A DNA stretch of 64,000 bases from Halospina denitrificans (GTDB lineage Bacteria; Pseudomonadota; Gammaproteobacteria; Pseudomonadales; Oleiphilaceae): the NCBI RefSeq assembly GCF_004364635.1, contig NZ_SOAX01000003.1:187538-251537 (forward strand). The letters run 5' to 3'. The position numbers and the translations under genes are program-made. The number at the start of each line of letters is the position of its first letter. Within the stretch, counting starts at the first letter, position 1. This document shows positions 1-64,000 of this stretch, piece by piece. A model generated the notes under the pieces. That model ran no database searches and was not told the origin of the DNA. It was given only the letters and a program-made list of their open reading frames with translations.

Positions 1-2
1 CC

Positions 3-137
3 TGGAGCCATACGAGGATCGGCTGGCTGTTGAGGCCACTTCTATGGCCGGGTATCAGGCGGGTTATCGGGGTGTTCTATACGCGATGGGCGGACCGGCG
101 CTACTGCAACCGTTATGCCTGCGGACTGGATCGGTGA
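3..137 (+). CDS. possible C-terminal fragment of a gene entering from the left
   Basis: Frame 3 is open from the window edge to a TGA at 135-137 and reads as a Trp/Arg/Tyr-rich tail (for example FYTRWADRRY near the end). The composition looks more like a real protein terminus than the other frames do, but GC-rich DNA often gives such readings and no family is recognised. If real, the gene ends about 40 bases before the convergent tRNA-Pro. Nothing else is seen in bases 1-176. Confidence 0.3.
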   Translation, partial: WSHTRIGWLLRPLLWPGIRRVIGVFYTRWADRRYCNRYACGLDR

Positions 138-176
138 CAGTGCCCATGGCCGGTGATGGCCTTGAGCCAGGAAAGA

Positions 177-253
177 TGGTCGGCGTGGCAGGATTCGAAC
201 CTGCGACCCCTTCCTCCCGAAGGAAGTGCGCTACCAAACTGCGCCACACGCCG
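177..253 (-). tRNA. tRNA-Pro (anticodon CGG)
   Basis: The minus strand folds into a complete 77-nt tRNA with an encoded CCA end (bases 177-179). The 7-bp acceptor stem pairs CGGCGTG with CACGCCG, the anticodon stem CTTCC/GGAAG holds the loop TTCGGGA with anticodon CGG, and the T arm has the TTCGAAT loop. The apparent peptide GFEPATPSS on the plus strand is the usual artefact of reading a tRNA as protein. Confidence 0.97.
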
Positions 254-342
254 TAACTGGCCCTTTCATCGAAGGCGGATTCTACACCAAAGCCGTTTCT
301 GCACCAAGCAATAACCGGCAGAGCCTCCGCGAACGGGAGCGA

Positions 343-372
343 ATTATCAGGATCGCGCCCGGTCCCTGTCAA
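343..372 (-). promoter_or_regulatory. sigma-70 promoter of tRNA-Pro
   Basis: On the minus strand TTGACA (372-367) is followed after 18 bases by GATAAT (348-343), a near-consensus vegetative promoter. It points at tRNA-Pro, whose 5' end lies about 90 bases downstream, and is followed by a GC-rich stretch of the kind found in stringently controlled tRNA promoters. The rest of the space between 254 and 447 holds nothing recognisable. Confidence 0.65.
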
Positions 373-447
373 GCAGATCCACACCGAAATGCAGTGCGTA
401 CCAGCCTCCGTTAGAATAGACCCCTGAATAATGATTTTGAGGAATGC

Positions 448-1926
448 ATGCCACTGCCCCCCTTTCCGTTCGATAACAGCTATGCGCGACTTCCGGATGA
501 CTTCTTCGAACACAGCCGTCCAACGCCGGTTAGCACTCCGGAACTGATCCATTTCAACGTGCCCCTGGCCGAAGAGCTCGGAATAGACACCTCAGACGCC
601 GACGAGGCGGAGCTTGCCGCTGTGTTTTCGGGAAACCGGGTCCCTGAAGGCGCGGAGCCCATTGCCCTGGCCTATGCGGGACACCAGTTCGGAAACTTTG
701 TTCCCCAGCTCGGGGATGGGCGCGCCATCCTGCTTGGCGAAGTGATCGATCAGGACCACAAACGCCGTGACATCCAGCTCAAGGGGGCCGGCCGGACACC
801 GTTCTCCCGCGGCGGGGACGGGCGCGCGCCCCTGGGGCCGGTGGTGCGTGAATACCTGCTCAGTGAAGCCATGCACGCCCTGGGCGTACCCACCTCGCGG
901 GCCCTGGCAGCCGTTGGAACCGGCGAAAGCGTGCTCAGGAACCGGCCTGAACCGGGGGCCATCCTCACGCGGGTCGCCGCCAGCCATATCCGGGTCGGCA
1001 CCTTCCAGTTCTTCGCGGTCCGCCAGAAAACGGACAGCGTCCAGCAACTGGCGGATTATGCCATTTCCCGTCACTACCCGGCGGTCATGTTCACGGACAC
1101 GCCCTACCTCGAACTGCTCCGAGCTGTGGTGCACAAGCAGGCGGAGTTGATTGCCCAGTGGATGAGTATTGGCTTTATCCATGGCGTCATGAACACGGAT
1201 AACGTGGCCATATCCGGAGAGACACTGGACTATGGCCCCTGCGCCTTCATGGATACCTATCACCCCGATACGGTGTTCAGCTCCATCGACATGATGGGCC
1301 GTTATGCCTATGGGAACCAGCCCGACATCACTTACTGGAACCTTGCCCGCTTTGCTGAATCGTTGCTGCCCCTGATTGATGAGGATAAGCCGCGGGCGGT
1401 GGAGAAAGCCAAGGAGGTGCTCGCGGAATTCAGCAGTCACTACGAAGCTGAGTGGCTGAGGCTCATGGGGGCAAAAATTGGGCTGGAGTCGCCGGCGGAA
1501 TCAGACCGGGAGTTGATCCAGGACCTCCTTGCACTGATGGCGGCCAACGAGCTCGACTTCACCCGTTTCTTCAGGGAACTCTCCCACCTGGCCGCCCATC
1601 CCGATAATGACACACGGATCACCACCATGCTCCGTACCCAGGAGGACTGGAACAGCTGGCACCCGCGCTGGCTTGCGCGTCTTGAACAGGAATCGGACTC
1701 CCCTGGTAAACGCAGCGACCGGATGCTGAGAACCAATCCCGCCATTATCCCGCGAAACCATCTGGTGGAACGGGTTATCCAGCAGATGGAGGGCGGAAAC
1801 CACTCACTTTTCCATGAGCTGCTGGATCAGCTCAGGGATCCATTCGCCACGGCACTGGATGGCACGCCTCACACCCAGCCGCCCTCGAAGAACGAGAAAG
1901 TCCAGCGTACGTTCTGCGGCACCTGA
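448..1926 (+). CDS. selO: SelO protein adenylyltransferase (YdiU/UPF0061 family)
   Basis: A 492-residue member of the SelO pseudokinase family, which transfers AMP from ATP to Ser, Thr or Tyr of target proteins and has been linked to redox stress. The length is typical. Family landmarks are the nucleotide-binding stretch with QLKGAGRTPFSRGGDGRAPL (about residues 110-130), the segment MNTDNVAISGETLDYGPCAF (about 248-267) and the GNQPDITYWNLARFAESLLP block near 290. The final residues are FCGT, placing a Cys third from the C terminus, where animal SelO carries selenocysteine. The ATG at 448 follows a TGAGGA ribosome site. It stands alone between tRNA-Pro and an AraC-type regulator; no partner is evident. 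Confidence 0.95.
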   Translation: MPLPPFPFDNSYARLPDDFFEHSRPTPVSTPELIHFNVPLAEELGIDTSDADEAELAAVFSGNRVPEGAEPIALAYAGHQFGNFVPQLGDGRAILLGEVIDQDHKRRDIQLKGAGRTPFSRGGDGRAPLGPVVREYLLSEAMHALGVPTSRALAAVGTGESVLRNRPEPGAILTRVAASHIRVGTFQFFAVRQKTDSVQQLADYAISRHYPAVMFTDTPYLELLRAVVHKQAELIAQWMSIGFIHGVMNTDNVAISGETLDYGPCAFMDTYHPDTVFSSIDMMGRYAYGNQPDITYWNLARFAESLLPLIDEDKPRAVEKAKEVLAEFSSHYEAEWLRLMGAKIGLESPAESDRELIQDLLALMAANELDFTRFFRELSHLAAHPDNDTRITTMLRTQEDWNSWHPRWLARLEQESDSPGKRSDRMLRTNPAIIPRNHLVERVIQQMEGGNHSLFHELLDQLRDPFATALDGTPHTQPPSKNEKVQRTFCGT

Positions 1927-2057
1927 TGCCGCTCCCTCACTGAAACCGGTGTTCCTGATTCGTAAATTTGACATTTATTAACAGTTCTACGGCCAATGCC
2001 CTCGGATTGATACCCCCTATACATTGATCCCAGGTGTCTGATCCGGAGAGGTCAATC

Positions 2058-3089
2058 ATGGATGTTCCAGCTCAATCAGGACAGGACAATCAGGCTTATC
2101 ACGTCCCGATCCTACCACCACGGTATGTTCAGCATTTCCTTCGTTTCATGGAGGCACGGGGGATTGGTCCCCAGGCACTGCTCGAAGGAACAGGTCTGAC
2201 AGAGGAGGGCCTCAGTCAACCTCACGCCGGCGTGAACATGAACCAGCTCCTGGCGCTGATCGGACGCGCCGCTGACCTTGTCGAGGACGAGACCGCGGCG
2301 TTTGAGTTCGGTAAGGAACTCGACCTCGCCGCTCACGGCCTCGTTGGCGCAGCCATGCTCTGGCAGAACGATTATTTCCGGCTTGTCGAAATGATTGTGG
2401 AGTACGAGCGCGTCTGCCTGCCCATACAGGACCTGGTCCTGACAATGCACGGCGCGGACCTGCACATCCAGCTCAATGACCTCTGGGACCTGGGCAGGAT
2501 CCGGCCCTTCATGGTACGGATCTACATGGGGAGCATTTACGAGCTCTCCCGTCACGTCTGCCGGGAAATGACGTTCGAGTTTGACTTTCGAACCCGGCTC
2601 AGTGCCTCCGACTGGCAAGCCGTCGCCCCCGAGGCGGCCCTCTCGTTCAATGTCGGGATAACTCGGGCTGTTATCAGACCGACCCAGAGCATGGTCCGCG
2701 ACTTACGCACCGACCTGCCCTCCTTCATCGCCAGACTTCACTCCCGACGGCAGATGGAAGCCGATGAGGACATGGACAATACCAGGCGGCAGGTGCGGGA
2801 ACAGATCTTCCGCAATCCGGGCAGTGACTGCACGCTGGAGAAGATCGCCGATCAGCTCGGCATGACGCCCCGCTCGCTCCGCCGACACCTGCGGGCCGAA
2901 GACTGCTCCTTCCGTGAGCTGCGCAACGAGATTCGCAGGATCTATGCGGAACGCTATATCTCCGATACCCGCCTTCCCCTCAGCCTGATCGCTCAGAAAC
3001 TCGGATTCAGCGACCAGGCCAGCTTTACACGCGCCTACCGTGCCTGGACGGGCCGCACCCCCGGAGAGACCCGTCGCGGCGAGCAGTAA
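2058..3089 (+). CDS. AraC-family transcriptional regulator with AraC_arabinos_bd-like N-terminal domain
   Basis: A 343-residue regulator. The N-terminal two thirds (about residues 10-220) match the helical ligand-sensing domain of the OruR/ArgR-like AraC subgroup, starting near VPILPPRYVQHFLRFMEARG. The C terminus (about 235-340) holds the paired helix-turn-helix: CTLEKIADQLGMTPRSLRRH and LIAQKLGFSDQASFTRAYRA followed by WTGRTPGE. The start was set at ATG 2058 because GGAGAGG lies at 2043-2049; an in-frame GTG at 2034 would remove that spacing. The ligand and target are unknown. The next gene on the same strand is more than 300 bases away and encodes an exported protein, so control of it is possible but unproven. 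Confidence 0.9.
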   Translation: MDVPAQSGQDNQAYHVPILPPRYVQHFLRFMEARGIGPQALLEGTGLTEEGLSQPHAGVNMNQLLALIGRAADLVEDETAAFEFGKELDLAAHGLVGAAMLWQNDYFRLVEMIVEYERVCLPIQDLVLTMHGADLHIQLNDLWDLGRIRPFMVRIYMGSIYELSRHVCREMTFEFDFRTRLSASDWQAVAPEAALSFNVGITRAVIRPTQSMVRDLRTDLPSFIARLHSRRQMEADEDMDNTRRQVREQIFRNPGSDCTLEKIADQLGMTPRSLRRHLRAEDCSFRELRNEIRRIYAERYISDTRLPLSLIAQKLGFSDQASFTRAYRAWTGRTPGETRRGEQ

Positions 3090-3422
3090 TCGTGCGGACC
3101 GGTTTTCTCCGGTCGCCCCCTCCCGGAACATTACCTCCAGCCACGCGCTACCCATCCCGCCTGCCCTTTCTGAGCCGCCGCTTAGAACTTGAAGCGCATC
3201 ACGAAACAGGAAAACAGTTCAACTTTTAACCGCTTTTAACAAACCCTTTGCCTTTTCGGGCAATACGCCAACGCCGAAGTGAAGAGATTGTTAAGTGACA
3301 GGCTCGGGCAATGAAATGCCCGGTGTCTGGTCGTGCAATCTCGTCCTATGGATGCGCCGAAGTTGGGACGAACGCAACACCGTAACGTTTTATTCATGAC
3401 AAAAAGTATGAGGACAAAATTC
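3090..3422. other. intergenic region with two small hairpins
   Basis: About 330 bases without a gene. A GACCGG/CCGGTC hairpin right after the araC-type stop (about 3098-3113) has no T-run and is at best a weak terminator. A second hairpin, CGGGCA/TGCCCG, lies at about 3304-3321. Between them are AT-richer stretches with repeated TTTTAAC that could contain the promoter of the exported-protein gene, but no convincing -35/-10 pair was found. Confidence 0.4.
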
Positions 3423-5261
3423 ATGAGTTCCATCAAAAATAAACCCTCGCAACAGAAGCAGAGGCTGGTCCTGTCGACCGCTGTTGCGGCTGTGCTCGCC
3501 GCCGGCGCCACGAGTGCCAATGCGGAAGAGGTGTCCGTGACCGTCGAGCATACCTGCCCGCTGCCGCTGATTGGCGACACGGTCCTTACTTCTGAGGTCA
3601 GCACGAACCTTCCGGCAACCCTGGAGATTGGAGAAGCCACCGGCGAGATCCCGATCGACGTCGTCACCTCCATCCCCAACAACGCACGTCAGGGCCTGTC
3701 CCTGGCTGGCGGACGCACACTTGAGGGGACCGCCACTGCCAGCAACACCATTTCCCTGACCAATGAGGATGACCGTCAGCTGTCCGCGGTTCTCGACATT
3801 CCGCAGCAGCCCATCCCCGAGGAAAGCGGTTCCTTCACGGTCGACGCGTCCGGCACCGTTGAGTCCCAGACTTTCAACGAGCCCGGTGAGGGAGAGATCA
3901 ATGTTGGGGGTCTGGTCCTCGAACAACAGGTTCGTGACGGAAACGGCGACCTTGTTGGCGACCCGGTGGGCGAATTCACCGCTGACTGTACCCTTAACGC
4001 CGATTCCGACACCCTCCTCCATACCTTTGTGGTAGAGGATGACGGCGGCCCGGTCGAGGATCCCGCCAGCATCGACGTTGAGCCGCAGGAACTTGCCTAT
4101 GGCGAAACCGCGCCCGGCGATTCCCAGAGCGACCGGACCCAGTCCGTTGCCGTCAGCAACACCGGGGACCTTGACCTCGGCATCAACAACGTAACCATCC
4201 AGGGCAATGACGCGGACGCCTTCAACCAGACCAATGATTGCTCCAGCGTTGCCGGCGGCGAGTCCTGTGGCGTCGATGTAACCTACACCCCGGATCCGAC
4301 CCTTGACCGGGATCAGACCGCAACCCTCGTCATCGAATCCACCGATGAAGAGAACGCGACGGTCGAGGTTCCACTCAGCGGCACGCCCATTCCGGAACCG
4401 CAGCCCGAGATCACCCTGGATCCGGAAAGCATCGATTTCGGCAATATCAACATTGACGAAGCCGAGGGTGTTGTAACCCGAGAGCTCGAGGTTGGTAATA
4501 GGGGTGGCGCCAGCCTGAATATCAGTGGCGTACAGGTCTCCGGCGACAATGCATTCAGCCAGACCAACGATTGCTCAAGCCTCGAGACGGACAGCAGCTG
4601 CAGCGTCAGCGTGCAGTTTGATCCGGCGGCTGGTGTCGGAGACTACTCGGGAACACTGACCATCACCAATAGCGATGAGGATCAGGAAGTACCGCTTTCG
4701 GCCTCCGTCGTCGAATCCGATGACGGCGTTGAGGTGGACTACGACCTGGTCGGCGACACCATCGTTTCCGCCTCCGACGCTCTGGTTGAGCTCACCGGTG
4801 AAATCCTGAGCACCGTTGACCTCGGCAGTGGTGATGTCACAGCGGACCTGTCCCTCGATCCCACAACCACCGAATTCGAAATCATCAAGCTCTTCAGCAC
4901 CATCAAGGGTCGCGCGGATATCGAATTCGAGCCGGTTGGTGAAACCACCGGCACGCTCGAGAACGGCCAACTCACCACCAATTCCAAGCTCAACATCAAG
5001 GTTCCGGAAGCCAACGTGGTGATCTGGGGCCATGAGCTGAAGATCGGTGGCGGCACCGAGTGCCAGACCAGGGAGCCGGCCGAAATCACGCTGAAAAACC
5101 AGGGCGACAGCTTCCAGCCGCTGGATGGTGGCGTCGTGGAAGGCGTGTATGACCTGCCTGAACTCGAAAACTGTGGGCTGTTGACCCGGGTACTGAACAA
5201 GTTCATGTCCGGTCCCGACAACCCCATTGAGCTCGAACTGACTCCCCAGAACAACGAATAA
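3423..5261 (+). CDS. exported protein: DUF6801-like domain, two choice-of-anchor-D repeats and a C-terminal beta domain
   Basis: A 612-residue exported protein. The first 34 residues are a signal peptide (basic QKQR, hydrophobic core, ANA/EE cleavage). Residues about 36-195 resemble DUF6801: a TCPLPLIGDTVLT opening, LEGTATAS in the middle and a closing FTADC. Two immunoglobulin-like choice-of-anchor-D (ASPM/SPD-2/Hydin type) repeats follow at about 213-325 and 328-430, each with FNQTNDCSS or FSQTNDCSS and a second Cys. The C-terminal part (about 434-600) contains an ECQT segment and a late Cys. No membrane anchor is visible. ATG 3423 follows ATGAGGA; the in-frame upstream start at 3333 has no such site. 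The function is unknown; a secreted or surface role is inferred. The DUF6801 match is from memory of actinobacterial proteins. Confidence 0.8.
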   Translation: MSSIKNKPSQQKQRLVLSTAVAAVLAAGATSANAEEVSVTVEHTCPLPLIGDTVLTSEVSTNLPATLEIGEATGEIPIDVVTSIPNNARQGLSLAGGRTLEGTATASNTISLTNEDDRQLSAVLDIPQQPIPEESGSFTVDASGTVESQTFNEPGEGEINVGGLVLEQQVRDGNGDLVGDPVGEFTADCTLNADSDTLLHTFVVEDDGGPVEDPASIDVEPQELAYGETAPGDSQSDRTQSVAVSNTGDLDLGINNVTIQGNDADAFNQTNDCSSVAGGESCGVDVTYTPDPTLDRDQTATLVIESTDEENATVEVPLSGTPIPEPQPEITLDPESIDFGNINIDEAEGVVTRELEVGNRGGASLNISGVQVSGDNAFSQTNDCSSLETDSSCSVSVQFDPAAGVGDYSGTLTITNSDEDQEVPLSASVVESDDGVEVDYDLVGDTIVSASDALVELTGEILSTVDLGSGDVTADLSLDPTTTEFEIIKLFSTIKGRADIEFEPVGETTGTLENGQLTTNSKLNIKVPEANVVIWGHELKIGGGTECQTREPAEITLKNQGDSFQPLDGGVVEGVYDLPELENCGLLTRVLNKFMSGPDNPIELELTPQNNE

Positions 5262-5327
5262 ACGGGAGCAACCGGGGTAGCCACCACGAGTGGCTGCCCA
5301 TTCCAGAAGCAAAGAGGAGAAATTGTG

Positions 5328-6275
5328 ATGTACACAATGAAGAAAAGCCTGATCGCTGTATCCATTGCGGCAATGCCCCTTGCAGGCGTTGCCGAACTTC
5401 AACCCATGAACGACACGCAGATGAGTGGCGTTACCGGCCAGGCCGGCGTGACCATCGAACTGTCCACGGAAGCCACGATCGACAGCGTTGAGTACAGCCA
5501 GGGTTCCGACACTGGCTCCATGCTCATGAACAACGTTCGGATCGGTGGCCACGATCCCGGTGAAACGCTGGACGTCGACATCAACGTTGATCTTGTAGAC
5601 AGCAGCGGCTCAATTTCCAATCCTCAGGGAGCCATGCCCACTGACCTGGAAGACGGTGACGCCTTCATCAATGTGCGCCCTCAAGGAACTGGCAACGGCG
5701 GCGGCACTTTGGGCACTGTCGAGCAGGGACTTGATATCGGCTCTCCCGATGCCACCGATGGAGGCGCACTGGAGCTTCAGTCCAGTGACGGATCGAACTC
5801 CGCCACCCTGATCTCGAATATCAGCGCCGATTTCTGGTTCTCTCAGCTGGATCTCACCGCCCGCGTTAATAATCAGATCGCTGGCGGCAATCCTGACAGC
5901 GGCTCAATCCGGCTCAGGACCATATTCTCAGGTGAGTTGGACGCGGATTTCGATGTCGCCGCGGTCTCGCTTCCGGGTGTTCGCATTTCCGGTGAGGATC
6001 GTCTGGCTTCGCTTCAGGACCCCACGACCGACATGTCCAGCGAAGCGATTTCAGGTGTAACTATTCGGGCTGAGATTGGCGCAGGTCCCGCGATCTCCGG
6101 AAACGCGGAACCTTCGGAAACGCTGCGGGTAGATCTTACTGACTTTACCGCAAGTATCTGGATGCCCGAGGTCAACGTTGGCAGCGGTGTTGACAGCGTT
6201 GCAAGCATCGGATCTGTTGGGATCGAAAACCTCAGAATCAACGATACGCAGATGTCCATCTACGGCCGCGAATAA
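5328..6275 (+). CDS. exported DUF6160-like protein
   Basis: A 315-residue protein beginning with a signal peptide (MKKSLIAVSIAAMPLAGVA) directly followed by LQPMNDTQMSGVTGQAGVTI, the mature N terminus typical of DUF6160 proteins, some of which are annotated as putative pilus-system proteins (FilA-like). The remainder is acidic, Ser/Gly-rich and predicted beta, with repeated short segments built around DVDINVDLVDSSGSI-like strands. ATG 5328 follows AGAGGAGAAA at good distance; ATG 5337 is also possible. The gene begins 66 bases after the preceding exported protein, so the two are probably co-transcribed and may act together outside the inner membrane. The function is not established. Confidence 0.75.
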   Translation: MYTMKKSLIAVSIAAMPLAGVAELQPMNDTQMSGVTGQAGVTIELSTEATIDSVEYSQGSDTGSMLMNNVRIGGHDPGETLDVDINVDLVDSSGSISNPQGAMPTDLEDGDAFINVRPQGTGNGGGTLGTVEQGLDIGSPDATDGGALELQSSDGSNSATLISNISADFWFSQLDLTARVNNQIAGGNPDSGSIRLRTIFSGELDADFDVAAVSLPGVRISGEDRLASLQDPTTDMSSEAISGVTIRAEIGAGPAISGNAEPSETLRVDLTDFTASIWMPEVNVGSGVDSVASIGSVGIENLRINDTQMSIYGRE

Positions 6276-6283
6276 AGCCATCT

Positions 6284-6309
6284 GGGACCGGGGTCTAATC
6301 CCCGGTCCC
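6284..6309. terminator. bidirectional hairpin between convergent genes
   Basis: A perfect 10-bp stem, GGGACCGGGG/CCCCGGTCCC, with a 6-base loop directly follows the stop of the DUF6160-like gene and covers the last codons of the convergent small gene. Neither side has a long T-run, so it may act as a weak terminator or an mRNA end stabiliser. Confidence 0.6.
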
Positions 6310-6588
6310 CTCCTCCCGCTGAATCTCCAGTGGTTGGTTCCTCAGCAGCTCCTCAAGCCTCTCGTGTTCGTCGATTCGCTGCAGTACACTCTTTCTAACC
6401 GGTTCGGGCATCTTTTCCGGATCAAGCCGGAGCGCACTGGGAAACTCCGGGGCTGCGTCTTTCTTTTCTTTTTCTTCCTCTTCGCCGCTCTTCCCGGCTG
6501 ACGCCGTATCCTCGTCCGCAACCGTAGAACCCCACCCCATTGCCAACAGGATGGCAGGCACACAAATATAGAGCCACTTGCCGTTCAT
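6295..6588 (-). CDS. small exported charged protein, unknown function
   Basis: A 97-residue reading frame with a plausible signal peptide (MNGKWLYICVPAILLAMGWGSTVADE) followed by a highly charged middle rich in Glu and Lys and a helical C terminus (residues about 60-90). The minus-strand ribosome site AGAGGTG sits before the ATG. No family is recognised. The gene is convergent with the DUF6160-like gene and divergent from the mechanosensitive channel gene, with about 180 bases of shared promoter space between 6589 and 6771. Confidence 0.65.
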   Translation of the reverse strand: MNGKWLYICVPAILLAMGWGSTVADEDTASAGKSGEEEEKEKKDAAPEFPSALRLDPEKMPEPVRKSVLQRIDEHERLEELLRNQPLEIQREEGTGD

Positions 6589-6771
6589 TACACACCTCTC
6601 TTGACCATGCTGGCGTTAAGTCCACCAGCCAGCGAATCCGTGTCATTGGCCGCAACCCTTTCCCATAGGTCGTTCAGGTTCTGCGGTGCTAGTATGAAGT
6701 TCAGGTGATTTGTTCGATCAGATTTTATATCAAACATCATCTTCATCACCCGACGCAAGGAGCGCGACGTC

Positions 6772-9462
6772 ATGAACCGCCAAAGGCTACGCACCCGCTG
6801 CTGCGTCTGGTCGTTCTGCCTGATATGGGCGGTTGCCTTTTGCTTTGCCCCCATGCCGGCACACGCCGAACCAGATAACCAAAAAACGGGTGAAGAAACG
6901 AACGGGGAAGGCGTCGAGACTGCCACCGAAGAGGAAAAAGAAAAGCCCGAAGAAGCAAAGCCTGCTGTCCAGCCCGAACTGGAGGCCAGCACCAGAAAAC
7001 CAGAGCAAATCCAGCTTCCTGACAGCGAAACGGCGGATATCCGCCAGCAGATTCAGGCCCTGAGAAGCTCCCTGGACCAACGCCTGATTGCGGTTGAATC
7101 CACACGCACCCGCCTCAGCTACGCGGAATCACTTCTCAATCGACTTCAGGACGAATACAACAGCTTTGAGCTTCGCCTGGAAAAAGCCGGCCTCAACCTC
7201 ACCGGTGATTACGCGAGCCTCCTTGAGCAACGGCTTGAGCGGCTTCAGCGGCAAGGCATTGCGGAGGACCTGATTGACGACATTGAAAACCAGTTGTCTA
7301 CAGCGCGCGAGGAGCAGCTTCGACTGGAAGAGTTTGAAGCCGTTATCGATCCCGGCGATGATGCCCGCAGCCAGCTGAGGAGCCAGAGGGCCAGCATCAT
7401 CCGCCAGCTGCACAAGGCGGTCACGGAACACATTCGGGCGCTGAACGATTATTACAGGACGGTATCGGCGCTGCAGGAACAAGTGGAGGCCTATAAGGTT
7501 CTGCTGCAGCAGCGACTCTTCTGGCTGCCCAGTGCGCCAGCTGTAGGAGCCGAAACCCTGACAGAGCTGTTTGGGGCTGCCGCCTGGTTTGCCGAGCAGT
7601 TGCGTCTTGAACCGTTCAACGACGCAATACGCGAATCGATTCAGGAGCGTGGCGGGCCCATAACCCTTCTCATCGCCCTTCTGGCACTGCTGCTCATCAA
7701 GCGCGGGGCCATCAAACGCAACCTCAGGGCCAACGGCCAGTATGTTGGGAACGTTGGCCACGATCGCATCAAGTTTACGGTTTATGCATTCGCCAACAGC
7801 ATCTTGTTGGCCCTCCCCGGCGTGCTGGTATTCGCTGTCGGGGCGCTTTTACTCATGGAGGGCAACGACTTTTTCTCGGGTCTGTCCAGGGGACTGGGCA
7901 CTGCAGCATTAATCGTCCTCCTGCTGGCATTTTTTCATAATGTGGCCCGCCAGGGCGGATTGGGAGACGCGCATTTTTACTGGCATAGCGACTCACTGCG
8001 CGCCCTTCGCCGGGAACTGCCGTTTCTTCTGGCGGTTATCATCCCGATCACCGTGATCATGCCGACCACCGCAACACCCGCCGGATCCGAATTCGTGGAC
8101 AGCCTCGGGCGCTTGCTCTTCACCGCCGCATCCATAGCGCTGTCGACCTTCGCGCATCGTATCCTGAGTGCGATCCGGGCCGACCGGCCGCAGAGCAAAC
8201 GCCTGTTGTTCCTGCATGTACTGGCAGTGGCCACGCCCCTGGTACTGTTGGTGGCATCGCTGCTCGGCTATCACTACACCGCCCTGGTACTGGAGCGCAA
8301 CCTGTTCATCAGCATCTGCTGGCTGGCATTCAACATCATGCTGTTCTACATCGGGCTACGGGCGCTTTCGGTCCGCGAGCGTCGCCTGACGCTGGAGCGG
8401 TTGCGGGAGCACCGTGAGGCTCAACGCCAGCTCGCCGTAACCAGGGAAAGCGCCGAACCCTCAGGTGAAGGGGTACCGCAAGCACTGGATATGCCGGAAA
8501 TGGACCTCAGGGATATCAGTCAGCAGAGTACCGCGCTCCTGCGCATCCTGATTTCGGTGCTCGTCATTACCGGCCTCTGGCTGCTCTGGGCCAGCCTGAT
8601 TCCGGCCCTGCAGCTGTTCGACAACATCACGCTCTGGACCATCGCCACCGACCTGGAAGGCGGCGATCCGCTACCCATTACCCTGGGTGACCTGCTGCTG
8701 GCGCTATTCGTTGGCGTGGGTACAGTGCTCGCCGTCAGAAACCTGCCCGGCACCCTGGAAGTCATGATGCTGAGCCGGATGAAGCTTGAGCCCGGTACCA
8801 GCTATGCCATTACCACCCTCACCACCTATGCCCTGGTGTTAATCGGTGTGGTGGTTTTCCTTGGGGTGATCGGCGTCCAGTGGTCGAAGCTGCAGTGGTT
8901 GGTGGCAGCACTCGGGGTGGGTCTGGGCTTTGGCCTGCAGGAGATCGTCGCCAACTTTGTGTCCGGCATCATCCTGCTGTTCGAACGCCCCATCCGCGTC
9001 GGAGACACGGTTACCATTGACGGCATTACGGGCACGGTCACACGTATCCGCATTCGTGCAACCACCCTGGTTGACTGGGACCGCAAGGAGCAGATCATTC
9101 CCAACAAGACCTTCGTGACCCAGGATCTGACCAACTGGACACTGTCCGACTCCATCACGCGCGTCATACTGGAAGTCACCGTTGCCTACGGCTCCGATGT
9201 GGACCAGGTTCAGGAACTGCTTACGGAGGTGGCACAGACCAACGAACGGGTCGTGGATGACCCGGCACCGGCAGTGTTCTGCGTGGGCCTGGGAGATAGC
9301 GGTATTGATTTCGAGCTGCGGGTGTTTGTGAAAGATCCCCTGGACATTATGCCCCTGTCCCATGAGATCAACGCCGCCATTACTCGGGACCTGCATGAGG
9401 CAGGCATCGAGATCCCCTTCCCCCAGCGGGATATTCACGTTCGGTCAATCATGGATACATGA
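6772..9462 (+). CDS. MscK/KefA-type large mechanosensitive ion channel
   Basis: An 896-residue inner-membrane channel that should open under membrane tension and release solutes on osmotic downshock. A signal peptide (cleaved near AHA/EP, about residue 32) leads to a long periplasmic coiled coil (about 80-260), then about ten membrane segments, then the MscS core. The pore helix and start of the beta domain are clear at about 709-746: VAALGVGLGFGLQEIVANFV and FERPIRVGDTV. It is shorter than E. coli MscK or MscM (about 1100 residues), mainly in the periplasmic part. The ribosome site AAGGAG precedes ATG 6772. The mobile element begins only 38 bases after its stop; before insertion its 3' neighbour would have been tRNA-Ser. 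Confidence 0.9.
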   Translation: MNRQRLRTRCCVWSFCLIWAVAFCFAPMPAHAEPDNQKTGEETNGEGVETATEEEKEKPEEAKPAVQPELEASTRKPEQIQLPDSETADIRQQIQALRSSLDQRLIAVESTRTRLSYAESLLNRLQDEYNSFELRLEKAGLNLTGDYASLLEQRLERLQRQGIAEDLIDDIENQLSTAREEQLRLEEFEAVIDPGDDARSQLRSQRASIIRQLHKAVTEHIRALNDYYRTVSALQEQVEAYKVLLQQRLFWLPSAPAVGAETLTELFGAAAWFAEQLRLEPFNDAIRESIQERGGPITLLIALLALLLIKRGAIKRNLRANGQYVGNVGHDRIKFTVYAFANSILLALPGVLVFAVGALLLMEGNDFFSGLSRGLGTAALIVLLLAFFHNVARQGGLGDAHFYWHSDSLRALRRELPFLLAVIIPITVIMPTTATPAGSEFVDSLGRLLFTAASIALSTFAHRILSAIRADRPQSKRLLFLHVLAVATPLVLLVASLLGYHYTALVLERNLFISICWLAFNIMLFYIGLRALSVRERRLTLERLREHREAQRQLAVTRESAEPSGEGVPQALDMPEMDLRDISQQSTALLRILISVLVITGLWLLWASLIPALQLFDNITLWTIATDLEGGDPLPITLGDLLLALFVGVGTVLAVRNLPGTLEVMMLSRMKLEPGTSYAITTLTTYALVLIGVVVFLGVIGVQWSKLQWLVAALGVGLGFGLQEIVANFVSGIILLFERPIRVGDTVTIDGITGTVTRIRIRATTLVDWDRKEQIIPNKTFVTQDLTNWTLSDSITRVILEVTVAYGSDVDQVQELLTEVAQTNERVVDDPAPAVFCVGLGDSGIDFELRVFVKDPLDIMPLSHEINAAITRDLHEAGIEIPFPQRDIHVRSIMDT

Positions 9463-9499
9463 ACTGCGACGGGGCCGTAATTCTACAACGAAAGCGTTA

Positions 9500-9515
9500 A
9501 ATGGCGGTGGGCCAG
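9500..9515 (+). repeat. attL core (copy of tRNA-Ser 3' end)
   Basis: AATGGCGGTGGGCCAG is identical to 19061-19076. It holds the complement of the CCA end, discriminator, acceptor strand and two further bases of tRNA-Ser. The match ends sharply on both sides, as expected for an integrase core duplicated on insertion. Confidence 0.85.
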
Positions 9516-9621
9516 TCCGCTTCGGAGGGCTATATATGCCTGATTTTACCCATTTTTTTAGAACGTCTCCGCAATAAATCCCTGATTACTCCCATAATCC
9601 TGTAAACCCCTGTCGCACCTT

Positions 9622-9638
9622 GTAACATCCAATGTTAT
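9622..9638. promoter_or_regulatory. GTAACAT dyad upstream of int (operator candidate)
   Basis: GTAACAT-CCA-ATGTTAT is an inverted repeat with six symmetric pairs, about 90 bases before the integrase start. A related dyad with a 5-base spacer lies before alpA at 11174-11192. The pairing of the two suggests a shared regulator, which is inferred. Confidence 0.45.
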
Positions 9639-9645
9639 TCTTTAT

Positions 9646-9664
9646 GGTACGTATATGAGTACGT
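9646..9664 (+). repeat. tandem GGTACGT/AGTACGT repeat, left end
   Basis: GGTACGT (9646-9652) and AGTACGT (9658-9664) are spaced 12 bases start to start, 130 bases inside the left att core. The same arrangement occurs at the right end (19001-19019) and, inverted, before the terminase genes (14915-14948). Integrase arm-type binding or a regulator site is possible. Confidence 0.5.
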
Positions 9665-9694
9665 GAACTTTTTGAGGGGTTGGGTTTCTGGTGC

Positions 9695-9708
9695 GGGATT
9701 CGAACCCC
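9695..9708 (+). repeat. tRNA T-arm-like remnant next to int
   Basis: GGGATTCGAACCCC is identical to 19076-19089 in the T arm of tRNA-Ser. It lies 180 bases inside the left att core, just before the integrase start. The flanking bases do not complete a proper T stem or acceptor stem, so it is not a functional tRNA part. It may be a relic of an older attachment site. Confidence 0.45.
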
Positions 9709-9726
9709 TTACAGGGAGGCGGTGAC

Positions 9727-11118
9727 ATGCCAAAGAAAGCGAAAGAGATGACAGCGAAAGAGGTGCGGGATCTGAAACCGCGCATTGGTAAAGACGGAAA
9801 ACCGTACAATACCTATTATGCCGTTGGTGGTGTCTCCGGTCTAAACCTGGAGGCGGCGGCAACCGGCGGCAAGTCCTGGGTTTTACGTGTCGCCGTTGGT
9901 GTCCAGCTCGACACCAAAGGGAACCCGAAACTGGATAAGAATGGCTATCCCAAACCACAGCGCCAAAGTATCGGCCTTGGTGGCTTCCCTGATGTATCGC
10001 TTTCACAGGCGCGTGACAAGGCGCGAGAGATCAAAGAAAAGATCGCGCAAGGCATCAACCCGCTGGAGGAAAAGAAAGCCGCCAGAGCCGCCCTGATTGC
10101 CGCCCAACGGCGCAACGTCACTTTCCGGGAAGTGGCGAAAGACTGCTATGACGTTAAAGCCGCTGAGTTCAAAAACGAGAAACATTCCCTGCAATGGTGG
10201 CGCACCCTGGAGGTTAATGCTTTTCCGTCTATCGGTGACATGCCCATAAACGAGATCAGCACGGATGACGTTGTACGCACCCTGAAACCAAAATGGGACA
10301 GCACGCCGGACGCGGCTGACCGCATACGTCAACGCATGGGCGCAGTATTTGAGTATGCCTTGACCGGGGATAAGCCAATCCGCACCAATCCGGTCAACCC
10401 TGCCCGATGGGAGAATCTGAAGGGCAAGCTACCTGCCTTCCAGGCCGTCAAAAAGAAATCCGGCAAGGCCAACCGTCACCATCCCGCCCTGCCCTATAAA
10501 GACATGCCGCGCCTAATGGCGGATCTGCGTTCGAAACATGCCAACGGGGCGAAGGCTTTGCAGTTTGCCATATTAACCGGCGCTCGCTCCGAGGAAGTCA
10601 GAAAGGCCACGTGGGATGAAATCGACCTGACCGAAAAGACATGGCACTTGAGCGCAGAGCGGATGAAAGCCGACCGGCCCCACACGGTCCCATTGTCGGA
10701 TGCTGCCGTGGAGCTACTGAGGACCATGCCGAAAAAGACTCCGGGTAATCTGATATTCGGATCAGCACAAGGCAAAGTTATGTCAGATAACACGCTATCC
10801 AAGCTCATTAAGGACATGCACGCGGCGGATCTGAAGCGCGGTGGCGACGGATACACCGACCCAAAACAGGATAACCGTATTGCAACGCCACACGGCACGG
10901 CGCGTTCGAGCTTCAAAGAATGGGCCAGGAAGGCCACAAGATACCCGGACGAGTATTCCGAGATCGCGCTGGCACACGTCAACACTGACGAGACGCGCTC
11001 CGCGTATGCGCGTGACGAGCTACTGGCAGAGCGTCGGCCAATGATGCAGGAATGGGCGCGGTATTGTTACCAGGGCGATCAGTCGGAATCAGAGGATGCG
11101 GAGAAGGAGGCCGGTTAA
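9727..11118 (+). CDS. int: tyrosine recombinase integrase (P4/DUF4102 type)
   Basis: A 463-residue integrase expected to insert and excise the element at tRNA-Ser. The N-terminal arm-binding DUF4102-type domain (about residues 8-125, with QSIGLGGFPDVSLSQARDKA) is followed by a SAM-like core-binding domain and the catalytic domain. Catalytic residues are visible: Arg287 in LTGARSEEVRKATW, His389 and Arg393 in PHGTARSSFKEWA, His417 in IALAHV and the nucleophile Tyr427 in RSAYARDE. ATG 9727 was chosen because GGAGGCGGTGAC precedes it; the frame extends upstream to 9691 but only through tRNA-like DNA. It is transcribed inward from the end distal to the intact tRNA, unlike many islands where int abuts the tRNA. 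Confidence 0.95.
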   Translation: MPKKAKEMTAKEVRDLKPRIGKDGKPYNTYYAVGGVSGLNLEAAATGGKSWVLRVAVGVQLDTKGNPKLDKNGYPKPQRQSIGLGGFPDVSLSQARDKAREIKEKIAQGINPLEEKKAARAALIAAQRRNVTFREVAKDCYDVKAAEFKNEKHSLQWWRTLEVNAFPSIGDMPINEISTDDVVRTLKPKWDSTPDAADRIRQRMGAVFEYALTGDKPIRTNPVNPARWENLKGKLPAFQAVKKKSGKANRHHPALPYKDMPRLMADLRSKHANGAKALQFAILTGARSEEVRKATWDEIDLTEKTWHLSAERMKADRPHTVPLSDAAVELLRTMPKKTPGNLIFGSAQGKVMSDNTLSKLIKDMHAADLKRGGDGYTDPKQDNRIATPHGTARSSFKEWARKATRYPDEYSEIALAHVNTDETRSAYARDELLAERRPMMQEWARYCYQGDQSESEDAEKEAG

Positions 11119-11173
11119 AACGGTTATAAAAACCCCTTGCCTTATAACTGAAACATGCTGTAGCATTGGATCT

Positions 11174-11192
11174 GTAACATGCTTAATGTTAC
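11174..11192. promoter_or_regulatory. GTAACAT dyad upstream of alpA (operator candidate)
   Basis: GTAACAT-GCTTA-ATGTTAC is a perfect 7-bp inverted repeat with a 5-base spacer, 220 bases before alpA and 56 bases after int. The half-sites match those of the dyad before int at 9622-9638. Confidence 0.5.
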
Positions 11193-11310
11193 TACAAATT
11201 GCAAGCTTGAGCGATGGCAACTTAACAGCGTCAGCCGAAGACGGGGTCTCCGGAAAGGCGTTCCGACGGGGTCGGTGGCCGTGCCAGATAAGTTGAATAG
11301 CTCGTAAAAG

Positions 11311-11377
11311 TGGCGGTGCCACCTGCTTTGCGGAGTCAATCTGATTGATGATGCAGCCGGTGGACCGCCATTTTTTT
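11311..11377 (+). terminator. leader hairpin with T-run before alpA (attenuator-like)
   Basis: TGGCGGTGCCACC (11311-11323) pairs with GGTGGACCGCCA (11359-11370) over 12 pairs with one bulge, and is followed by seven T. The 35-base loop can fold further (TCAAT/ATTGA and CTGC/GCAG). Placed between the regulatory dyad and alpA, it could terminate read-through from int or attenuate the alpA-primase operon. Confidence 0.55.
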
Positions 11378-11411
11378 ATGCGCGTGGGGCCGGTTGCCCG
11401 GAGACCCCAAA

Positions 11412-11597
11412 ATGAGCGAGCTGAAAAAATACCTCTCTGACAGTGATAATGCGACCCGTTACGGCGTAAGCCGTCAAACCGTCTGGCGCTGGGTGCGTCA
11501 GGGTAAGTTCCCCTCCCCTATCCGTATCAACGGATGCACCCGCTGGAAACTCTCCGACCTGGAAGCGTGGGAAGCACGCCAGGAGGGTGTAGCGTGA
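11412..11597 (+). CDS. alpA: AlpA-family helix-turn-helix regulator/excisionase
   Basis: A 61-residue AlpA/MerR-like winged-helix protein: an ATRYGVSRQTVWRWVRQGKF recognition helix region, then PSPIRINGCTRWKLSDLEAW, which is the family signature. AlpA proteins activate satellite or prophage genes and can act as excisionases. GGAG at 11400-11403 precedes the ATG. The gene opens a tightly coupled operon: its TGA overlaps the GTG of the next gene. In P4-like and PICI satellites an AlpA homologue is a common master regulator, so this is the best candidate inducer of the element. Confidence 0.9.
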   Translation: MSELKKYLSDSDNATRYGVSRQTVWRWVRQGKFPSPIRINGCTRWKLSDLEAWEARQEGVA

Positions 11598-11785
11598 GCG
11601 CATACACCACGATCCAAGTAGCTACCCTGGAAACCGGCGTTAGCAAGGGATTGCTGATTCCTGCCATTGCCAGAGGCGAAGTAAGAGCCTGGAGCATTGC
11701 CGGTGAAACTGTCGTTGTCCTTTCCGATGTTCGCAGCTTCAAAGCGCGGATTATGGCTGACAGGGGGTGCGAATCATGCGATTGA
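11594..11785 (+). CDS. small HTH-like protein between alpA and primase
   Basis: A 63-residue frame starting with GTG, overlapping the alpA stop by four bases (GTGA) and preceded by the strong ribosome site AGGAGGG at 11581-11587. The pattern TLETGVSKGLLIPAIARGEV followed by a wing-like AWSIAGETVVVL and SDVRSFKARI resembles a degenerate excisionase/MerR-type winged helix, which is an inference. Its 3' end overlaps the primase start. It could be a second DNA-binding regulator or an excisionase partner of AlpA. Confidence 0.7.
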   Translation: MSAYTTIQVATLETGVSKGLLIPAIARGEVRAWSIAGETVVVLSDVRSFKARIMADRGCESCD

Positions 11786-14388
11786 ATGAGAACGCCCCCG
11801 CAGCCTGGGAAGCTGACGAGGGCACACAAGAGACGAGCGGGCAAGCTCAAATTGATTATAACGTAATCAGTGACGAAGCCGCTAGCGCCCTGATGAGCGC
11901 GTATCCGTGCTGTCTGGTGTATCAAAAGGGCGAGATTGACGGTAACGGCAACCCCTCTCCGGGCAAGAATCCCAAAGGGTTTAAGTGGACCGACAATCCG
12001 CGCAAAGCTACAGAGCGAAGCGCCACCGATGGGATAGGCGTTATCTGCGGATTCTCTGGCAACTACAGCGCCCCGGTGGGAGCCGTGGACGTTGATGTTA
12101 CGCATGAGGACGCAGCGCGTGAGCTTTACGACTTTATCAGCCAGTACCTAAAAAACAGGGACGGGGCAAAGCTGGTACGCACCGGCAAGCCGCCAAAGTT
12201 CCTCATTCCCTACCGCATGCCGGAGGTGGCGAAAAAGAAAAACACCACCGCGCTCTATCCGGTAGATGCTGAGTCTGGGTTAATCCATACGGAAAGGGAG
12301 CATAAAAACCAGGTGGAGTTCCTGGGCAAAGGCGAGCAGTTCATCGCGTACCACATTCATCCTGATACTGGCGAGCCGTACCAGTGGCGGAACCTTTGCG
12401 ACGAGAACGCCCCTCAGAGCTTGCACGAGTGCGACCCTGCCGAGCTGGTGGAGCTGACAGCCGATGATCTGGATACGTTTGATTGGGCGTTTAACGAGAT
12501 CGCAGACCGCCACCGGCTGGAGCCGAAACCGAAAGGCGACAAAGACCAATCCAAGCCGTGCCAGTCCCTAGAATCTGCCGTGCATGAAAGCGAGGCGGAT
12601 CACGTTGATTATCTGGTTTCGTGGATTCCAAACAATGATGCGGACTATGACGATGAATGGTTCCCGATCATTGCGGCTATCCATGACGCGGCAGGCGAAG
12701 CCGGGAAAGAAATAGCCCGTAAATGGTCTGCCCAATCAGGATTGCACGAGGAAGGCAAGTTCGAGAAAACCTGGGGCAGCATGGGCAGCTATTCCGGCAA
12801 GCGAGCCAGTAAGGGGAAACTGATTGCCCTGGCCCGCGAGAATGGCATGCCCAGAAGTAACCCCAGAGCGTCGACAACATCCGCACAACAGCCAAACCCA
12901 CCGGAGCCGGACCAGTGGCCTACCCTGGCCGATCCGTTCGCAGAGTACACCGTCCCGGCCTTTCCGCTGGATATTCTGCCCAATGCGTTTCAGACGTTCT
13001 GCCGTGAGAAGTCGGAACAATCGGGCTTTGATGAAGGCGGTTACGCGTTCTGCCTGCTGGCTGCGTTCGGTAACACCGTGGACCACCGCGCCCAACTGGA
13101 TCTGGGACCGTTCAAGGTGCCTGCCTTTTCCTGGAATGGCCTCGTGGACAGCTCAGGGGGCGGCAAGAGTCCGGTACTCAGTGCATCCATCAAAGCGCCT
13201 TGCGAGATCAATGACGCCATTGTCAGAGACTCTGAGCGTGCTATGGGCAAGTGGCGCGAGGAGCTGGAGTCTGCAAAGCAGGCCAAACAAGATCCGCCGC
13301 CCAAACCTCCCTGGAAGCAGCGCCATGCCAGTGACACCACCACTGAGGCATTGGCTCAACTTCTGAGCGACAACCCGGAAGGCGTCAATCTGTACTTTGA
13401 CGAGATGACCGAGTTCCTGGGGCGCATGGATGCCTACAGTGGCAAGGATGGCGGAAAGGACCGTGGTGTCTATCTGCGCTCGTGGGATGGCGGTCAAGTA
13501 ACGATCAACCGCGCAACCAAGGAACCGCTGGTGGTGCCCAACTTCAGCGTGGGAATACTCGCTGGTGTTCAGCCAGAGGTACTAGCGCAGAAGTTCCAGA
13601 AGTCGGGAGGCGCTTCCGGCGCTGATGGGCTTTATCAGCGGTTTGCCCTGTACTGCATGCGCCCTGCCGGTGAAGTCGATTACATGGCAAAGCTGAATCC
13701 GTTTACCGAAACCAACGTGACTCAGGTATTTAACGCCCTGCAACGGTGGAACGAGGACGAAACGAAGCTGTCAGCCAGTCTCACAACCGGCGCTCAGAGT
13801 CTAATGCAGGACTACCACAACCAGGTTAGAAAGCTGGCAACGCGGACCAGTGCAAGGCGCTTTGCAGAGCATCTAAACAAGTTCCCCGGCATGCTGGGGC
13901 GCTTTGCGTACTCGCTGCACTTGCTCTATGCCGCCGCCCGTGACGAGCCGCCCCACCAATACGTTGATGCCGACACTATGAAGCAGGCCATGAAGCTGAT
14001 GCGCGTGCTGTATCGCCATTCAGAGGCCGTCTATGCGGTTCTGGATCAACAGGCGGGGGATGTTAAGGCGCTCGTTATCAGTGCCGCTGAGGCGATTCTG
14101 GCGAAGCAGTGGGCGCAGTTTAAGAGAGGCGATCTGACGCGCAATGCGACCTATTGGCAGGGGGCGGAGTCGTACCATGCGGAGAGTGCAACGGATTACC
14201 TGATCGAGATGGGCTGGATAGCCGACATTACACCACCACCGATTCCAGGCAAGCGGGGGCGGCGCTCTGATGGTGTCTTTGCCGTTAATCCAAAGGTGCA
14301 TGCTCAGTTCAGCGAGCACCAGAGGCGGATCAAGGAGGCCAGAGCCGAAAGGTATCAGGCATTGAAGGAAGTCGCGGGAGGGAATTAG
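11776..14388 (+). CDS. primase-helicase-like replication protein (prim-pol, PriCT-like, DUF3987)
   Basis: An 870-residue protein expected to start replication of the excised element. The N-terminal archaeo-eukaryotic primase/polymerase-like part (about residues 20-250) has an acidic VGAVDVDV motif near 100. A PriCT-like segment (about 275-345) contains SWIPNNDADYDDEWFPIIAA. The large DUF3987 part (about 395-860) holds a P-loop-like GLVDSSGGGKSP at about 455-466 and a NLYFDEMTEFL acidic motif. ATG 11776 lies after AGGGGG; an in-frame GTG at 11767 is less well placed. Translation is likely coupled to the preceding HTH gene. Similar genes occur in PICIs and other small integrative elements. Domain boundaries are approximate. 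Confidence 0.85.
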   Translation: MRLNENAPAAWEADEGTQETSGQAQIDYNVISDEAASALMSAYPCCLVYQKGEIDGNGNPSPGKNPKGFKWTDNPRKATERSATDGIGVICGFSGNYSAPVGAVDVDVTHEDAARELYDFISQYLKNRDGAKLVRTGKPPKFLIPYRMPEVAKKKNTTALYPVDAESGLIHTEREHKNQVEFLGKGEQFIAYHIHPDTGEPYQWRNLCDENAPQSLHECDPAELVELTADDLDTFDWAFNEIADRHRLEPKPKGDKDQSKPCQSLESAVHESEADHVDYLVSWIPNNDADYDDEWFPIIAAIHDAAGEAGKEIARKWSAQSGLHEEGKFEKTWGSMGSYSGKRASKGKLIALARENGMPRSNPRASTTSAQQPNPPEPDQWPTLADPFAEYTVPAFPLDILPNAFQTFCREKSEQSGFDEGGYAFCLLAAFGNTVDHRAQLDLGPFKVPAFSWNGLVDSSGGGKSPVLSASIKAPCEINDAIVRDSERAMGKWREELESAKQAKQDPPPKPPWKQRHASDTTTEALAQLLSDNPEGVNLYFDEMTEFLGRMDAYSGKDGGKDRGVYLRSWDGGQVTINRATKEPLVVPNFSVGILAGVQPEVLAQKFQKSGGASGADGLYQRFALYCMRPAGEVDYMAKLNPFTETNVTQVFNALQRWNEDETKLSASLTTGAQSLMQDYHNQVRKLATRTSARRFAEHLNKFPGMLGRFAYSLHLLYAAARDEPPHQYVDADTMKQAMKLMRVLYRHSEAVYAVLDQQAGDVKALVISAAEAILAKQWAQFKRGDLTRNATYWQGAESYHAESATDYLIEMGWIADITPPPIPGKRGRRSDGVFAVNPKVHAQFSEHQRRIKEARAERYQALKEVAGGN

Positions 14389-14480
14389 TTGAATTTCTTG
14401 TATGCGCGTACGAGACGGAAAGTATAAATAACCCCTCTATATATATTTTTCACTTCGTACGCACATACAACTTATTCAAC
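14388..14480. repeat. imperfect 26-bp inverted repeat with AT-rich loop (replication origin candidate)
   Basis: Arms 14388-14413 and 14455-14480 match at 22 of 26 positions; the inner 16 bases have one mismatch (TTGTATGCGCGTACGA against the complement of TCGTACGCACATACAA). The 41-base loop is AT-rich with TATATATATTTTT. The left arm starts at the last base of the primase stop codon. Location next to the primase gene and an easily melted centre suggest an origin; a transcription terminator or regulator site is the alternative. Confidence 0.55.
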
Positions 14481-14549
14481 AAAATACCGTGGTGAAGCCC
14501 AGCCAGGGAGGGCAATCCCTAATGGTCAAAAAATGAACAGGACAACCCC

Positions 14550-14774
14550 ATGAGAGACATAGACGAAACCCAAGAGAAAGGCGACTCGTGCAACCCTGCC
14601 GAGATCCTGGAGGCAGCGAAGGAGCTGAACGTCCCGGAGCATCATATACGCCCATTGTCGTGGTACGTGACGGGCTTTTGCCTGCATAACAAGGCAGAGC
14701 GGCATGGGCCTGCCCATCGGTTCTATTTAATGGCGGAGCGGGAGGCAGAGGCTATCGCAGTGATTTACGGATAA
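14550..14774 (+). CDS. hypothetical 74-residue protein of the element
   Basis: A short frame encoding a Glu-rich N-terminal half (ILEAAKELNVPEHHIRPLSW) and a C-terminal half with AERHGPAHRFYLMAEREAEA. No family is recognised. The ribosome site is weak (ACAGGACA before the ATG). It stands alone between the inverted repeat and a 200-base non-coding stretch, so it may belong to the replication module. The coding assignment rests on length and context only. Confidence 0.5.
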   Translation: MRDIDETQEKGDSCNPAEILEAAKELNVPEHHIRPLSWYVTGFCLHNKAERHGPAHRFYLMAEREAEAIAVIYG

Positions 14775-14863
14775 CGAACCAGAGCCAGGGATGGCACGCC
14801 ACCTTTCAGACCCAGCCGCAAGAATAGCCCCAATCAACCCCGCTACCCTGCCCTGAAACCCCT

Positions 14864-14907
14864 TATGGCGGTCATATACGCCGCCATACCGTCATATAAG
14901 TCATAAA
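14864..14907. repeat. hairpin and GTCATA repeats before the terminase operon
   Basis: TATGGCGG (14864-14871) and CCGCCATA (14881-14888) form an 8-bp hairpin with a 9-base loop. Overlapping it are direct repeats GTCATATA at 14871-14878 and 14891-14898 and GTCATAAA at 14900-14907. Together with the GGTRCGT array just downstream this forms a compact repeat-rich control region. Confidence 0.45.
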
Positions 14908-14914
14908 CCTATGG

Positions 14915-14948
14915 ACGCACCTTTTTATAACGTGCCATAATACGTACC
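14915..14948 (-). repeat. GGTRCGT-type repeats before the terminase operon
   Basis: On the minus strand GGTACGT (14948-14942), GGCACGT (14936-14930) and GGTGCGT (14921-14915) follow one another; the first pair has the same 12-base spacing as the repeats at the two ends of the element. The array ends 28 bases before the next gene, in promoter position. Confidence 0.55.
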
Positions 14949-14976
14949 ATAAACAGGTTAAAAACGGCGCGATTAC

Positions 14977-15336
14977 ATGCCCAAACAGTCAGACATACCA
15001 AGCAAGTTTAACCACGGCTGGCTCCAGGATCTTGACTCCAGGACTGCCCTGGCCCGTGAGCTACGGGAACGCTATAAGGCCCTGACCGATGATCTAGGGG
15101 GCGCTGATCGGCTTTCATACGCCCAGGCTAGTTTAGCGGAACGCGCCCTCTGGCTGGAGCGCTTTCTGGTACTGCAAGAGCAAGAGCTGGCCAATGGTAG
15201 GGAGTTCGATGCTTCCCGCTGGGTCCAAGCGTGCAATAGCTTGCAAGGGATCCTCACCAAGCTGAGGTTAGAGCGAAAAGCCAAAGAGGTCCCCTCGCTT
15301 GGTGAATACCTCAAGGCGAAAGGTGGCAACCAATGA
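14977..15336 (+). CDS. putative small terminase subunit
   Basis: A 119-residue, mostly helical protein without a recognised motif. Its stop overlaps the start of the large terminase gene (ATGA), the usual arrangement of terS and terL, and its size and charge suit a small terminase subunit that would select the element's DNA for packaging. Residues about 20-45 (ALARELRERYKALTDDLGGA) and 60-110 are predicted helices. No clear Shine-Dalgarno site precedes ATG 14977. The function is inferred from position; a different packaging adaptor is possible. Confidence 0.6.
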   Translation: MPKQSDIPSKFNHGWLQDLDSRTALARELRERYKALTDDLGGADRLSYAQASLAERALWLERFLVLQEQELANGREFDASRWVQACNSLQGILTKLRLERKAKEVPSLGEYLKAKGGNQ

Positions 15337-16811
15337 CCGACCGACACCCCGCTCCAGCTCCAGTCGATCCCATAACGGCCTTAACCGATGACAACCTGCT
15401 TGCGCCGATGCTCCCTGGCGTCCATGACGGAAGCTGGGATAACTGGCTCGTTATCGTGCGTGGCCTTTACGGCATGCCGATGACCGACGAACAGGCGGCG
15501 ACCTGGAGGCAATTAACCGACCGTGAGCCGCCCTCAGAGCCGCTACGCAGCGCTTTTATGCTGGTGGGTAGAAGGGGCGGGAAAACGCAGATAGCCGCCG
15601 CCCTGACGCTCTATGAAACCGCTATGAGGGACTGGAGCAACGTCCGGTCTGCCGGTGAGCTGATTGTCGGCGCTATGGTTGCCGGGGATCGTCGGCAAGC
15701 CGGACAAGCCATGCGATATATCAGCGGTGGCCTTGATAGTTCCTCGATGCTGAAGCGGATGGTGGTCAAAGAGACAACGGAAGCTATCGAGTTAAGCAAC
15801 GGGACAGAAGTCACCGTAATGACGGCCAACCATAGGACAATTCGCTCGCGCAGCTTTGGCGCGCTGATCTGCGACGAAATCGGCCACTGGTATCAAGAGG
15901 GAGCGTCACCAGACGTTGAAATCGTCCGAGCCGCTGAACCTGCCCTCAGTCTCACTAACGGCCTGCTGTTAGGCGCATCAACCCCGCACAAGCGTGATGG
16001 CGTGCTGCATTCCAAAGACAAGCGCCATTGGGGTGATGACGAGTCTAAGACGCTCATCGTTCACGGCACGAGCCGCCAACTTAACCCGCGCTTGCCGCAG
16101 TCGGTAGTAGACGAGGCGATGGCAGAGGACGAGGCCGCCGCCCGTTCGGAGTACCTGGCAGAGTGGCGTGATGACCTTGCCGGATTCATTCAACGCGACG
16201 TCCTGGAGGCGCTGGTCGATCCCGATGTGACCGAGCGTGAACCCGACCGCAACACCCGCTATCGGGCCTTTATTGACGTATCCGGTGGCGTCGGGGATTC
16301 GTTCTGCTGGGCAGTAGCGCATAGCGAGGATGGCGTCGACATTCTGGATCTGGTGAAAGAGGTCAAGCCGCCGTTCGATCCGCTCCAGGTAACAATGGAA
16401 TGCGCCGAGGATCTGAAGCGGTACAAGCTGCGCAGAGCTGCCGGTGATGCCTACGCTGCCGAGTGGGTAACGTCTCACTTCCGCCGATGTGGGATTGAGT
16501 ACGACCGCAGCGACAAAAACCGCAGTCAAATCTATTTGGACGCCCTGCCCCGGCTGACTTCCGGCAAGGTGACATTGCTCGACAATCAGCGCCTCATCAA
16601 TCAGGTGGCTGCCCTGGAGCGTCGAACCCGCAGCGGTGGCCGGGACTCAGTAGACCATCCTAGAAACGGATCAGATGATGTTGCCAATGCTGCGCTTGGT
16701 GCAATTTGCGGCCAATCGCGCGACCGCAGCGGCTGGATTCAACCAATGCCGGTGGCATTCCCCGGACAAGTGCAACAGCAACCCAAACGCTGGACCCCAA
16801 TAGGACACTAA
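15333..16811 (+). CDS. terL: large terminase subunit (ATPase and nuclease)
   Basis: A 492-residue DNA-packaging motor. The ATPase half has a Walker A VGRRGGKT (residues 78-85), Walker B ALICDE (177-182) and the coupling motif LLLGASTP (211-218). The nuclease half has the three acidic RNase H-fold positions: Asp315 in FIDVSGG, Asp372 in AGDAYAAEW and Asp448/449 in GSDDVANAA. Both activities therefore look intact. It overlaps the preceding putative terS by four bases. No portal, capsid or protease gene follows, so the motor would have to dock on a helper phage's portal. It could also be a relic of a prophage, but no decay is visible. Confidence 0.9.
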   Translation: MTDRHPAPAPVDPITALTDDNLLAPMLPGVHDGSWDNWLVIVRGLYGMPMTDEQAATWRQLTDREPPSEPLRSAFMLVGRRGGKTQIAAALTLYETAMRDWSNVRSAGELIVGAMVAGDRRQAGQAMRYISGGLDSSSMLKRMVVKETTEAIELSNGTEVTVMTANHRTIRSRSFGALICDEIGHWYQEGASPDVEIVRAAEPALSLTNGLLLGASTPHKRDGVLHSKDKRHWGDDESKTLIVHGTSRQLNPRLPQSVVDEAMAEDEAAARSEYLAEWRDDLAGFIQRDVLEALVDPDVTEREPDRNTRYRAFIDVSGGVGDSFCWAVAHSEDGVDILDLVKEVKPPFDPLQVTMECAEDLKRYKLRRAAGDAYAAEWVTSHFRRCGIEYDRSDKNRSQIYLDALPRLTSGKVTLLDNQRLINQVAALERRTRSGGRDSVDHPRNGSDDVANAALGAICGQSRDRSGWIQPMPVAFPGQVQQQPKRWTPIGH

Positions 16812-16823
16812 GAGGACATAACC

Positions 16824-17612
16824 ATGAGTATGCGAACCGATTTGAAATTCCAGAACGGCAAACTTTCCGCCAACGTGGAATCCAACAATGCAGACGCCCG
16901 CGAGGCGCTGCCCCCGATTGACCCCGGCGACCGGCTAGGGTCTGACCAGTGGGGCGAGGCGCTGAAAAAGCAGGCCGGGGATCTGGCCGATGATCCGGCG
17001 CTGAATACTGCCGCCCGCGCCCATGAGCGGCTGGTTAAAGGGTTTCAGTCAGTCGCACAGCAACGGGACACGCAAGACCCTTCAGTGCCACAGCTCCAAC
17101 ATCTCCGACAAGTTGAGACTAACTTTAACTCCCTGGTGAGCATGGCTAGTAAGCAGACCAGTGCCGCCCGTGAGGACGTGGCGAAGCGCGTGAAGGACGT
17201 TAAGGCAGAGTTCGAGCAAGGTATCGGATTCAATGATAAGGACGCTTCCGAGATTCGCGGAATGCTGCGCAACATGGATCAGGATCAGCGCTCCGAGTTC
17301 ATTCAACAGGCGGTAGAAAACGGGGATGGAAACGTAATGGCGGCGGTTTTCCGCTCGCATCCGTCCCTGTCTGGGCTCTCTCAGGACGCCGTAAACGCCC
17401 GCTATCGCCAAGCCATGCGAAAGCACGCCCCCAAGGCGGAAAAGCTGCTGGACAGCCTAGAGCAAGCTGATTCGCTGCTGTTTGATTCGTTCAACGACCT
17501 GTTGACCAAGGGCGACCAGCTCACAGCTAAAGAGATCCGCGAAAAGAAAGAGCAGGAATCCCAGGCCGCGAAGCAGGCGGCTGATGCTGTCACTGCCGAT
17601 TGGACTGCGTAA
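16824..17612 (+). CDS. helical 262-residue protein after terL, unknown function
   Basis: The protein starts 12 bases after terL behind AGAGGA and should be co-transcribed. The sequence is polar, rich in Ala, Gln, Asp and Lys, with probable coiled coil around residues 85-140 (HLRQVETNFNSLVSMASKQT region) and again at 200-255 near the C terminus. There is no membrane segment, Cys cluster or enzyme motif. In phages a scaffold, portal or head-completion gene usually stands here, so a scaffolding-like or capsid-redirecting role is conceivable, but nothing in the sequence proves it. Confidence 0.75.
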   Translation: MSMRTDLKFQNGKLSANVESNNADAREALPPIDPGDRLGSDQWGEALKKQAGDLADDPALNTAARAHERLVKGFQSVAQQRDTQDPSVPQLQHLRQVETNFNSLVSMASKQTSAAREDVAKRVKDVKAEFEQGIGFNDKDASEIRGMLRNMDQDQRSEFIQQAVENGDGNVMAAVFRSHPSLSGLSQDAVNARYRQAMRKHAPKAEKLLDSLEQADSLLFDSFNDLLTKGDQLTAKEIREKKEQESQAAKQAADAVTADWTA

Positions 17613-17640
17613 CCGATCAACCGCCGCCCCGCTTTGCCCT

Positions 17641-17684
17641 AACCGCCCCCTAGCAACGGGCTTAGCGGTGGTGGCGGCCTTTTT
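17641..17684 (+). terminator. probable terminator after the packaging operon
   Basis: ACCGC pairs with GCGGT around a CTAGC/GCTTAG inner stem, and the flanking GGCGGCC is followed by five T (17680-17684). The structure is imperfect. It separates the 262-residue gene from the GTG-start gene that follows. Confidence 0.45.
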
Positions 17685-17698
17685 AGGAGATCCCGCCC

Positions 17699-17974
17699 GT
17701 GGAAGCACGCAACGTAGATTGTGAAGACCCCGCAGACCGGATAACCGGCGAGCGTCGGCTATGGGCGGAGGCTCTGGGGCAGTTATTGCGTGATGGGATT
17801 GCCCATTGGAAGGGCAAGCAAGGCGCATCCGGTGGAGCCACACCCACGGACCTGGAACAAGCCTTCGATGATCTGTGCAGGGCTGGTCCTATGACGCGCT
17901 ATGTATGCGACCGGCTGGAGGTGGACGCGCAGACGGTGGCGGAGCAGTTCATCCGGTATCTGGAGGCGCATTAA
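17699..17974 (+). CDS. small phage-type protein, unknown function
   Basis: A 91-residue protein with GTG start preceded by AGGAGA at 17685-17690. The pattern ERRLWAEALGQLLRDG near the N terminus and DLEQAFDDLCRAG followed by a helix-turn-helix-like CDRLEVDAQTVAEQFIRYL at the end recurs, in my recollection, in small proteobacterial prophage proteins of unknown role. The last helices could bind DNA. It is the last plus-strand gene of the element and overlaps the stop of the convergent zinc-ribbon gene by four bases. Confidence 0.7.
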   Translation: MEARNVDCEDPADRITGERRLWAEALGQLLRDGIAHWKGKQGASGGATPTDLEQAFDDLCRAGPMTRYVCDRLEVDAQTVAEQFIRYLEAH

Positions 17975-18267
17975 GATCCGTAAGTAATCCAAGCGCCGAT
18001 AGCCAAAGCAATAAAGGCGGTAATCATTCCAGGACCAAAGCCCGCTGTCATTCCAACCACAACAGCGACACCTATCCCGACTAACGCAAAGGCTTGACCA
18101 AGATCGTTCCGTAGTTTTGAACGCTGGTTGCCCTTTTTATTGGCATCTACGCTTCCGGGCGAAGGTTGCCCCGCTGCACTGGAGCTGATCGGACAGCCGC
18201 ACTCGTTACAGGTTGCGGCCTTATCTGAGACTTGTTTACCGCATTCCGGGCAAGCAATGAGCGCCAT
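17971..18267 (-). CDS. zinc-ribbon membrane protein
   Basis: A 98-residue protein with an N-terminal zinc ribbon (Cys6, Cys9, Cys20, Cys23 in CPECGKQ and CNECGC), a polar linker (about 28-52) and a C-terminal hydrophobic part (about 55-97: ALVGIGVAVVVGMTAGFG and MITAFIALAIGAWITY) that makes two membrane helices. The start at 18267 follows GAGGA; a longer frame to 18312 has no better site. It is transcribed against the packaging genes, in the cargo position near attR. The role is unknown; membrane-linked phage exclusion is one speculative option. Confidence 0.75.
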   Translation of the reverse strand: MALIACPECGKQVSDKAATCNECGCPISSSAAGQPSPGSVDANKKGNQRSKLRNDLGQAFALVGIGVAVVVGMTAGFGPGMITAFIALAIGAWITYGS

Positions 18268-18539
18268 GGTGCTGATCCTCGTTTCCGTGCCTTTGCGAAG
18301 TATGGCAGACAATATGCCGCATTGCCGGAGCGAGCTGTAAGGATACGGTAAGGATCAAGGGAAAGGTGCCAGTCCTCTCCCTGGCTAGTCCCACCACTGA
18401 GCAGGTGGCGCACCCCGTCGGCATCCGTGCTAATCGCATCCGTGCATAGGGGCTCTCATCCGTTGAGACGGTGCGAACGATACAGAGCAAACGGCATACC
18501 CAGTATAGGCATTTTGCTCATGGACGTGTAGGAAATCGC
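18268..18539. other. non-coding stretch in the cargo module
   Basis: About 270 bases between the two reverse-strand genes. It holds two GTAAGGAT copies about 11 bases apart (near 18340-18360) and two GCATCCGTGC copies 15 bases apart (near 18420-18445). No convincing gene or promoter is seen. Confidence 0.35.
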
Positions 18540-18887
18540 TTACACATCGTCATCTTCATGCATATCAAACCAGCTAGCCAACTCATCCACACAACGGCTG
18601 AGCTGAAGCCGCTCTTCTACGCTAAGTGAGCGCGCCTTAACAATCCAAGCGCCCTCCCCCTTTTCATCCTCCACTTTTTCTGTGTTCATCATTCCTTGGA
18701 TAACTTTAATCCAATCCTTAGCACTTTCATCCAGGAACGGGCTAACTTCTTCAGTCTCAATGCCTTTAAGACCAAGATGGCAAGCGTGGAAAGCGTTAGC
18801 GATTGACCCCTCCTCCCCCTCCAGATGGGGAAGCATCAAACACGCACGGGCTTCATTCAATTTTTCAGCTGGGTAAGTAAACCGCAT
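18540..18887 (-). CDS. hypothetical acidic protein of the element
   Basis: A 115-residue protein with no recognised family, opening MRFTYPAEKLNEARACLMLP and ending in the acidic SWFDMHEDDDV. It is acidic overall and predicted helical, with no membrane segment. TAGGAGC precedes the ATG on the minus strand at good distance, supporting real expression. Its DNA reads less GC-rich than the host genes around the element, in keeping with recent transfer. Being outside the replication and packaging modules, next to attR, it is a likely accessory (cargo) gene. Confidence 0.7.
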   Translation of the reverse strand: MRFTYPAEKLNEARACLMLPHLEGEEGSIANAFHACHLGLKGIETEEVSPFLDESAKDWIKVIQGMMNTEKVEDEKGEGAWIVKARSLSVEERLQLSRCVDELASWFDMHEDDDV

Positions 18888-19000
18888 AGAACCGCTCCTA
18901 TTCCGAATTTATGTCAGATAGAAGGGAGTGAGGCATATAGACGCCAGAGGGTCAATATCGGGATCGGGACAACCGGATAGTTTCTAACCGTTTTCAGGTT

Positions 19001-19019
19001 GGTACGTAGAAAGGTGCGT
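19001..19019 (+). repeat. tandem GGTACGT/GGTGCGT repeat, right end
   Basis: GGTACGT (19001-19007) and GGTGCGT (19013-19019) have the same 12-base spacing and orientation as the left-end pair, 42 bases inside the right att core. After circularisation the two pairs would flank the joined att site, as integrase arm sites do. Confidence 0.5.
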
Positions 19020-19060
19020 TACGCCCTAAATTCTTCGTAACTACCTGAAAATAAAGGAGT

Positions 19061-19076
19061 AATGGCGGTGGGCCAG
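19061..19076 (+). repeat. attR core within tRNA-Ser 3' end
   Basis: AATGGCGGTGGGCCAG, identical to 9500-9515. It overlaps the 3' end of tRNA-Ser, so the insertion restores a complete tRNA on this side. Confidence 0.85.
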
Positions 19077-19152
19077 GGATTCGAACCCCGGGAGGGCGTT
19101 AACCCTCGGCGGTTTTCAAGACCGCTGCATTCGACCACTCTGCCAGCCCACC
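19063..19152 (-). tRNA. tRNA-Ser (anticodon UGA)
   Basis: A complete 90-nt class II tRNA on the minus strand with encoded CCA. The acceptor stem is GGTGGGC/GCCCACC, the anticodon stem GCGGT/ACCGC holds loop CTTGAAA (anticodon TGA), a long variable arm CGAGGG/CCCTCC follows, and the T arm contains TTCGAAT. It is the integration target of the element to its left. Confidence 0.96.
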
Positions 19153-19184
19153 GGCAGGTGTTGCCCGAACGGACAACGCAGCGA

Positions 19185-19212
19185 ATGATACCCGAAAAGC
19201 CGCCGCTGTCAA
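19185..19212 (-). promoter_or_regulatory. promoter of tRNA-Ser
   Basis: On the minus strand TTGACA (19212-19207), 16 bases of spacer, then TATCAT (19190-19185), about 33 bases upstream of the tRNA 5' end. It lies outside the mobile element, so tRNA expression is unaffected by insertion. Confidence 0.55.
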
Positions 19213-19304
19213 AGGGGCGGAAATCGACGAAATGCCTTTGCTTCCCAACTAATAGCCATTATTATTGGGTAGAACTCTGACACTGTAATATCAGGAGCGT
19301 ATTG

Positions 19305-20018
19305 ATGGACAACAACCGTTTTCCGGGCACGGCACAGGCCCAGACCCAAGGCGGTACTGCGAGCCAGGGACTAAGCCTCGAAGTCGTTAAGGTACTGCGC
19401 AATACCTACACACTGCTGGCCATGACACTGGCATTCAGTGCCGTGATGGCAGGCATCTCCACCGCCATGGAAATGCCCTTCGGCGTCAGCCTGGTCTGCT
19501 TTCTGGTGTCCCTCGGGCTGATCTGGTTCGTGTTGCCTAAAACGGCCAACAGTTCCGCTGGTATCTGGGTTGTTTTCGCCTTCACCGGTCTGTTGGGTTT
19601 TGGTCTCGGGCCAACGCTGAACCACTACCTGAGCATGTCCAATGGCGGTAGTATCATCATGCAGGCCTTGGGCGCCACTGCGATTGTGTTCCTGGGGCTG
19701 TCCGGCTATGTGCTGACCACCAAGAAGGATTTCAGCTTCCTGCGTGGCATGTTGATGGCCGGTCTGCTCGTTGCTGTGGTCGGTGTTGTCGGCGTGCTTG
19801 TTCTCAGCATGTTCGGCGTCGATGTGAGCGCTGTCTCATTGGCCCTGAGCGGCATGATTTCGCTCTTGATGGCCGGGTTCATCCTGTATGACACCAGCCG
19901 CATCATTAACGGCGGCGAGACCAACTACATTCTCGCGACGACCGCGCTTTATCTGAACATCTACAACCTTTTCGTCAATCTGCTGCACCTCATTGGCGCC
20001 TTTACCGGCGACGGCTGA
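19305..20018 (+). CDS. yccA: Bax inhibitor-1/YccA family inner-membrane protein
   Basis: A 237-residue protein with a short polar N terminus and seven hydrophobic segments between about residue 30 and 230, the BI-1 family layout. The last segment with YLNIYNLFVNLLHLIGAFTG is a family hallmark. E. coli YccA is a substrate and modulator of the FtsH protease; other members influence calcium or stress responses. ATG 19305 follows AGGAGCG. It leads the tusDCB genes, seven bases apart from tusD, an order shared with related genomes. Confidence 0.93.
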   Translation: MDNNRFPGTAQAQTQGGTASQGLSLEVVKVLRNTYTLLAMTLAFSAVMAGISTAMEMPFGVSLVCFLVSLGLIWFVLPKTANSSAGIWVVFAFTGLLGFGLGPTLNHYLSMSNGGSIIMQALGATAIVFLGLSGYVLTTKKDFSFLRGMLMAGLLVAVVGVVGVLVLSMFGVDVSAVSLALSGMISLLMAGFILYDTSRIINGGETNYILATTALYLNIYNLFVNLLHLIGAFTGDG

Positions 20019-20025
20019 TTCAGCC

Positions 20026-20421
20026 GTGAAACTCGCACTGATCATCACCGGTGCCCCCCATGACAGCCAGGCAGCAGCATCCGCCTGGCATGCCGCCAAG
20101 GCGGCACTCAAGGCGGGACACCAGGTGGTGAGAGTGTTCCTTCATGGAGAAGGGGTCCGGCTCGCGGGCCCGCTTCCCGTTTCCCAGGACCCTGCCAGCA
20201 ACTGGCACCAGAAATGGTCCGACCTCATCCTCGCTCACGACATCCCGGCCACCGCCTGCGTGGGATCGGCACTGCGCCGAGGTCTTGTGGATGAACGTGA
20301 AGCTGCGCGATACGACCGCACCGCCAACATCCTTGACGGCTGGACCCTGGGAGGGCTTGGTGATTGGGTGGAAGCGGAATACGAAGCGGACCGGCTCATG
20401 CATTTCCAGTCGGATCGGTGA
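20026..20421 (+). CDS. tusD: sulfurtransferase TusD (DsrE family)
   Basis: A 131-residue DsrE-like subunit of the TusBCD complex, which passes sulfur from TusA to TusE for 2-thiouridine formation at the tRNA wobble position. The active Cys is visible in ATACVGSALRRGL (about residue 83). GTG 20026 starts a frame matching the family N terminus (MKLALIITGAP) and lies seven bases after yccA. Its stop overlaps the GTG of tusC (GTGA). Confidence 0.92.
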   Translation: MKLALIITGAPHDSQAAASAWHAAKAALKAGHQVVRVFLHGEGVRLAGPLPVSQDPASNWHQKWSDLILAHDIPATACVGSALRRGLVDEREAARYDRTANILDGWTLGGLGDWVEAEYEADRLMHFQSDR

Positions 20422-20765
20422 CCCCATTGACTGTTTCTGCGACCAGGAGCCTGCTATTTGTGGCGGACCGCCCTTTTGGCAACGGCACCCAGGCCAGTGA
20501 GTTGCTGGAGATGCTGCTGTCGGCGGCAACATTCAACCTGGACACCGCCCTGCTGCTGTGCGGTGCCGGAATCAGCTGGCTCCATACTCCGGAATGCCTG
20601 GAGCGCCTCGGAGAGCTGCCTCTTTATGGCGCTGACACGCTCTACGTCAGCCGGGAAGAACTGGCGGTCTGGGGCAGTCCGGCCCTGCCGGACGTCTTCA
20701 AATCGGTGAGCGGGGACGAAATCCGGCAACTGTACCGGCAGTACGCGCGGGTGATACAGCCATGA
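20418..20765 (+). CDS. tusC: sulfur relay protein TusC
   Basis: A 115-residue DsrF/TusC-like subunit of the TusBCD heterohexamer. It opens with a RSLLFVADRPFGNGTQASEL stretch typical of TusC. Translation is coupled on both sides: GTG overlaps the tusD stop and its own stop overlaps the tusB ATG. Upstream in-frame starts would run into tusD and were rejected. Confidence 0.88.
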   Translation: MTPLTVSATRSLLFVADRPFGNGTQASELLEMLLSAATFNLDTALLLCGAGISWLHTPECLERLGELPLYGADTLYVSREELAVWGSPALPDVFKSVSGDEIRQLYRQYARVIQP

Positions 20766-21052
20766 AGACCCGGCTCCACATACTGAACAAGCCAGTGGAT
20801 CACCCCCGCTACCGGCGGTGCCTGGAGGCGCTTGAGCCGGGTGATGTGCTGGTCCTCATGGAGTCCGGGGTGCTTGTGCTGATGGATGGAGCCCATTTCC
20901 CATCCATCATGGATGATGTTCAGGTGTACGCCATGGCTGAGGATCTTGCGGTCTATTCGCGGATGCAGGCACTGGAAGCGGACGTCAGGCCCCTCGGCTA
21001 TCAGGGGCTTATCGAACTGGTCTGCCGCCTCGGATCACCGCTGAACTGGTGA
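20762..21052 (+). CDS. tusB: sulfur relay protein TusB
   Basis: A 96-residue DsrH/TusB-like subunit. The family pattern LHILNKP near the start and CLEALEPGDVLVLMESGVLV are visible. It is the last gene of yccA-tusDCB. No tusE gene follows here; instead the convergent DUF445 gene ends three bases away, so the TusE partner must lie elsewhere. Confidence 0.87.
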   Translation: MKTRLHILNKPVDHPRYRRCLEALEPGDVLVLMESGVLVLMDGAHFPSIMDDVQVYAMAEDLAVYSRMQALEADVRPLGYQGLIELVCRLGSPLNW

Positions 21053-21055
21053 TCC

Positions 21056-22255
21056 CTAAAGCAGCAGAACCGGGAGGATAGCGACAACCGCGCCACAGAC
21101 GCCGCCCGCCAGCATGAGTCGCCCCTCCTCTTCCTGGAATACCGGCCGCAGAATGGACTGAAAATCCTTCGCTGGCATTCCGGCGATGCGCTCTTCAATC
21201 AATGCCGCCACCACCTGCGCCCGGTCTTCATTGAAGGCGCTATCCTCAAATACCTCATCGGAGGCTTCCAGCGCACGCTGGTTCATCGCCTGCTTGAGTT
21301 CCGTATACCCGGAGGCACCAACCGCTACCTGGGTACTCAGTCGCATCACGATGGATTCATCCAGCATCGGTCTGAGGTGCTTCTGGATAATGGCCCGCGT
21401 TCGTGCGGACTTATCGCCATGGATCATGGCGTGAGCGACTTTTTCCACGGTCAGCAGTTCCCGGGCCACTTTATCCGCCCAGACGCGGCTTATCTCAGGC
21501 TGTTGCCGGACCAGTAACCCCTGGAAGCGAATTCCGACAACCCGACGCTCCTCAACCGGCCGAAAGATCAGGTTCAGTGCGATCCAGTTGGTCGCCAGCC
21601 CCACAAGGAAGCTGCCACCGACCAGCACCAGCGGATGCGGCCAAAGGTACCAGCCCGCCATCAGGCCAACCCCAAGCACGGCACCTATGAGGCCGCCACT
21701 CCGGACGACAAACCTGAAAGTACGCGATCCCGCGCCCCACAGCACCTCATTCATAAAAGCGGGCCGCTCGGCCAATTCCGCACTGAGTAGCGCCTTGAGA
21801 TCCACCAGGGTTCCGAGCTCGCCCCCGAAATCATTGACCATCGCATCCACACGTTCCGGCAACTTACGTTCCACGAACTGATAGATCCGACGGCGGACTC
21901 TCAGGGGCAGGTTATCCCAGAGCACCGGGTGAAGGTCATACATGACGTCATCGACGTACTCATCGAGATGCGGCATGATGCGGCTGACCACTTCACCGGT
22001 AATCAGCGCCGGGTCCAGCCTCTGGTACAGGCCGGTTAGATCTCCCGTACGGGCCAGGGTCCCCTCAATGCAGCGGTGTGCCATCTTCTCCGCTTTTCGC
22101 GGAACGACGCCCTGCCAACCCAGCCAGGGGGGGTGCCCGAATGGTGCCACCGGCTCGAACAGCATCCACAGGGCCAGGCGGTTGGTGCCCCAACCAACCA
22201 GCGCCGTAAACACAGGAATGGTCCAGAAAACAAAGGGTAAATCAGCGAGTGCCAC
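21056..22255 (-). CDS. DUF445 family inner-membrane protein
   Basis: A 399-residue protein with an N-terminal hydrophobic helix including VGWGTNRLALWMLFEPV, a central pair of helices (about 190-230) with a second copy of the same motif (GLATNWIALNLIFRPVEERR) and a C-terminal hydrophobic tail. This internal duplication is characteristic of DUF445 (YjiN/YheB type). The middle is a long helical periplasmic or cytoplasmic domain. The biochemical function is unknown. It is convergent with tusB. Confidence 0.85.
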   Translation of the reverse strand: MALADLPFVFWTIPVFTALVGWGTNRLALWMLFEPVAPFGHPPWLGWQGVVPRKAEKMAHRCIEGTLARTGDLTGLYQRLDPALITGEVVSRIMPHLDEYVDDVMYDLHPVLWDNLPLRVRRRIYQFVERKLPERVDAMVNDFGGELGTLVDLKALLSAELAERPAFMNEVLWGAGSRTFRFVVRSGGLIGAVLGVGLMAGWYLWPHPLVLVGGSFLVGLATNWIALNLIFRPVEERRVVGIRFQGLLVRQQPEISRVWADKVARELLTVEKVAHAMIHGDKSARTRAIIQKHLRPMLDESIVMRLSTQVAVGASGYTELKQAMNQRALEASDEVFEDSAFNEDRAQVVAALIEERIAGMPAKDFQSILRPVFQEEEGRLMLAGGVCGAVVAILPVLLL

Positions 22256-22349
22256 AGCGATGTCCAGAGTTCGGATTCAGGTGCACACTGTAGCGGATAT
22301 GAAGGGGTTTCGGTATGGCACCGGGGCGCCCTGCCCCGGTGGAACAGCA

Positions 22350-22934
22350 TCAGTAGTAGGCGTTTTCGCGGTAAGTGTGGTCCGTGACGTCCTCAATCCC
22401 GGCAATCTCCGGGAGCTGTTCCTTGAGGGTCCGCTCCACGCCCTGCTTGAGCGTCAGGCTCACGGCGGCACAGCCCTGACACCCGCCACCAAAGCGCAGA
22501 ACGGCCACGTTGTCGTTGGTCAACTCCACCAGTGACACCTCGCCGCCATGGGCCGCGAGGCTCGGATTCACTTCCGCCTGCAGGATGTAATCCAGGCGCT
22601 CGGACAGCGGTGCATCCGGGCTGACCTGGGGCACCTTGGCGTTGGGCGCCTTGATGGTCAGCTGCCCCCCGGTCTGATCCTCCTGGAAATCAACCACGGC
22701 ATCTTCCAGGAAGGTGACGCTGTTGTGATCGATATAGAGCGGAAATTCGTCCATATCCAGCTGCTCATCCGAGGGGACCACCTCGTGCGGCGGACAGTAG
22801 GCAAGGCAGGTCTCCGCATGCCGGGTGCCGGGCTGGGTTACGAAAAGACGTACTCCCATCCCTTCAACTTCCTGTTTTTGAACCAGTTGGCCCAGATAAC
22901 GACGGGCTGATTCAGTGACGGTAACAGGTTCCAA
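22350..22934 (-). CDS. nfuA: Fe-S biogenesis protein NfuA
   Basis: A 194-residue carrier that delivers [4Fe-4S] clusters to target enzymes. It has an N-terminal degenerate A-type domain (residues 1-95) and a C-terminal NifU domain with Cys152 and Cys155 in GGGCQGC. The start was set at TTG 22934: GGGGGAAG precedes it and the length then matches E. coli NfuA (191 residues); the longer frame to 23036 adds an unrelated N terminus. The protein ends ENAYY, like the family. Confidence 0.92.
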   Translation of the reverse strand: MEPVTVTESARRYLGQLVQKQEVEGMGVRLFVTQPGTRHAETCLAYCPPHEVVPSDEQLDMDEFPLYIDHNSVTFLEDAVVDFQEDQTGGQLTIKAPNAKVPQVSPDAPLSERLDYILQAEVNPSLAAHGGEVSLVELTNDNVAVLRFGGGCQGCAAVSLTLKQGVERTLKEQLPEIAGIEDVTDHTYRENAYY

Positions 22935-23258
22935 GGCGCTTCCCCCTTGTGATTCGGAACTATAGCCGTATTGTAAGCAACCCGCACGACGATTGAAAGA
23001 CCAAGCAAAACGCTCAGGTTTATGGCACAATATCAAAAATTATTGATGATCATGGCGCTCAATCAGGAAAACCACGTATTTTTCTGATAGGATGGCGCGA
23101 CTTTAGAGACATACTAGATATCCCGGTTCAGGGACACGGACAGTTTCCCACCTTCAAAAACGCTCAGGATGACGCTCCCCTGCTCTCACAGGGCGACCGC
23201 CTGAAGCACTTGTTCTGTCTTTTGATTCGATAACTGACAAATTGAGGTAGTTGAATCC
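22935..23258. other. nfuA-metH divergent intergenic region
   Basis: About 320 bases separating the divergent genes. It must hold both promoters and a long metH leader. A short CCCTG/CAGGG hairpin at about 23179-23196 is present. No SAH, SAM or cobalamin riboswitch consensus was recognised, and no small gene is supported. Confidence 0.4.
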
Positions 23259-26957
<3,699 letters not shown>

Positions 26958-26984
26958 GCGCGTCGGGATTCAATAGGCGCCCAG

Positions 26985-27034
26985 GCGGGCATCGGGGGCT
27001 GGCAGAGCCATGCCCCTGATGCCCGCTTTTTTTT
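26985..27034 (+). terminator. rho-independent terminator after metH
   Basis: A 15-bp stem, GCGGGCATCGGGGGC against GCCCCTGATGCCCGC with one G-T pair, a 12-base loop and eight T. It begins 27 bases after the metH stop. Confidence 0.93.
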
Positions 27035-27089
27035 GCTTTACAATAGCGCCCACAAACCACACTCATGGGTTCGGTCAATGGAGGCAGTC

Positions 27090-27308
27090 TTGAGTGAACA
27101 GAAGCAGTCAAAACCCGGATTCTGGCAGGTTGTCCTGAGCGTACTGGCGGCAGCGCTGGGCGTGAACTCGCGGCGCAATCAGGAGCGGGATTTCCAGTCC
27201 TCAACGCCCCTGCCGTTCATCGTCGGCGGTGTGATTTTCGGGGTGATTTTCGTGGTATCGATTGCGTTGATCGTGATGCTAGTACTGGAGAATACGGGCG
27301 CGGGATAG
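27090..27308 (+). CDS. DUF2970 family small membrane protein
   Basis: A 72-residue protein: a QVVLSVLAAALGVNSRRNQE motif with RDF nearby, the DUF2970 hallmark, then one C-terminal membrane helix (about 45-68). TTG 27090 was preferred because GGAGG (27080-27084) sits at the right distance; an ATG at 27078 in the same frame lacks such a site. The function is unknown. It lies just after the metH terminator. Confidence 0.8.
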   Translation: MSEQKQSKPGFWQVVLSVLAAALGVNSRRNQERDFQSSTPLPFIVGGVIFGVIFVVSIALIVMLVLENTGAG

Positions 27309-27331
27309 GCCCCGCACCCGGAAGGATCGCC

Positions 27332-27469
27332 TTACTGCGTCGCCACAAAGGTCGTCGCCAGGGCGACCAACAGAAGAATCAGCCCAACGGCGGCAAAGGC
27401 ATCGGCCCGGTCATCCCCCTGGTCAGCGACTGCTTTCTCTTCCGTATTTGGATTGTCACCGTAGCTCAT
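27332..27469 (-). CDS. 45-residue single-pass membrane protein
   Basis: A very short frame: an acidic N terminus MSYGDNPNTEEKAVADQ, then one hydrophobic helix (FAAVGLILLLVALATTFVA) and a stop. AGGAGATGACC before the ATG is a near-perfect ribosome site. It is convergent with the DUF2970 gene and upstream of nothing obvious. No family is recognised. The ribosome site and clean membrane helix argue that it is real. Confidence 0.65.
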   Translation of the reverse strand: MSYGDNPNTEEKAVADQGDDRADAFAAVGLILLLVALATTFVATQ

Positions 27470-27560
27470 GGTCATCTCCTGAAAAAATCCGCATCATTGG
27501 TCATCATTCGCCGGCAATGATAACGGCCTTTTGCCCACACTGCCAGCCCGGCCGGATGGA

Positions 27561-28619
27561 TTACTGATACCGACTGTGGCGCAACCACTCGAAACCCTTC
27601 ATGAAAACGCTTTCCGCCACCGTTGCAGCAGTCAGCCCCAGCTTTTCAGGCAACGTCTTGCGTTTCTCATAGCGCACCAGGAAGACATCCCGGTCATTAC
27701 AGGCGTCCATCAGCAATTCATCGGATGTTTTCAGCTCATCCGCCAGATTGACCTCAAGGGCCTGCCGGCCAAACCAATACTCGCCGGTTGCCACCCGATC
27801 AATGTCCACAGCCGGGCGGTGTTCACTCACGTACTGTTTGAAGAGCTTGTGGGTCTCCTCAAGGTCATCCCGGAATTTCTTGCGGCCCTTATCCGTATTT
27901 TCTCCAAAGACGGTCAGCGTCCGCTTGTATTCGCCGGCGGTCAGAACCTCGAAATCCACATCGTTTCGCTTCAGGAGCCGATGGAAGTTGGGCAACTGGG
28001 CCACCACACCGATGGAGCCCAGTATGGCAAACGGCGACGCCACGATGCGGTCCGCCACGCAGGCCATCATATAGCCACCACTCGCCGCGACCTTGTCGAT
28101 ACTTGCCGTCAGCGGTAGCGAGCGCTGTCGGATGCGATCAAGCTGGGCCGCCGCATAACCATAGGAATGCACCATTCCTCCGCCACTCTCAAGGCGAACA
28201 ACCACCTCATCCCGCTGCGGATCGGCGACGCTCAGGATCGCGCTCACGCAGCGCCTCAGCGAGCCTGTCTGGCTGGCCTTTATATCCCCCTGGAAGTCCA
28301 CAACGTAGAGGCGCTTGCGGCGGGCCTCCTCCGAGCCCTTCGCCGCCTTACTGCCGGCTTCCTTCTTTTCCTTCTTGCGCTTGCGTCGCAGGTCCTTGAG
28401 CCAGTGCTTCCTGGCGCCTTCATCCTGAATGCTGGCTTCAAGGGTTTCACGGGTTTCACGCACCCGGTCATTGACCCGCACTACCTGAATTTCCCCTTCG
28501 TCTTCTTCCTGGCGGGCCCTGTGTGCCGCCGACATGGCCATGGCGATGACGACCAGTGCCGCCACGGCAAAGGTGATGAGCTTGGCCAGAAAAAGACCGT
28601 ATTCCGCGAGAACTTCCAC
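27561..28619 (-). CDS. sohB: inner-membrane protease SohB (S49 family)
   Basis: A 352-residue S49 peptidase anchored by one N-terminal helix (about 8-32), followed by a charged linker rich in Lys and Arg (about 70-105) and the protease domain. The catalytic dyad is visible: Ser180 in VAASGGYMMAC and Lys232 in AGEYKRT. The size fits E. coli SohB (349). It is thought to process membrane or periplasmic peptides; exact substrates are unknown. It is transcribed alone and diverges from the SCP2 gene. Confidence 0.92.
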   Translation of the reverse strand: MEVLAEYGLFLAKLITFAVAALVVIAMAMSAAHRARQEEDEGEIQVVRVNDRVRETRETLEASIQDEGARKHWLKDLRRKRKKEKKEAGSKAAKGSEEARRKRLYVVDFQGDIKASQTGSLRRCVSAILSVADPQRDEVVVRLESGGGMVHSYGYAAAQLDRIRQRSLPLTASIDKVAASGGYMMACVADRIVASPFAILGSIGVVAQLPNFHRLLKRNDVDFEVLTAGEYKRTLTVFGENTDKGRKKFRDDLEETHKLFKQYVSEHRPAVDIDRVATGEYWFGRQALEVNLADELKTSDELLMDACNDRDVFLVRYEKRKTLPEKLGLTAATVAESVFMKGFEWLRHSRYQ

Positions 28620-28745
28620 TTTATGCCTCCTGTTGCGGAAACTGCTTTGAAAACAGCAAAGACTGCATTCTAACGATTAATCGCCGAGCGGGTAAGAATA
28701 ACCGCAGTATTTGTCGACCGCATTCAAACAAGCGTTCGCTTTGCC

Positions 28746-28774
28746 TTGACAGTGCACAAAGGCCCACCTACAGT
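28746..28774 (+). promoter_or_regulatory. sigma-70 promoter of the SCP2 gene
   Basis: TTGACA (28746-28751), a 17-base spacer and TACAGT (28769-28774), about 55 bases before the start codon at 28829. Confidence 0.6.
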
Positions 28775-28828
28775 CAGCCCGAAGCCATCCCATTGGCGAT
28801 TCCATAATGGCAATAAAGGGAAGCACGC

Positions 28829-29143
28829 ATGTCTGTTAAACCCGTATTTGAAAAGCTTGAGAAAAACTTCAACGCCGATGCAGCGGCTGGCCTGGATCTC
28901 ATCTTCCAGTTCGATATCGAAGATGATTCCCCGTATCACCTGGTCATCAAGGATGGCACCTGCGAGCTCAAGGAAGGCAAACATGACGACCCTTCCGTTA
29001 CACTCATCATGAACACTGAGACGCTCCAGGGCATCGTCAGCGGCGAGACGGATGGCATGCAGGCCTTTATGGCCGGCCAGCTCCGAGCCGAAGGCGACAT
29101 GATGCTCGCGACCAAGCTCGGCGAGCTGTTCAACATAGGTTGA
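28829..29143 (+). CDS. SCP2 sterol-carrier-like protein
   Basis: A 104-residue single-domain SCP2 protein. Family features are the central IEDDSPYHLVIKDGTCELKE strand region and the C-terminal FMAGQLRAEGDMMLATKLGE helix. Such proteins bind lipids or acyl-CoA in the cytosol; the bacterial role is unsettled. AAGGGA precedes ATG 28829. It is a single-gene unit with its own promoter, convergent with the membrane protein gene at 29179. Confidence 0.9.
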   Translation: MSVKPVFEKLEKNFNADAAAGLDLIFQFDIEDDSPYHLVIKDGTCELKEGKHDDPSVTLIMNTETLQGIVSGETDGMQAFMAGQLRAEGDMMLATKLGELFNIG

Positions 29144-29178
29144 TCAGTCGTGACAGGCGCCGCCCCTGGCGGCGTCTG

Positions 29179-29811
29179 TTACTGCCTCCGTGCCAGCGCT
29201 TCCTCAGCAGCACTGTTGGCTGGAACCGGCACGATCTGATTGCCCTGCAGCACAACCTCGAAAACAGCCCCCTCAACGATCGGAACCCAGAGTGGATACA
29301 GCAGCTCCGCACGGATCAGTGGCAATGGCAACAGACGGTCCCACTGCCAGATATCGATCCAATCCCTACCTCTTGAGGGCTTCTCAGCCCGAAACTCCAC
29401 AAGCGATCTTGCCGTGGAGTCATGGCCGCGGACTGAATCCGTCCGGTAAAGCTGGGAGGGGCCTGTGCCGCCGAGCGGGGTATCGAGGACGAGCAGCCGA
29501 CCTGTAATCTCCAGCAGATCCCCCCGGACGACCTGGTTACGAAGCAACCTTTCCTCGCTGCGCAGCTCAACCCGCCAGGCTTGATCGCCCTCTGATTCGA
29601 TGCTGAGCCGATACAATGGCCGGTCGGGCGAAACACCCTGCCACTGGAGCGTGCTCCAACCCACCGCCATGACAAACAGCCCGGCCAGCACCACGAGCAA
29701 TCCCAGGGTGCCCTTGAGCCAGGGGAGGAACCAGCCGGAGAGTCGGGAAAGAACCATCGCTGCCGCCAGCGCCACTACCAGTCCAGTTGCGACCAGTATC
29801 CAGCCAGGCAT
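29179..29811 (-). CDS. membrane-anchored protein of unknown function
   Basis: A 210-residue protein with two N-terminal membrane helices (about 3-28 and 33-57) and a soluble C-terminal domain of mostly beta character (VELRSEERLL, GRLLVLDTPLGGTG). Its start overlaps the stop of the ChpA-N-like gene upstream, so the two are translationally coupled. Related genomes carry it in the same place under vague transporter names, which the sequence does not support: there are too few helices. Confidence 0.7.
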   Translation of the reverse strand: MPGWILVATGLVVALAAAMVLSRLSGWFLPWLKGTLGLLVVLAGLFVMAVGWSTLQWQGVSPDRPLYRLSIESEGDQAWRVELRSEERLLRNQVVRGDLLEITGRLLVLDTPLGGTGPSQLYRTDSVRGHDSTARSLVEFRAEKPSRGRDWIDIWQWDRLLPLPLIRAELLYPLWVPIVEGAVFEVVLQGNQIVPVPANSAAEEALARRQ

Positions 29812-31520
29812 CAGATACCCACGTCCTGCAGCGATGTCTCCGCCAGCCTGAGCAACTCGGGATTGCGGTTCTCGTTCACACCAAGCCCCTCAATGTAGTA
29901 TTCGAGGGACGTAATGGCGTCGGCCAGAGCCTCGAGAACCTTACTATTGGGCGGTTGCTGGGCATTGAGGAGCTGCGTCTCAATGCAGGTGGTCAGGCGC
30001 GCGATAACGCTCGCCGCGGCCTCGTCATCAAGGAGCTTCATGCCCCCTTCTATGCTGCGCAGGGTCACCGGAACGTTGGCCAGGTGGAGCTTGTCGAAAT
30101 CAGATTCAAGGAAGGCGGTAATCGCCTGTTTCGCAAGCGTCAGAGCCGAGCTTGCCTCGTCCCCGAGCACAATCAGTGCCTCCTGGACGTAGACAGACTG
30201 ATCATTGCGGCGGACCTTCTGGGCGAGCTGATCGGTTTCCGCGGTAACCCCGTGACTGGCCAGGTGCTGGGCCGCCTCCTCAATATTGAGCACCGCATCC
30301 GCCACCGAATAGAGCTCCGCCTCTGAGGGAAGCGTTCCCTTTTCCTGCCAGCCGCGGAGTTTTCCGGCCTCCTCGCGTGCCAGGGTGCTGAGCTGGTGGA
30401 GGTCCAGAATCAACAGGGAATTGCCGACCCGCTCCAGCGACTCGGCAATGGTGTTCAACTCGGTGGTATCCGGGTCAATGCCACGCTCCACAATATCCAG
30501 CCGGTCCTTGAGTTCCTTCAACTCCTCGTTGATGGCATCGGAGAACGACCTCAGGACGTCAGCACCGGGCCCGTAGAGATGGCGCCGGTGCTCGAGCATC
30601 CGCTCCTCGGTGAATGCCGCCGGCGCGACCTGGTACGCATCCAGGATCCGGGTCACCTCACGCTTCTGGGACCCGCTGCGGTACAGGATGTACACCAGCT
30701 CCCGGAATACGGAATGGGGCGCGGTCTTGCCCATCGCAACCCGCCCTACCTGGACCAGCTCACGGGCATACCGCTCAATTTTCATGAACAGCCGCTTGCG
30801 GTTCTTTTCAGCAGGCAGCTGCTTTTCTTCCATAACATCCGTAACGATCGTCACCAGACACCAGAGTGAGGACAGCGCCTCCCCCTGGCAAAGCCTGGAA
30901 AGCCCCCGGGCCGCCCGTGCCAGGAGACGGCGGCTCGTGGTCATGTTCTCATTGCGGATCAGTCCCAGAAGCCCCACCTGGTACATCAGCCGGAAGCGCC
31001 GTGCGTGGATCTCCATATCATTGTCATCAACCGTTTCCAGCGGTGGAAGCGACAGGTCTGCGCAGAAATCCGGCGAGGCTGCAAGACTGGTCTCAAAGAA
31101 GCAGGAATCCGGATAGGGGCTGTCGTGCCGCGCCTCCCGGATCTCATTGATGACCGGCAGCAGGAGCTCCGGGCGGTCAGTCTGTTGACGCTGGTAATAC
31201 TCAACGTAGCGCCGCAGCGTGAAAATGGCGTTATTCAGAGCCGTCAGCAGGTTGTTCTTGTCGTCGGTGGCGCCAACGGGCACTTCATTGGACAGGGATA
31301 CGGCCTCCTGACACAGAAGCGCGCCGCCGCGCAATTCAACGAGAGAGAAAATACCGCGAAGCTGATTCAGGTAGTCAACACAGTTCTGCAGGTCCTCGCC
31401 ACTTTCACGATTTTCCTGGAATCGTTCCAGACTCTGCTCCGCCTGGCCGATGGTATGCTCGATTTCTTCCCGAACCAGTCCGAAGGACTGAGTCTTGGTT
31501 GCGAGAGACGCTTGCACCAT
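29811..31520 (-). CDS. stand-alone ChpA N-terminal-like (pseudo-Hpt) protein
   Basis: A 569-residue all-helical protein. The opening (EEIEHTIGQAEQSLERFQEN, then LNQLRGIFSLVELRGGALLC) resembles the N-terminal region of ChpA/PilL, the hybrid kinase controlling twitching motility. The conserved helix pairs recur through the protein (for example LHQLSTLAREEAGKL near 380). There is no histidine kinase ATPase, CheW or receiver domain, and no obvious phosphorylatable Hpt His motif. It may be a scaffold or phosphate-sink-like partner of a Chp system. Coupled to the membrane protein gene downstream. The family match is by pattern, not search. Confidence 0.6.
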   Translation of the reverse strand: MVQASLATKTQSFGLVREEIEHTIGQAEQSLERFQENRESGEDLQNCVDYLNQLRGIFSLVELRGGALLCQEAVSLSNEVPVGATDDKNNLLTALNNAIFTLRRYVEYYQRQQTDRPELLLPVINEIREARHDSPYPDSCFFETSLAASPDFCADLSLPPLETVDDNDMEIHARRFRLMYQVGLLGLIRNENMTTSRRLLARAARGLSRLCQGEALSSLWCLVTIVTDVMEEKQLPAEKNRKRLFMKIERYARELVQVGRVAMGKTAPHSVFRELVYILYRSGSQKREVTRILDAYQVAPAAFTEERMLEHRRHLYGPGADVLRSFSDAINEELKELKDRLDIVERGIDPDTTELNTIAESLERVGNSLLILDLHQLSTLAREEAGKLRGWQEKGTLPSEAELYSVADAVLNIEEAAQHLASHGVTAETDQLAQKVRRNDQSVYVQEALIVLGDEASSALTLAKQAITAFLESDFDKLHLANVPVTLRSIEGGMKLLDDEAAASVIARLTTCIETQLLNAQQPPNSKVLEALADAITSLEYYIEGLGVNENRNPELLRLAETSLQDVGI

Positions 31521-31580
31521 AAACGGAGCTTCCCGTTATACTACGTGTGTTCATTATCTATAACACAGATTCCAGCGGCC

Positions 31581-32288
31581 TCAAGAATTCAGCCGTTGAT
31601 CCCAGACTACTTGTGTCTTTTCCGCCATCCGATCCAGGAACTCGCGGTGACACTTCACTTCCTCCTCGGAAGCCTCCAGCACTGGCAGCGGCTGACGATC
31701 AGCCGACAACCGTTCAATTTCAGATCCACCCGCTTGACCGGCGCCCGCCTCATCGAGCGAAAGCGCGGTCTGTCCCCCGGTCATTGCAAGATAGACCATT
31801 GCCAGGATTTCTGCGTCCAGCAGAGCCCCGTGGAGTTCGCGGTTGCTGTTATCGATGCCGTAACGCCGGCACAGCACGTCGAGGTTGTTCTTCTGCCCCG
31901 GATGCTTCTTGCGCGCGAGCACCAGTGAATCCGTTACGCCGCAGATTTCCCGGGTCAGCGGATAGCCCGCATTCAGCAGGGAGAATTCGTGATCCATGAA
32001 CCCGACGTCAAAGGGGGCATTGTGGATAACCAGCTCCGCGCCGCGGATGAAGGCCAGGAAATCATCGGCAACATCCCGGAAAACAGGCTTGTCCGCGAGG
32101 AATTCGTTGGTGATCCCGTGCACCTCCACCGCGCTGTCCTCAACCTCACGCTCCGGGTTGATATAGACGTGGTAATGGCGTCCAGTCAGTTCACGGTTCT
32201 CAAGCTCGACGCAACCGATTTCGATGACCCGGTGCCCCTGTTCCGGCTCCAGGCCCGTGGTTTCCGTGTCCAGCACAATCTGGCGCAT
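31581..32288 (-). CDS. dnaQ: DNA polymerase III epsilon subunit (proofreading exonuclease)
   Basis: A 235-residue 3'-5' exonuclease of the replicase. The DEDDh motifs are visible: Exo I VLDTETTGLEP (Asp7, Glu9), Exo II HNAPFDVGFMDHEF and Exo III HGALLDAEILAMVYL. The C-terminal tail (about 185-235) would bind the alpha subunit. It starts five bases after rnhA and is read in the same direction, the arrangement found in Pseudomonas; in E. coli the two genes are adjacent but divergent. Confidence 0.95.
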   Translation of the reverse strand: MRQIVLDTETTGLEPEQGHRVIEIGCVELENRELTGRHYHVYINPEREVEDSAVEVHGITNEFLADKPVFRDVADDFLAFIRGAELVIHNAPFDVGFMDHEFSLLNAGYPLTREICGVTDSLVLARKKHPGQKNNLDVLCRRYGIDNSNRELHGALLDAEILAMVYLAMTGGQTALSLDEAGAGQAGGSEIERLSADRQPLPVLEASEEEVKCHREFLDRMAEKTQVVWDQRLNS

Positions 32289-32293
32289 AATCT

Positions 32294-32737
32294 CTAGACC
32301 CTCTCCACTACGTCTGCCGCTCCGCGGTTCGCCAGCTCATCAGCGCGTTCATTTCCCGCGTTGCCGGTGTGACCCCGCACCCAGTGCCAGTGCACCCGAT
32401 GAGAGTTGACCAATTCATCGAGCTGTTGCCAGAGCTCAACGTTCTTCACCGGTTTTTTTGCCGCTGTCTTCCACCCGTTTCGCTTCCATCCGGCCATCCA
32501 TTGATTGATCCCGTTCTTCACGTACTGGGAATCGGTGTACAGATCCACCTCGCACTCGCGCTTGAGCGCCGAGAGCCCTTCGATGGCAGCCTTGAGCTCC
32601 ATCCTGTTATTGGTGGTATCCGGCTCACCCCCACAGAGTTCCTTCTGGTGGTTGCCGAAAATCAATACCGCCCCCCAGCCCCCCGGGCCCGGGTTTCCCT
32701 TGCAGGCGCCGTCGGTATAAAGCGCGACACGACTCAT
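32294..32737 (-). CDS. rnhA: ribonuclease HI
   Basis: A 147-residue enzyme that cuts RNA in RNA-DNA hybrids. The four acidic catalytic residues are present in [11 protein letters not shown] (Asp8), MELKAA (Glu46), YTDSQYV (Asp68) and NERADELA (Asp132). The ATG overlaps the stop of the upstream methyltransferase gene (ATGA). Confidence 0.96.
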
Positions 32738-33537
32738 GAGCGCCTCGGTTTTTCGGTGTACGTTGAGGATCCTGTTCCCTCCCTGAGCTTAGACCGGCTA
32801 ACGTCCGGTGACATGTTACGATTTGCAACTGGCATCGCTATGACCTTCCTATCCGCCATCGCTGGCTTAAACGGTATGGATCCGGTTTCGCGCTTTTCAG
32901 CGACAATACAGTAAAACCCGCCCAACGGAATCTGTATGCCGCGCTCATAAACGGGCTCCAGAAAAGCCATCCTTGCGAGAAACCGGGAATTGGACACTGG
33001 CGGGCGAAAGAACCCATAACGCGGTGGTGCCGAGCAACAGTCCAGAACTCCCAGCCAGTCCTGAACGCGCGTTGCTGACAGGAAGCGACTGTTCCAGGGA
33101 GTGCCACGGCGCGCACCCAGTAAGCGCCGCAGCCCCCACAGCCCAAACGGATTGAACCCCACAACCATGACCTGCCCCCCGGAACGCACGATACGCGCAC
33201 CCTCACGCAGGGACTGGTGCGGGTCGTCCGCGAGGTCCAGTGTATGGTGGAGAACCACCGAATCCATCACGTCATCATGAAATGGCAACTCCTCCGGACG
33301 CGCAATCACCGTCTGCTCCCCGCCCGCATCGGCCTGCCCCGCTCCTCCGGGCATGACGAGAGGCTGCTGCCACCCCGGATAACGGGGCGTCACTGACACA
33401 TGCGGCCCCACGCCCACCTCAACGTGCCGCGTCCCAAAAACACGCGCCATGGCGGTGGCAACACAGGCCCGCTCCTGATTCAACAGGGTCTGGCCAAGCG
33501 TTGTATTCATCCATTGTGCAAATGCGTGACTTTTCAT
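32734..33537 (-). CDS. SAM-dependent methyltransferase (class I)
   Basis: A 267-residue protein with a class I methyltransferase core: [12 protein letters not shown] is a degenerate SAM-binding loop, [20 protein letters not shown] matches motif II/III, and [16 protein letters not shown] follows. The C terminus is extended and polar. The same gene lies between rnhA and gloB in Pseudomonas (PA1814 position), where its substrate is likewise unknown. Divergent from gloB. Confidence 0.85.
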
Positions 33538-33620
33538 GGTGTTTCCGCCATCCCGGGGTTTTTAAACCCAACACAGATACTATACTCAAAGGTGCACACA
33601 CTATGGCAGGAGTAAGGACA

Positions 33621-34421
33621 ATGAGCTACCGGGTCGAGCCCATCCCGGCACTGAAGGACAACTACATCTGGTGCCTCTATCATACCGGAAATCACCGGGC
33701 CCTGGTCGTTGACCCCGGCGAGGCCGCGCCTGTCCAGCGCTTCATGCAGGAAAAGGGACTGTCGCTGGATGCCATCCTGATCACGCACCACCACCCTGAC
33801 CATGTGGCCGGTGTGAAGGAACTTCTGGGAAAGGCCACGGTCCCTATCTATGGACCGAGCAAATCATCCTTCAAGGGTATCACCCACCCCGTGGCGGAAG
33901 GGGACCGTGTAACCTGGCTGGATCTCAACTTCGATGTAGTCGCGGTTCCGGGCCACACCCTGGATCATATCGCCTTCAACTGTACGGATCGCCCCCTCGA
34001 CCATCCCGTCTCATTCTGCGGCGACCTGCTCTTTGTCTGTGGCTGCGGTCGCCTTTTCGAAGGCTCCGCCGAGCAGATGCGCCATTCGCTGGACAAGCTC
34101 CGCGGGTTGCCAGGCGACACCCTGATCTGTGGTGGTCACGAGTACACACTTGCCAACCTTGCATTCTCAAGAACCGTCAACCCGCACGACGAGAAGCTTC
34201 AGGCGTTTGAATCGGAATGCAAGGCAATGCGCGAGGCGGGAAAACCAACCGTACCCACCCAGCTCGGGAGCGAAAAACGACTGAACCCCTTTTTACAATG
34301 GGATAACAGAACCATTGCGCAGGCGGCGGTCGACTATGGGGCGCAGGCCGGACTTACAGTGGATCCTGAAAACCCCGATCAGGTATTTGCCGCCATCCGC
34401 CACTGGAAGGATAACTTCTGA
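33621..34421 (+). CDS. gloB: hydroxyacylglutathione hydrolase (glyoxalase II)
   Basis: A 266-residue metallo-beta-lactamase-fold enzyme that hydrolyses S-lactoylglutathione to lactate and glutathione in methylglyoxal detoxification. The metal-binding THHHPDH motif is at residues 55-61, with further ligands in VPGHTLDHI and GGHEYT. ATG 33621 follows GGAG; longer in-frame starts lack a site. The C-terminal substrate domain ends FAAIRHWKDNF, as in the family. Confidence 0.95.
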   Translation: MSYRVEPIPALKDNYIWCLYHTGNHRALVVDPGEAAPVQRFMQEKGLSLDAILITHHHPDHVAGVKELLGKATVPIYGPSKSSFKGITHPVAEGDRVTWLDLNFDVVAVPGHTLDHIAFNCTDRPLDHPVSFCGDLLFVCGCGRLFEGSAEQMRHSLDKLRGLPGDTLICGGHEYTLANLAFSRTVNPHDEKLQAFESECKAMREAGKPTVPTQLGSEKRLNPFLQWDNRTIAQAAVDYGAQAGLTVDPENPDQVFAAIRHWKDNF

Positions 34422-34444
34422 TACGAAGGGTAATGTCTGTTTGA

Positions 34445-34473
34445 TTGACGCCGGTGAAAGCGGTTTCTAGAAT
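34445..34473 (+). promoter_or_regulatory. sigma-70 promoter of mltD
   Basis: TTGACG (34445-34450), a 17-base spacer and TAGAAT (34468-34473), about 60 bases before the mltD start. Confidence 0.55.
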
Positions 34474-34534
34474 CCATTATCGCCTTCACCCGCGTTGAAC
34501 TGCGGCTCAAACGGAACCCCAGGAAAACCGTGTT

Positions 34535-36166
34535 ATGCATTACTTTCCAATACTCTGCCTGATATCCGCGATCAGTGTTCCGTTGCTCAACGGATGCGAG
34601 AGCATCTCTCGGGAACAGGGCTCAACACCTTCGGATCCCGTTCCAACGGTAATGCGCGCCGCCCAGCTCGACGCGAACGTCAAACGCACCCCGGGAGCTA
34701 CACCGAAGACAGCCACGGGGAGTGCCGCCTCAGAGAAGGTCGTCGAGGCTGAGCCCACTATCTGGGATCGGATGCGCAGCCGTTTCAGGCTCGACCTGGA
34801 CAGCAGCAACCCCAGGGTCCAGAGCCAGCTGAACTGGTACAGCAGCAACCAGCGCTACATGGACCGAACGGCACAGCGGGCCAAGCGTTACCTGCCCTAC
34901 ATACTGAATGAGCTCGAGGCCAGAGACATGCCGGGCGAACTCGCCCTGTTGCCTCTGGTGGAAAGCGCCTATGATCCCTTCGCCTACTCCCATGGCCGCG
35001 CTTCGGGGCTCTGGCAGTTCATTCCTTCTACAGGGCGCGCCTTCGGTATGGGCCAGAACTGGTGGTACGACGGGCGCCGGGATATTGTGGCCTCAACCCA
35101 GGGTGCGCTTTCCTACCTGAAGCAGCTAGCCGACCGCTTCGATGGCGATTACAAACTGGCGCTCGCCTCCTATAACGCGGGGGGCGCGCGGGTTGCCCGG
35201 GCGGTCAGGCGTAACCAGAGACAGGGCAGGCCCACTGACTTCTCGAGCCTGCAGCTTCCCCGCGAAACCCGCCACTATGTTCCCAAACTGATCGCCCTGG
35301 CCCGGATCATCCAGAATCCCGAGGCACATGGTATCGAGCTGCCGGAGATCGCGAACAAGCCCTATTTCGAAGTAGTGGACATCGGTGGCCAGATGGACCT
35401 TGCCCAGGCGGCGGACATGGCCGGTGTCGAGGTGAATGAGATTTACCGCCTCAACCCCGGCTTCAATCGCTGGGCCACAGCGCCCAACGGCCCGCACCGA
35501 CTCCTGATTCCGGCGCACGCCTCCGAGCAGTTCCGCGCGGCGCTTGAGAACATGCCACCTGAGGAGCGGGTGAGCTGGAGAAACTACACTGTTGAGTCCG
35601 GCGACACGCTGATCGGGCTTGCACGCCAGTTCAATACAACACCCGATGTCATCCGTAACAATAACAAGCTCCGCGGCCACACGATCCGGAAAGGTCAGAC
35701 ACTGCTCATTCCCGTTGCCGGAAAATCCGGGAACTTCTATGCCCTCAGCGAGCAGAAACGACGGCAATCACGGCAGGCCGCGAGCGGTGGCAGCAACCAG
35801 TCGCGGATTGATTACCGGGTTACCAGCGGTGATACCCTCTGGGACATTGCAAGCGCCCACGATGTGTCCGTTCAGAAGCTTGCCAAATGGAACAGCATGG
35901 CGCCCGGTGACCCGATCAAACCCGGCGACCAGCTTGCCATCTGGAGCTCTTCAGCAAACGCTGGAAAGACGCTGGGTGACAAGCGCGACAACATGGTCCG
36001 CCGCGTCGGATACACGGTGCGCTCCGGAGACTCGCTGAGGCAGATCGCCAACCGTTTCAATGTTGGCGTCTCCGACATTACCCAGTGGAACGACCTGAAT
36101 ATGCAGGACTATCTTCAGCCCGGCCAGCAGCTTAAGCTGTTCGTGGATATACGCAACACACATTGA
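34535..36166 (+). CDS. mltD: membrane-bound lytic murein transglycosylase D
   Basis: A 543-residue lipoprotein (Cys21 in the LLNGC lipobox-like site) that cleaves peptidoglycan glycan strands. The SLT domain (about 115-240) has the catalytic Glu143 in [11 protein letters not shown], then [16 protein letters not shown] and [10 protein letters not shown]. Three LysM repeats follow (about 349-395, 428-475 and 490-537), each with SGDTL or SGDSL and a closing PGQ-type turn. The number of LysM units is one more than in E. coli MltD. It is followed after seven bases by fabI, so the two may share transcripts. Confidence 0.94.
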
Positions 36167-36173
36167 GGTGATA

Positions 36174-36965
36174 ATGGGACTACTCGAAGGCAAGAAAGCG
36201 CTGGTGGTCGGGATCGCCAGCAAACACTCCATCGCCACCGGCATCGCGAAAGCGCTGCACGATCAGGGCGCGGAACTGGCACTGACCTACCAGAATGAAA
36301 AGCTGAAGTCGCGGGTCGAGGGCTTTGCCCAGGAATGGAACAGTAATCTGGTTCTGCCGTGCGATGTCGCGGACGACGAGCAGATATCCGCTCTTTTCCA
36401 GCGGCTCAACGAGGAATGGGGCGGTCTGGATATCCTCGTTCATTCCGTGGGCTTTGCGCCCGGAGAGGAACTTGACGGCGACTTCACTGATGTCACCTCA
36501 CGCGAAGGTTTCAAGACGGCGCATGACATCAGCTCCTACAGCCTCACCGCCCTGGCGCGCGAGGCCCGCCCGCTTATGCAGGGTCGCCAGGGCTCGATCC
36601 TGACCATGACCTACCTGGGCTCCCAGAAGGTGCTCCCGAACTACAACGTGATGGGACTGGCCAAGGCGAGTCTGGAGGCCAACGTGCGCTACCTGGCCGC
36701 GTCGCTGGGCGCCGAGGGTACACGCGTCAACGCAATCTCGGCCGGCCCCATCAAGACGCTGGCGGCATCCGGAATCAAGAGTTTCCGGCGGATGCTCTCG
36801 GAAAACGCCAAGCGCACGCCCCTTCAGCGCAATGTGACCACAACCGAAGTGGGCAACACGGCGGCCTTCCTGACGTCGGATATGGCAAGCGGCATCACCG
36901 GGGAGGTTATCTACGTGGATGCGGGCTTCCGCAACATGGCGATGAACGCCCTGGAAAACGAATAA
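36174..36965 (+). CDS. fabI: enoyl-[acyl-carrier-protein] reductase (NADH)
   Basis: A 263-residue short-chain dehydrogenase that performs the last reduction of each fatty-acid elongation cycle. The cofactor site is [20 protein letters not shown]; catalytic Tyr147, Tyr157 and Lys164 (YNVMGLAK) match the E. coli residues with a one-residue shift. ATG 36174 was chosen; a GTG at 36168 overlaps the ribosome site GAGGTG. The protein is the triclosan-sensitive FabI type by motif spacing, an inference. Confidence 0.95.
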
Positions 36966-36996
36966 CCAGGCACCATTACACCATCAGACTGACAAC

Positions 36997-37021
36997 GCAC
37001 CCTTCCGGTCCGGAAGGGTGC
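36997..37021. terminator. hairpin after fabI
   Basis: GCACCCTTCCGG/CCGGAAGGGTGC is a perfect 12-bp palindrome with a minimal loop, 31 bases after the fabI stop. It has no T-run, so termination may be weak. Confidence 0.55.
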
Positions 37022-37145
37022 TGTCTTCGCCCTCGAAAAGACTCAGGCCAGCCCGCCAGCAGCCACCGCCACGCCGATTGCATAAAATCGGGATTTGACG
37101 CAGTATATCGCCCCAAATGACTCTCCGGAATGAAACGAGGCAGTG

Positions 37146-38219
37146 ATGGCAGGCAATGACATCGAGAATGTAAATATTGACGATCAACAGGTCCTGATAA
37201 CGCCCGCGGCGCTGAAAGAGGAAATGCCCCTCAGCGACGCGGCGCGGCGCACGGTACTTGAAGGCCGCCAGACCATCAACAATATTCTCGACGGCAAAGA
37301 CCCGCGCCTTTTCCTGGTCGTGGGGCCCTGCTCCATCCATGATCCGGAAGCGGCCATGGATTACGCCCGCCGACTCAAGGCACTGGCGGACGAGGTGAGC
37401 GACACCCTCTACCTGGTGATGCGCGTCTATTTCGAGAAGCCCAGGACCACAACCGGGTGGAAGGGCCTGATCAACGATCCGCACCTGGATGACAGCTTCG
37501 ACATCGAAAAAGGCCTCCATATCGGTCGCCGCCTTCTGCTGGACATCGCCGAACTCGGGCTGCCCACCGCCACCGAGGCCCTGGACCCGATCTCGCCCCA
37601 GTATCTGCAGGACACCATTTCATGGTCCGCTATCGGCGCGCGGACTACGGAATCCCAGACGCACCGTGAGATGAGCAGCGGGCTTTCCATGGCCATCGGA
37701 TTCAAGAACGGGACCGATGGCGCCCTGGACGTCGCCGTCAATGCCATGAAATCCACGGGCAGCCCGCACAGTTTTCTCGGCATCGACCAACAGGGCAAGG
37801 TTGCGATTACGCGCACCCGCGGCAACCCCTACAGCCACGTGGTACTGCGTGGCGGCGGCGGAAGCCCGAACTACGATTCAGTAAACGTGGCGCTGTGTGA
37901 GAAGGAACTCAGGGAAGCGGGCGTGCGCAACGCCATCATGGTGGACTGCAGCCACGCGAATTCGAACAAGGATCCGGCGGTACAGCCCCTGGTTATGCAG
38001 GACATCACCCATCAGATCCGCGAGGGTAATTCCTCGATCATCGGCCTGATGGTTGAAAGCAACATCAACTGGGGCAAGCAGTCCATTGGGCCGCGCGATC
38101 AGATGCAGTACGGTGTCTCGGTCACCGACGCCTGCATTGACTGGGAAACCACCGAGCAGGCCGTGCGGGGCATGCGGGATGAACTGAGGGATGTCATCCC
38201 CCGCCGTCACCGGAGCTGA
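37146..38219 (+). CDS. 3-deoxy-7-phosphoheptulonate synthase (class I DAHP synthase)
   Basis: A 357-residue enzyme joining phosphoenolpyruvate and erythrose 4-phosphate, the first step of the shikimate pathway. Family motifs include LVVGPCSIHDPEAAMDYARR, GARTTESQTHREMSSGLSM and MVDCSHANSNKDP. The length suits the AroF/AroG/AroH group; which amino acid inhibits it cannot be told from here. ATG 37146 follows a GAGG site. Convergent with cobA. It feeds the tryptophan pathway whose trpFBA genes lie further right. Confidence 0.94.
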   Translation: MAGNDIENVNIDDQQVLITPAALKEEMPLSDAARRTVLEGRQTINNILDGKDPRLFLVVGPCSIHDPEAAMDYARRLKALADEVSDTLYLVMRVYFEKPRTTTGWKGLINDPHLDDSFDIEKGLHIGRRLLLDIAELGLPTATEALDPISPQYLQDTISWSAIGARTTESQTHREMSSGLSMAIGFKNGTDGALDVAVNAMKSTGSPHSFLGIDQQGKVAITRTRGNPYSHVVLRGGGGSPNYDSVNVALCEKELREAGVRNAIMVDCSHANSNKDPAVQPLVMQDITHQIREGNSSIIGLMVESNINWGKQSIGPRDQMQYGVSVTDACIDWETTEQAVRGMRDELRDVIPRRHRS

Positions 38220-38223
38220 TCAA

Positions 38224-41726
<3,503 letters not shown>

Positions 41727-41727
<1 letters not shown>

Positions 41728-42368
41728 CAGCCGGGCTCTCGCTCGTTCCGGATCACGTCGACATTGTCCGGGACGTCCAGCTCAAAACGCTCATCGTCGA
41801 TGGACTCGTTAAGCACCACCTCCTCGAAACGCAGCCGGCTGTGCTGGTCCAGGGAATCATGCAGGCGCATCTCCCTCAGCACGCCATCCTTGAAAACCAT
41901 GGCCAGTTCAAGGAAAAGCGTGTCCTTATCCCGGGGCTCAAGGATAAAGACCTTCCGCTCCTCTTCGTCCTGACGACGGATTTTGAAGGAGGACGCCAGA
42001 TCCACAACCTCCCCGGAAAGCAGAAGAGCGGGAGTCGAGGCAATCCGGTCCTCCAGCGGATAGACCGTCATCTGCAGCAGGTCCGGATCGTAGACCTGGA
42101 CCTCGTCCCCGGCAGTCACAATGGTCTGTTCAAGGGGCGGATCCGTGTGCCAGTAGAAATCGCCACCACGCCGCGCCTTGACCTGACCGGTGGACTCCTG
42201 GATGCGTTCCCCCTCATCCGTGGTGACGGTCTGTGTGAAGTCCGCCTGGTAACTCTCGTAACCGGAGAGCATCTCCGAAAGTGCCTCGGCGTTGTTTTTC
42301 GCACCACTGCCCTGTGCAGTCACGCTCAGGAGCAGGGCCAATACGGCAAGCAGGATTCTCATGGGCAT
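41727..42368 (-). CDS. lolA: outer-membrane lipoprotein carrier protein LolA
   Basis: A 213-residue periplasmic chaperone that shuttles lipoproteins from the LolCDE complex to LolB. A signal peptide (MRILLAVLALLLSVTAQGSG, about residues 3-22) precedes a beta-barrel-like domain with SYQADFTQTV, FYWHTDPPLEQTIV and LQMTVYPLEDRI, all typical. It lies three bases after ftsK and overlaps rarA, as in many gammaproteobacteria. Confidence 0.94.
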
Positions 42369-42371
42369 AAA

Positions 42372-44987
42372 TCAGTCTCTTGGTGGTGGGGCGGCCAACA
42401 CTTCGCGTCCACCATTCTGGCCGGCGGGGCTGACTACCCCGGAGGCTTCCATGGCTTCGACCAGGTTGGCGGCCCGGTTGTATCCGATCTTGAATTTCCG
42501 CTGCACGGAGGAGATGGAAACACGGCGACTCTCGGTGACAAAGGCCACGGCCTCGTCAAAAAGCGCGTCCTTTTCACTGTCGTCATCATTCATGGCGGCG
42601 ATGCCCGGCACACTGTCGCTGTCGCCCCCGCTCAGCACGTCTTCGACGTAATCCGGCTCACCCCGGCGCTTCCAGGCCTCAACCACGCGATGGACCTCGT
42701 CGTCCTCCACAAAGGCCCCGTGAACCCGTTCCGGCATGCCGGAGCCCGGCGGCAGGTAGAGCATGTCGCCGTTACCCAGAAGCTGTTCCGCACCGCCCTG
42801 GTCCAGCACGGTCCGCGAATCCACCTTCGACTGCACCGAGAAGGACATGCGCGTCGGAATGTTGGCCTTGATCAGGCCGGTGATCACGTCCACCGACGGG
42901 CGCTGGGTCGCCAGGATCAGGTGAATGCCCGCCGCCCTCGCCTTCTGGGCGATACGGGCGATCAGTTCCTCAACTTTCTTGCCGACGATCATCATCATGT
43001 CGGCGAACTCATCCACCACCACAACGATATAGGGCAGCGGTTCCAGCTCCGGGCGCGCGTCCTCGCTGGGATCGATGGCATTGTCGGGGTTCCAGAGCGG
43101 GTCCTTGATGGGCTCGCCGGCCTCTCTCGCATCCCGGACCTTGCGGTTGAAGCCGGAAAGGTTGCGCACGCCCTGTGAAGACATCAACTGGTAGCGCCGC
43201 TCCATCTCAGCCACACACCAGCGCAGGGCGTTGGCGGCTTCCTTCATGTCCGTGACCACGGGCGCGAGAAGATGCGGAATGCCCTCGTAAATGTTTAACT
43301 CGAGCATCTTGGGGTCGATCATGATCAGGCGCACATCTTCCGGAGTGGCCTTGAGCAGCATGCTCAGGATCATCGCGTTCACGCCCACGGACTTGCCCGA
43401 ACCCGTGGTGCCCGCCACCAGCAGGTGCGGCATCTTCGCGAGATCCGCCACCACCGGGTCACCACCAATGTCATTGCCAAGCGCCAGCGTCAGGGGCGAG
43501 TTGGACTTCTCCCAGGCCTTGGACGTCAGGATCTCGGAAAGCCGCACCATCTCCCGTTCCTCGTTGGGAATCTCGATGCCCACCACGGACTTGCCGGGGA
43601 TGACCTCAACCACGCGCACACTCAGCACGGCCAGCGACCGGGCCAGGTCCTTGGCCAGATTGGTGATGCGGCTGACCTTGACGCCGGCGGCAGGCTTGAT
43701 CTCAAAGCGCGTGATGACGGGGCCCGGATTCACTTCCACAACCTCCACGGCCACCCCGAAGTCAGCCAGCTTCTCCTCGAGCAGCTGGGACATGTACTGC
43801 AGCGAGTCCTCGGAGTAGCCCTTTTTCTTGTTGGGGTCCGGTGGATCCAGGATGGTAATCGGGGGAATAGGCCCCTCGCCGTTGTCAAACAGCGAGGGCT
43901 GGTTCGCCTTCCCGGAAGGCGCGCCGCTCGAACTCTTGTTCCGTTTGAAGGGTGATATCTTTACGCTGCTTTCGGGCGCGGCCTCCTCCTTCTTGGCTGC
44001 CGCCTTCTCGGATTCTTTCCGTTTCTTCCCGCCCGGCGCCGCCTGCGCCGCCGCCTGTTCGGGTGCTTCCCCGGCTGCGATCGGGGGGAGCTCCAGGGCC
44101 TCATCAGGCCCGGATTCGGAGATGACGGGTTCGCGCCGCTCAGCTGTCGCGCCTTCGTCGGATTTTCTCCGCCTGAGGCGAAGACGAATCAGCAAACGTC
44201 GCCACAGGCCCGGCTTGCCGTGATCAACCCGATTATTGATCAAGGGGGGCTCCGGCTCCGCCTGTTCCGCTTTACGCGGCCGATCCAACGCCACCCGGCG
44301 AGGAATTCGCAGACGAGCCAGCACAGAAGAGAACGCACGAATGACACCACGAGTCCCGAGCAGCAAGAGCCGCACCACTTTCAGCGCGGCAAGCCCCACA
44401 GTGTCCACGACCCAGATCCAGGAAAGCCCGGTAAAAAGGGTCACGCCGAACAGGGCGATGGCGGCAAGAATCAGGGTCGTGGCCGGCCGGTTGAGCACGC
44501 CTACCATGGCGGTCCCGATCTCGTCGCCAATCACCCCACCGGAGTCCGGCCCCAGACCAAAGAAGGAGTAAAGCCCGAACAGCCCGCAGCTCGCCATCAG
44601 CAGCAGGATAAAGCCGCCACTTCGAAGCAGGAACAGTGGCCAGTGGAAATCCGGATAGCGGCCACGCTGGCGATACAGGAGAATGGCACCCCAGCCTCCG
44701 AGCACCGGAAACAGCCAGGCAAGCTTGCCGAAGAAAGTGATCAGCAGGCTGGCAATCCAGGCACCACTGCGCCCGGCGTAATTGGTCGCCTCAGTCTGGT
44801 GCCCGATGCTGGCCCAGCCCGGATCCGCCGGGTTGTGGGAAACCAGCGCCATAACCAGATAGAGGCAGAGCACAATAAGCGCAATGAGTCCGCCCTCGCG
44901 TCCGCCCTGGGCGAGCAACTGTCGGAACCGGTAGTGCCCCTGCTGATCAGCCGCCTGATCGGCCTGCCCTGTCTTGGTATTCGCCAT
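42372..44987 (-). CDS. ftsK: DNA translocase FtsK
   Basis: An 871-residue division-site motor that pumps the chromosome dimer-resolution site together. The N terminus (about 20-210) has four or five membrane helices. A basic and Ala/Glu-rich linker (about 240-380) is short relative to E. coli FtsK (1329 residues) but usual for Pseudomonas-type FtsK. The motor has Walker [13 protein letters not shown] near residue 525 and [11 protein letters not shown]. The C-terminal gamma winged helix (about 805-865) contains [20 protein letters not shown], which reads KOPS sites. Confidence 0.95.
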
Positions 44988-45066
44988 AGAATCCGCTTAA
45001 TGCATTTTCCCAAGTAAAACATGTAATGGACTGATATGCCACCACAATACACCTGGAAAAGTCCTG

Positions 45067-46284
45067 TCAGGTGCGGCTCAGTGCCTGGTCAAGATCCGCG
45101 ATCAGATCATCCCGGCTCTCCAGCCCCACGGAGATACGCACCAGATTTTCCGTAATTCCCCCGCGCACCTTGTCCTCATCCGAGAGCCGGCCGTGGGTCG
45201 TGGTAGCGGGGTGTGTCACGGTGCTCTTGGTGTCACCCAGATTCGCCGTGATGGAGAAAAGATTCAAGGCGTCAATAACGCGCCAGGCCTCCTCGCGGCC
45301 GCCCCGGAGCCGGAATGAAACCACGCCACTACCGCCGCTCTGCTGGCGCTGAGCCAGCTCGTTCTGGGGGTGGTCCGGCAACCCGGCATAGAGCACGGTC
45401 TCGACATTCGCCTGCTCCCTGAGCCATTGAGCGATGGCCAACGCGCTCTCCGAGTGTGCCCTCATCCGCAACGACAACGTCTCAAGCCCCTTGAGGAAGA
45501 CCCAGGCATTGAAGGGGCTCATGGTCGGGCCAGCCGAGCGCAGCACACCGTGCACCTCTTCCATCAGGGACTCGCTTCCGACAACGACCCCCCCGACACA
45601 GCGCCCTTGACCATCCAGGTACTTAGTCGCGGAATGGATCACCACATCGGCCCCATGGCGGAAAGGCCGCTGGAGCACGGGGGTGCAGAGGCAGTTGTCC
45701 ACGACAAGAAGGGCCTCGTTGCCATGGGCCAGTCTGGCCAGCGCGTCCATGTCCGCGATCTCCCCCAGCGGGTTGGACGGAGTTTCCAGGAACAGCATGC
45801 GCGTCTCCGGGCGCACCGCGGCCTGCCATTCCGCCAGATCCGTCAGGTCCACGAAGGTGGTGCTGACGCCAAAACGCGCCATGTACTTCTGCAGCAGCAC
45901 GGTCGTGGTCCCGAATACTCCCCGGGAGCAGACAATGTGATCCCCCTGCTGCAGCAGCCCCATCATCGTTGCCAGTATTGCGGCCATTCCCGAGGCCGTC
46001 GCTACTGCCCGCTCACCGCCTTCGAGTGCGGCAATACGATCCTCAAAGGTGGCCACTGTTGGATTCGTGAAGCGTGAATAGATATTGCCGGGCTCATCAC
46101 CGGCAAATCGCGCCGCCGCCTGTGCCGCGCTGTTATAGACGAAACTCGATGTCGCGAAAATGGCTTCGCTGTGCTCCAGCTCGGCACTGCGACGCTGACC
46201 GCCGCGAACCCCCAGCGTCTCAATGCCAGCCCCGTCCAGATCCGGTAGCGGAATCCCGTTGTTGTCAGCGTCTCCGTGCGTCAT
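45067..46284 (-). CDS. metZ: O-succinylhomoserine sulfhydrylase
   Basis: A 405-residue PLP enzyme of the Cys/Met metabolism family that forms homocysteine from O-succinylhomoserine and sulfide, the substrate of MetH in this window. PLP-binding Lys221 lies in HSATKYLDGQGR. The C terminus GGITENLVRISVGLES is typical. Start 46284 was chosen (MTHGDADNNG) over a longer frame that overlaps purF. It follows purF by four bases on the minus strand, the Pseudomonas order. Confidence 0.92.
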   Translation of the reverse strand: MTHGDADNNGIPLPDLDGAGIETLGVRGGQRRSAELEHSEAIFATSSFVYNSAAQAAARFAGDEPGNIYSRFTNPTVATFEDRIAALEGGERAVATASGMAAILATMMGLLQQGDHIVCSRGVFGTTTVLLQKYMARFGVSTTFVDLTDLAEWQAAVRPETRMLFLETPSNPLGEIADMDALARLAHGNEALLVVDNCLCTPVLQRPFRHGADVVIHSATKYLDGQGRCVGGVVVGSESLMEEVHGVLRSAGPTMSPFNAWVFLKGLETLSLRMRAHSESALAIAQWLREQANVETVLYAGLPDHPQNELAQRQQSGGSGVVSFRLRGGREEAWRVIDALNLFSITANLGDTKSTVTHPATTTHGRLSDEDKVRGGITENLVRISVGLESRDDLIADLDQALSRT

Positions 46285-46288
46285 GACC

Positions 46289-47809
46289 CTACTCGTCGTT
46301 ATGCATATCAATGACATCGCTGTCCGCGGTGAGCTCCTTGTTCCGCTGCGACTTGCGCGCATCGGACCGCTCCCGCTCCAGCTTCTCCAGGTACTCGGCG
46401 GTTACATCCCCCGTCGGGTACTGGCCGTTGAATACGGAGCAGTCAAAGCTCTCAACGCGGTCATTGCCTTCACGCGCACACTCAATCAGGTCGTCAAGCT
46501 CCTGATAGATCAGCCAGTCCGCCCCAATGATCGCCTGGACCTCCTGCTCGGTTCGCCCATGGGCAATGAGCTCATTGGCCGCAGGCATGTCAATGCCGTA
46601 CACATTGGGATAGCGAACGGGAGGCGCGGCCGACGCGAAGTAGACCTTCCTCGCCCCGGCATCACGCACCATCTGGACAATTTCCTGGCACGTGGTCCCG
46701 CGCACAATGGAGTCATCCACAAGCAGCACATTCTTGCCGCGGAACTCCAGTTCGATCGGGTTGAGCTTCTGGCGTACCGAGCGTTTGCGCATAGTCTGCC
46801 CCGGCATGATGAAGGTCCGACCGATATAGCGGTTCTTGATCAGCCCTTCCCGGAATTTCACCCCAAGCTCAAAAGCGAGCGGCAGAGCCGATGTACGGCT
46901 TGTATCCGGAATCGGAATGACCACGTCAATATCGTGATCCGGCATTTCACGCAGGATCTTGTGGGCGAGCGCCTCGCCCATGCGCAAGCGTGACTTGTAA
47001 ACCGAAATGTTATCGATGATGGAATCCGGCCGCGCAAAGTAGACGTGCTCGAAAATACAGGGGTGCAGGGTCGGGTTCTCGGCGCATTGCTCGGTGTAGA
47101 GGGAGCCATCCGTCTCGATATAGACCGCCTCGCCCGGATCAATGTCGCGGATCAGCTCAAAGCCCTGGGAAGCAAGTGCCACACTTTCCGACGCGATCAT
47201 GTATTCCTTGCCGTTCTCGGTCTCGCGCACCCCGAAGCACGCGGGCCGGATACCATTCGGATCCCGGAAGCCGACGATCCCGTACCCGGTAATCATGGCA
47301 ATGGCGGCATAGGCGCCGCGAGCACGCCGGTGTACCGTGCGCACGGCGGCGAAAATCTCATCCTTGGTCGGGTTGAGCTTGCCCATCTTCTGCAGCTCAT
47401 GGGCAAACACATTCAGCAGCACCTCGGAGTCCGAGTTGGTGTTGATGTGACGCAGATCCGACCGGAACACATCACTGGCCAGATCCTCCGCATTGGTCAG
47501 ATTCCCGTTGTGCGCCAGGGTAATGCCATAGGGGCTGTTCACATAGAAGGGCTGGGCTTCAGCGGAGCTTGAGGACCCGGCAGTGGGGTAACGCACATGG
47601 CCAATACCAACATTACCGACCAGACGCCGCATATGCCGGGACCGGAACACATCCTGAACCAGGCCGTTATCCTTGCGCAGGAAGAAGCGCTCATTCTCAA
47701 AGGTCACAATGCCGGCGGCATCCTGGCCCCGGTGCTGCAGCACGGTCAGGGCATCGTAAAGCGACTGGTTAACGTTGGTGGTACCAACAATTCCGACGAT
47801 TCCGCACAT
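46289..47809 (-). CDS. purF: amidophosphoribosyltransferase
   Basis: A 506-residue enzyme of the first purine step (PRPP and glutamine to phosphoribosylamine). Cys2, exposed after Met removal (MCGIVGIVG), is the glutamine-site nucleophile, and the PRPP-binding loop [13 protein letters not shown] is at about 360-372. The length equals the E. coli enzyme. It is nine bases after cvpA. Confidence 0.96.
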
Positions 47810-47818
47810 CGGGTACTG

Positions 47819-48445
47819 TTACTCCGCGGTTGATGAGGATTCGGTTTCGGCGTCAAGCGGCAGCTCGGGGACCGCCCCCTGCATTTGCATCAGGCGCTGG
47901 CCTCCCTGCCGTATGGCGCTGTCTTTCGACAGCTTATCCCCGTCATCCGGACTGGGAAGATAGGCGTTAATGTCATCACCAAGCAGGTCCCGGGACCATT
48001 CCTCGACTTTCACCAGCTCGCCGACCGTTACTGAACGCTGCCACCATGTATCCTCGGTCACCGGTGTCATCCGTAACAGCGCCAGGGCAACCACGACGAC
48101 GATCAGCCCCCGGGCCAGCCCGAAAACGGTTCCGAGAACACGATCCGTTGCCGACAGGCCTGTGGCATGGACGAGCTTCGCGAGCGCATTGCTCACGAGT
48201 GCGCCAACAACCAGGGTGCTGACAAAAAGAATGGCGAAAGCGGCAACCAGCCGGACGGCCGGCGTCTCAACCGTCCCGGCCAATAACGCCTGCATACTGG
48301 GATGAAAGGTCCGGGCAATCACAAAGGCCCCGACCCAGATCACGAGTGACATCGCCTCCCGGACAAAGCCTCTTTTCAGGCTGATCAGGGTCGATATCCC
48401 AACAATGGCAATGATGACCCAGTCAATCCAGATCAGCGCGTCCAT
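47819..48445 (-). CDS. cvpA: CvpA family inner-membrane protein
   Basis: A 208-residue protein with four membrane helices between about residues 5 and 125 and a hydrophilic C-terminal tail. The opening WIDWVIIAIVGISTLISLKR matches CvpA, which is needed for colicin V production and bile or stress resistance in enteric bacteria. Position just before purF is the conserved one. Confidence 0.92.
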   Translation of the reverse strand: MDALIWIDWVIIAIVGISTLISLKRGFVREAMSLVIWVGAFVIARTFHPSMQALLAGTVETPAVRLVAAFAILFVSTLVVGALVSNALAKLVHATGLSATDRVLGTVFGLARGLIVVVVALALLRMTPVTEDTWWQRSVTVGELVKVEEWSRDLLGDDINAYLPSPDDGDKLSKDSAIRQGGQRLMQMQGAVPELPLDAETESSSTAE

Positions 48446-48512
48446 CAGGCAGCCTTCACTCGCTTATAGAAGCGGCAATTCTAGCAGGAATCGGGACCCG
48501 GCCAAACCGGCC

Positions 48513-49109
48513 CTACTCCCCGCCAGTAATAACCAGGGTGTCAAGCCCAAACGATTGATCCAACTCGGCCTTGGCATCCTCCGCTGCCGAGCGTTCGATG
48601 AATGGCCCTGCAAAAACCCGCGTAAGGGTTTCCCCGTCGCGCTCGAACGACTCGATGTAGGCGTCCATCCCCGCTTCCCGGGCGCGATCCCGGAGTTGCT
48701 TTGCGTTGTCAGCACTGCCAAAACTTCCGAGCTGAACCAGGTAAGCTCCCTCCAGTACGCTCGTATCAGGCTGCTCGTCCGGTGACGGCTCAGATTCATT
48801 GCCGCCAGTGCTGCCGTCATCCGCCATGGGGAGATCGGCGTCCTCGCTGTCATCCCCATCACCGGTTTGATTCGGTGCGGGCACCGAGCCCTGCACGGTC
48901 TCGGTCACCTCGGGTTCTGTCGGCTCTTCCACGGTCACATCCGGAACATCGGGTTCCGGTGGTATTTCCAGCGTCTGCCGTTCGCGTTCCTGATGCGGCT
49001 CATCAAAGAGCATCGGCACGAAGATCACCGCCAGGCTGACAATAATGAGTGCGCCAACGATTCGCTGTTTGAATCCGTCCAAAACCTGATTGCCTCGGCT
49101 GTTCGTCAA
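48513..49109 (-). CDS. dedD: SPOR-domain division protein (DedD-like)
   Basis: A 198-residue protein with a short cytoplasmic start, one membrane helix (about 16-35), an acidic Pro/Glu-rich periplasmic linker (about 40-115) and a C-terminal SPOR domain (about 118-195, AYLVQLGSFGSADNAKQLRD) that binds denuded septal peptidoglycan. The ATG overlaps the folC stop (ATGA). Confidence 0.9.
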   Translation of the reverse strand: MTNSRGNQVLDGFKQRIVGALIIVSLAVIFVPMLFDEPHQERERQTLEIPPEPDVPDVTVEEPTEPEVTETVQGSVPAPNQTGDGDDSEDADLPMADDGSTGGNESEPSPDEQPDTSVLEGAYLVQLGSFGSADNAKQLRDRAREAGMDAYIESFERDGETLTRVFAGPFIERSAAEDAKAELDQSFGLDTLVITGGE

Positions 49110-50428
49110 TGGCGGGAGTGTAACCCGTTCACTGCTGCTGTGCCACTCTGCAGCGATTCAAGGAGGGGGCCGGCTTCCTCGACGGTATGGAAGGAACCGA
49201 AGACAAGGATCCTGTCGTCGGGCGCGGCCATTCGCATTACCGCTTCCACGGCGGCGGGGACATCCGGGAAGCACTGCACCGCACTGCCCTCCAGGAGGCC
49301 CGTCAGCCGCTGTGAGAGCGTCTCTGAAGACAGACCGCGACTACCGGGCAATCCCGCCAGAAACCACTCATCGACCTGTGACTTAAGGGCGCCGGCGACG
49401 CCCGCCACGTCCTTGTCCGAAAGGGCAGCGTAGACCGCCAGTAGCCGCCCTCCACCGGAAAGGGTGCCGAGCCTCTCCGCCAGCCAGCACGCCGCATGAG
49501 GGTTGTGCCCCACGTCCAGGATGATCTCCGGTGCCTGCCCAACGCACTCGAAACGCCCCGGCAATTCTCCCGATTCCCGCAACGCCTCCAGCCGCTCCCG
49601 GTCAACCGGGAAGCCCAGATCACGAAAGGCCTGGGCCGCAATCTGATGCGCCGTTGTCAGCGGCGTCGCTCCAACGTCAATACGTTCAGGCCCGGAATTC
49701 CCATCAAGGACCAGGACTCCCGGGGCCTCATCCGCTGAAGGGCCAAAATCACGGCCACGGACCCGTAAAGCCACCTCCTGCGCCCGCGCCTGGCGCACGA
49801 CCGAATCCGGTGGATCAGGGTCACCGAAAATCGCGGGCAATCCCGGCCTCAGGATACCGGCTTTCTCGTAGCCGATCCGATCACGGTCCTCGCCAAGCCA
49901 TTGGGTATGGTCGAGGTCGACGCTGGTGATGATGGCCAACTCGGGATCGACGACATTGACGGCATCAAGCCGCCCGCCAAGCCCAACCTCCAGCAACGGA
50001 AACGCCACGCCCGCCTGCTGGAAGATCCAGAAGGCCGCCAGGGTCGTGAACTCGAAATAGGTCAGGGGCGTGTTGCCACGGGCCTCTTCCACGGCCGCCA
50101 TGGCCCGGCAGATGGCATCATCATCCACTTCATCGCCATTAACCCGTATGCGTTCATTGAATCGATGGATATGCGGCGATGTGTAGGCTCCGGTCAGACA
50201 GCCTTCACTCCGAAGCAGTCGCTCCAGGCTGTGCACGGTACTGCCCTTGCCGTTGGTGCCGCCCACGGTAACAACCCGCCCCCGCAACCCCTGAGGAAGA
50301 AGGCGCCGGTACACAATAAGGACCCGATCCAGCCCAAGCTCGATCTCCTGAGCGTGAAGATGCTCAAGCCATTCCAGCCAGCGCGCCAATGGCGCGCTGG
50401 CATCAGGCGGTGGGTTCTTCGGGGACAT
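49106..50428 (-). CDS. folC: bifunctional dihydrofolate/folylpolyglutamate synthase
   Basis: A 440-residue Mur-ligase-like ATPase that adds glutamate to dihydropteroate and to folates. The P-loop is [13 protein letters not shown] (about 51-63), with [11 protein letters not shown] after it. Folates polyglutamylated here serve MetH and PurF-pathway enzymes. Start 50428 ([10 protein letters not shown]) overlaps the end of accD by 26 bases; a shorter start is possible. Confidence 0.93.
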
Positions 50429-51332
50429 CGTCTGGCACATCCTCAATGCCGCTGTCTTCATCCAGGGCCGGTTCGGCGCGGTGCTGAAGCTTGGCCAGAA
50501 TATGCGCGATGCGCTCGCGCATGTCGTGACGGTCGACAATCATGTCGATCGCCCCGTGCTCAAGCAGGAATTCGCTGCGCTGGAACCCCTCAGGCAGTTT
50601 TTCGCGCACGGTCTGCTCGATTACCCGGGGGCCGGCAAAGCCAACGAGCGCGTAGGGTTCGGCAATGTTCAGGTCCCCGAGCATTCCCAGACTGGCTGAT
50701 ACGCCGCCGAAAACCGGGTCCGTAAGCACTGAGATAAAGGGAATGCCGTTCTCGCGCATCCGCTGCAGTGCGGCGGATGTCTTGGCCATCTGCATCAGCG
50801 AAACGATTGCTTCCTGCATCCGGGCACCGCCACTGGCGGAGAAACACACCAGCGGCACTCCCTGCTCCAGGCAGAGATTCACCGCGCGAACAAATTTCTC
50901 TCCGACCACGGCCCCCATGGAACCACCCAGGAACTTGAACTCAAACGCCACGGCCACCACCGGCACACCCTGGACCGACCCGGCCATGGCAACCAGGGCA
51001 TCCTTCTCTCCGGTACTTTTCTGGGCCTGGCTCAGGCGTTCCTTATAACGACGGGTATCCTTGAACTTCAGACGATCGACGGGTTCGAGCTCCGCCGCGA
51101 TTTCGCGGGAATCCTCATCCTTATCCAGGAAGATCTCAAGCCGCCGCCGGGCCGCAATGCGGATGTGGTGATCGCATTTCGGACAGACATTGAGGTTGCG
51201 ATCCAGCTCCGGGCGATACAGAAAACCGCTGCATTTCGGGCACTTTTTCCACAGCCCCTCGGGAACGGTGGAACGTTGCTGGGCATCCGAGCGGATCATG
51301 CCCGGCATAATTCTATCGAGCCAGCTGCTCAT
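50403..51332 (-). CDS. accD: acetyl-CoA carboxylase carboxyltransferase beta subunit
   Basis: A 309-residue subunit that with AccA transfers the carboxyl group to acetyl-CoA for fatty-acid synthesis. The N-terminal zinc ribbon is clear ([16 protein letters not shown], then CPKCDHH, about 31-57), and the carboxyltransferase fold includes SGGARMQEA and [13 protein letters not shown]. It has an acidic C-terminal tail ending EEPTA. Position trpA-accD-folC is conserved. Confidence 0.95.
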
Positions 51333-51346
51333 GAATGCTGCTCCCT

Positions 51347-52153
51347 TTAAAGTGTATCCAGACTCTCGCGCAGTGGACGGACGAGGCGGTCAAGAGCCTC
51401 GTGCAATGCCGGCCCTGCTTCAGGGTGACGACTGATACAGTCCACAATAACACTGCCAACGATAATTGCATCGGAAACCCGGCCAACCGCCCTCGCCGTC
51501 TCGCTGTCACGGATCCCGAAGCCCACCCCCACAGGCAACTCCGTCAGGGCCCTGATATGGTCCACCCGCTGCTCAACCGCTGTTGCATCAATGGTGGCTG
51601 AACCGGTGACTCCCTTGAGAGAAACATAGTACACATACCCGGAACAATGCCTGCTCACCAGCCGGATGCGCTCATCCGAGGTGGTTGGCGAGAGCAGGAA
51701 CACCGCATCCAGGCCATGTTCGTTGAGGATCGGCACAACACGATCGCCCTCCTCGGGAGGGAGATCCACAAGCAGCACGCCATCGACCCCGGCTTCTTCG
51801 GCCATGGCGGCAAAGGTTTCATACCCCATGGCTTCGACCGGGTTCAGGTAGCCCATCAGCACCACAGGGGTCTCGGGATCCGTTTCGCGAAAACGGCGGA
51901 CAATCCCCAGGACATCCCTCAGGGAACAGCCCTTGGCAAGGGCCCTCTCGCAGGCTTTCTGTATGACGGGCCCATCCGCCATGGGATCCGAGAAAGGCAC
52001 CCCGAGCTCGATCATGTCGGCACCCGCGTTCACCAGGGTGTGCATGATGCGCAGTGTCTCGTCACAGTCAGGATCCCCGGCCGTGATATAGGGGATCAGC
52101 GCCTTGCGCCCCGCTTCCTTCAATCGGGGCATCAGGGTTGGGATTCGACTCAT
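51347..52153 (-). CDS. trpA: tryptophan synthase alpha subunit
   Basis: A 268-residue TIM barrel that splits indole-3-glycerol phosphate. The catalytic Glu is in [17 protein letters not shown] (about residue 49) and Asp in [13 protein letters not shown] (about 60s region of the next strand). Follows trpB by 11 bases. Confidence 0.95.
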
Positions 52154-52164
52154 TGATTGGGGCC

Positions 52165-53382
52165 CTATTCGACGTCGATGTTATCCATGCGCGCGACAGT
52201 GTTCATGTCCTTATCGCCACGCCCGGACAGGTTGATGATGATGGACTGATCCGGCGTCATCTGCCGCGCCAGCTTGAGCGCGTAAGCGATGCCGTGCGCC
52301 GTTTCCAGAGCGGGCATTATACCTTCAACCGCGGTCAGTGTCCGGAATGCGTCCATGGCTTCATCGTCAGTAACCGACACATAATGGGCACGGCCTATAT
52401 CCTTGAGCCAGGAGTGCTCCGGGCCGACACCAGGGTAATCCAGTCCGGCCGATACCGAGTGCGTTCCGGAAATCTGGCCATTTTCGTCTTCCATCAGGTA
52501 GGTCCGATTGCCGTGCAGAACACCAGGCCGGCCAGCGCTCAGGGGCGCGGCATGCTGCCCGGTCTCTATGCCGTAACCGCCGGCTTCAACACCGTACAGT
52601 TCCACCGATTCATCGGTCAGGAACGGATAGAAGAGCCCGATGGCATTGGAACCACCACCGACGCAGGCAACCAGCGCATCCGGAAGTCGTCCGGTTTTCT
52701 CGAGATGCTGGCGCCGGGCTTCACGACCAATCACCGACTGGAAATCCCGAACCATCATCGGATACGGGTGCGGACCTGCGACGGTGCCGATGATGTAGAA
52801 GGTATCGTCAACATTGGTAACCCAGTCCCGCAACGCCTCGTTCATAGCGTCCTTGAGGGTTCTGGTGCCCCCCTCGACCGCTTCCACTTCCGCGCCCAGA
52901 AGCTTCATCCGATAGACGTTGATCGATTGGCGCTTCACGTCCTCGGCACCCATGTAAATCTTGCACTTCAGGCCCAGGCGGGCGGCAACCGTCGCCGTCG
53001 CCACCCCGTGCTGACCGGCCCCGGTCTCCGCAATCACCCGCGGCTTGCCGAGAAAGTGCGCAACCAGCGCCTGGCCAATGGTGTTATTCACCTTGTGCGC
53101 ACCGGTATGACAGAGATCCTCGCGCTTGAGCCAGATCGAGGCGCCGCCGGTCTCCTCACTCAGCCGGTCGGCGCGGTACAGCGGGGTTGGACGCCCCACA
53201 TAGTCTTCAAGATCCCGCTCAAAACGCTCCCTGAACTGCGGGTCATCCCTCAAGCGGCGATACTCGCTCTCCAGGTGATCCAGGGAATCGATCAGCGTTT
53301 CCGAGACAAAGCGCCCGCCATAGTCGCCGAAGTGGCCCCGGCTGTCGGGGAAATCCTTCAGCAGTTCCTCAGTCAGTTTCAT
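52165..53382 (-). CDS. trpB: tryptophan synthase beta subunit
   Basis: A 405-residue PLP enzyme that joins indole and serine. The PLP Lys is in [15 protein letters not shown], and the glycine-rich phosphate loop GGGSNAIG is present. Start 53382 ([13 protein letters not shown]) was chosen over longer frames inside trpF; it overlaps the trpF end by 14 bases. Confidence 0.96.
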
Positions 53383-54001
53383 GATTCTGGATAACCTCTC
53401 GGATAAAATTCTGGATAAGTGCCGCGTTCTTGATTCCGGGCGCGTCTTCCACACCCCCACTGACATCCACTGCCCAGGGCCGTACCCGGCGGACAGCATC
53501 TCCCACGTTTCCCGCGTTAAGGCCGCCAGCAAGAATCAGCGGTCTGGACGGCCGTTCAGGGAGCCAGCCCCAGTTGAAGGTCCTGCCAGTACCCCCGTAC
53601 TGGTCGGGATCATAGGCATCGGCAAGAATTCCCGAGGCCCCGTGATACGCCTCCTCAGCCTGAGCGACCACCCCGGCGTCACGCACCCTCACCGCCTTGA
53701 TCCAGGGATGACCGAAGGAGTTACAGAACCCGGCGCTTTCATCGCCGTGGAACTGCAGGAGATCCAGTGGGAGCGCCTCAAGGTGTTTACGAACCATTTC
53801 GGCTTCCGGGTTCACCATCAGCCCGACAACGGTGACAAACGGGGGCAGCACATGACAGATGGCGCTCGCCTGGGGAATGGTCACTGCTCGCGCACTTGCG
53901 GGGTAGAAGACCAGCCCGATGGCATCCGCTCCGGCTTGAGCGGCGGCGAGGGCATCCTCCGGTCGCGTAATGCCACAGATTTTGACGCGGGTGCGATCCA
54001 A
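53369..54001 (-). CDS. trpF: phosphoribosylanthranilate isomerase
   Basis: A 210-residue TIM barrel of the tryptophan pathway. The catalytic Cys9 is in [12 protein letters not shown] and the catalytic Asp in [10 protein letters not shown]. The start was set at TTG 54001: AGGAGAGG lies just upstream, and the family starts here. Longer in-frame readings to 54082 overlap truA without a site. Confidence 0.93.
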
Positions 54002-54060
54002 CGGGCCTCTCCTGCCGATAAAAACGATAGGATAGCGGTCCTTGCCCGCGAGACCAACCG

Positions 54061-54903
54061 TCAGGCGTCGGAAACCATCCAAAGAGGGCCCGGCAACGGA
54101 CGGGGAATGCCGAATTCCGGCGGGTAATGAATATCCACAAGGTAGAGACCTTCCGGCGGTGCGGTAACCCCAGCCCTGCGCCTGTCCCGGCCCTCGAGCA
54201 CCTCGGCGACCCAGTCCCCGGGAAAATCACCACGGCCGACCGCCATCAGGGTTCCGGCGATATTCCTGACCATGTGATGCAGAAAGGCATTGGCGGTAAC
54301 ATCCAGAACCAGGAAGGGTCCGGAAGCGGTCACCGAAATCCCGGTAATCTCACGGTTCGGAGTGTTGGCCTGACACCCTGCCGCACGAAAGGCGGAAAAG
54401 TCATGCTCTCCCACAACATGCTGGGCGGCTGCGTCCATCGCCTCTGGATCAAGGGCGTGGTGTGTCCAGGCGACGCGCTGACGCAGCAGCGCCGGCGGGG
54501 TCTCCCGGCTCAGCATCAGGTAGCGGTAACGACGGGCCGAAGCCGTGAACCGGGCACTGAAATCCTCCGGAACCGGACCCGCCCAGTGCACCCGGATATC
54601 GGAGGGAAGCGCCGAGTTGATACCCAGGACCCAGGAACGCAGCGGGCGTGTCACCCGCGCCTCAAAACTCACAACCTGGTAACAGGCGTGAACGCCCGCG
54701 TCCGTGCGTCCAGCGCAGACCAGGTCCACCTCATGGTTGGCCACACTTGCCACGGCCGCGTCCAGGGTTCCGCCTACGGTACGGATGCTGCTTTTCTGGT
54801 CCTGCCAGCCGTGAAACCCCGTGCCATCATATTCGATGACAAGAGCGACCGGCCCCGGACCGACCGTAACCTCCGTTGAGAGCTCGATGCGCTGTTCAAG
54901 CAC
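54061..54903 (-). CDS. truA: tRNA pseudouridine(38-40) synthase
   Basis: A 280-residue TruA enzyme modifying the anticodon arm. The catalytic Asp68 is in CAGRTDAGVHA, and YDGTGFHGWQ and FLHHMVRNIAGTLM are typical. A GTG start at 54903 gives the usual length but has no strong ribosome site; translation may depend on fimV, whose stop is six bases upstream. Confidence 0.94.
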   Translation of the reverse strand: MLEQRIELSTEVTVGPGPVALVIEYDGTGFHGWQDQKSSIRTVGGTLDAAVASVANHEVDLVCAGRTDAGVHACYQVVSFEARVTRPLRSWVLGINSALPSDIRVHWAGPVPEDFSARFTASARRYRYLMLSRETPPALLRQRVAWTHHALDPEAMDAAAQHVVGEHDFSAFRAAGCQANTPNREITGISVTASGPFLVLDVTANAFLHHMVRNIAGTLMAVGRGDFPGDWVAEVLEGRDRRRAGVTAPPEGLYLVDIHYPPEFGIPRPLPGPLWMVSDA

Positions 54904-54909
54904 GCTGTA

Positions 54910-57900
54910 TCAGAGTTCAGCCAGAAGGCGCTGGGCTTCCTGCTGCTGCTGCTCGCTGCCCTCTTTCGAGACTTCTTCGAGAATATCCCGGGCGCCTTCC
55001 GCGTCACCCATTTCGACATAGGCGCGCGCGAGGTCGAGCTTGGTACCAGCCTCGTCCGTGCCTTCGAGAAAATCGAATTCGTCGTCCTCGCCGCTTTCGC
55101 CGGAGGCCGATTCTTCCTGGGCAGGACCCGTTCCCTCAAGCGCGGCCTTCTCCTCATCGGAGAGCGTTTCCTCCGCACTGTTGTCCCCAAGATCAGTATC
55201 CAGAAGCCCTTCCTCGCCCTGATTGGATGATTCCGAAGCCTGCTCCGTGGTTTCGCCGGATTCCTCACCACTCAATTCATCCATCAGCCCCAGATCATCC
55301 TCGGACACATCAAGCTCCAGGTCGCTGAGCTCTTCTCCGGAGGTCTCGCCCTCTTGAGCTGCTTCCGGTTCTGCCGGCGCCTCAGTCGTGGAGGTATCAG
55401 CCCCTTCGCTCCCGGACTCCGCCTCGGTCACCTTGTCCAGCTCCGCATCCAGCTCATCAAGGAACGATTCGTCGAATGACTCAGAACCAGTATCGGCCTC
55501 TGCCTCGCTTTCGGCAGCCGACGGCGCCTCCTCCCTCTCGATACTTTCATTGATTTCCGTCAGTGGTTCCGGCTCTTCCTCGGCCAGTGGTTGCCCGGAC
55601 TCACCTTCCCCATTGCCAACATCGGCTACCGGGATCTCGTCGTCAGAAGCATCCTCGAACTCACCGGTGTCCGGAATGGCCGAATCCTCATCAAGCTCCA
55701 GGTCAAGCGCTGACTCGCCAGAGGTTTCCTGCTCAGCCGGCGCTTCAACGGCCGGCTCTTCAAGCTCCAGGTCATCCAGGGAGAACCCGAGATCCTCTAC
55801 ATCCTCATCCGCGGGCTGCGGAGCGGACTCTGTCTCCGAAAACTCGAAATCAATACCCTCAGATTCACTGGAACCCTGCTGCGGCTCCTCGTCATCGAAG
55901 CCAAAGTCCTCTTCGAACTCAAGGGCCTCGTCGGTCTCCGCCGAGGTGGACTCACCGGACGACTCATCGTCAGACAGCAGCTCATCCGCCTCATCGAGGG
56001 CAGAAAAGTCAAAGGAGTCATCATTCTCGACGTCAGCGCCCGTCGCCTCGGATTCAGCGCCGGGACCCGTCTTCAGTTGCTCGGCAAGATCGTCAATGCT
56101 CAGGTCTTCTCCGGCGTCACCCAGTTGCTCGCGCAACGCATCCGCCTTTTCAATCGCCTTGTCGTCACCCAGGGCGCTCAGTTCCCGGTACTGTTTCTCG
56201 AAAGTATCGCTGTCACCGGTGTTGGCATACACCTCGAGAAGCTTAAGACGCAGATCCGCGCGGCTTGGCTCCTTGGAAATAGCCTGCTCAAGGTGCTGGG
56301 ACGCTTGATCCATACGCCCATAGGCCATGTAGACATCCGCGTCCGCGATCACATCATCACTGCTTTCCGGCGCCCTGGAGTCAGTCTCTTCGCCCGCGTT
56401 CTCACTGCCGCCCGGTGCTTCCGCTTCAGGCTCGAGGTCAAGAACATCGTGGGCTTCCTCGTCCCCGGAGACATCCCGGACCTGATCGTAGAACGCCTTT
56501 TCGCGCGCGGCATTGCGCCTTGCCAGAGCCCAGAGGACAAGGAGCAGGAGAATGCCAAGAACCCCGGCACCGATCTGATACATCGGCTCTTTCACAAGCC
56601 GATCAAAAAAACCACCTACCGTGGTGGGCGCTTCCGCCATTCCGGTCTGCTCACGGGACGACTCATCAGGGTCGGCAGCCGCGCCCGTGTCCGCGGCGGA
56701 CGTTTCCGTCTGATCTTCGGAGCCACCCTCGGCTCCGGACTCCGCCCCATCGCCGCCAGTTCCGGTCGAAGGCTCACCTCGGTCAGTGTCACTGTCACCA
56801 CCACCGGCATCATCGGTTTCCGGCTCAGGTGCCTCACCGGACTCCGGGTCGGGCCCATTATCGCCTGTTGCGGCCGCAGGATCCGCGCGCTCGCTTTCCT
56901 CATCCGTTTCGTCTGTATCCGTTCCGTCTGTAGACGCTGCCTCGTCGTCCCCGGCAGCTTCCTCGTTGGCCTGAAGATCCTCGGGGATTTCAGCATCCTC
57001 GTCCGCCTCAGCGAGACGCTGCTGAAGTTCGGCAAGCTGGTCGTCCTTGAGTTCGATCAGCTGGGCCATGGTGTCGATCTGTTCCTCAAGGTCGCCCAAG
57101 CGCGACTTAAGCTCATCCCGGTCACGCTTTGCCCGATCCAGTTCCTCGAGTGCCGCTGAGAGAGCTTCATCGCCCTCGCCATCGCCCATCCCGGCGGTGT
57201 CGCCTTCACCATTTCCAGACTCATTGTCCGCAACCAGGATACGAAGCTCATCGTCACTGGAGCCCCCTCCACCGGCTGCGCCCGAACCTGCCGCCTGGTT
57301 GGTGGAATCCGAAGGTGAATCCTGAACCACAGCATCGGAGGCGGCATCACCCCGGCGGGATCGATACGCCTCGTTCTGCGCCATAACCTCCCGCACGGCT
57401 TCCTGGGTGGAGCGCGAGCGGATTTTCTGTTCGGACGGAAACCGCAACACCTGGCCCTTGCGCAGCTGGTTGATATTGTCATTCACAAAGGCGCCCGGGT
57501 TGGCGTCCTTCAGTGCCAGCATCACCTGCTGGCGGCTGGCACCTTCTGGTGCATTGACGCGTCCGGCAATACTCCAGAGCGTGTCATTGGCTGATGTGGG
57601 CCCATACTCATCGGATTGGCTGGGTTGCGAACCGGTTTGCGCTGCCTCCGTGGCGGAACCTCGCTCAGCAGGTTCGGGGGGGCTGGCGCGGGTCTGTCCC
57701 GTCTCACCGCCCCCCTCCGGACCAGCCGCCTCAGGCCCACTGGAGCGCTTCGGCGGGTCGACCAGGAACGAGTACTCCCGCATCAACCGGCCATTGGGCC
57801 AGGTCAATTCGACGAGCATCTTCACAAAGGGTTCCCGGACAGGGTTTTCAGTCGTTACTTCAACAATGAGCTTGTTGTCTGCGTCCCGGGTTATCTCAAA

Positions 57901-58143
57901 ATCGAGCTGACTCAGTATCCCCATACGCCGGATCCCGAAACGCTCAAACTCCTCCTGGGAGGCGAGGCCAATCTTGATCTGGTCCATGGAAACGTCGCCG
58001 GGCCGGGTCAGCTCAATTTCGGCACGCAGGGGTTCATTCAAACGGGTGAGAATCTGTCCTTCACCCATCCCCATTGCATGGGCCAATCCCGAACTCAGCC
58101 CACCTGCCAGCGCCAGTGCAACCGCCAGTTTGCGTACTTTCAT
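54910..58143 (-). CDS. fimV: FimV-family polar scaffold protein
   Basis: A 1077-residue inner-membrane protein of the FimV/HubP family that organises the cell pole and is needed for type IV pili and twitching in Pseudomonas. Order: signal peptide (about 1-23, AHA/MGM), a periplasmic domain opening with LNEPLRAEIELTRPGDVSMD, a LysM-like segment (about 180-235), a coiled coil (about 330-365), one membrane helix (about 519-541), then a very acidic cytoplasmic part with TPR-like repeats and a terminal KLDLARAYVEMGDAEGARDI FimV C-terminal motif (about 1030-1060). The acidic, Glu/Ser-rich repeats explain several long antisense frames here. Confidence 0.93.
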   Translation of the reverse strand: MKVRKLAVALALAGGLSSGLAHAMGMGEGQILTRLNEPLRAEIELTRPGDVSMDQIKIGLASQEEFERFGIRRMGILSQLDFEITRDADNKLIVEVTTENPVREPFVKMLVELTWPNGRLMREYSFLVDPPKRSSGPEAAGPEGGGETGQTRASPPEPAERGSATEAAQTGSQPSQSDEYGPTSANDTLWSIAGRVNAPEGASRQQVMLALKDANPGAFVNDNINQLRKGQVLRFPSEQKIRSRSTQEAVREVMAQNEAYRSRRGDAASDAVVQDSPSDSTNQAAGSGAAGGGGSSDDELRILVADNESGNGEGDTAGMGDGEGDEALSAALEELDRAKRDRDELKSRLGDLEEQIDTMAQLIELKDDQLAELQQRLAEADEDAEIPEDLQANEEAAGDDEAASTDGTDTDETDEESERADPAAATGDNGPDPESGEAPEPETDDAGGGDSDTDRGEPSTGTGGDGAESGAEGGSEDQTETSAADTGAAADPDESSREQTGMAEAPTTVGGFFDRLVKEPMYQIGAGVLGILLLLVLWALARRNAAREKAFYDQVRDVSGDEEAHDVLDLEPEAEAPGGSENAGEETDSRAPESSDDVIADADVYMAYGRMDQASQHLEQAISKEPSRADLRLKLLEVYANTGDSDTFEKQYRELSALGDDKAIEKADALREQLGDAGEDLSIDDLAEQLKTGPGAESEATGADVENDDSFDFSALDEADELLSDDESSGESTSAETDEALEFEEDFGFDDEEPQQGSSESEGIDFEFSETESAPQPADEDVEDLGFSLDDLELEEPAVEAPAEQETSGESALDLELDEDSAIPDTGEFEDASDDEIPVADVGNGEGESGQPLAEEEPEPLTEINESIEREEAPSAAESEAEADTGSESFDESFLDELDAELDKVTEAESGSEGADTSTTEAPAEPEAAQEGETSGEELSDLELDVSEDDLGLMDELSGEESGETTEQASESSNQGEEGLLDTDLGDNSAEETLSDEEKAALEGTGPAQEESASGESGEDDEFDFLEGTDEAGTKLDLARAYVEMGDAEGARDILEEVSKEGSEQQQQEAQRLLAEL

Positions 58144-58346
58144 GCCGTTTCCTTTCCCGTTTCGTTATGCCGCCGATCCACGGAGTCCGCGGAAATCACG
58201 GAAATACACCTGTAATTATGAAGTTAAGCCGAAGTATTGTTGATAAACCGGGATTACGCAATAAATCGCGGGCATCCCGACCCCATTGGGGCCGGAACAC
58301 CGTTTATACTGCCCCGGAGATGGAGCGGGGAGGGATGACGTGCAGG

Positions 58347-59465
58347 TCAGCCGTTGCGTTCCCGGAGAATCCCCAGCATACGCCTCAGGGGCTCCGCCGC
58401 GCCCCACAGCAGCTGGTCGCCAACGGTGAACGCGGAGAGATACTCGTTGCCCATGGACATCTTGCGCAGCCGCCCCACCGGGACATCCAGGGTGCCGGTA
58501 ACCTTCGCCGGTGTCAGATCGCGCATGCTGGCCTCCGGCTCATTGGGAACCACGCTCGCCCACTGGTTTCCCTCGCGCAGAATCGCCTCGATATCGGCGA
58601 TCGGTGCATCCTGGCGCAGCTTGATGGTCAGCGCCTGGCTGTGGCTCCGCATGGCGCCGATCCGAACACAGATGCCGTCGATGGGCACTGGATTATTCTC
58701 GCGTCCGAGTATCTTGTTGCTCTCCGATTCTGCTTTCCATTCCTCCTTGCTCTGACCGGATTCCATGGCCTTGTCGATCCAGGGGATCAGGCTGCCGGCG
58801 AGCGGAACGCCAAAGTTGTCCACCGGGAACTCACCGCCACGCATTGTCGAGGTAACCTGGCGATCAATATCCAGGATGGCCGAGGCCGGATCCGCCAGGA
58901 GATCCGCCGAGGTGCCGTGCAGTGCCCCCATCTGCTCAAGCAGTTCGCGCATGTGCTTGGCACCGGAACCGGAGGCCGCCTGATAGGTCATCGGCGAGAT
59001 CCACTCGACCATGTCCTGCTCCAGAAGCGCGCCCATACCCATCAGCATCAGGCTGACGGTACAGTTGCCTCCGATGAAGTCTTTCTGGCCGGCGTCGAGC
59101 GCACGATCAATCACGCCCCGGTTAACGGGATCCAGGACAATCACCGAGTCGGATGCCATGCGCAGGGCGGAGGCGGCATCAATCCAGTACCCCTTCCAGC
59201 CGGATTCGCGCAGTTTCGGGTATACCTCATTGGTGTAATCGCCGCCCTGGCAGGTGACGATGATGTCCATGCCGCTGAGTTCCTCGATGGAGGTGGCGTC
59301 CTTGAGCGGCGGCGCTTCCTTACCGAAGTTCGGAGCAGGCTTGCCCGTCTGGGAGGTGGTAAAGAACACGGGCTCGATGCCGGCAAAGTCATTTTCTTCC
59401 TGCATGCGCTGCATGAGGACGGACCCCACCATTCCACGCCAGCCGACCAGTCCAACTCTGTTCAT
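58347..59465 (-). CDS. asd: aspartate-semialdehyde dehydrogenase
   Basis: A 372-residue enzyme making aspartate semialdehyde for Lys, Met, Thr and diaminopimelate. The NADP site opens [18 protein letters not shown], and the catalytic Cys135 is in [12 protein letters not shown]. It is the gammaproteobacterial-type enzyme by length. About 200 bases of leader DNA lie between its stop and fimV. Confidence 0.95.
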
Positions 59466-59507
59466 GGGTATACCCTTATTTCAATACAGTCGATTTCGTT
59501 CACGCGC

Positions 59508-60593
59508 TCACAGGCGCTTGTCCAGTGCCGCCAGCACCGCTTCACCCATTTCGTTGGTACCCACTTTGCGGGTGCCCTCGAAATGGATGTCCGGCGTGCG
59601 CAGCCCCTGGTCCAGCACATCACTGACGGCCTTCTCAATGGCGTCCGCCGCCTGCTCGTAGCCCAGGCTGTAACGCAGCATCATGGCGCCGGACAGGATG
59701 GTCGCCAGCGGATTCGCCAGGTCCTGGCCCGCGATGTCCGGGGCCGAGCCATGACAGGGCTCGTACATACCCTGCTTGCTCTCGTTCAAAGCGGCCGATG
59801 GCAGCATGCCGATGGACCCTGTCAGCATAGCCGCCTCATCCGACAGGATATCACCGAACATGTTGCCAGTGACAATCACGTCGAACTGCTTGGGGGCGCG
59901 CACCAGCTGCATGGCGGCATTATCCACGTACATGTGGCTGAGCTCCACATCGGGGTAGTCCTTCGCCAGCTCCTCCATGACTTCCCGCCACAGGACGGTG
60001 ACTTCAAGCACATTGGCCTTGTCGATGGAGCAGACTTTTTTATTGCGCTGGCGCGCCGACTCAAAGGCCACGCGACCGATGCGCCGGATTTCGGATTCCG
60101 AATACCGGTAGGTATTGAACCCTTCCCGCTCGCCGTCCTCGCGAGTCTGGATACCCCGAGGCTCGCCGAAATAGATGCCGCCAGTCAGCTCACGCACGAT
60201 GAGAATATCCAGGCCACTGACCACCTCAGGCTTGAGGCTCGAGGCCTCTGCCAACTGTGGGTACAGAAACGCCGGACGCAGGTTGCCGAAAAGGCCGAGC
60301 CCGGAGCGCAGGCCGAGCAGCCCCTTCTCCGGACGGACCGCCATGTCAAGCGCATCCCATTTGGGACCTCCCACGGCACCGAGCAGGATACCGTCCGCCT
60401 CGCGCGCCTTGGCCATGGTGTCGTCGGGCAATGGAACGCCGGTCGCATCGATAGCGGCGCCGCCGACTTTGGCTTCGTCGAATTCCAGACCAAGGGAGAA
60501 GCTTTCGTCGGCGCGACGAAGAACCCGCTCCGTCTGGGCGATGATGTCGGGACCAATGCCATCTCCGGGCAAAAACAGTACTTTATTCGTCAT
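59508..60593 (-). CDS. leuB: 3-isopropylmalate dehydrogenase
   Basis: A 361-residue NAD-dependent decarboxylating dehydrogenase of leucine synthesis. Motifs: [11 protein letters not shown] at the start, [11 protein letters not shown], and the signature [20 protein letters not shown]. It is 33 bases after leuD and 42 before asd. Confidence 0.96.
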
Positions 60594-60626
60594 TTTTCAT
60601 CCATTGAGTCAATTGGGTAGTCGGGG

Positions 60627-61271
60627 TCATCCTGCGGGGAAGAGCCAGGGCGCCTCCTGGCGGCGCCGTGTCTCATAGGCACGAATCGAATCAGCGTCCT
60701 CGAGCGTCACGCCAATATCGTCCAACCCGTTGAGCAGGCAGTGTTTCCGGAACTCGTCCACCTCGAATGAGTAGGTCTTGCCATCTGGTGTGGAAACCGT
60801 CTGGCTCTCCAGATCCACCGTTACGGAATACCCCTCAACCGCCTCCACGGACTTGAAGAGTTCATCAACCTCTTTCTCATCAATAACAAGGGGTAACAAG
60901 CCATTCTTGAAGCAGTTGTTGTAGAAAATATCCGCAAAGCTTGGCGCGATGATGGCCCGGAACCCAAAGTCCTCCAGCGCCCAGGGCGCATGCTCACGGC
61001 TGGAGCCACACCCGAAATTCGCCCGCGCGAGCAGCACACTGGCGCCCTGGTAGCGCGACTGGTTCAGCACGAAATCCGGATTCAGGGGCCGCTGACTGTT
61101 GTCCTTTCCGGGTTCCCCACTGTCCAGGTAGCGAAGCTCATCAAAGAGGTTCGGCCCAAAGCCGGTCCGCTTGATGGACTTAAGGAACTGTTTCGGGATG
61201 ATCATGTCGGTGTCGACATTGGATCGATCCAGGGGGGCAACGAGCCCCGTGTGCTTGGTGAATGCCTTCAT
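60627..61271 (-). CDS. leuD: 3-isopropylmalate dehydratase small subunit
   Basis: A 214-residue swivel subunit that pairs with LeuC. Family landmarks: [20 protein letters not shown], then [14 protein letters not shown]. Start 61271 ([13 protein letters not shown]) lies four bases after the leuC stop. Confidence 0.96.
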
Positions 61272-61275
61272 GCCA

Positions 61276-62703
61276 TTACCCCGCCTTAGAGTAGAAATCG
61301 CTGATGTCCACAAAGTGGCCGTTGATCGCGGCTGCCGCGGCCATAGCCGGGTTCACCAGATGCGTGCGGCCACCGAAGCCCTGCCGGCCCTCGAAGTTGC
61401 GGTTGGAGGTGGATGCGCAGTGTTCACCCTCACCCAGCTGGTCCGGGTTCATCCCCAGGCACATGGAACAACCCGGCTCACGCCACTCAAAGCCGGCCTC
61501 GAGGAAAACCTTATCCAGACCCTCCTGCTCCGCCTGGGCTTTCACCATCCCGGAACCAGGCACGACCATGGCCTGCTTGAGGCTAGGGGCTACTTTATGG
61601 CCCTTCACAATCGCCGCCGCCTGGCGCAGGTCCTCGATGCGCGCGTTGGTGCAGGAACCGATAAAAACTCGATCCAGCCGGATATCGGTCATAGGCGTAT
61701 CAGCCTTGAGACCCATGTACTTCAGGGCCCGCTCCATCCCTTCGCGCTTGATCGGGTCCGACTCGTTGGCGGGGTTCGGCACCCGGCCACCGATGTTGGT
61801 CACCATCTCCGGCGACGTCCCCCAGCTCACCTGGGGCTCAATATCCGCCGCGTCCAGGTGCACCACCTTGTCGAACTCCGCGTCCGGATCGCTCTTGAGA
61901 TCCCGCCAGGCTTCCACGGCCCGGTCCCACATCTCACCCTTGGGCGCCATGGGCCGGCCCCGGACATAGTCGATGGTCTTGTCATCCACCGCCACCATGC
62001 CGGCACGCGCACCCGCCTCGATGGACATGTTGCAGATGGTCATGCGCGCTTCCATCGAGAGGCTGCGGATGGCGGAACCGGCGTACTCAATGGCGTAGCC
62101 CGTGCCACCGGCGGTCCCGATGGTGCCGATAATCGCCAGCATCACGTCCTTGCCCGTGATCCCCGGCTTCAGTTCCCCATCCACCTGGATGAGCATGTTC
62201 TTGGACTTCTTCTGAACGAGACACTGCGTCGCCAGCACATGCTCCACCTCGGAGGTGCCGATGCCGTGAGCCAGGGCCCCGAACGCGCCGTGAGTGGAAG
62301 TGTGGGAGTCGCCACAGACAACCGTCATCCCGGGCAATGTCGCGCCCTGCTCCGGCCCGATCACGTGCACGATGCCCTGGCGCTTGTCATTCATGCCGTA
62401 CTCGACGATACCGAACTCGTTGCAGTTCTGGTCGAGAGTCTGCACCTGGGTCCGGGAAATCGGATCCGCGATGCCCTCGACGCCGCTCTCGCGTCCGGTG
62501 GTGGGCACGTTGTGATCCACGGTCGCGAGGTTCGCATCAATCCGCCAAGGCTTCCGCCCGGCGATCCTCAGCCCTTCAAAGGCCTGGGGCGAGGTCACTT
62601 CGTGCAGCATGTGCCGGTCAATATAGATGAGGGATGACCCATCCGGTCGATCCGTCACCACGTGCGAATCCCAGAGTTTGTCGTACAGTGTCTTGCCACT
62701 CAT
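61276..62703 (-). CDS. leuC: 3-isopropylmalate dehydratase large subunit
   Basis: A 475-residue aconitase-like enzyme with a [4Fe-4S] cluster, which NfuA may supply. Cluster ligands are in [13 protein letters not shown] and [28 protein letters not shown] is a further signature. First gene of leuCDB; a LysR regulator diverges from it. Confidence 0.96.
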
Positions 62704-62804
62704 GAAACGCTCTCCTGTGCGGCTTTTCAGCCAAGTTGACGGCTATTGGGGTAATCATACAAACTTGCTATGGATTACAGCAATTCATGTTTTTTATGTT
62801 TCGG

Positions 62805-62819
62805 ATTCTATATTGGAAT
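62805..62819. promoter_or_regulatory. candidate LysR-type operator between leuC and lysR
   Basis: ATTC-TATATTG-GAAT is a T-N11-A type dyad in the 282-base divergent region, about 165 bases from the LysR start and 100 from the leuC start. The rest of this region (62704-62985) shows an AT-rich stretch near 62760-62830 and no gene. Confidence 0.45.
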
Positions 62820-62985
62820 TTGAACTAACAACTGAAACAGAGGGATAGGCGATCTCCGGGGGTGGTGGGAAGGTCTCCCAGGAACCGCCACAAGTACGTC
62901 CGTGTAGGCGGTTCCCGGAAAGGGCACCCCCTAGCCTCTCGTCAATAAAGCACAACCCCAAACAAGCTAGGGACAAAACCAAACA

Positions 62986-63864
62986 ATGGACACCCAAGCA
63001 CTAACGGCATTCGTAGCAGTAGTCGATGCAGGCTCATTCTCGATAGCCGCCGAAAACCTGCATTTAACCCAATCGGCAGTGAGTAAACGAGTAGCCACCC
63101 TCGAGGACCAGGCAGGACGGGAACTGATTGAACGCCATGGCCGCCGAATCAGCCTGACGGACGCCGGCCGCGCCCTGCTGCCCCATGCCAGACAGGTCCT
63201 TGATGACCTCCATAACGCCAGGCAGTCCCTCACCAACCTCGATACCGAACTCCAGGGCCCCCTGCGGCTGATCACCAGCCACCACATCGGCCTTCACCAC
63301 CTGCCCCGCTGGCTCCGGGCCCTCACCCAGCGTCATCCGGATCTGAGATTCCAGCTCCAGTTCATGGAATCGGAACAGGCCCTGGAGCAGCTTGATCAGC
63401 GGGATGCGCCGTTGGCCTGGGTGACGTTGAATGATCGGGTCATGGAGAAGTTCCAGGTGTGGTTTGCCTGGGAGGATCCGATGAGTTTTGTGTGTGGGAC
63501 GGACCATCCACTCGCGGCCAGGGAGTCGATCACCCTCAGGGATCTGGCCGAATACCAGGCCATATTGCCGGCCGCCAGCACCGAGACGTACCGGGTAATC
63601 TCGCATCTTTTTCTGGAGCAGGGGCTGCGGCTGGAGGCGCAGATGCCAACCAACTACCTGGAGACCATCAAGATGATGACGTCTGTTGGGCTGGGTTGGT
63701 CGGTGCTGCCCGATACCATGTTGGATGACTCTCTGAGGGTGCTGTCCGTGGATCAGCCGGTCACACGTATGCTCGGGGCCGTCGGGTTGCGAGGTCGGGA
63801 GCCGGGGCGTGCTGCCCGGGAGTTGGTGGACGTGGTGCGGGAACAGGAAGCGCCGGCCGGTTAG
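62986..63864 (+). CDS. LysR-family transcriptional regulator
   Basis: A 292-residue LTTR. The N-terminal winged HTH (residues 1-60) shows ALTAFVAVVDAGSFSIAAEN and LTQSAVSKRVATLEDQAGRE; the C-terminal effector-binding domain spans about 88-285. Divergent from leuCDB, it probably regulates those genes, as LeuO- or LtrA-like LTTRs do elsewhere, but the effector is unknown. The ribosome site (AGGGA) is distant. Its TAG stop overlaps the stop of the next, convergent gene. Confidence 0.88.
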   Translation: MDTQALTAFVAVVDAGSFSIAAENLHLTQSAVSKRVATLEDQAGRELIERHGRRISLTDAGRALLPHARQVLDDLHNARQSLTNLDTELQGPLRLITSHHIGLHHLPRWLRALTQRHPDLRFQLQFMESEQALEQLDQRDAPLAWVTLNDRVMEKFQVWFAWEDPMSFVCGTDHPLAARESITLRDLAEYQAILPAASTETYRVISHLFLEQGLRLEAQMPTNYLETIKMMTSVGLGWSVLPDTMLDDSLRVLSVDQPVTRMLGAVGLRGREPGRAARELVDVVREQEAPAG

Positions 63865-64000
63865 CCTGCTCTGCTGCCGGCATAGGCATGCTCAGGGTTG
63901 GGGCGCATCCAGATCCACGCAGCAAGCACCCCGATCAACATGGCGCCCGCCCCCATCTGGAACGCAAGAACAGTGCTCTCCCACTCCACCATCAGCCCGG
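63861..64000 (-). CDS. C-terminal fragment of a membrane protein (transporter-like), cut by the window edge
   Basis: The last 45 residues of a minus-strand frame: one strongly hydrophobic helix (LAFQMGAGAMLIGVLAAWIW) and a short polar tail ending YAGSRAG. This looks like the final helix of a multi-pass protein such as an MFS transporter. Its TAA (63863-63861) shares four bases with the LysR stop. The family cannot be fixed from this fragment. Confidence 0.6.
   Translation of the reverse strand, partial: GLMVEWESTVLAFQMGAGAMLIGVLAAWIWMRPNPEHAYAGSRAG

What the first reader, a model, noticed from the sequence alone, without database searches (positions are those of the whole stretch)
9500..19076. 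Compact phage-satellite-like element in tRNA-Ser with its own replication and packaging genes
Seen: exact 16-bp att repeat, int, AlpA, primase/DUF3987, an intact TerL with a probable TerS, small accessory genes, and no capsid, portal, tail or lysis genes. Known: PICIs, PICMIs, P4-like elements and VEIMEs are satellites with int-alpA-primase cores; most carry TerS or capsid-modifying genes rather than a full terminase pair alone. Inference: this is a satellite that brings its own motor to a helper's procapsid, possibly an undescribed family.
Basis: partly seen in the sequence, partly recalled or inferred. Interest (0 to 1): 0.85.

Follow-up and report, generated by a model that had tools for sequence, protein, structure and literature searches.

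The report
Phage satellite with its own terminase
A 9.6-kb island next to a serine tRNA gene looks like a complete parasite of a bacterial virus that carries its own DNA-packaging motor but no complete virus shell or tail, and about thirty similar tRNA-bounded islands in other bacteria show that this compact design is a widespread family that mixes and matches a few head and tail parts.

Summary
In detail: a 16-bp repeat (9500-9515, 19061-19076) at the 3' end of tRNA-Ser(UGA) bounds a 9.56-kb element: int, two small HTH genes, Prim-Pol/DUF3987 primase, TerS-like gene, intact TerL, two small conserved genes (p262, p91) and two reverse cargo ORFs. No portal, coat, tail or lysis gene is recognisable. 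It is not a one-off deletion remnant. Its TerL clade (35-42% identity) has over 140 genome hits, mostly Pseudomonadota; no isolated phage matches above 23%. About 28 elements are tRNA-bounded, mostly 8-16 kb, with the same core. Congeners have an empty site (two) or, at the same tRNA, a 9.8-kb element with the same core but an unrelated TerL plus scaffold and coat protein. In elements with that second TerL, scaffold+coat and p262 alternate in one slot before p91, so p262 is best read as a capsid-assembly/size factor (inferred). Other relatives carry coat protein, protease or tape-measure genes; none of the tRNA-bounded ones has a recognisable portal. Best reading: a new variant of phage satellite supplying its own terminase plus an interchangeable head/tail cassette, taking at least the portal and most of the virion from a helper. 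Helper, excision and packaging are not shown.

The parts
9500..9515 (.). attL, 16-bp direct repeat
   Evidence: exact repeat
9646..9664 (.). left putative integrase arm-type site GGTACGTATATGAGTACGT
   Evidence: the same motif lies at the same distance from att in the congener element L163
9727..11118 (+). tyrosine integrase (open from GTG 9691; ATG 9727 matches relatives)
   Evidence: 41-43% identical to Marinobacter element integrases
11394..11597 (+). AlpA-like HTH_17 excisionase/regulator
11534..11785 (+). second small HTH-like protein (p83), counterpart of p87 in L163 by position and sequence seen by eye
11767..14388 (+). Prim-Pol / PriCT-2 / DUF3987 primase-helicase
14389..14549 (.). AT-rich non-coding stretch with GTACG-containing repeats next to the primase; possible origin (inference only)
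   Evidence: sequence
14550..14774 (+). small ORF p74, unknown
   Evidence: no family
14977..15336 (+). probable small terminase TerS (119 aa, all-helical model, pLDDT 89)
   Evidence: 43-63% identical in four family relatives and linked to TerL across the family; weak HK97 TerS fold resemblance, not significant
15333..16811 (+). large terminase TerL (492 aa) with intact Walker A (79-84), Walker B D181/E182 and conserved acidic residues D315, D372, D448/D449
16824..17612 (+). p262, conserved helical protein; inferred capsid-assembly/size factor that alternates with scaffold+coat protein in relatives
17699..17974 (+). p91, conserved small protein of the packaging module, function unknown
17971..18312 (-). 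zinc-ribbon plus hydrophobic segment protein, probable cargo
   Evidence: sequence; a similar-looking minus-strand ORF near a relative TerL in L109
18540..18887 (-). 115-aa ORF, probable cargo, unknown
   Evidence: no family
19001..19019 (.). right putative integrase arm-type site GGTACGTAGAAAGGTGCGT
   Evidence: same position and motif in L163
19061..19076 (.). attR, 16-bp direct repeat inside the tRNA 3' end
19063..19152 (-). tRNA-Ser(tga), integration target

Best explanation
This is an integrated phage satellite. Shown from sequence: a complete att-bounded int-HTH-primase core, an intact terminase large subunit with a probable small subunit, and two conserved small genes, in a compact layout shared by many independent elements. 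Inferred: on induction by a helper phage, Int with the HTH/AlpA-like protein excises the element; its primase replicates it; its own TerS selects its DNA and its own TerL docks on the portal of procapsids that come at least partly from the helper; p262 directs or resizes coat assembly, doing the job that other members do with their own scaffold and coat protein; portal, connectors, tail and lysis come from the helper. The family is modular: a common integration-replication core, one of at least two unrelated terminases, and an interchangeable cassette of head and/or tail genes.
For: Compact order at tRNA-bounded sites: about 28 tRNA-anchored elements with this TerL clade, most of 8-16 kb (one 6.4 kb), in Gamma- and Alphaproteobacteria. 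Same site, same genus: G009 has a 9.8-kb element with homologous int, HTH genes and matching arm sites but an unrelated TerL, scaffold (PHROG 206, 1e-6) and coat protein (PHROG 247, 6e-95); G021 and G027 have a single att core, i.e. empty sites. Slot swap: with the second TerL (70-78% identical), Marinobacter elements carry scaffold+coat (L177, L178) or p262 (L179, L180, L181), p91 following in all five. With the window's TerL clade, relatives carry HK97 coat (L019, L021, L022, L026, L058, L075), Gp13-like coat plus scaffold (L085), protease (L030, L075) or tape measure (L010, L058, L060, L061, L075, L085 and others). All post-TerL proteins of portal size in the 31 listed elements were examined and none is recognisable as a portal. 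Two related metagenome contigs are circularly permuted with terminal repeats, giving 9.3-9.7-kb circles with int, HTH, TerL and a 698-aa protein that reads like a tape measure. The TerL clade has no isolated-phage match above 23% identity. Precedents: satellite external scaffolds set capsid size (TcaP, Sid; PMC10945586) and PLE11 builds chimeric tails with its own tape measure (PMC12987554).
Against: No helper identified: the window's genome lacks the two main Pfam portal families. No excision, particle or transduction data. The window TerL is the most divergent of the clade (13 of 73 near-invariant columns changed, median 1; end branch 2.55), which could mean adaptation or early decay. p262 has no family or significant fold match, so its role is positional inference only. 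Some relatives (L105, L109) do carry a DUF4055 portal-like protein.
Confidence: 0.72

Rival explanations
1. Deletion remnant of an ordinary prophage that lost its head, tail and lysis modules.
For: Terminase genes next to integrase and no structural genes is what a deletion could leave; the window TerL is on a long branch.
Against: Dozens of independent compact elements of similar size and order at many tRNA sites; same core with a different packaging module at the same site in a congener; intact catalytic motifs; no isolated phage has this TerL.
Confidence: 0.07
2. A satellite whose terminase serves only to cut or interfere with the helper, while its own DNA is packaged by the helper terminase.
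For: Interference genes are common in satellites (general knowledge); p91 and p262 have no known function.
Against: A TerS-TerL pair with conserved ATPase and nuclease residues and co-occurrence with coat genes in relatives point to packaging.
Confidence: 0.1
3. A very small autonomous virus whose structural proteins are too divergent to recognise (p262 as a new coat or portal).
For: p262 is unannotated and conserved; it replaces scaffold plus coat in the same slot.
Against: Too few genes for portal, coat, connector, tail and lysis; the predicted p262 fold is long helices, not an HK97 fold; in L105 and L109 a p262-like protein sits beside a DUF4055 portal-like protein.
Confidence: 0.06
4. A known satellite family (cf-PICI, PICI, P4-like, PLE, PICMI, VEIME or tycheposon) in an unfamiliar host.
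For: int, AlpA-like gene and primase core as in PICIs and PICMIs (PMC10803314); head genes in some relatives as in cf-PICIs.
Against: cf-PICIs encode coat, protease, portal and connectors (PMC10690885); PICMIs integrate at fis and lack terS (PMC10803314); gene content differs as listed in the membership test. VEIME and tycheposon gene sets could not be checked here.
Confidence: 0.15

Closest known systems
Capsid-forming PICIs (cf-PICI) and the plasmid form cf-PISP
   Same: Satellite with own TerS and TerL; some relatives of this element also encode coat protein and protease; plasmid relatives exist here too (Methylobacterium, Komagataeibacter).
   Different: cf-PICIs carry a full head set with portal and connectors (PMC10690885, PMC13230959); the window has none of these and the tRNA-bounded relatives at most coat, scaffold or protease without a recognisable portal.
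Gram-negative PICIs and PICMIs
   Same: int, AlpA-like regulator, primase (DUF3987 also used to find PICMIs), about 10 kb.
   Different: PICIs use TerS or Rpp with the helper's TerL (PMC10690885); PICMIs sit at fis and have no terS, sid or ppi homologue (PMC10803314). Here the whole terminase is carried.
PLE and P4 satellites
   Same: Likely reshaping of helper coat by a satellite scaffold (TcaP, Sid) and, in relatives here, a satellite tape measure as in PLE11 (PMC12987554).
   Different: P4 is packaged by the P2 terminase (PMC10690885); PLE11 virions contain ICP1-encoded capsid proteins (PMC12987554); p262 has no detectable similarity to a solved scaffold.
Mulch and Flayer satellites of Streptomyces
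   Same: Carry small and large terminase plus head genes.
   Different: They also carry portal, coat, scaffold and adapter and lack a primase (PMC10690885).

Membership tests
phage satellite (general) | att-bounded, integrase, replication genes, lacks a full virion gene set, recurrent compact form | tested here: met
phage satellite (general) | induced and packaged by a helper phage | not testable with these tools
   no helper found; portal searches in host genomes mostly negative
cf-PICI | own major capsid protein, protease, portal and head-tail connectors | tested here: not met
   no such genes in the window element; no recognisable portal in tRNA-bounded relatives
cf-PICI | own TerS, TerL and HNH endonuclease | tested here: inconclusive
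   TerL met, TerS probable, no HNH found
PICI (Gram-negative) | int, alpA, primase core | tested here: met
PICI (Gram-negative) | packaging by the helper TerL through TerS or Rpp; no TerL of its own | tested here: not met
   intact TerL
PICMI | integration at fis, no terS homologue, Vibrionaceae | tested here: not met
   tRNA-Ser site and terminase genes; definition
P4-like | sid/psu-type capsid genes and P2 helper | tested here: inconclusive
   no such family hit in Pfam or PHROGs; helper not tested
VEIME / tycheposon | gene sets of the original descriptions | not tested
   original papers not found in the held library
prophage remnant | full-size relatives at the same site or with the same packaging genes | tested here: not met
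   same-site congeners are empty or hold another compact element; second-type TerL and coat found only in compact elements or contig fragments among 151 genomes

The most novel reading that the evidence does not exclude
A widespread, so far unnamed class of satellites in Pseudomonadota built on a satellite-specific terminase: each brings its own motor plus an interchangeable cassette of size-setting virion parts (coat, scaffold, protease, tape measure, or a stand-in such as p262) but usually not the portal, so that a satellite motor must work on a helper portal, sometimes within a shell made of satellite coat protein.
Probability: 0.5. Interest if true: 0.85.

Novelty: new variant of a known kind. 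Interest (0 to 1): 0.74.

Why it matters
Known satellites either steer the helper's terminase or carry a complete head module. A family that carries the whole terminase yet usually no portal would show a third packaging strategy, would test how far a terminase can work with a foreign portal, and would explain many small tRNA islands now annotated as hypothetical genes or prophage fragments. The natural slot swap (p262 versus scaffold plus coat) makes a capsid-size hypothesis directly testable.

Tried and rejected
Single-sequence TerL scans of viral and genome contigs found nothing; the alignment profile was needed (versus 36, 37). p262 gave no fold match in PDB or BFVD (top hits are unrelated long-helix proteins, E above 0.04). 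TerS gave no significant fold or sequence match. TerL has no PDB sequence match. p262 as portal: disfavoured because p262-like proteins sit next to a DUF4055 portal-like protein in L105 and L109. p262 as a TerL-specific partner: disfavoured because it occurs with two unrelated TerLs. Tape measure as a shortened helper gene: not supported, the nearest phage homologue of L010's 551-aa protein is itself about 523 aa. Resident helper: no homologue of the L010 tape measure outside the satellite in eight host genomes and no portal of two families in six of those eight; the DUF4055 portal search had no working control. Promoter scan no better than chance. A search on some large viral contigs failed on coordinates and was not repeated, so whether larger viral contigs such as L114-L120 are true phages with this TerL remains open.
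Full report
Observation. The window holds a 9,561-bp element between two exact copies of AATGGCGGTGGGCCAG at 9500-9515 and 19061-19076. The motif occurs nowhere else in the window with up to three mismatches. The right copy lies in the 3' end of tRNA-Ser(tga) at 19063-19152 on the minus strand. Just inside each end is a putative integrase arm site, GGTACGTATATGAGTACGT at 9646-9664 and GGTACGTAGAAAGGTGCGT at 19001-19019; the same motif lies at the same distances in a congener's element. Genes in order: tyrosine integrase, AlpA-like HTH_17 protein, a second small HTH-like protein, a Prim-Pol/PriCT-2/DUF3987 primase, a 74-aa ORF, a 119-aa TerS-like protein, TerL, p262, p91, and two reverse ORFs that are probable cargo. 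Walker A, Walker B and the conserved acidic residues of TerL are intact.

Relatives with the same terminase. One-sequence searches found only four relatives in the same family (37-42% identity) and a few plasmids. A seven-sequence profile then found 142 genome-contig hits and 48 viral-contig hits; the 80 genome loci kept are mainly Gamma- and Alphaproteobacteria with some Nitrospira. Among isolated phages the best match is 22.7% identity. Across 119 loci with this TerL, the TerS-like gene is recognisable in 67 and an integrase in 66. Exact repeats bracketing int to TerL were found in 31 elements, 28 of them at a tRNA gene, 6.4-16 kb with a median near 10 kb.

Same site in congeners. In two same-genus genomes the tRNA-Ser site has a single att core and so is empty; in a third (G009, locus L163) the same tRNA holds a 9.8-kb element with homologous int and HTH genes but another primase-helicase, an unrelated TerL, a scaffold and a Gp13-like coat protein. 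That TerL recurs at 70-78% identity in Marinobacter, where the loci long enough to read are compact elements. In L177 and L178 the TerL is followed by scaffold, coat protein and p91; in L179, L180 and L181 it is followed by p262 and p91. p262 therefore occupies the same place as scaffold plus coat, and it occurs with two unrelated terminases.

Other cassettes. Within the window's TerL clade the genes after TerL vary: HK97-type coat protein (PHROG 10 down to 4e-85; Pfam Phage_capsid 1.6e-70), Gp13-like coat with scaffold, maturation protease, and tape-measure proteins. All post-TerL proteins of at least 380 aa in the bounded elements were examined; they are coat, tape-measure or tail-like proteins, a DNA methyltransferase, an ATPase-like protein and unknowns, with no recognisable portal; one 840-aa protein has no hit but clusters with tape-measure proteins. 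Outside that set, L105 and L109 carry a DUF4055 portal-like protein next to a p262-like protein. On a TerL tree the cassette types are scattered (19 changes for five labels), consistent with repeated swapping; the labels were assigned by immediate neighbours only and undercount tape-measure and coat types.

Free forms. Two related metagenome contigs (L098, L099) have terminal repeats of 114 and 60 bp and are circularly permuted relative to each other, giving circles of 9.7 and 9.3 kb that hold int, HTH gene, TerL and a 698-aa tape-measure-like protein. Small plasmids of Methylobacterium, Komagataeibacter and Roseomonas carry the same terminase, one truncated. These show compact circular relatives, not packaging.

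Mechanism. Shown: integration anatomy, gene content, recurrence and module exchange. Inferred: helper-induced excision, self-replication, packaging by the satellite's own TerS-TerL through a helper portal, and p262 as a capsid assembly or size factor. The inference on p262 rests on slot exchange and on precedent from TcaP and Sid (PMC10945586); its AlphaFold model is confident and almost entirely helical (pLDDT 88) but matches no known fold. The tape-measure relatives have a direct precedent: PLE11 builds chimeric tails with its own tape measure, and putative tmp genes were reported in cf-PICIs (PMC12987554), so that feature is not new by itself.

Limits. No helper was identified; portals of two Pfam families are absent from the window's genome and from most satellite-bearing genomes tested. 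The window's TerL is the most divergent member of its clade. bioRxiv and most subscription papers were not searchable, and VEIME and tycheposon gene sets could not be tested. Novelty is therefore put at 'new variant of a known kind'.

Noticed in passing
window 9690-9707: A stretch GGTGCGGGATTCGAACCC just upstream of the int ATG resembles a tRNA T-arm and shares 14 bp (GGGATTCGAACCCC) with the tRNA-Ser; it may be chance or the trace of an older att site.
   Followed up: partly
window 6772-9462: An MscK-like mechanosensitive channel gene lies directly left of attL; at the same locus G009 and G021 lack it, so the left flank differs among congeners.
   Followed up: partly
window 17971-18312 and L109:14799-15449: Minus-strand zinc-ribbon proteins with a MALI-x-CxxC start lie near the right end of the window element and downstream of TerL in L109: a possible shared cargo gene.
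   Followed up: no
L013, L180, L181 (genome G061): One Marinobacter genome carries three satellites of this kind, with two unrelated terminases, at tRNA-Leu, tRNA-Ser and tRNA-Arg.
   Followed up: partly
L015 (Rhodovastum plasmid RHOAph, 10.7 kb): A small plasmid with a protease/coat fusion protein and a DUF3987 primase but no annotated terminase: possibly another satellite plasmid type.
   Followed up: no
L007 (Komagataeibacter pKNA06) and L088: The 25.8-kb plasmid is a partial dimer of a 14-kb unit that carries TerS-TerL and a DUF2213 protease; the contig of the 14-kb form is labelled with coverage 335.
   Followed up: partly
window 14389-14549: AT-rich non-coding stretch with inverted GTACG-containing repeats right after the primase, a candidate replication origin.
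   Followed up: no
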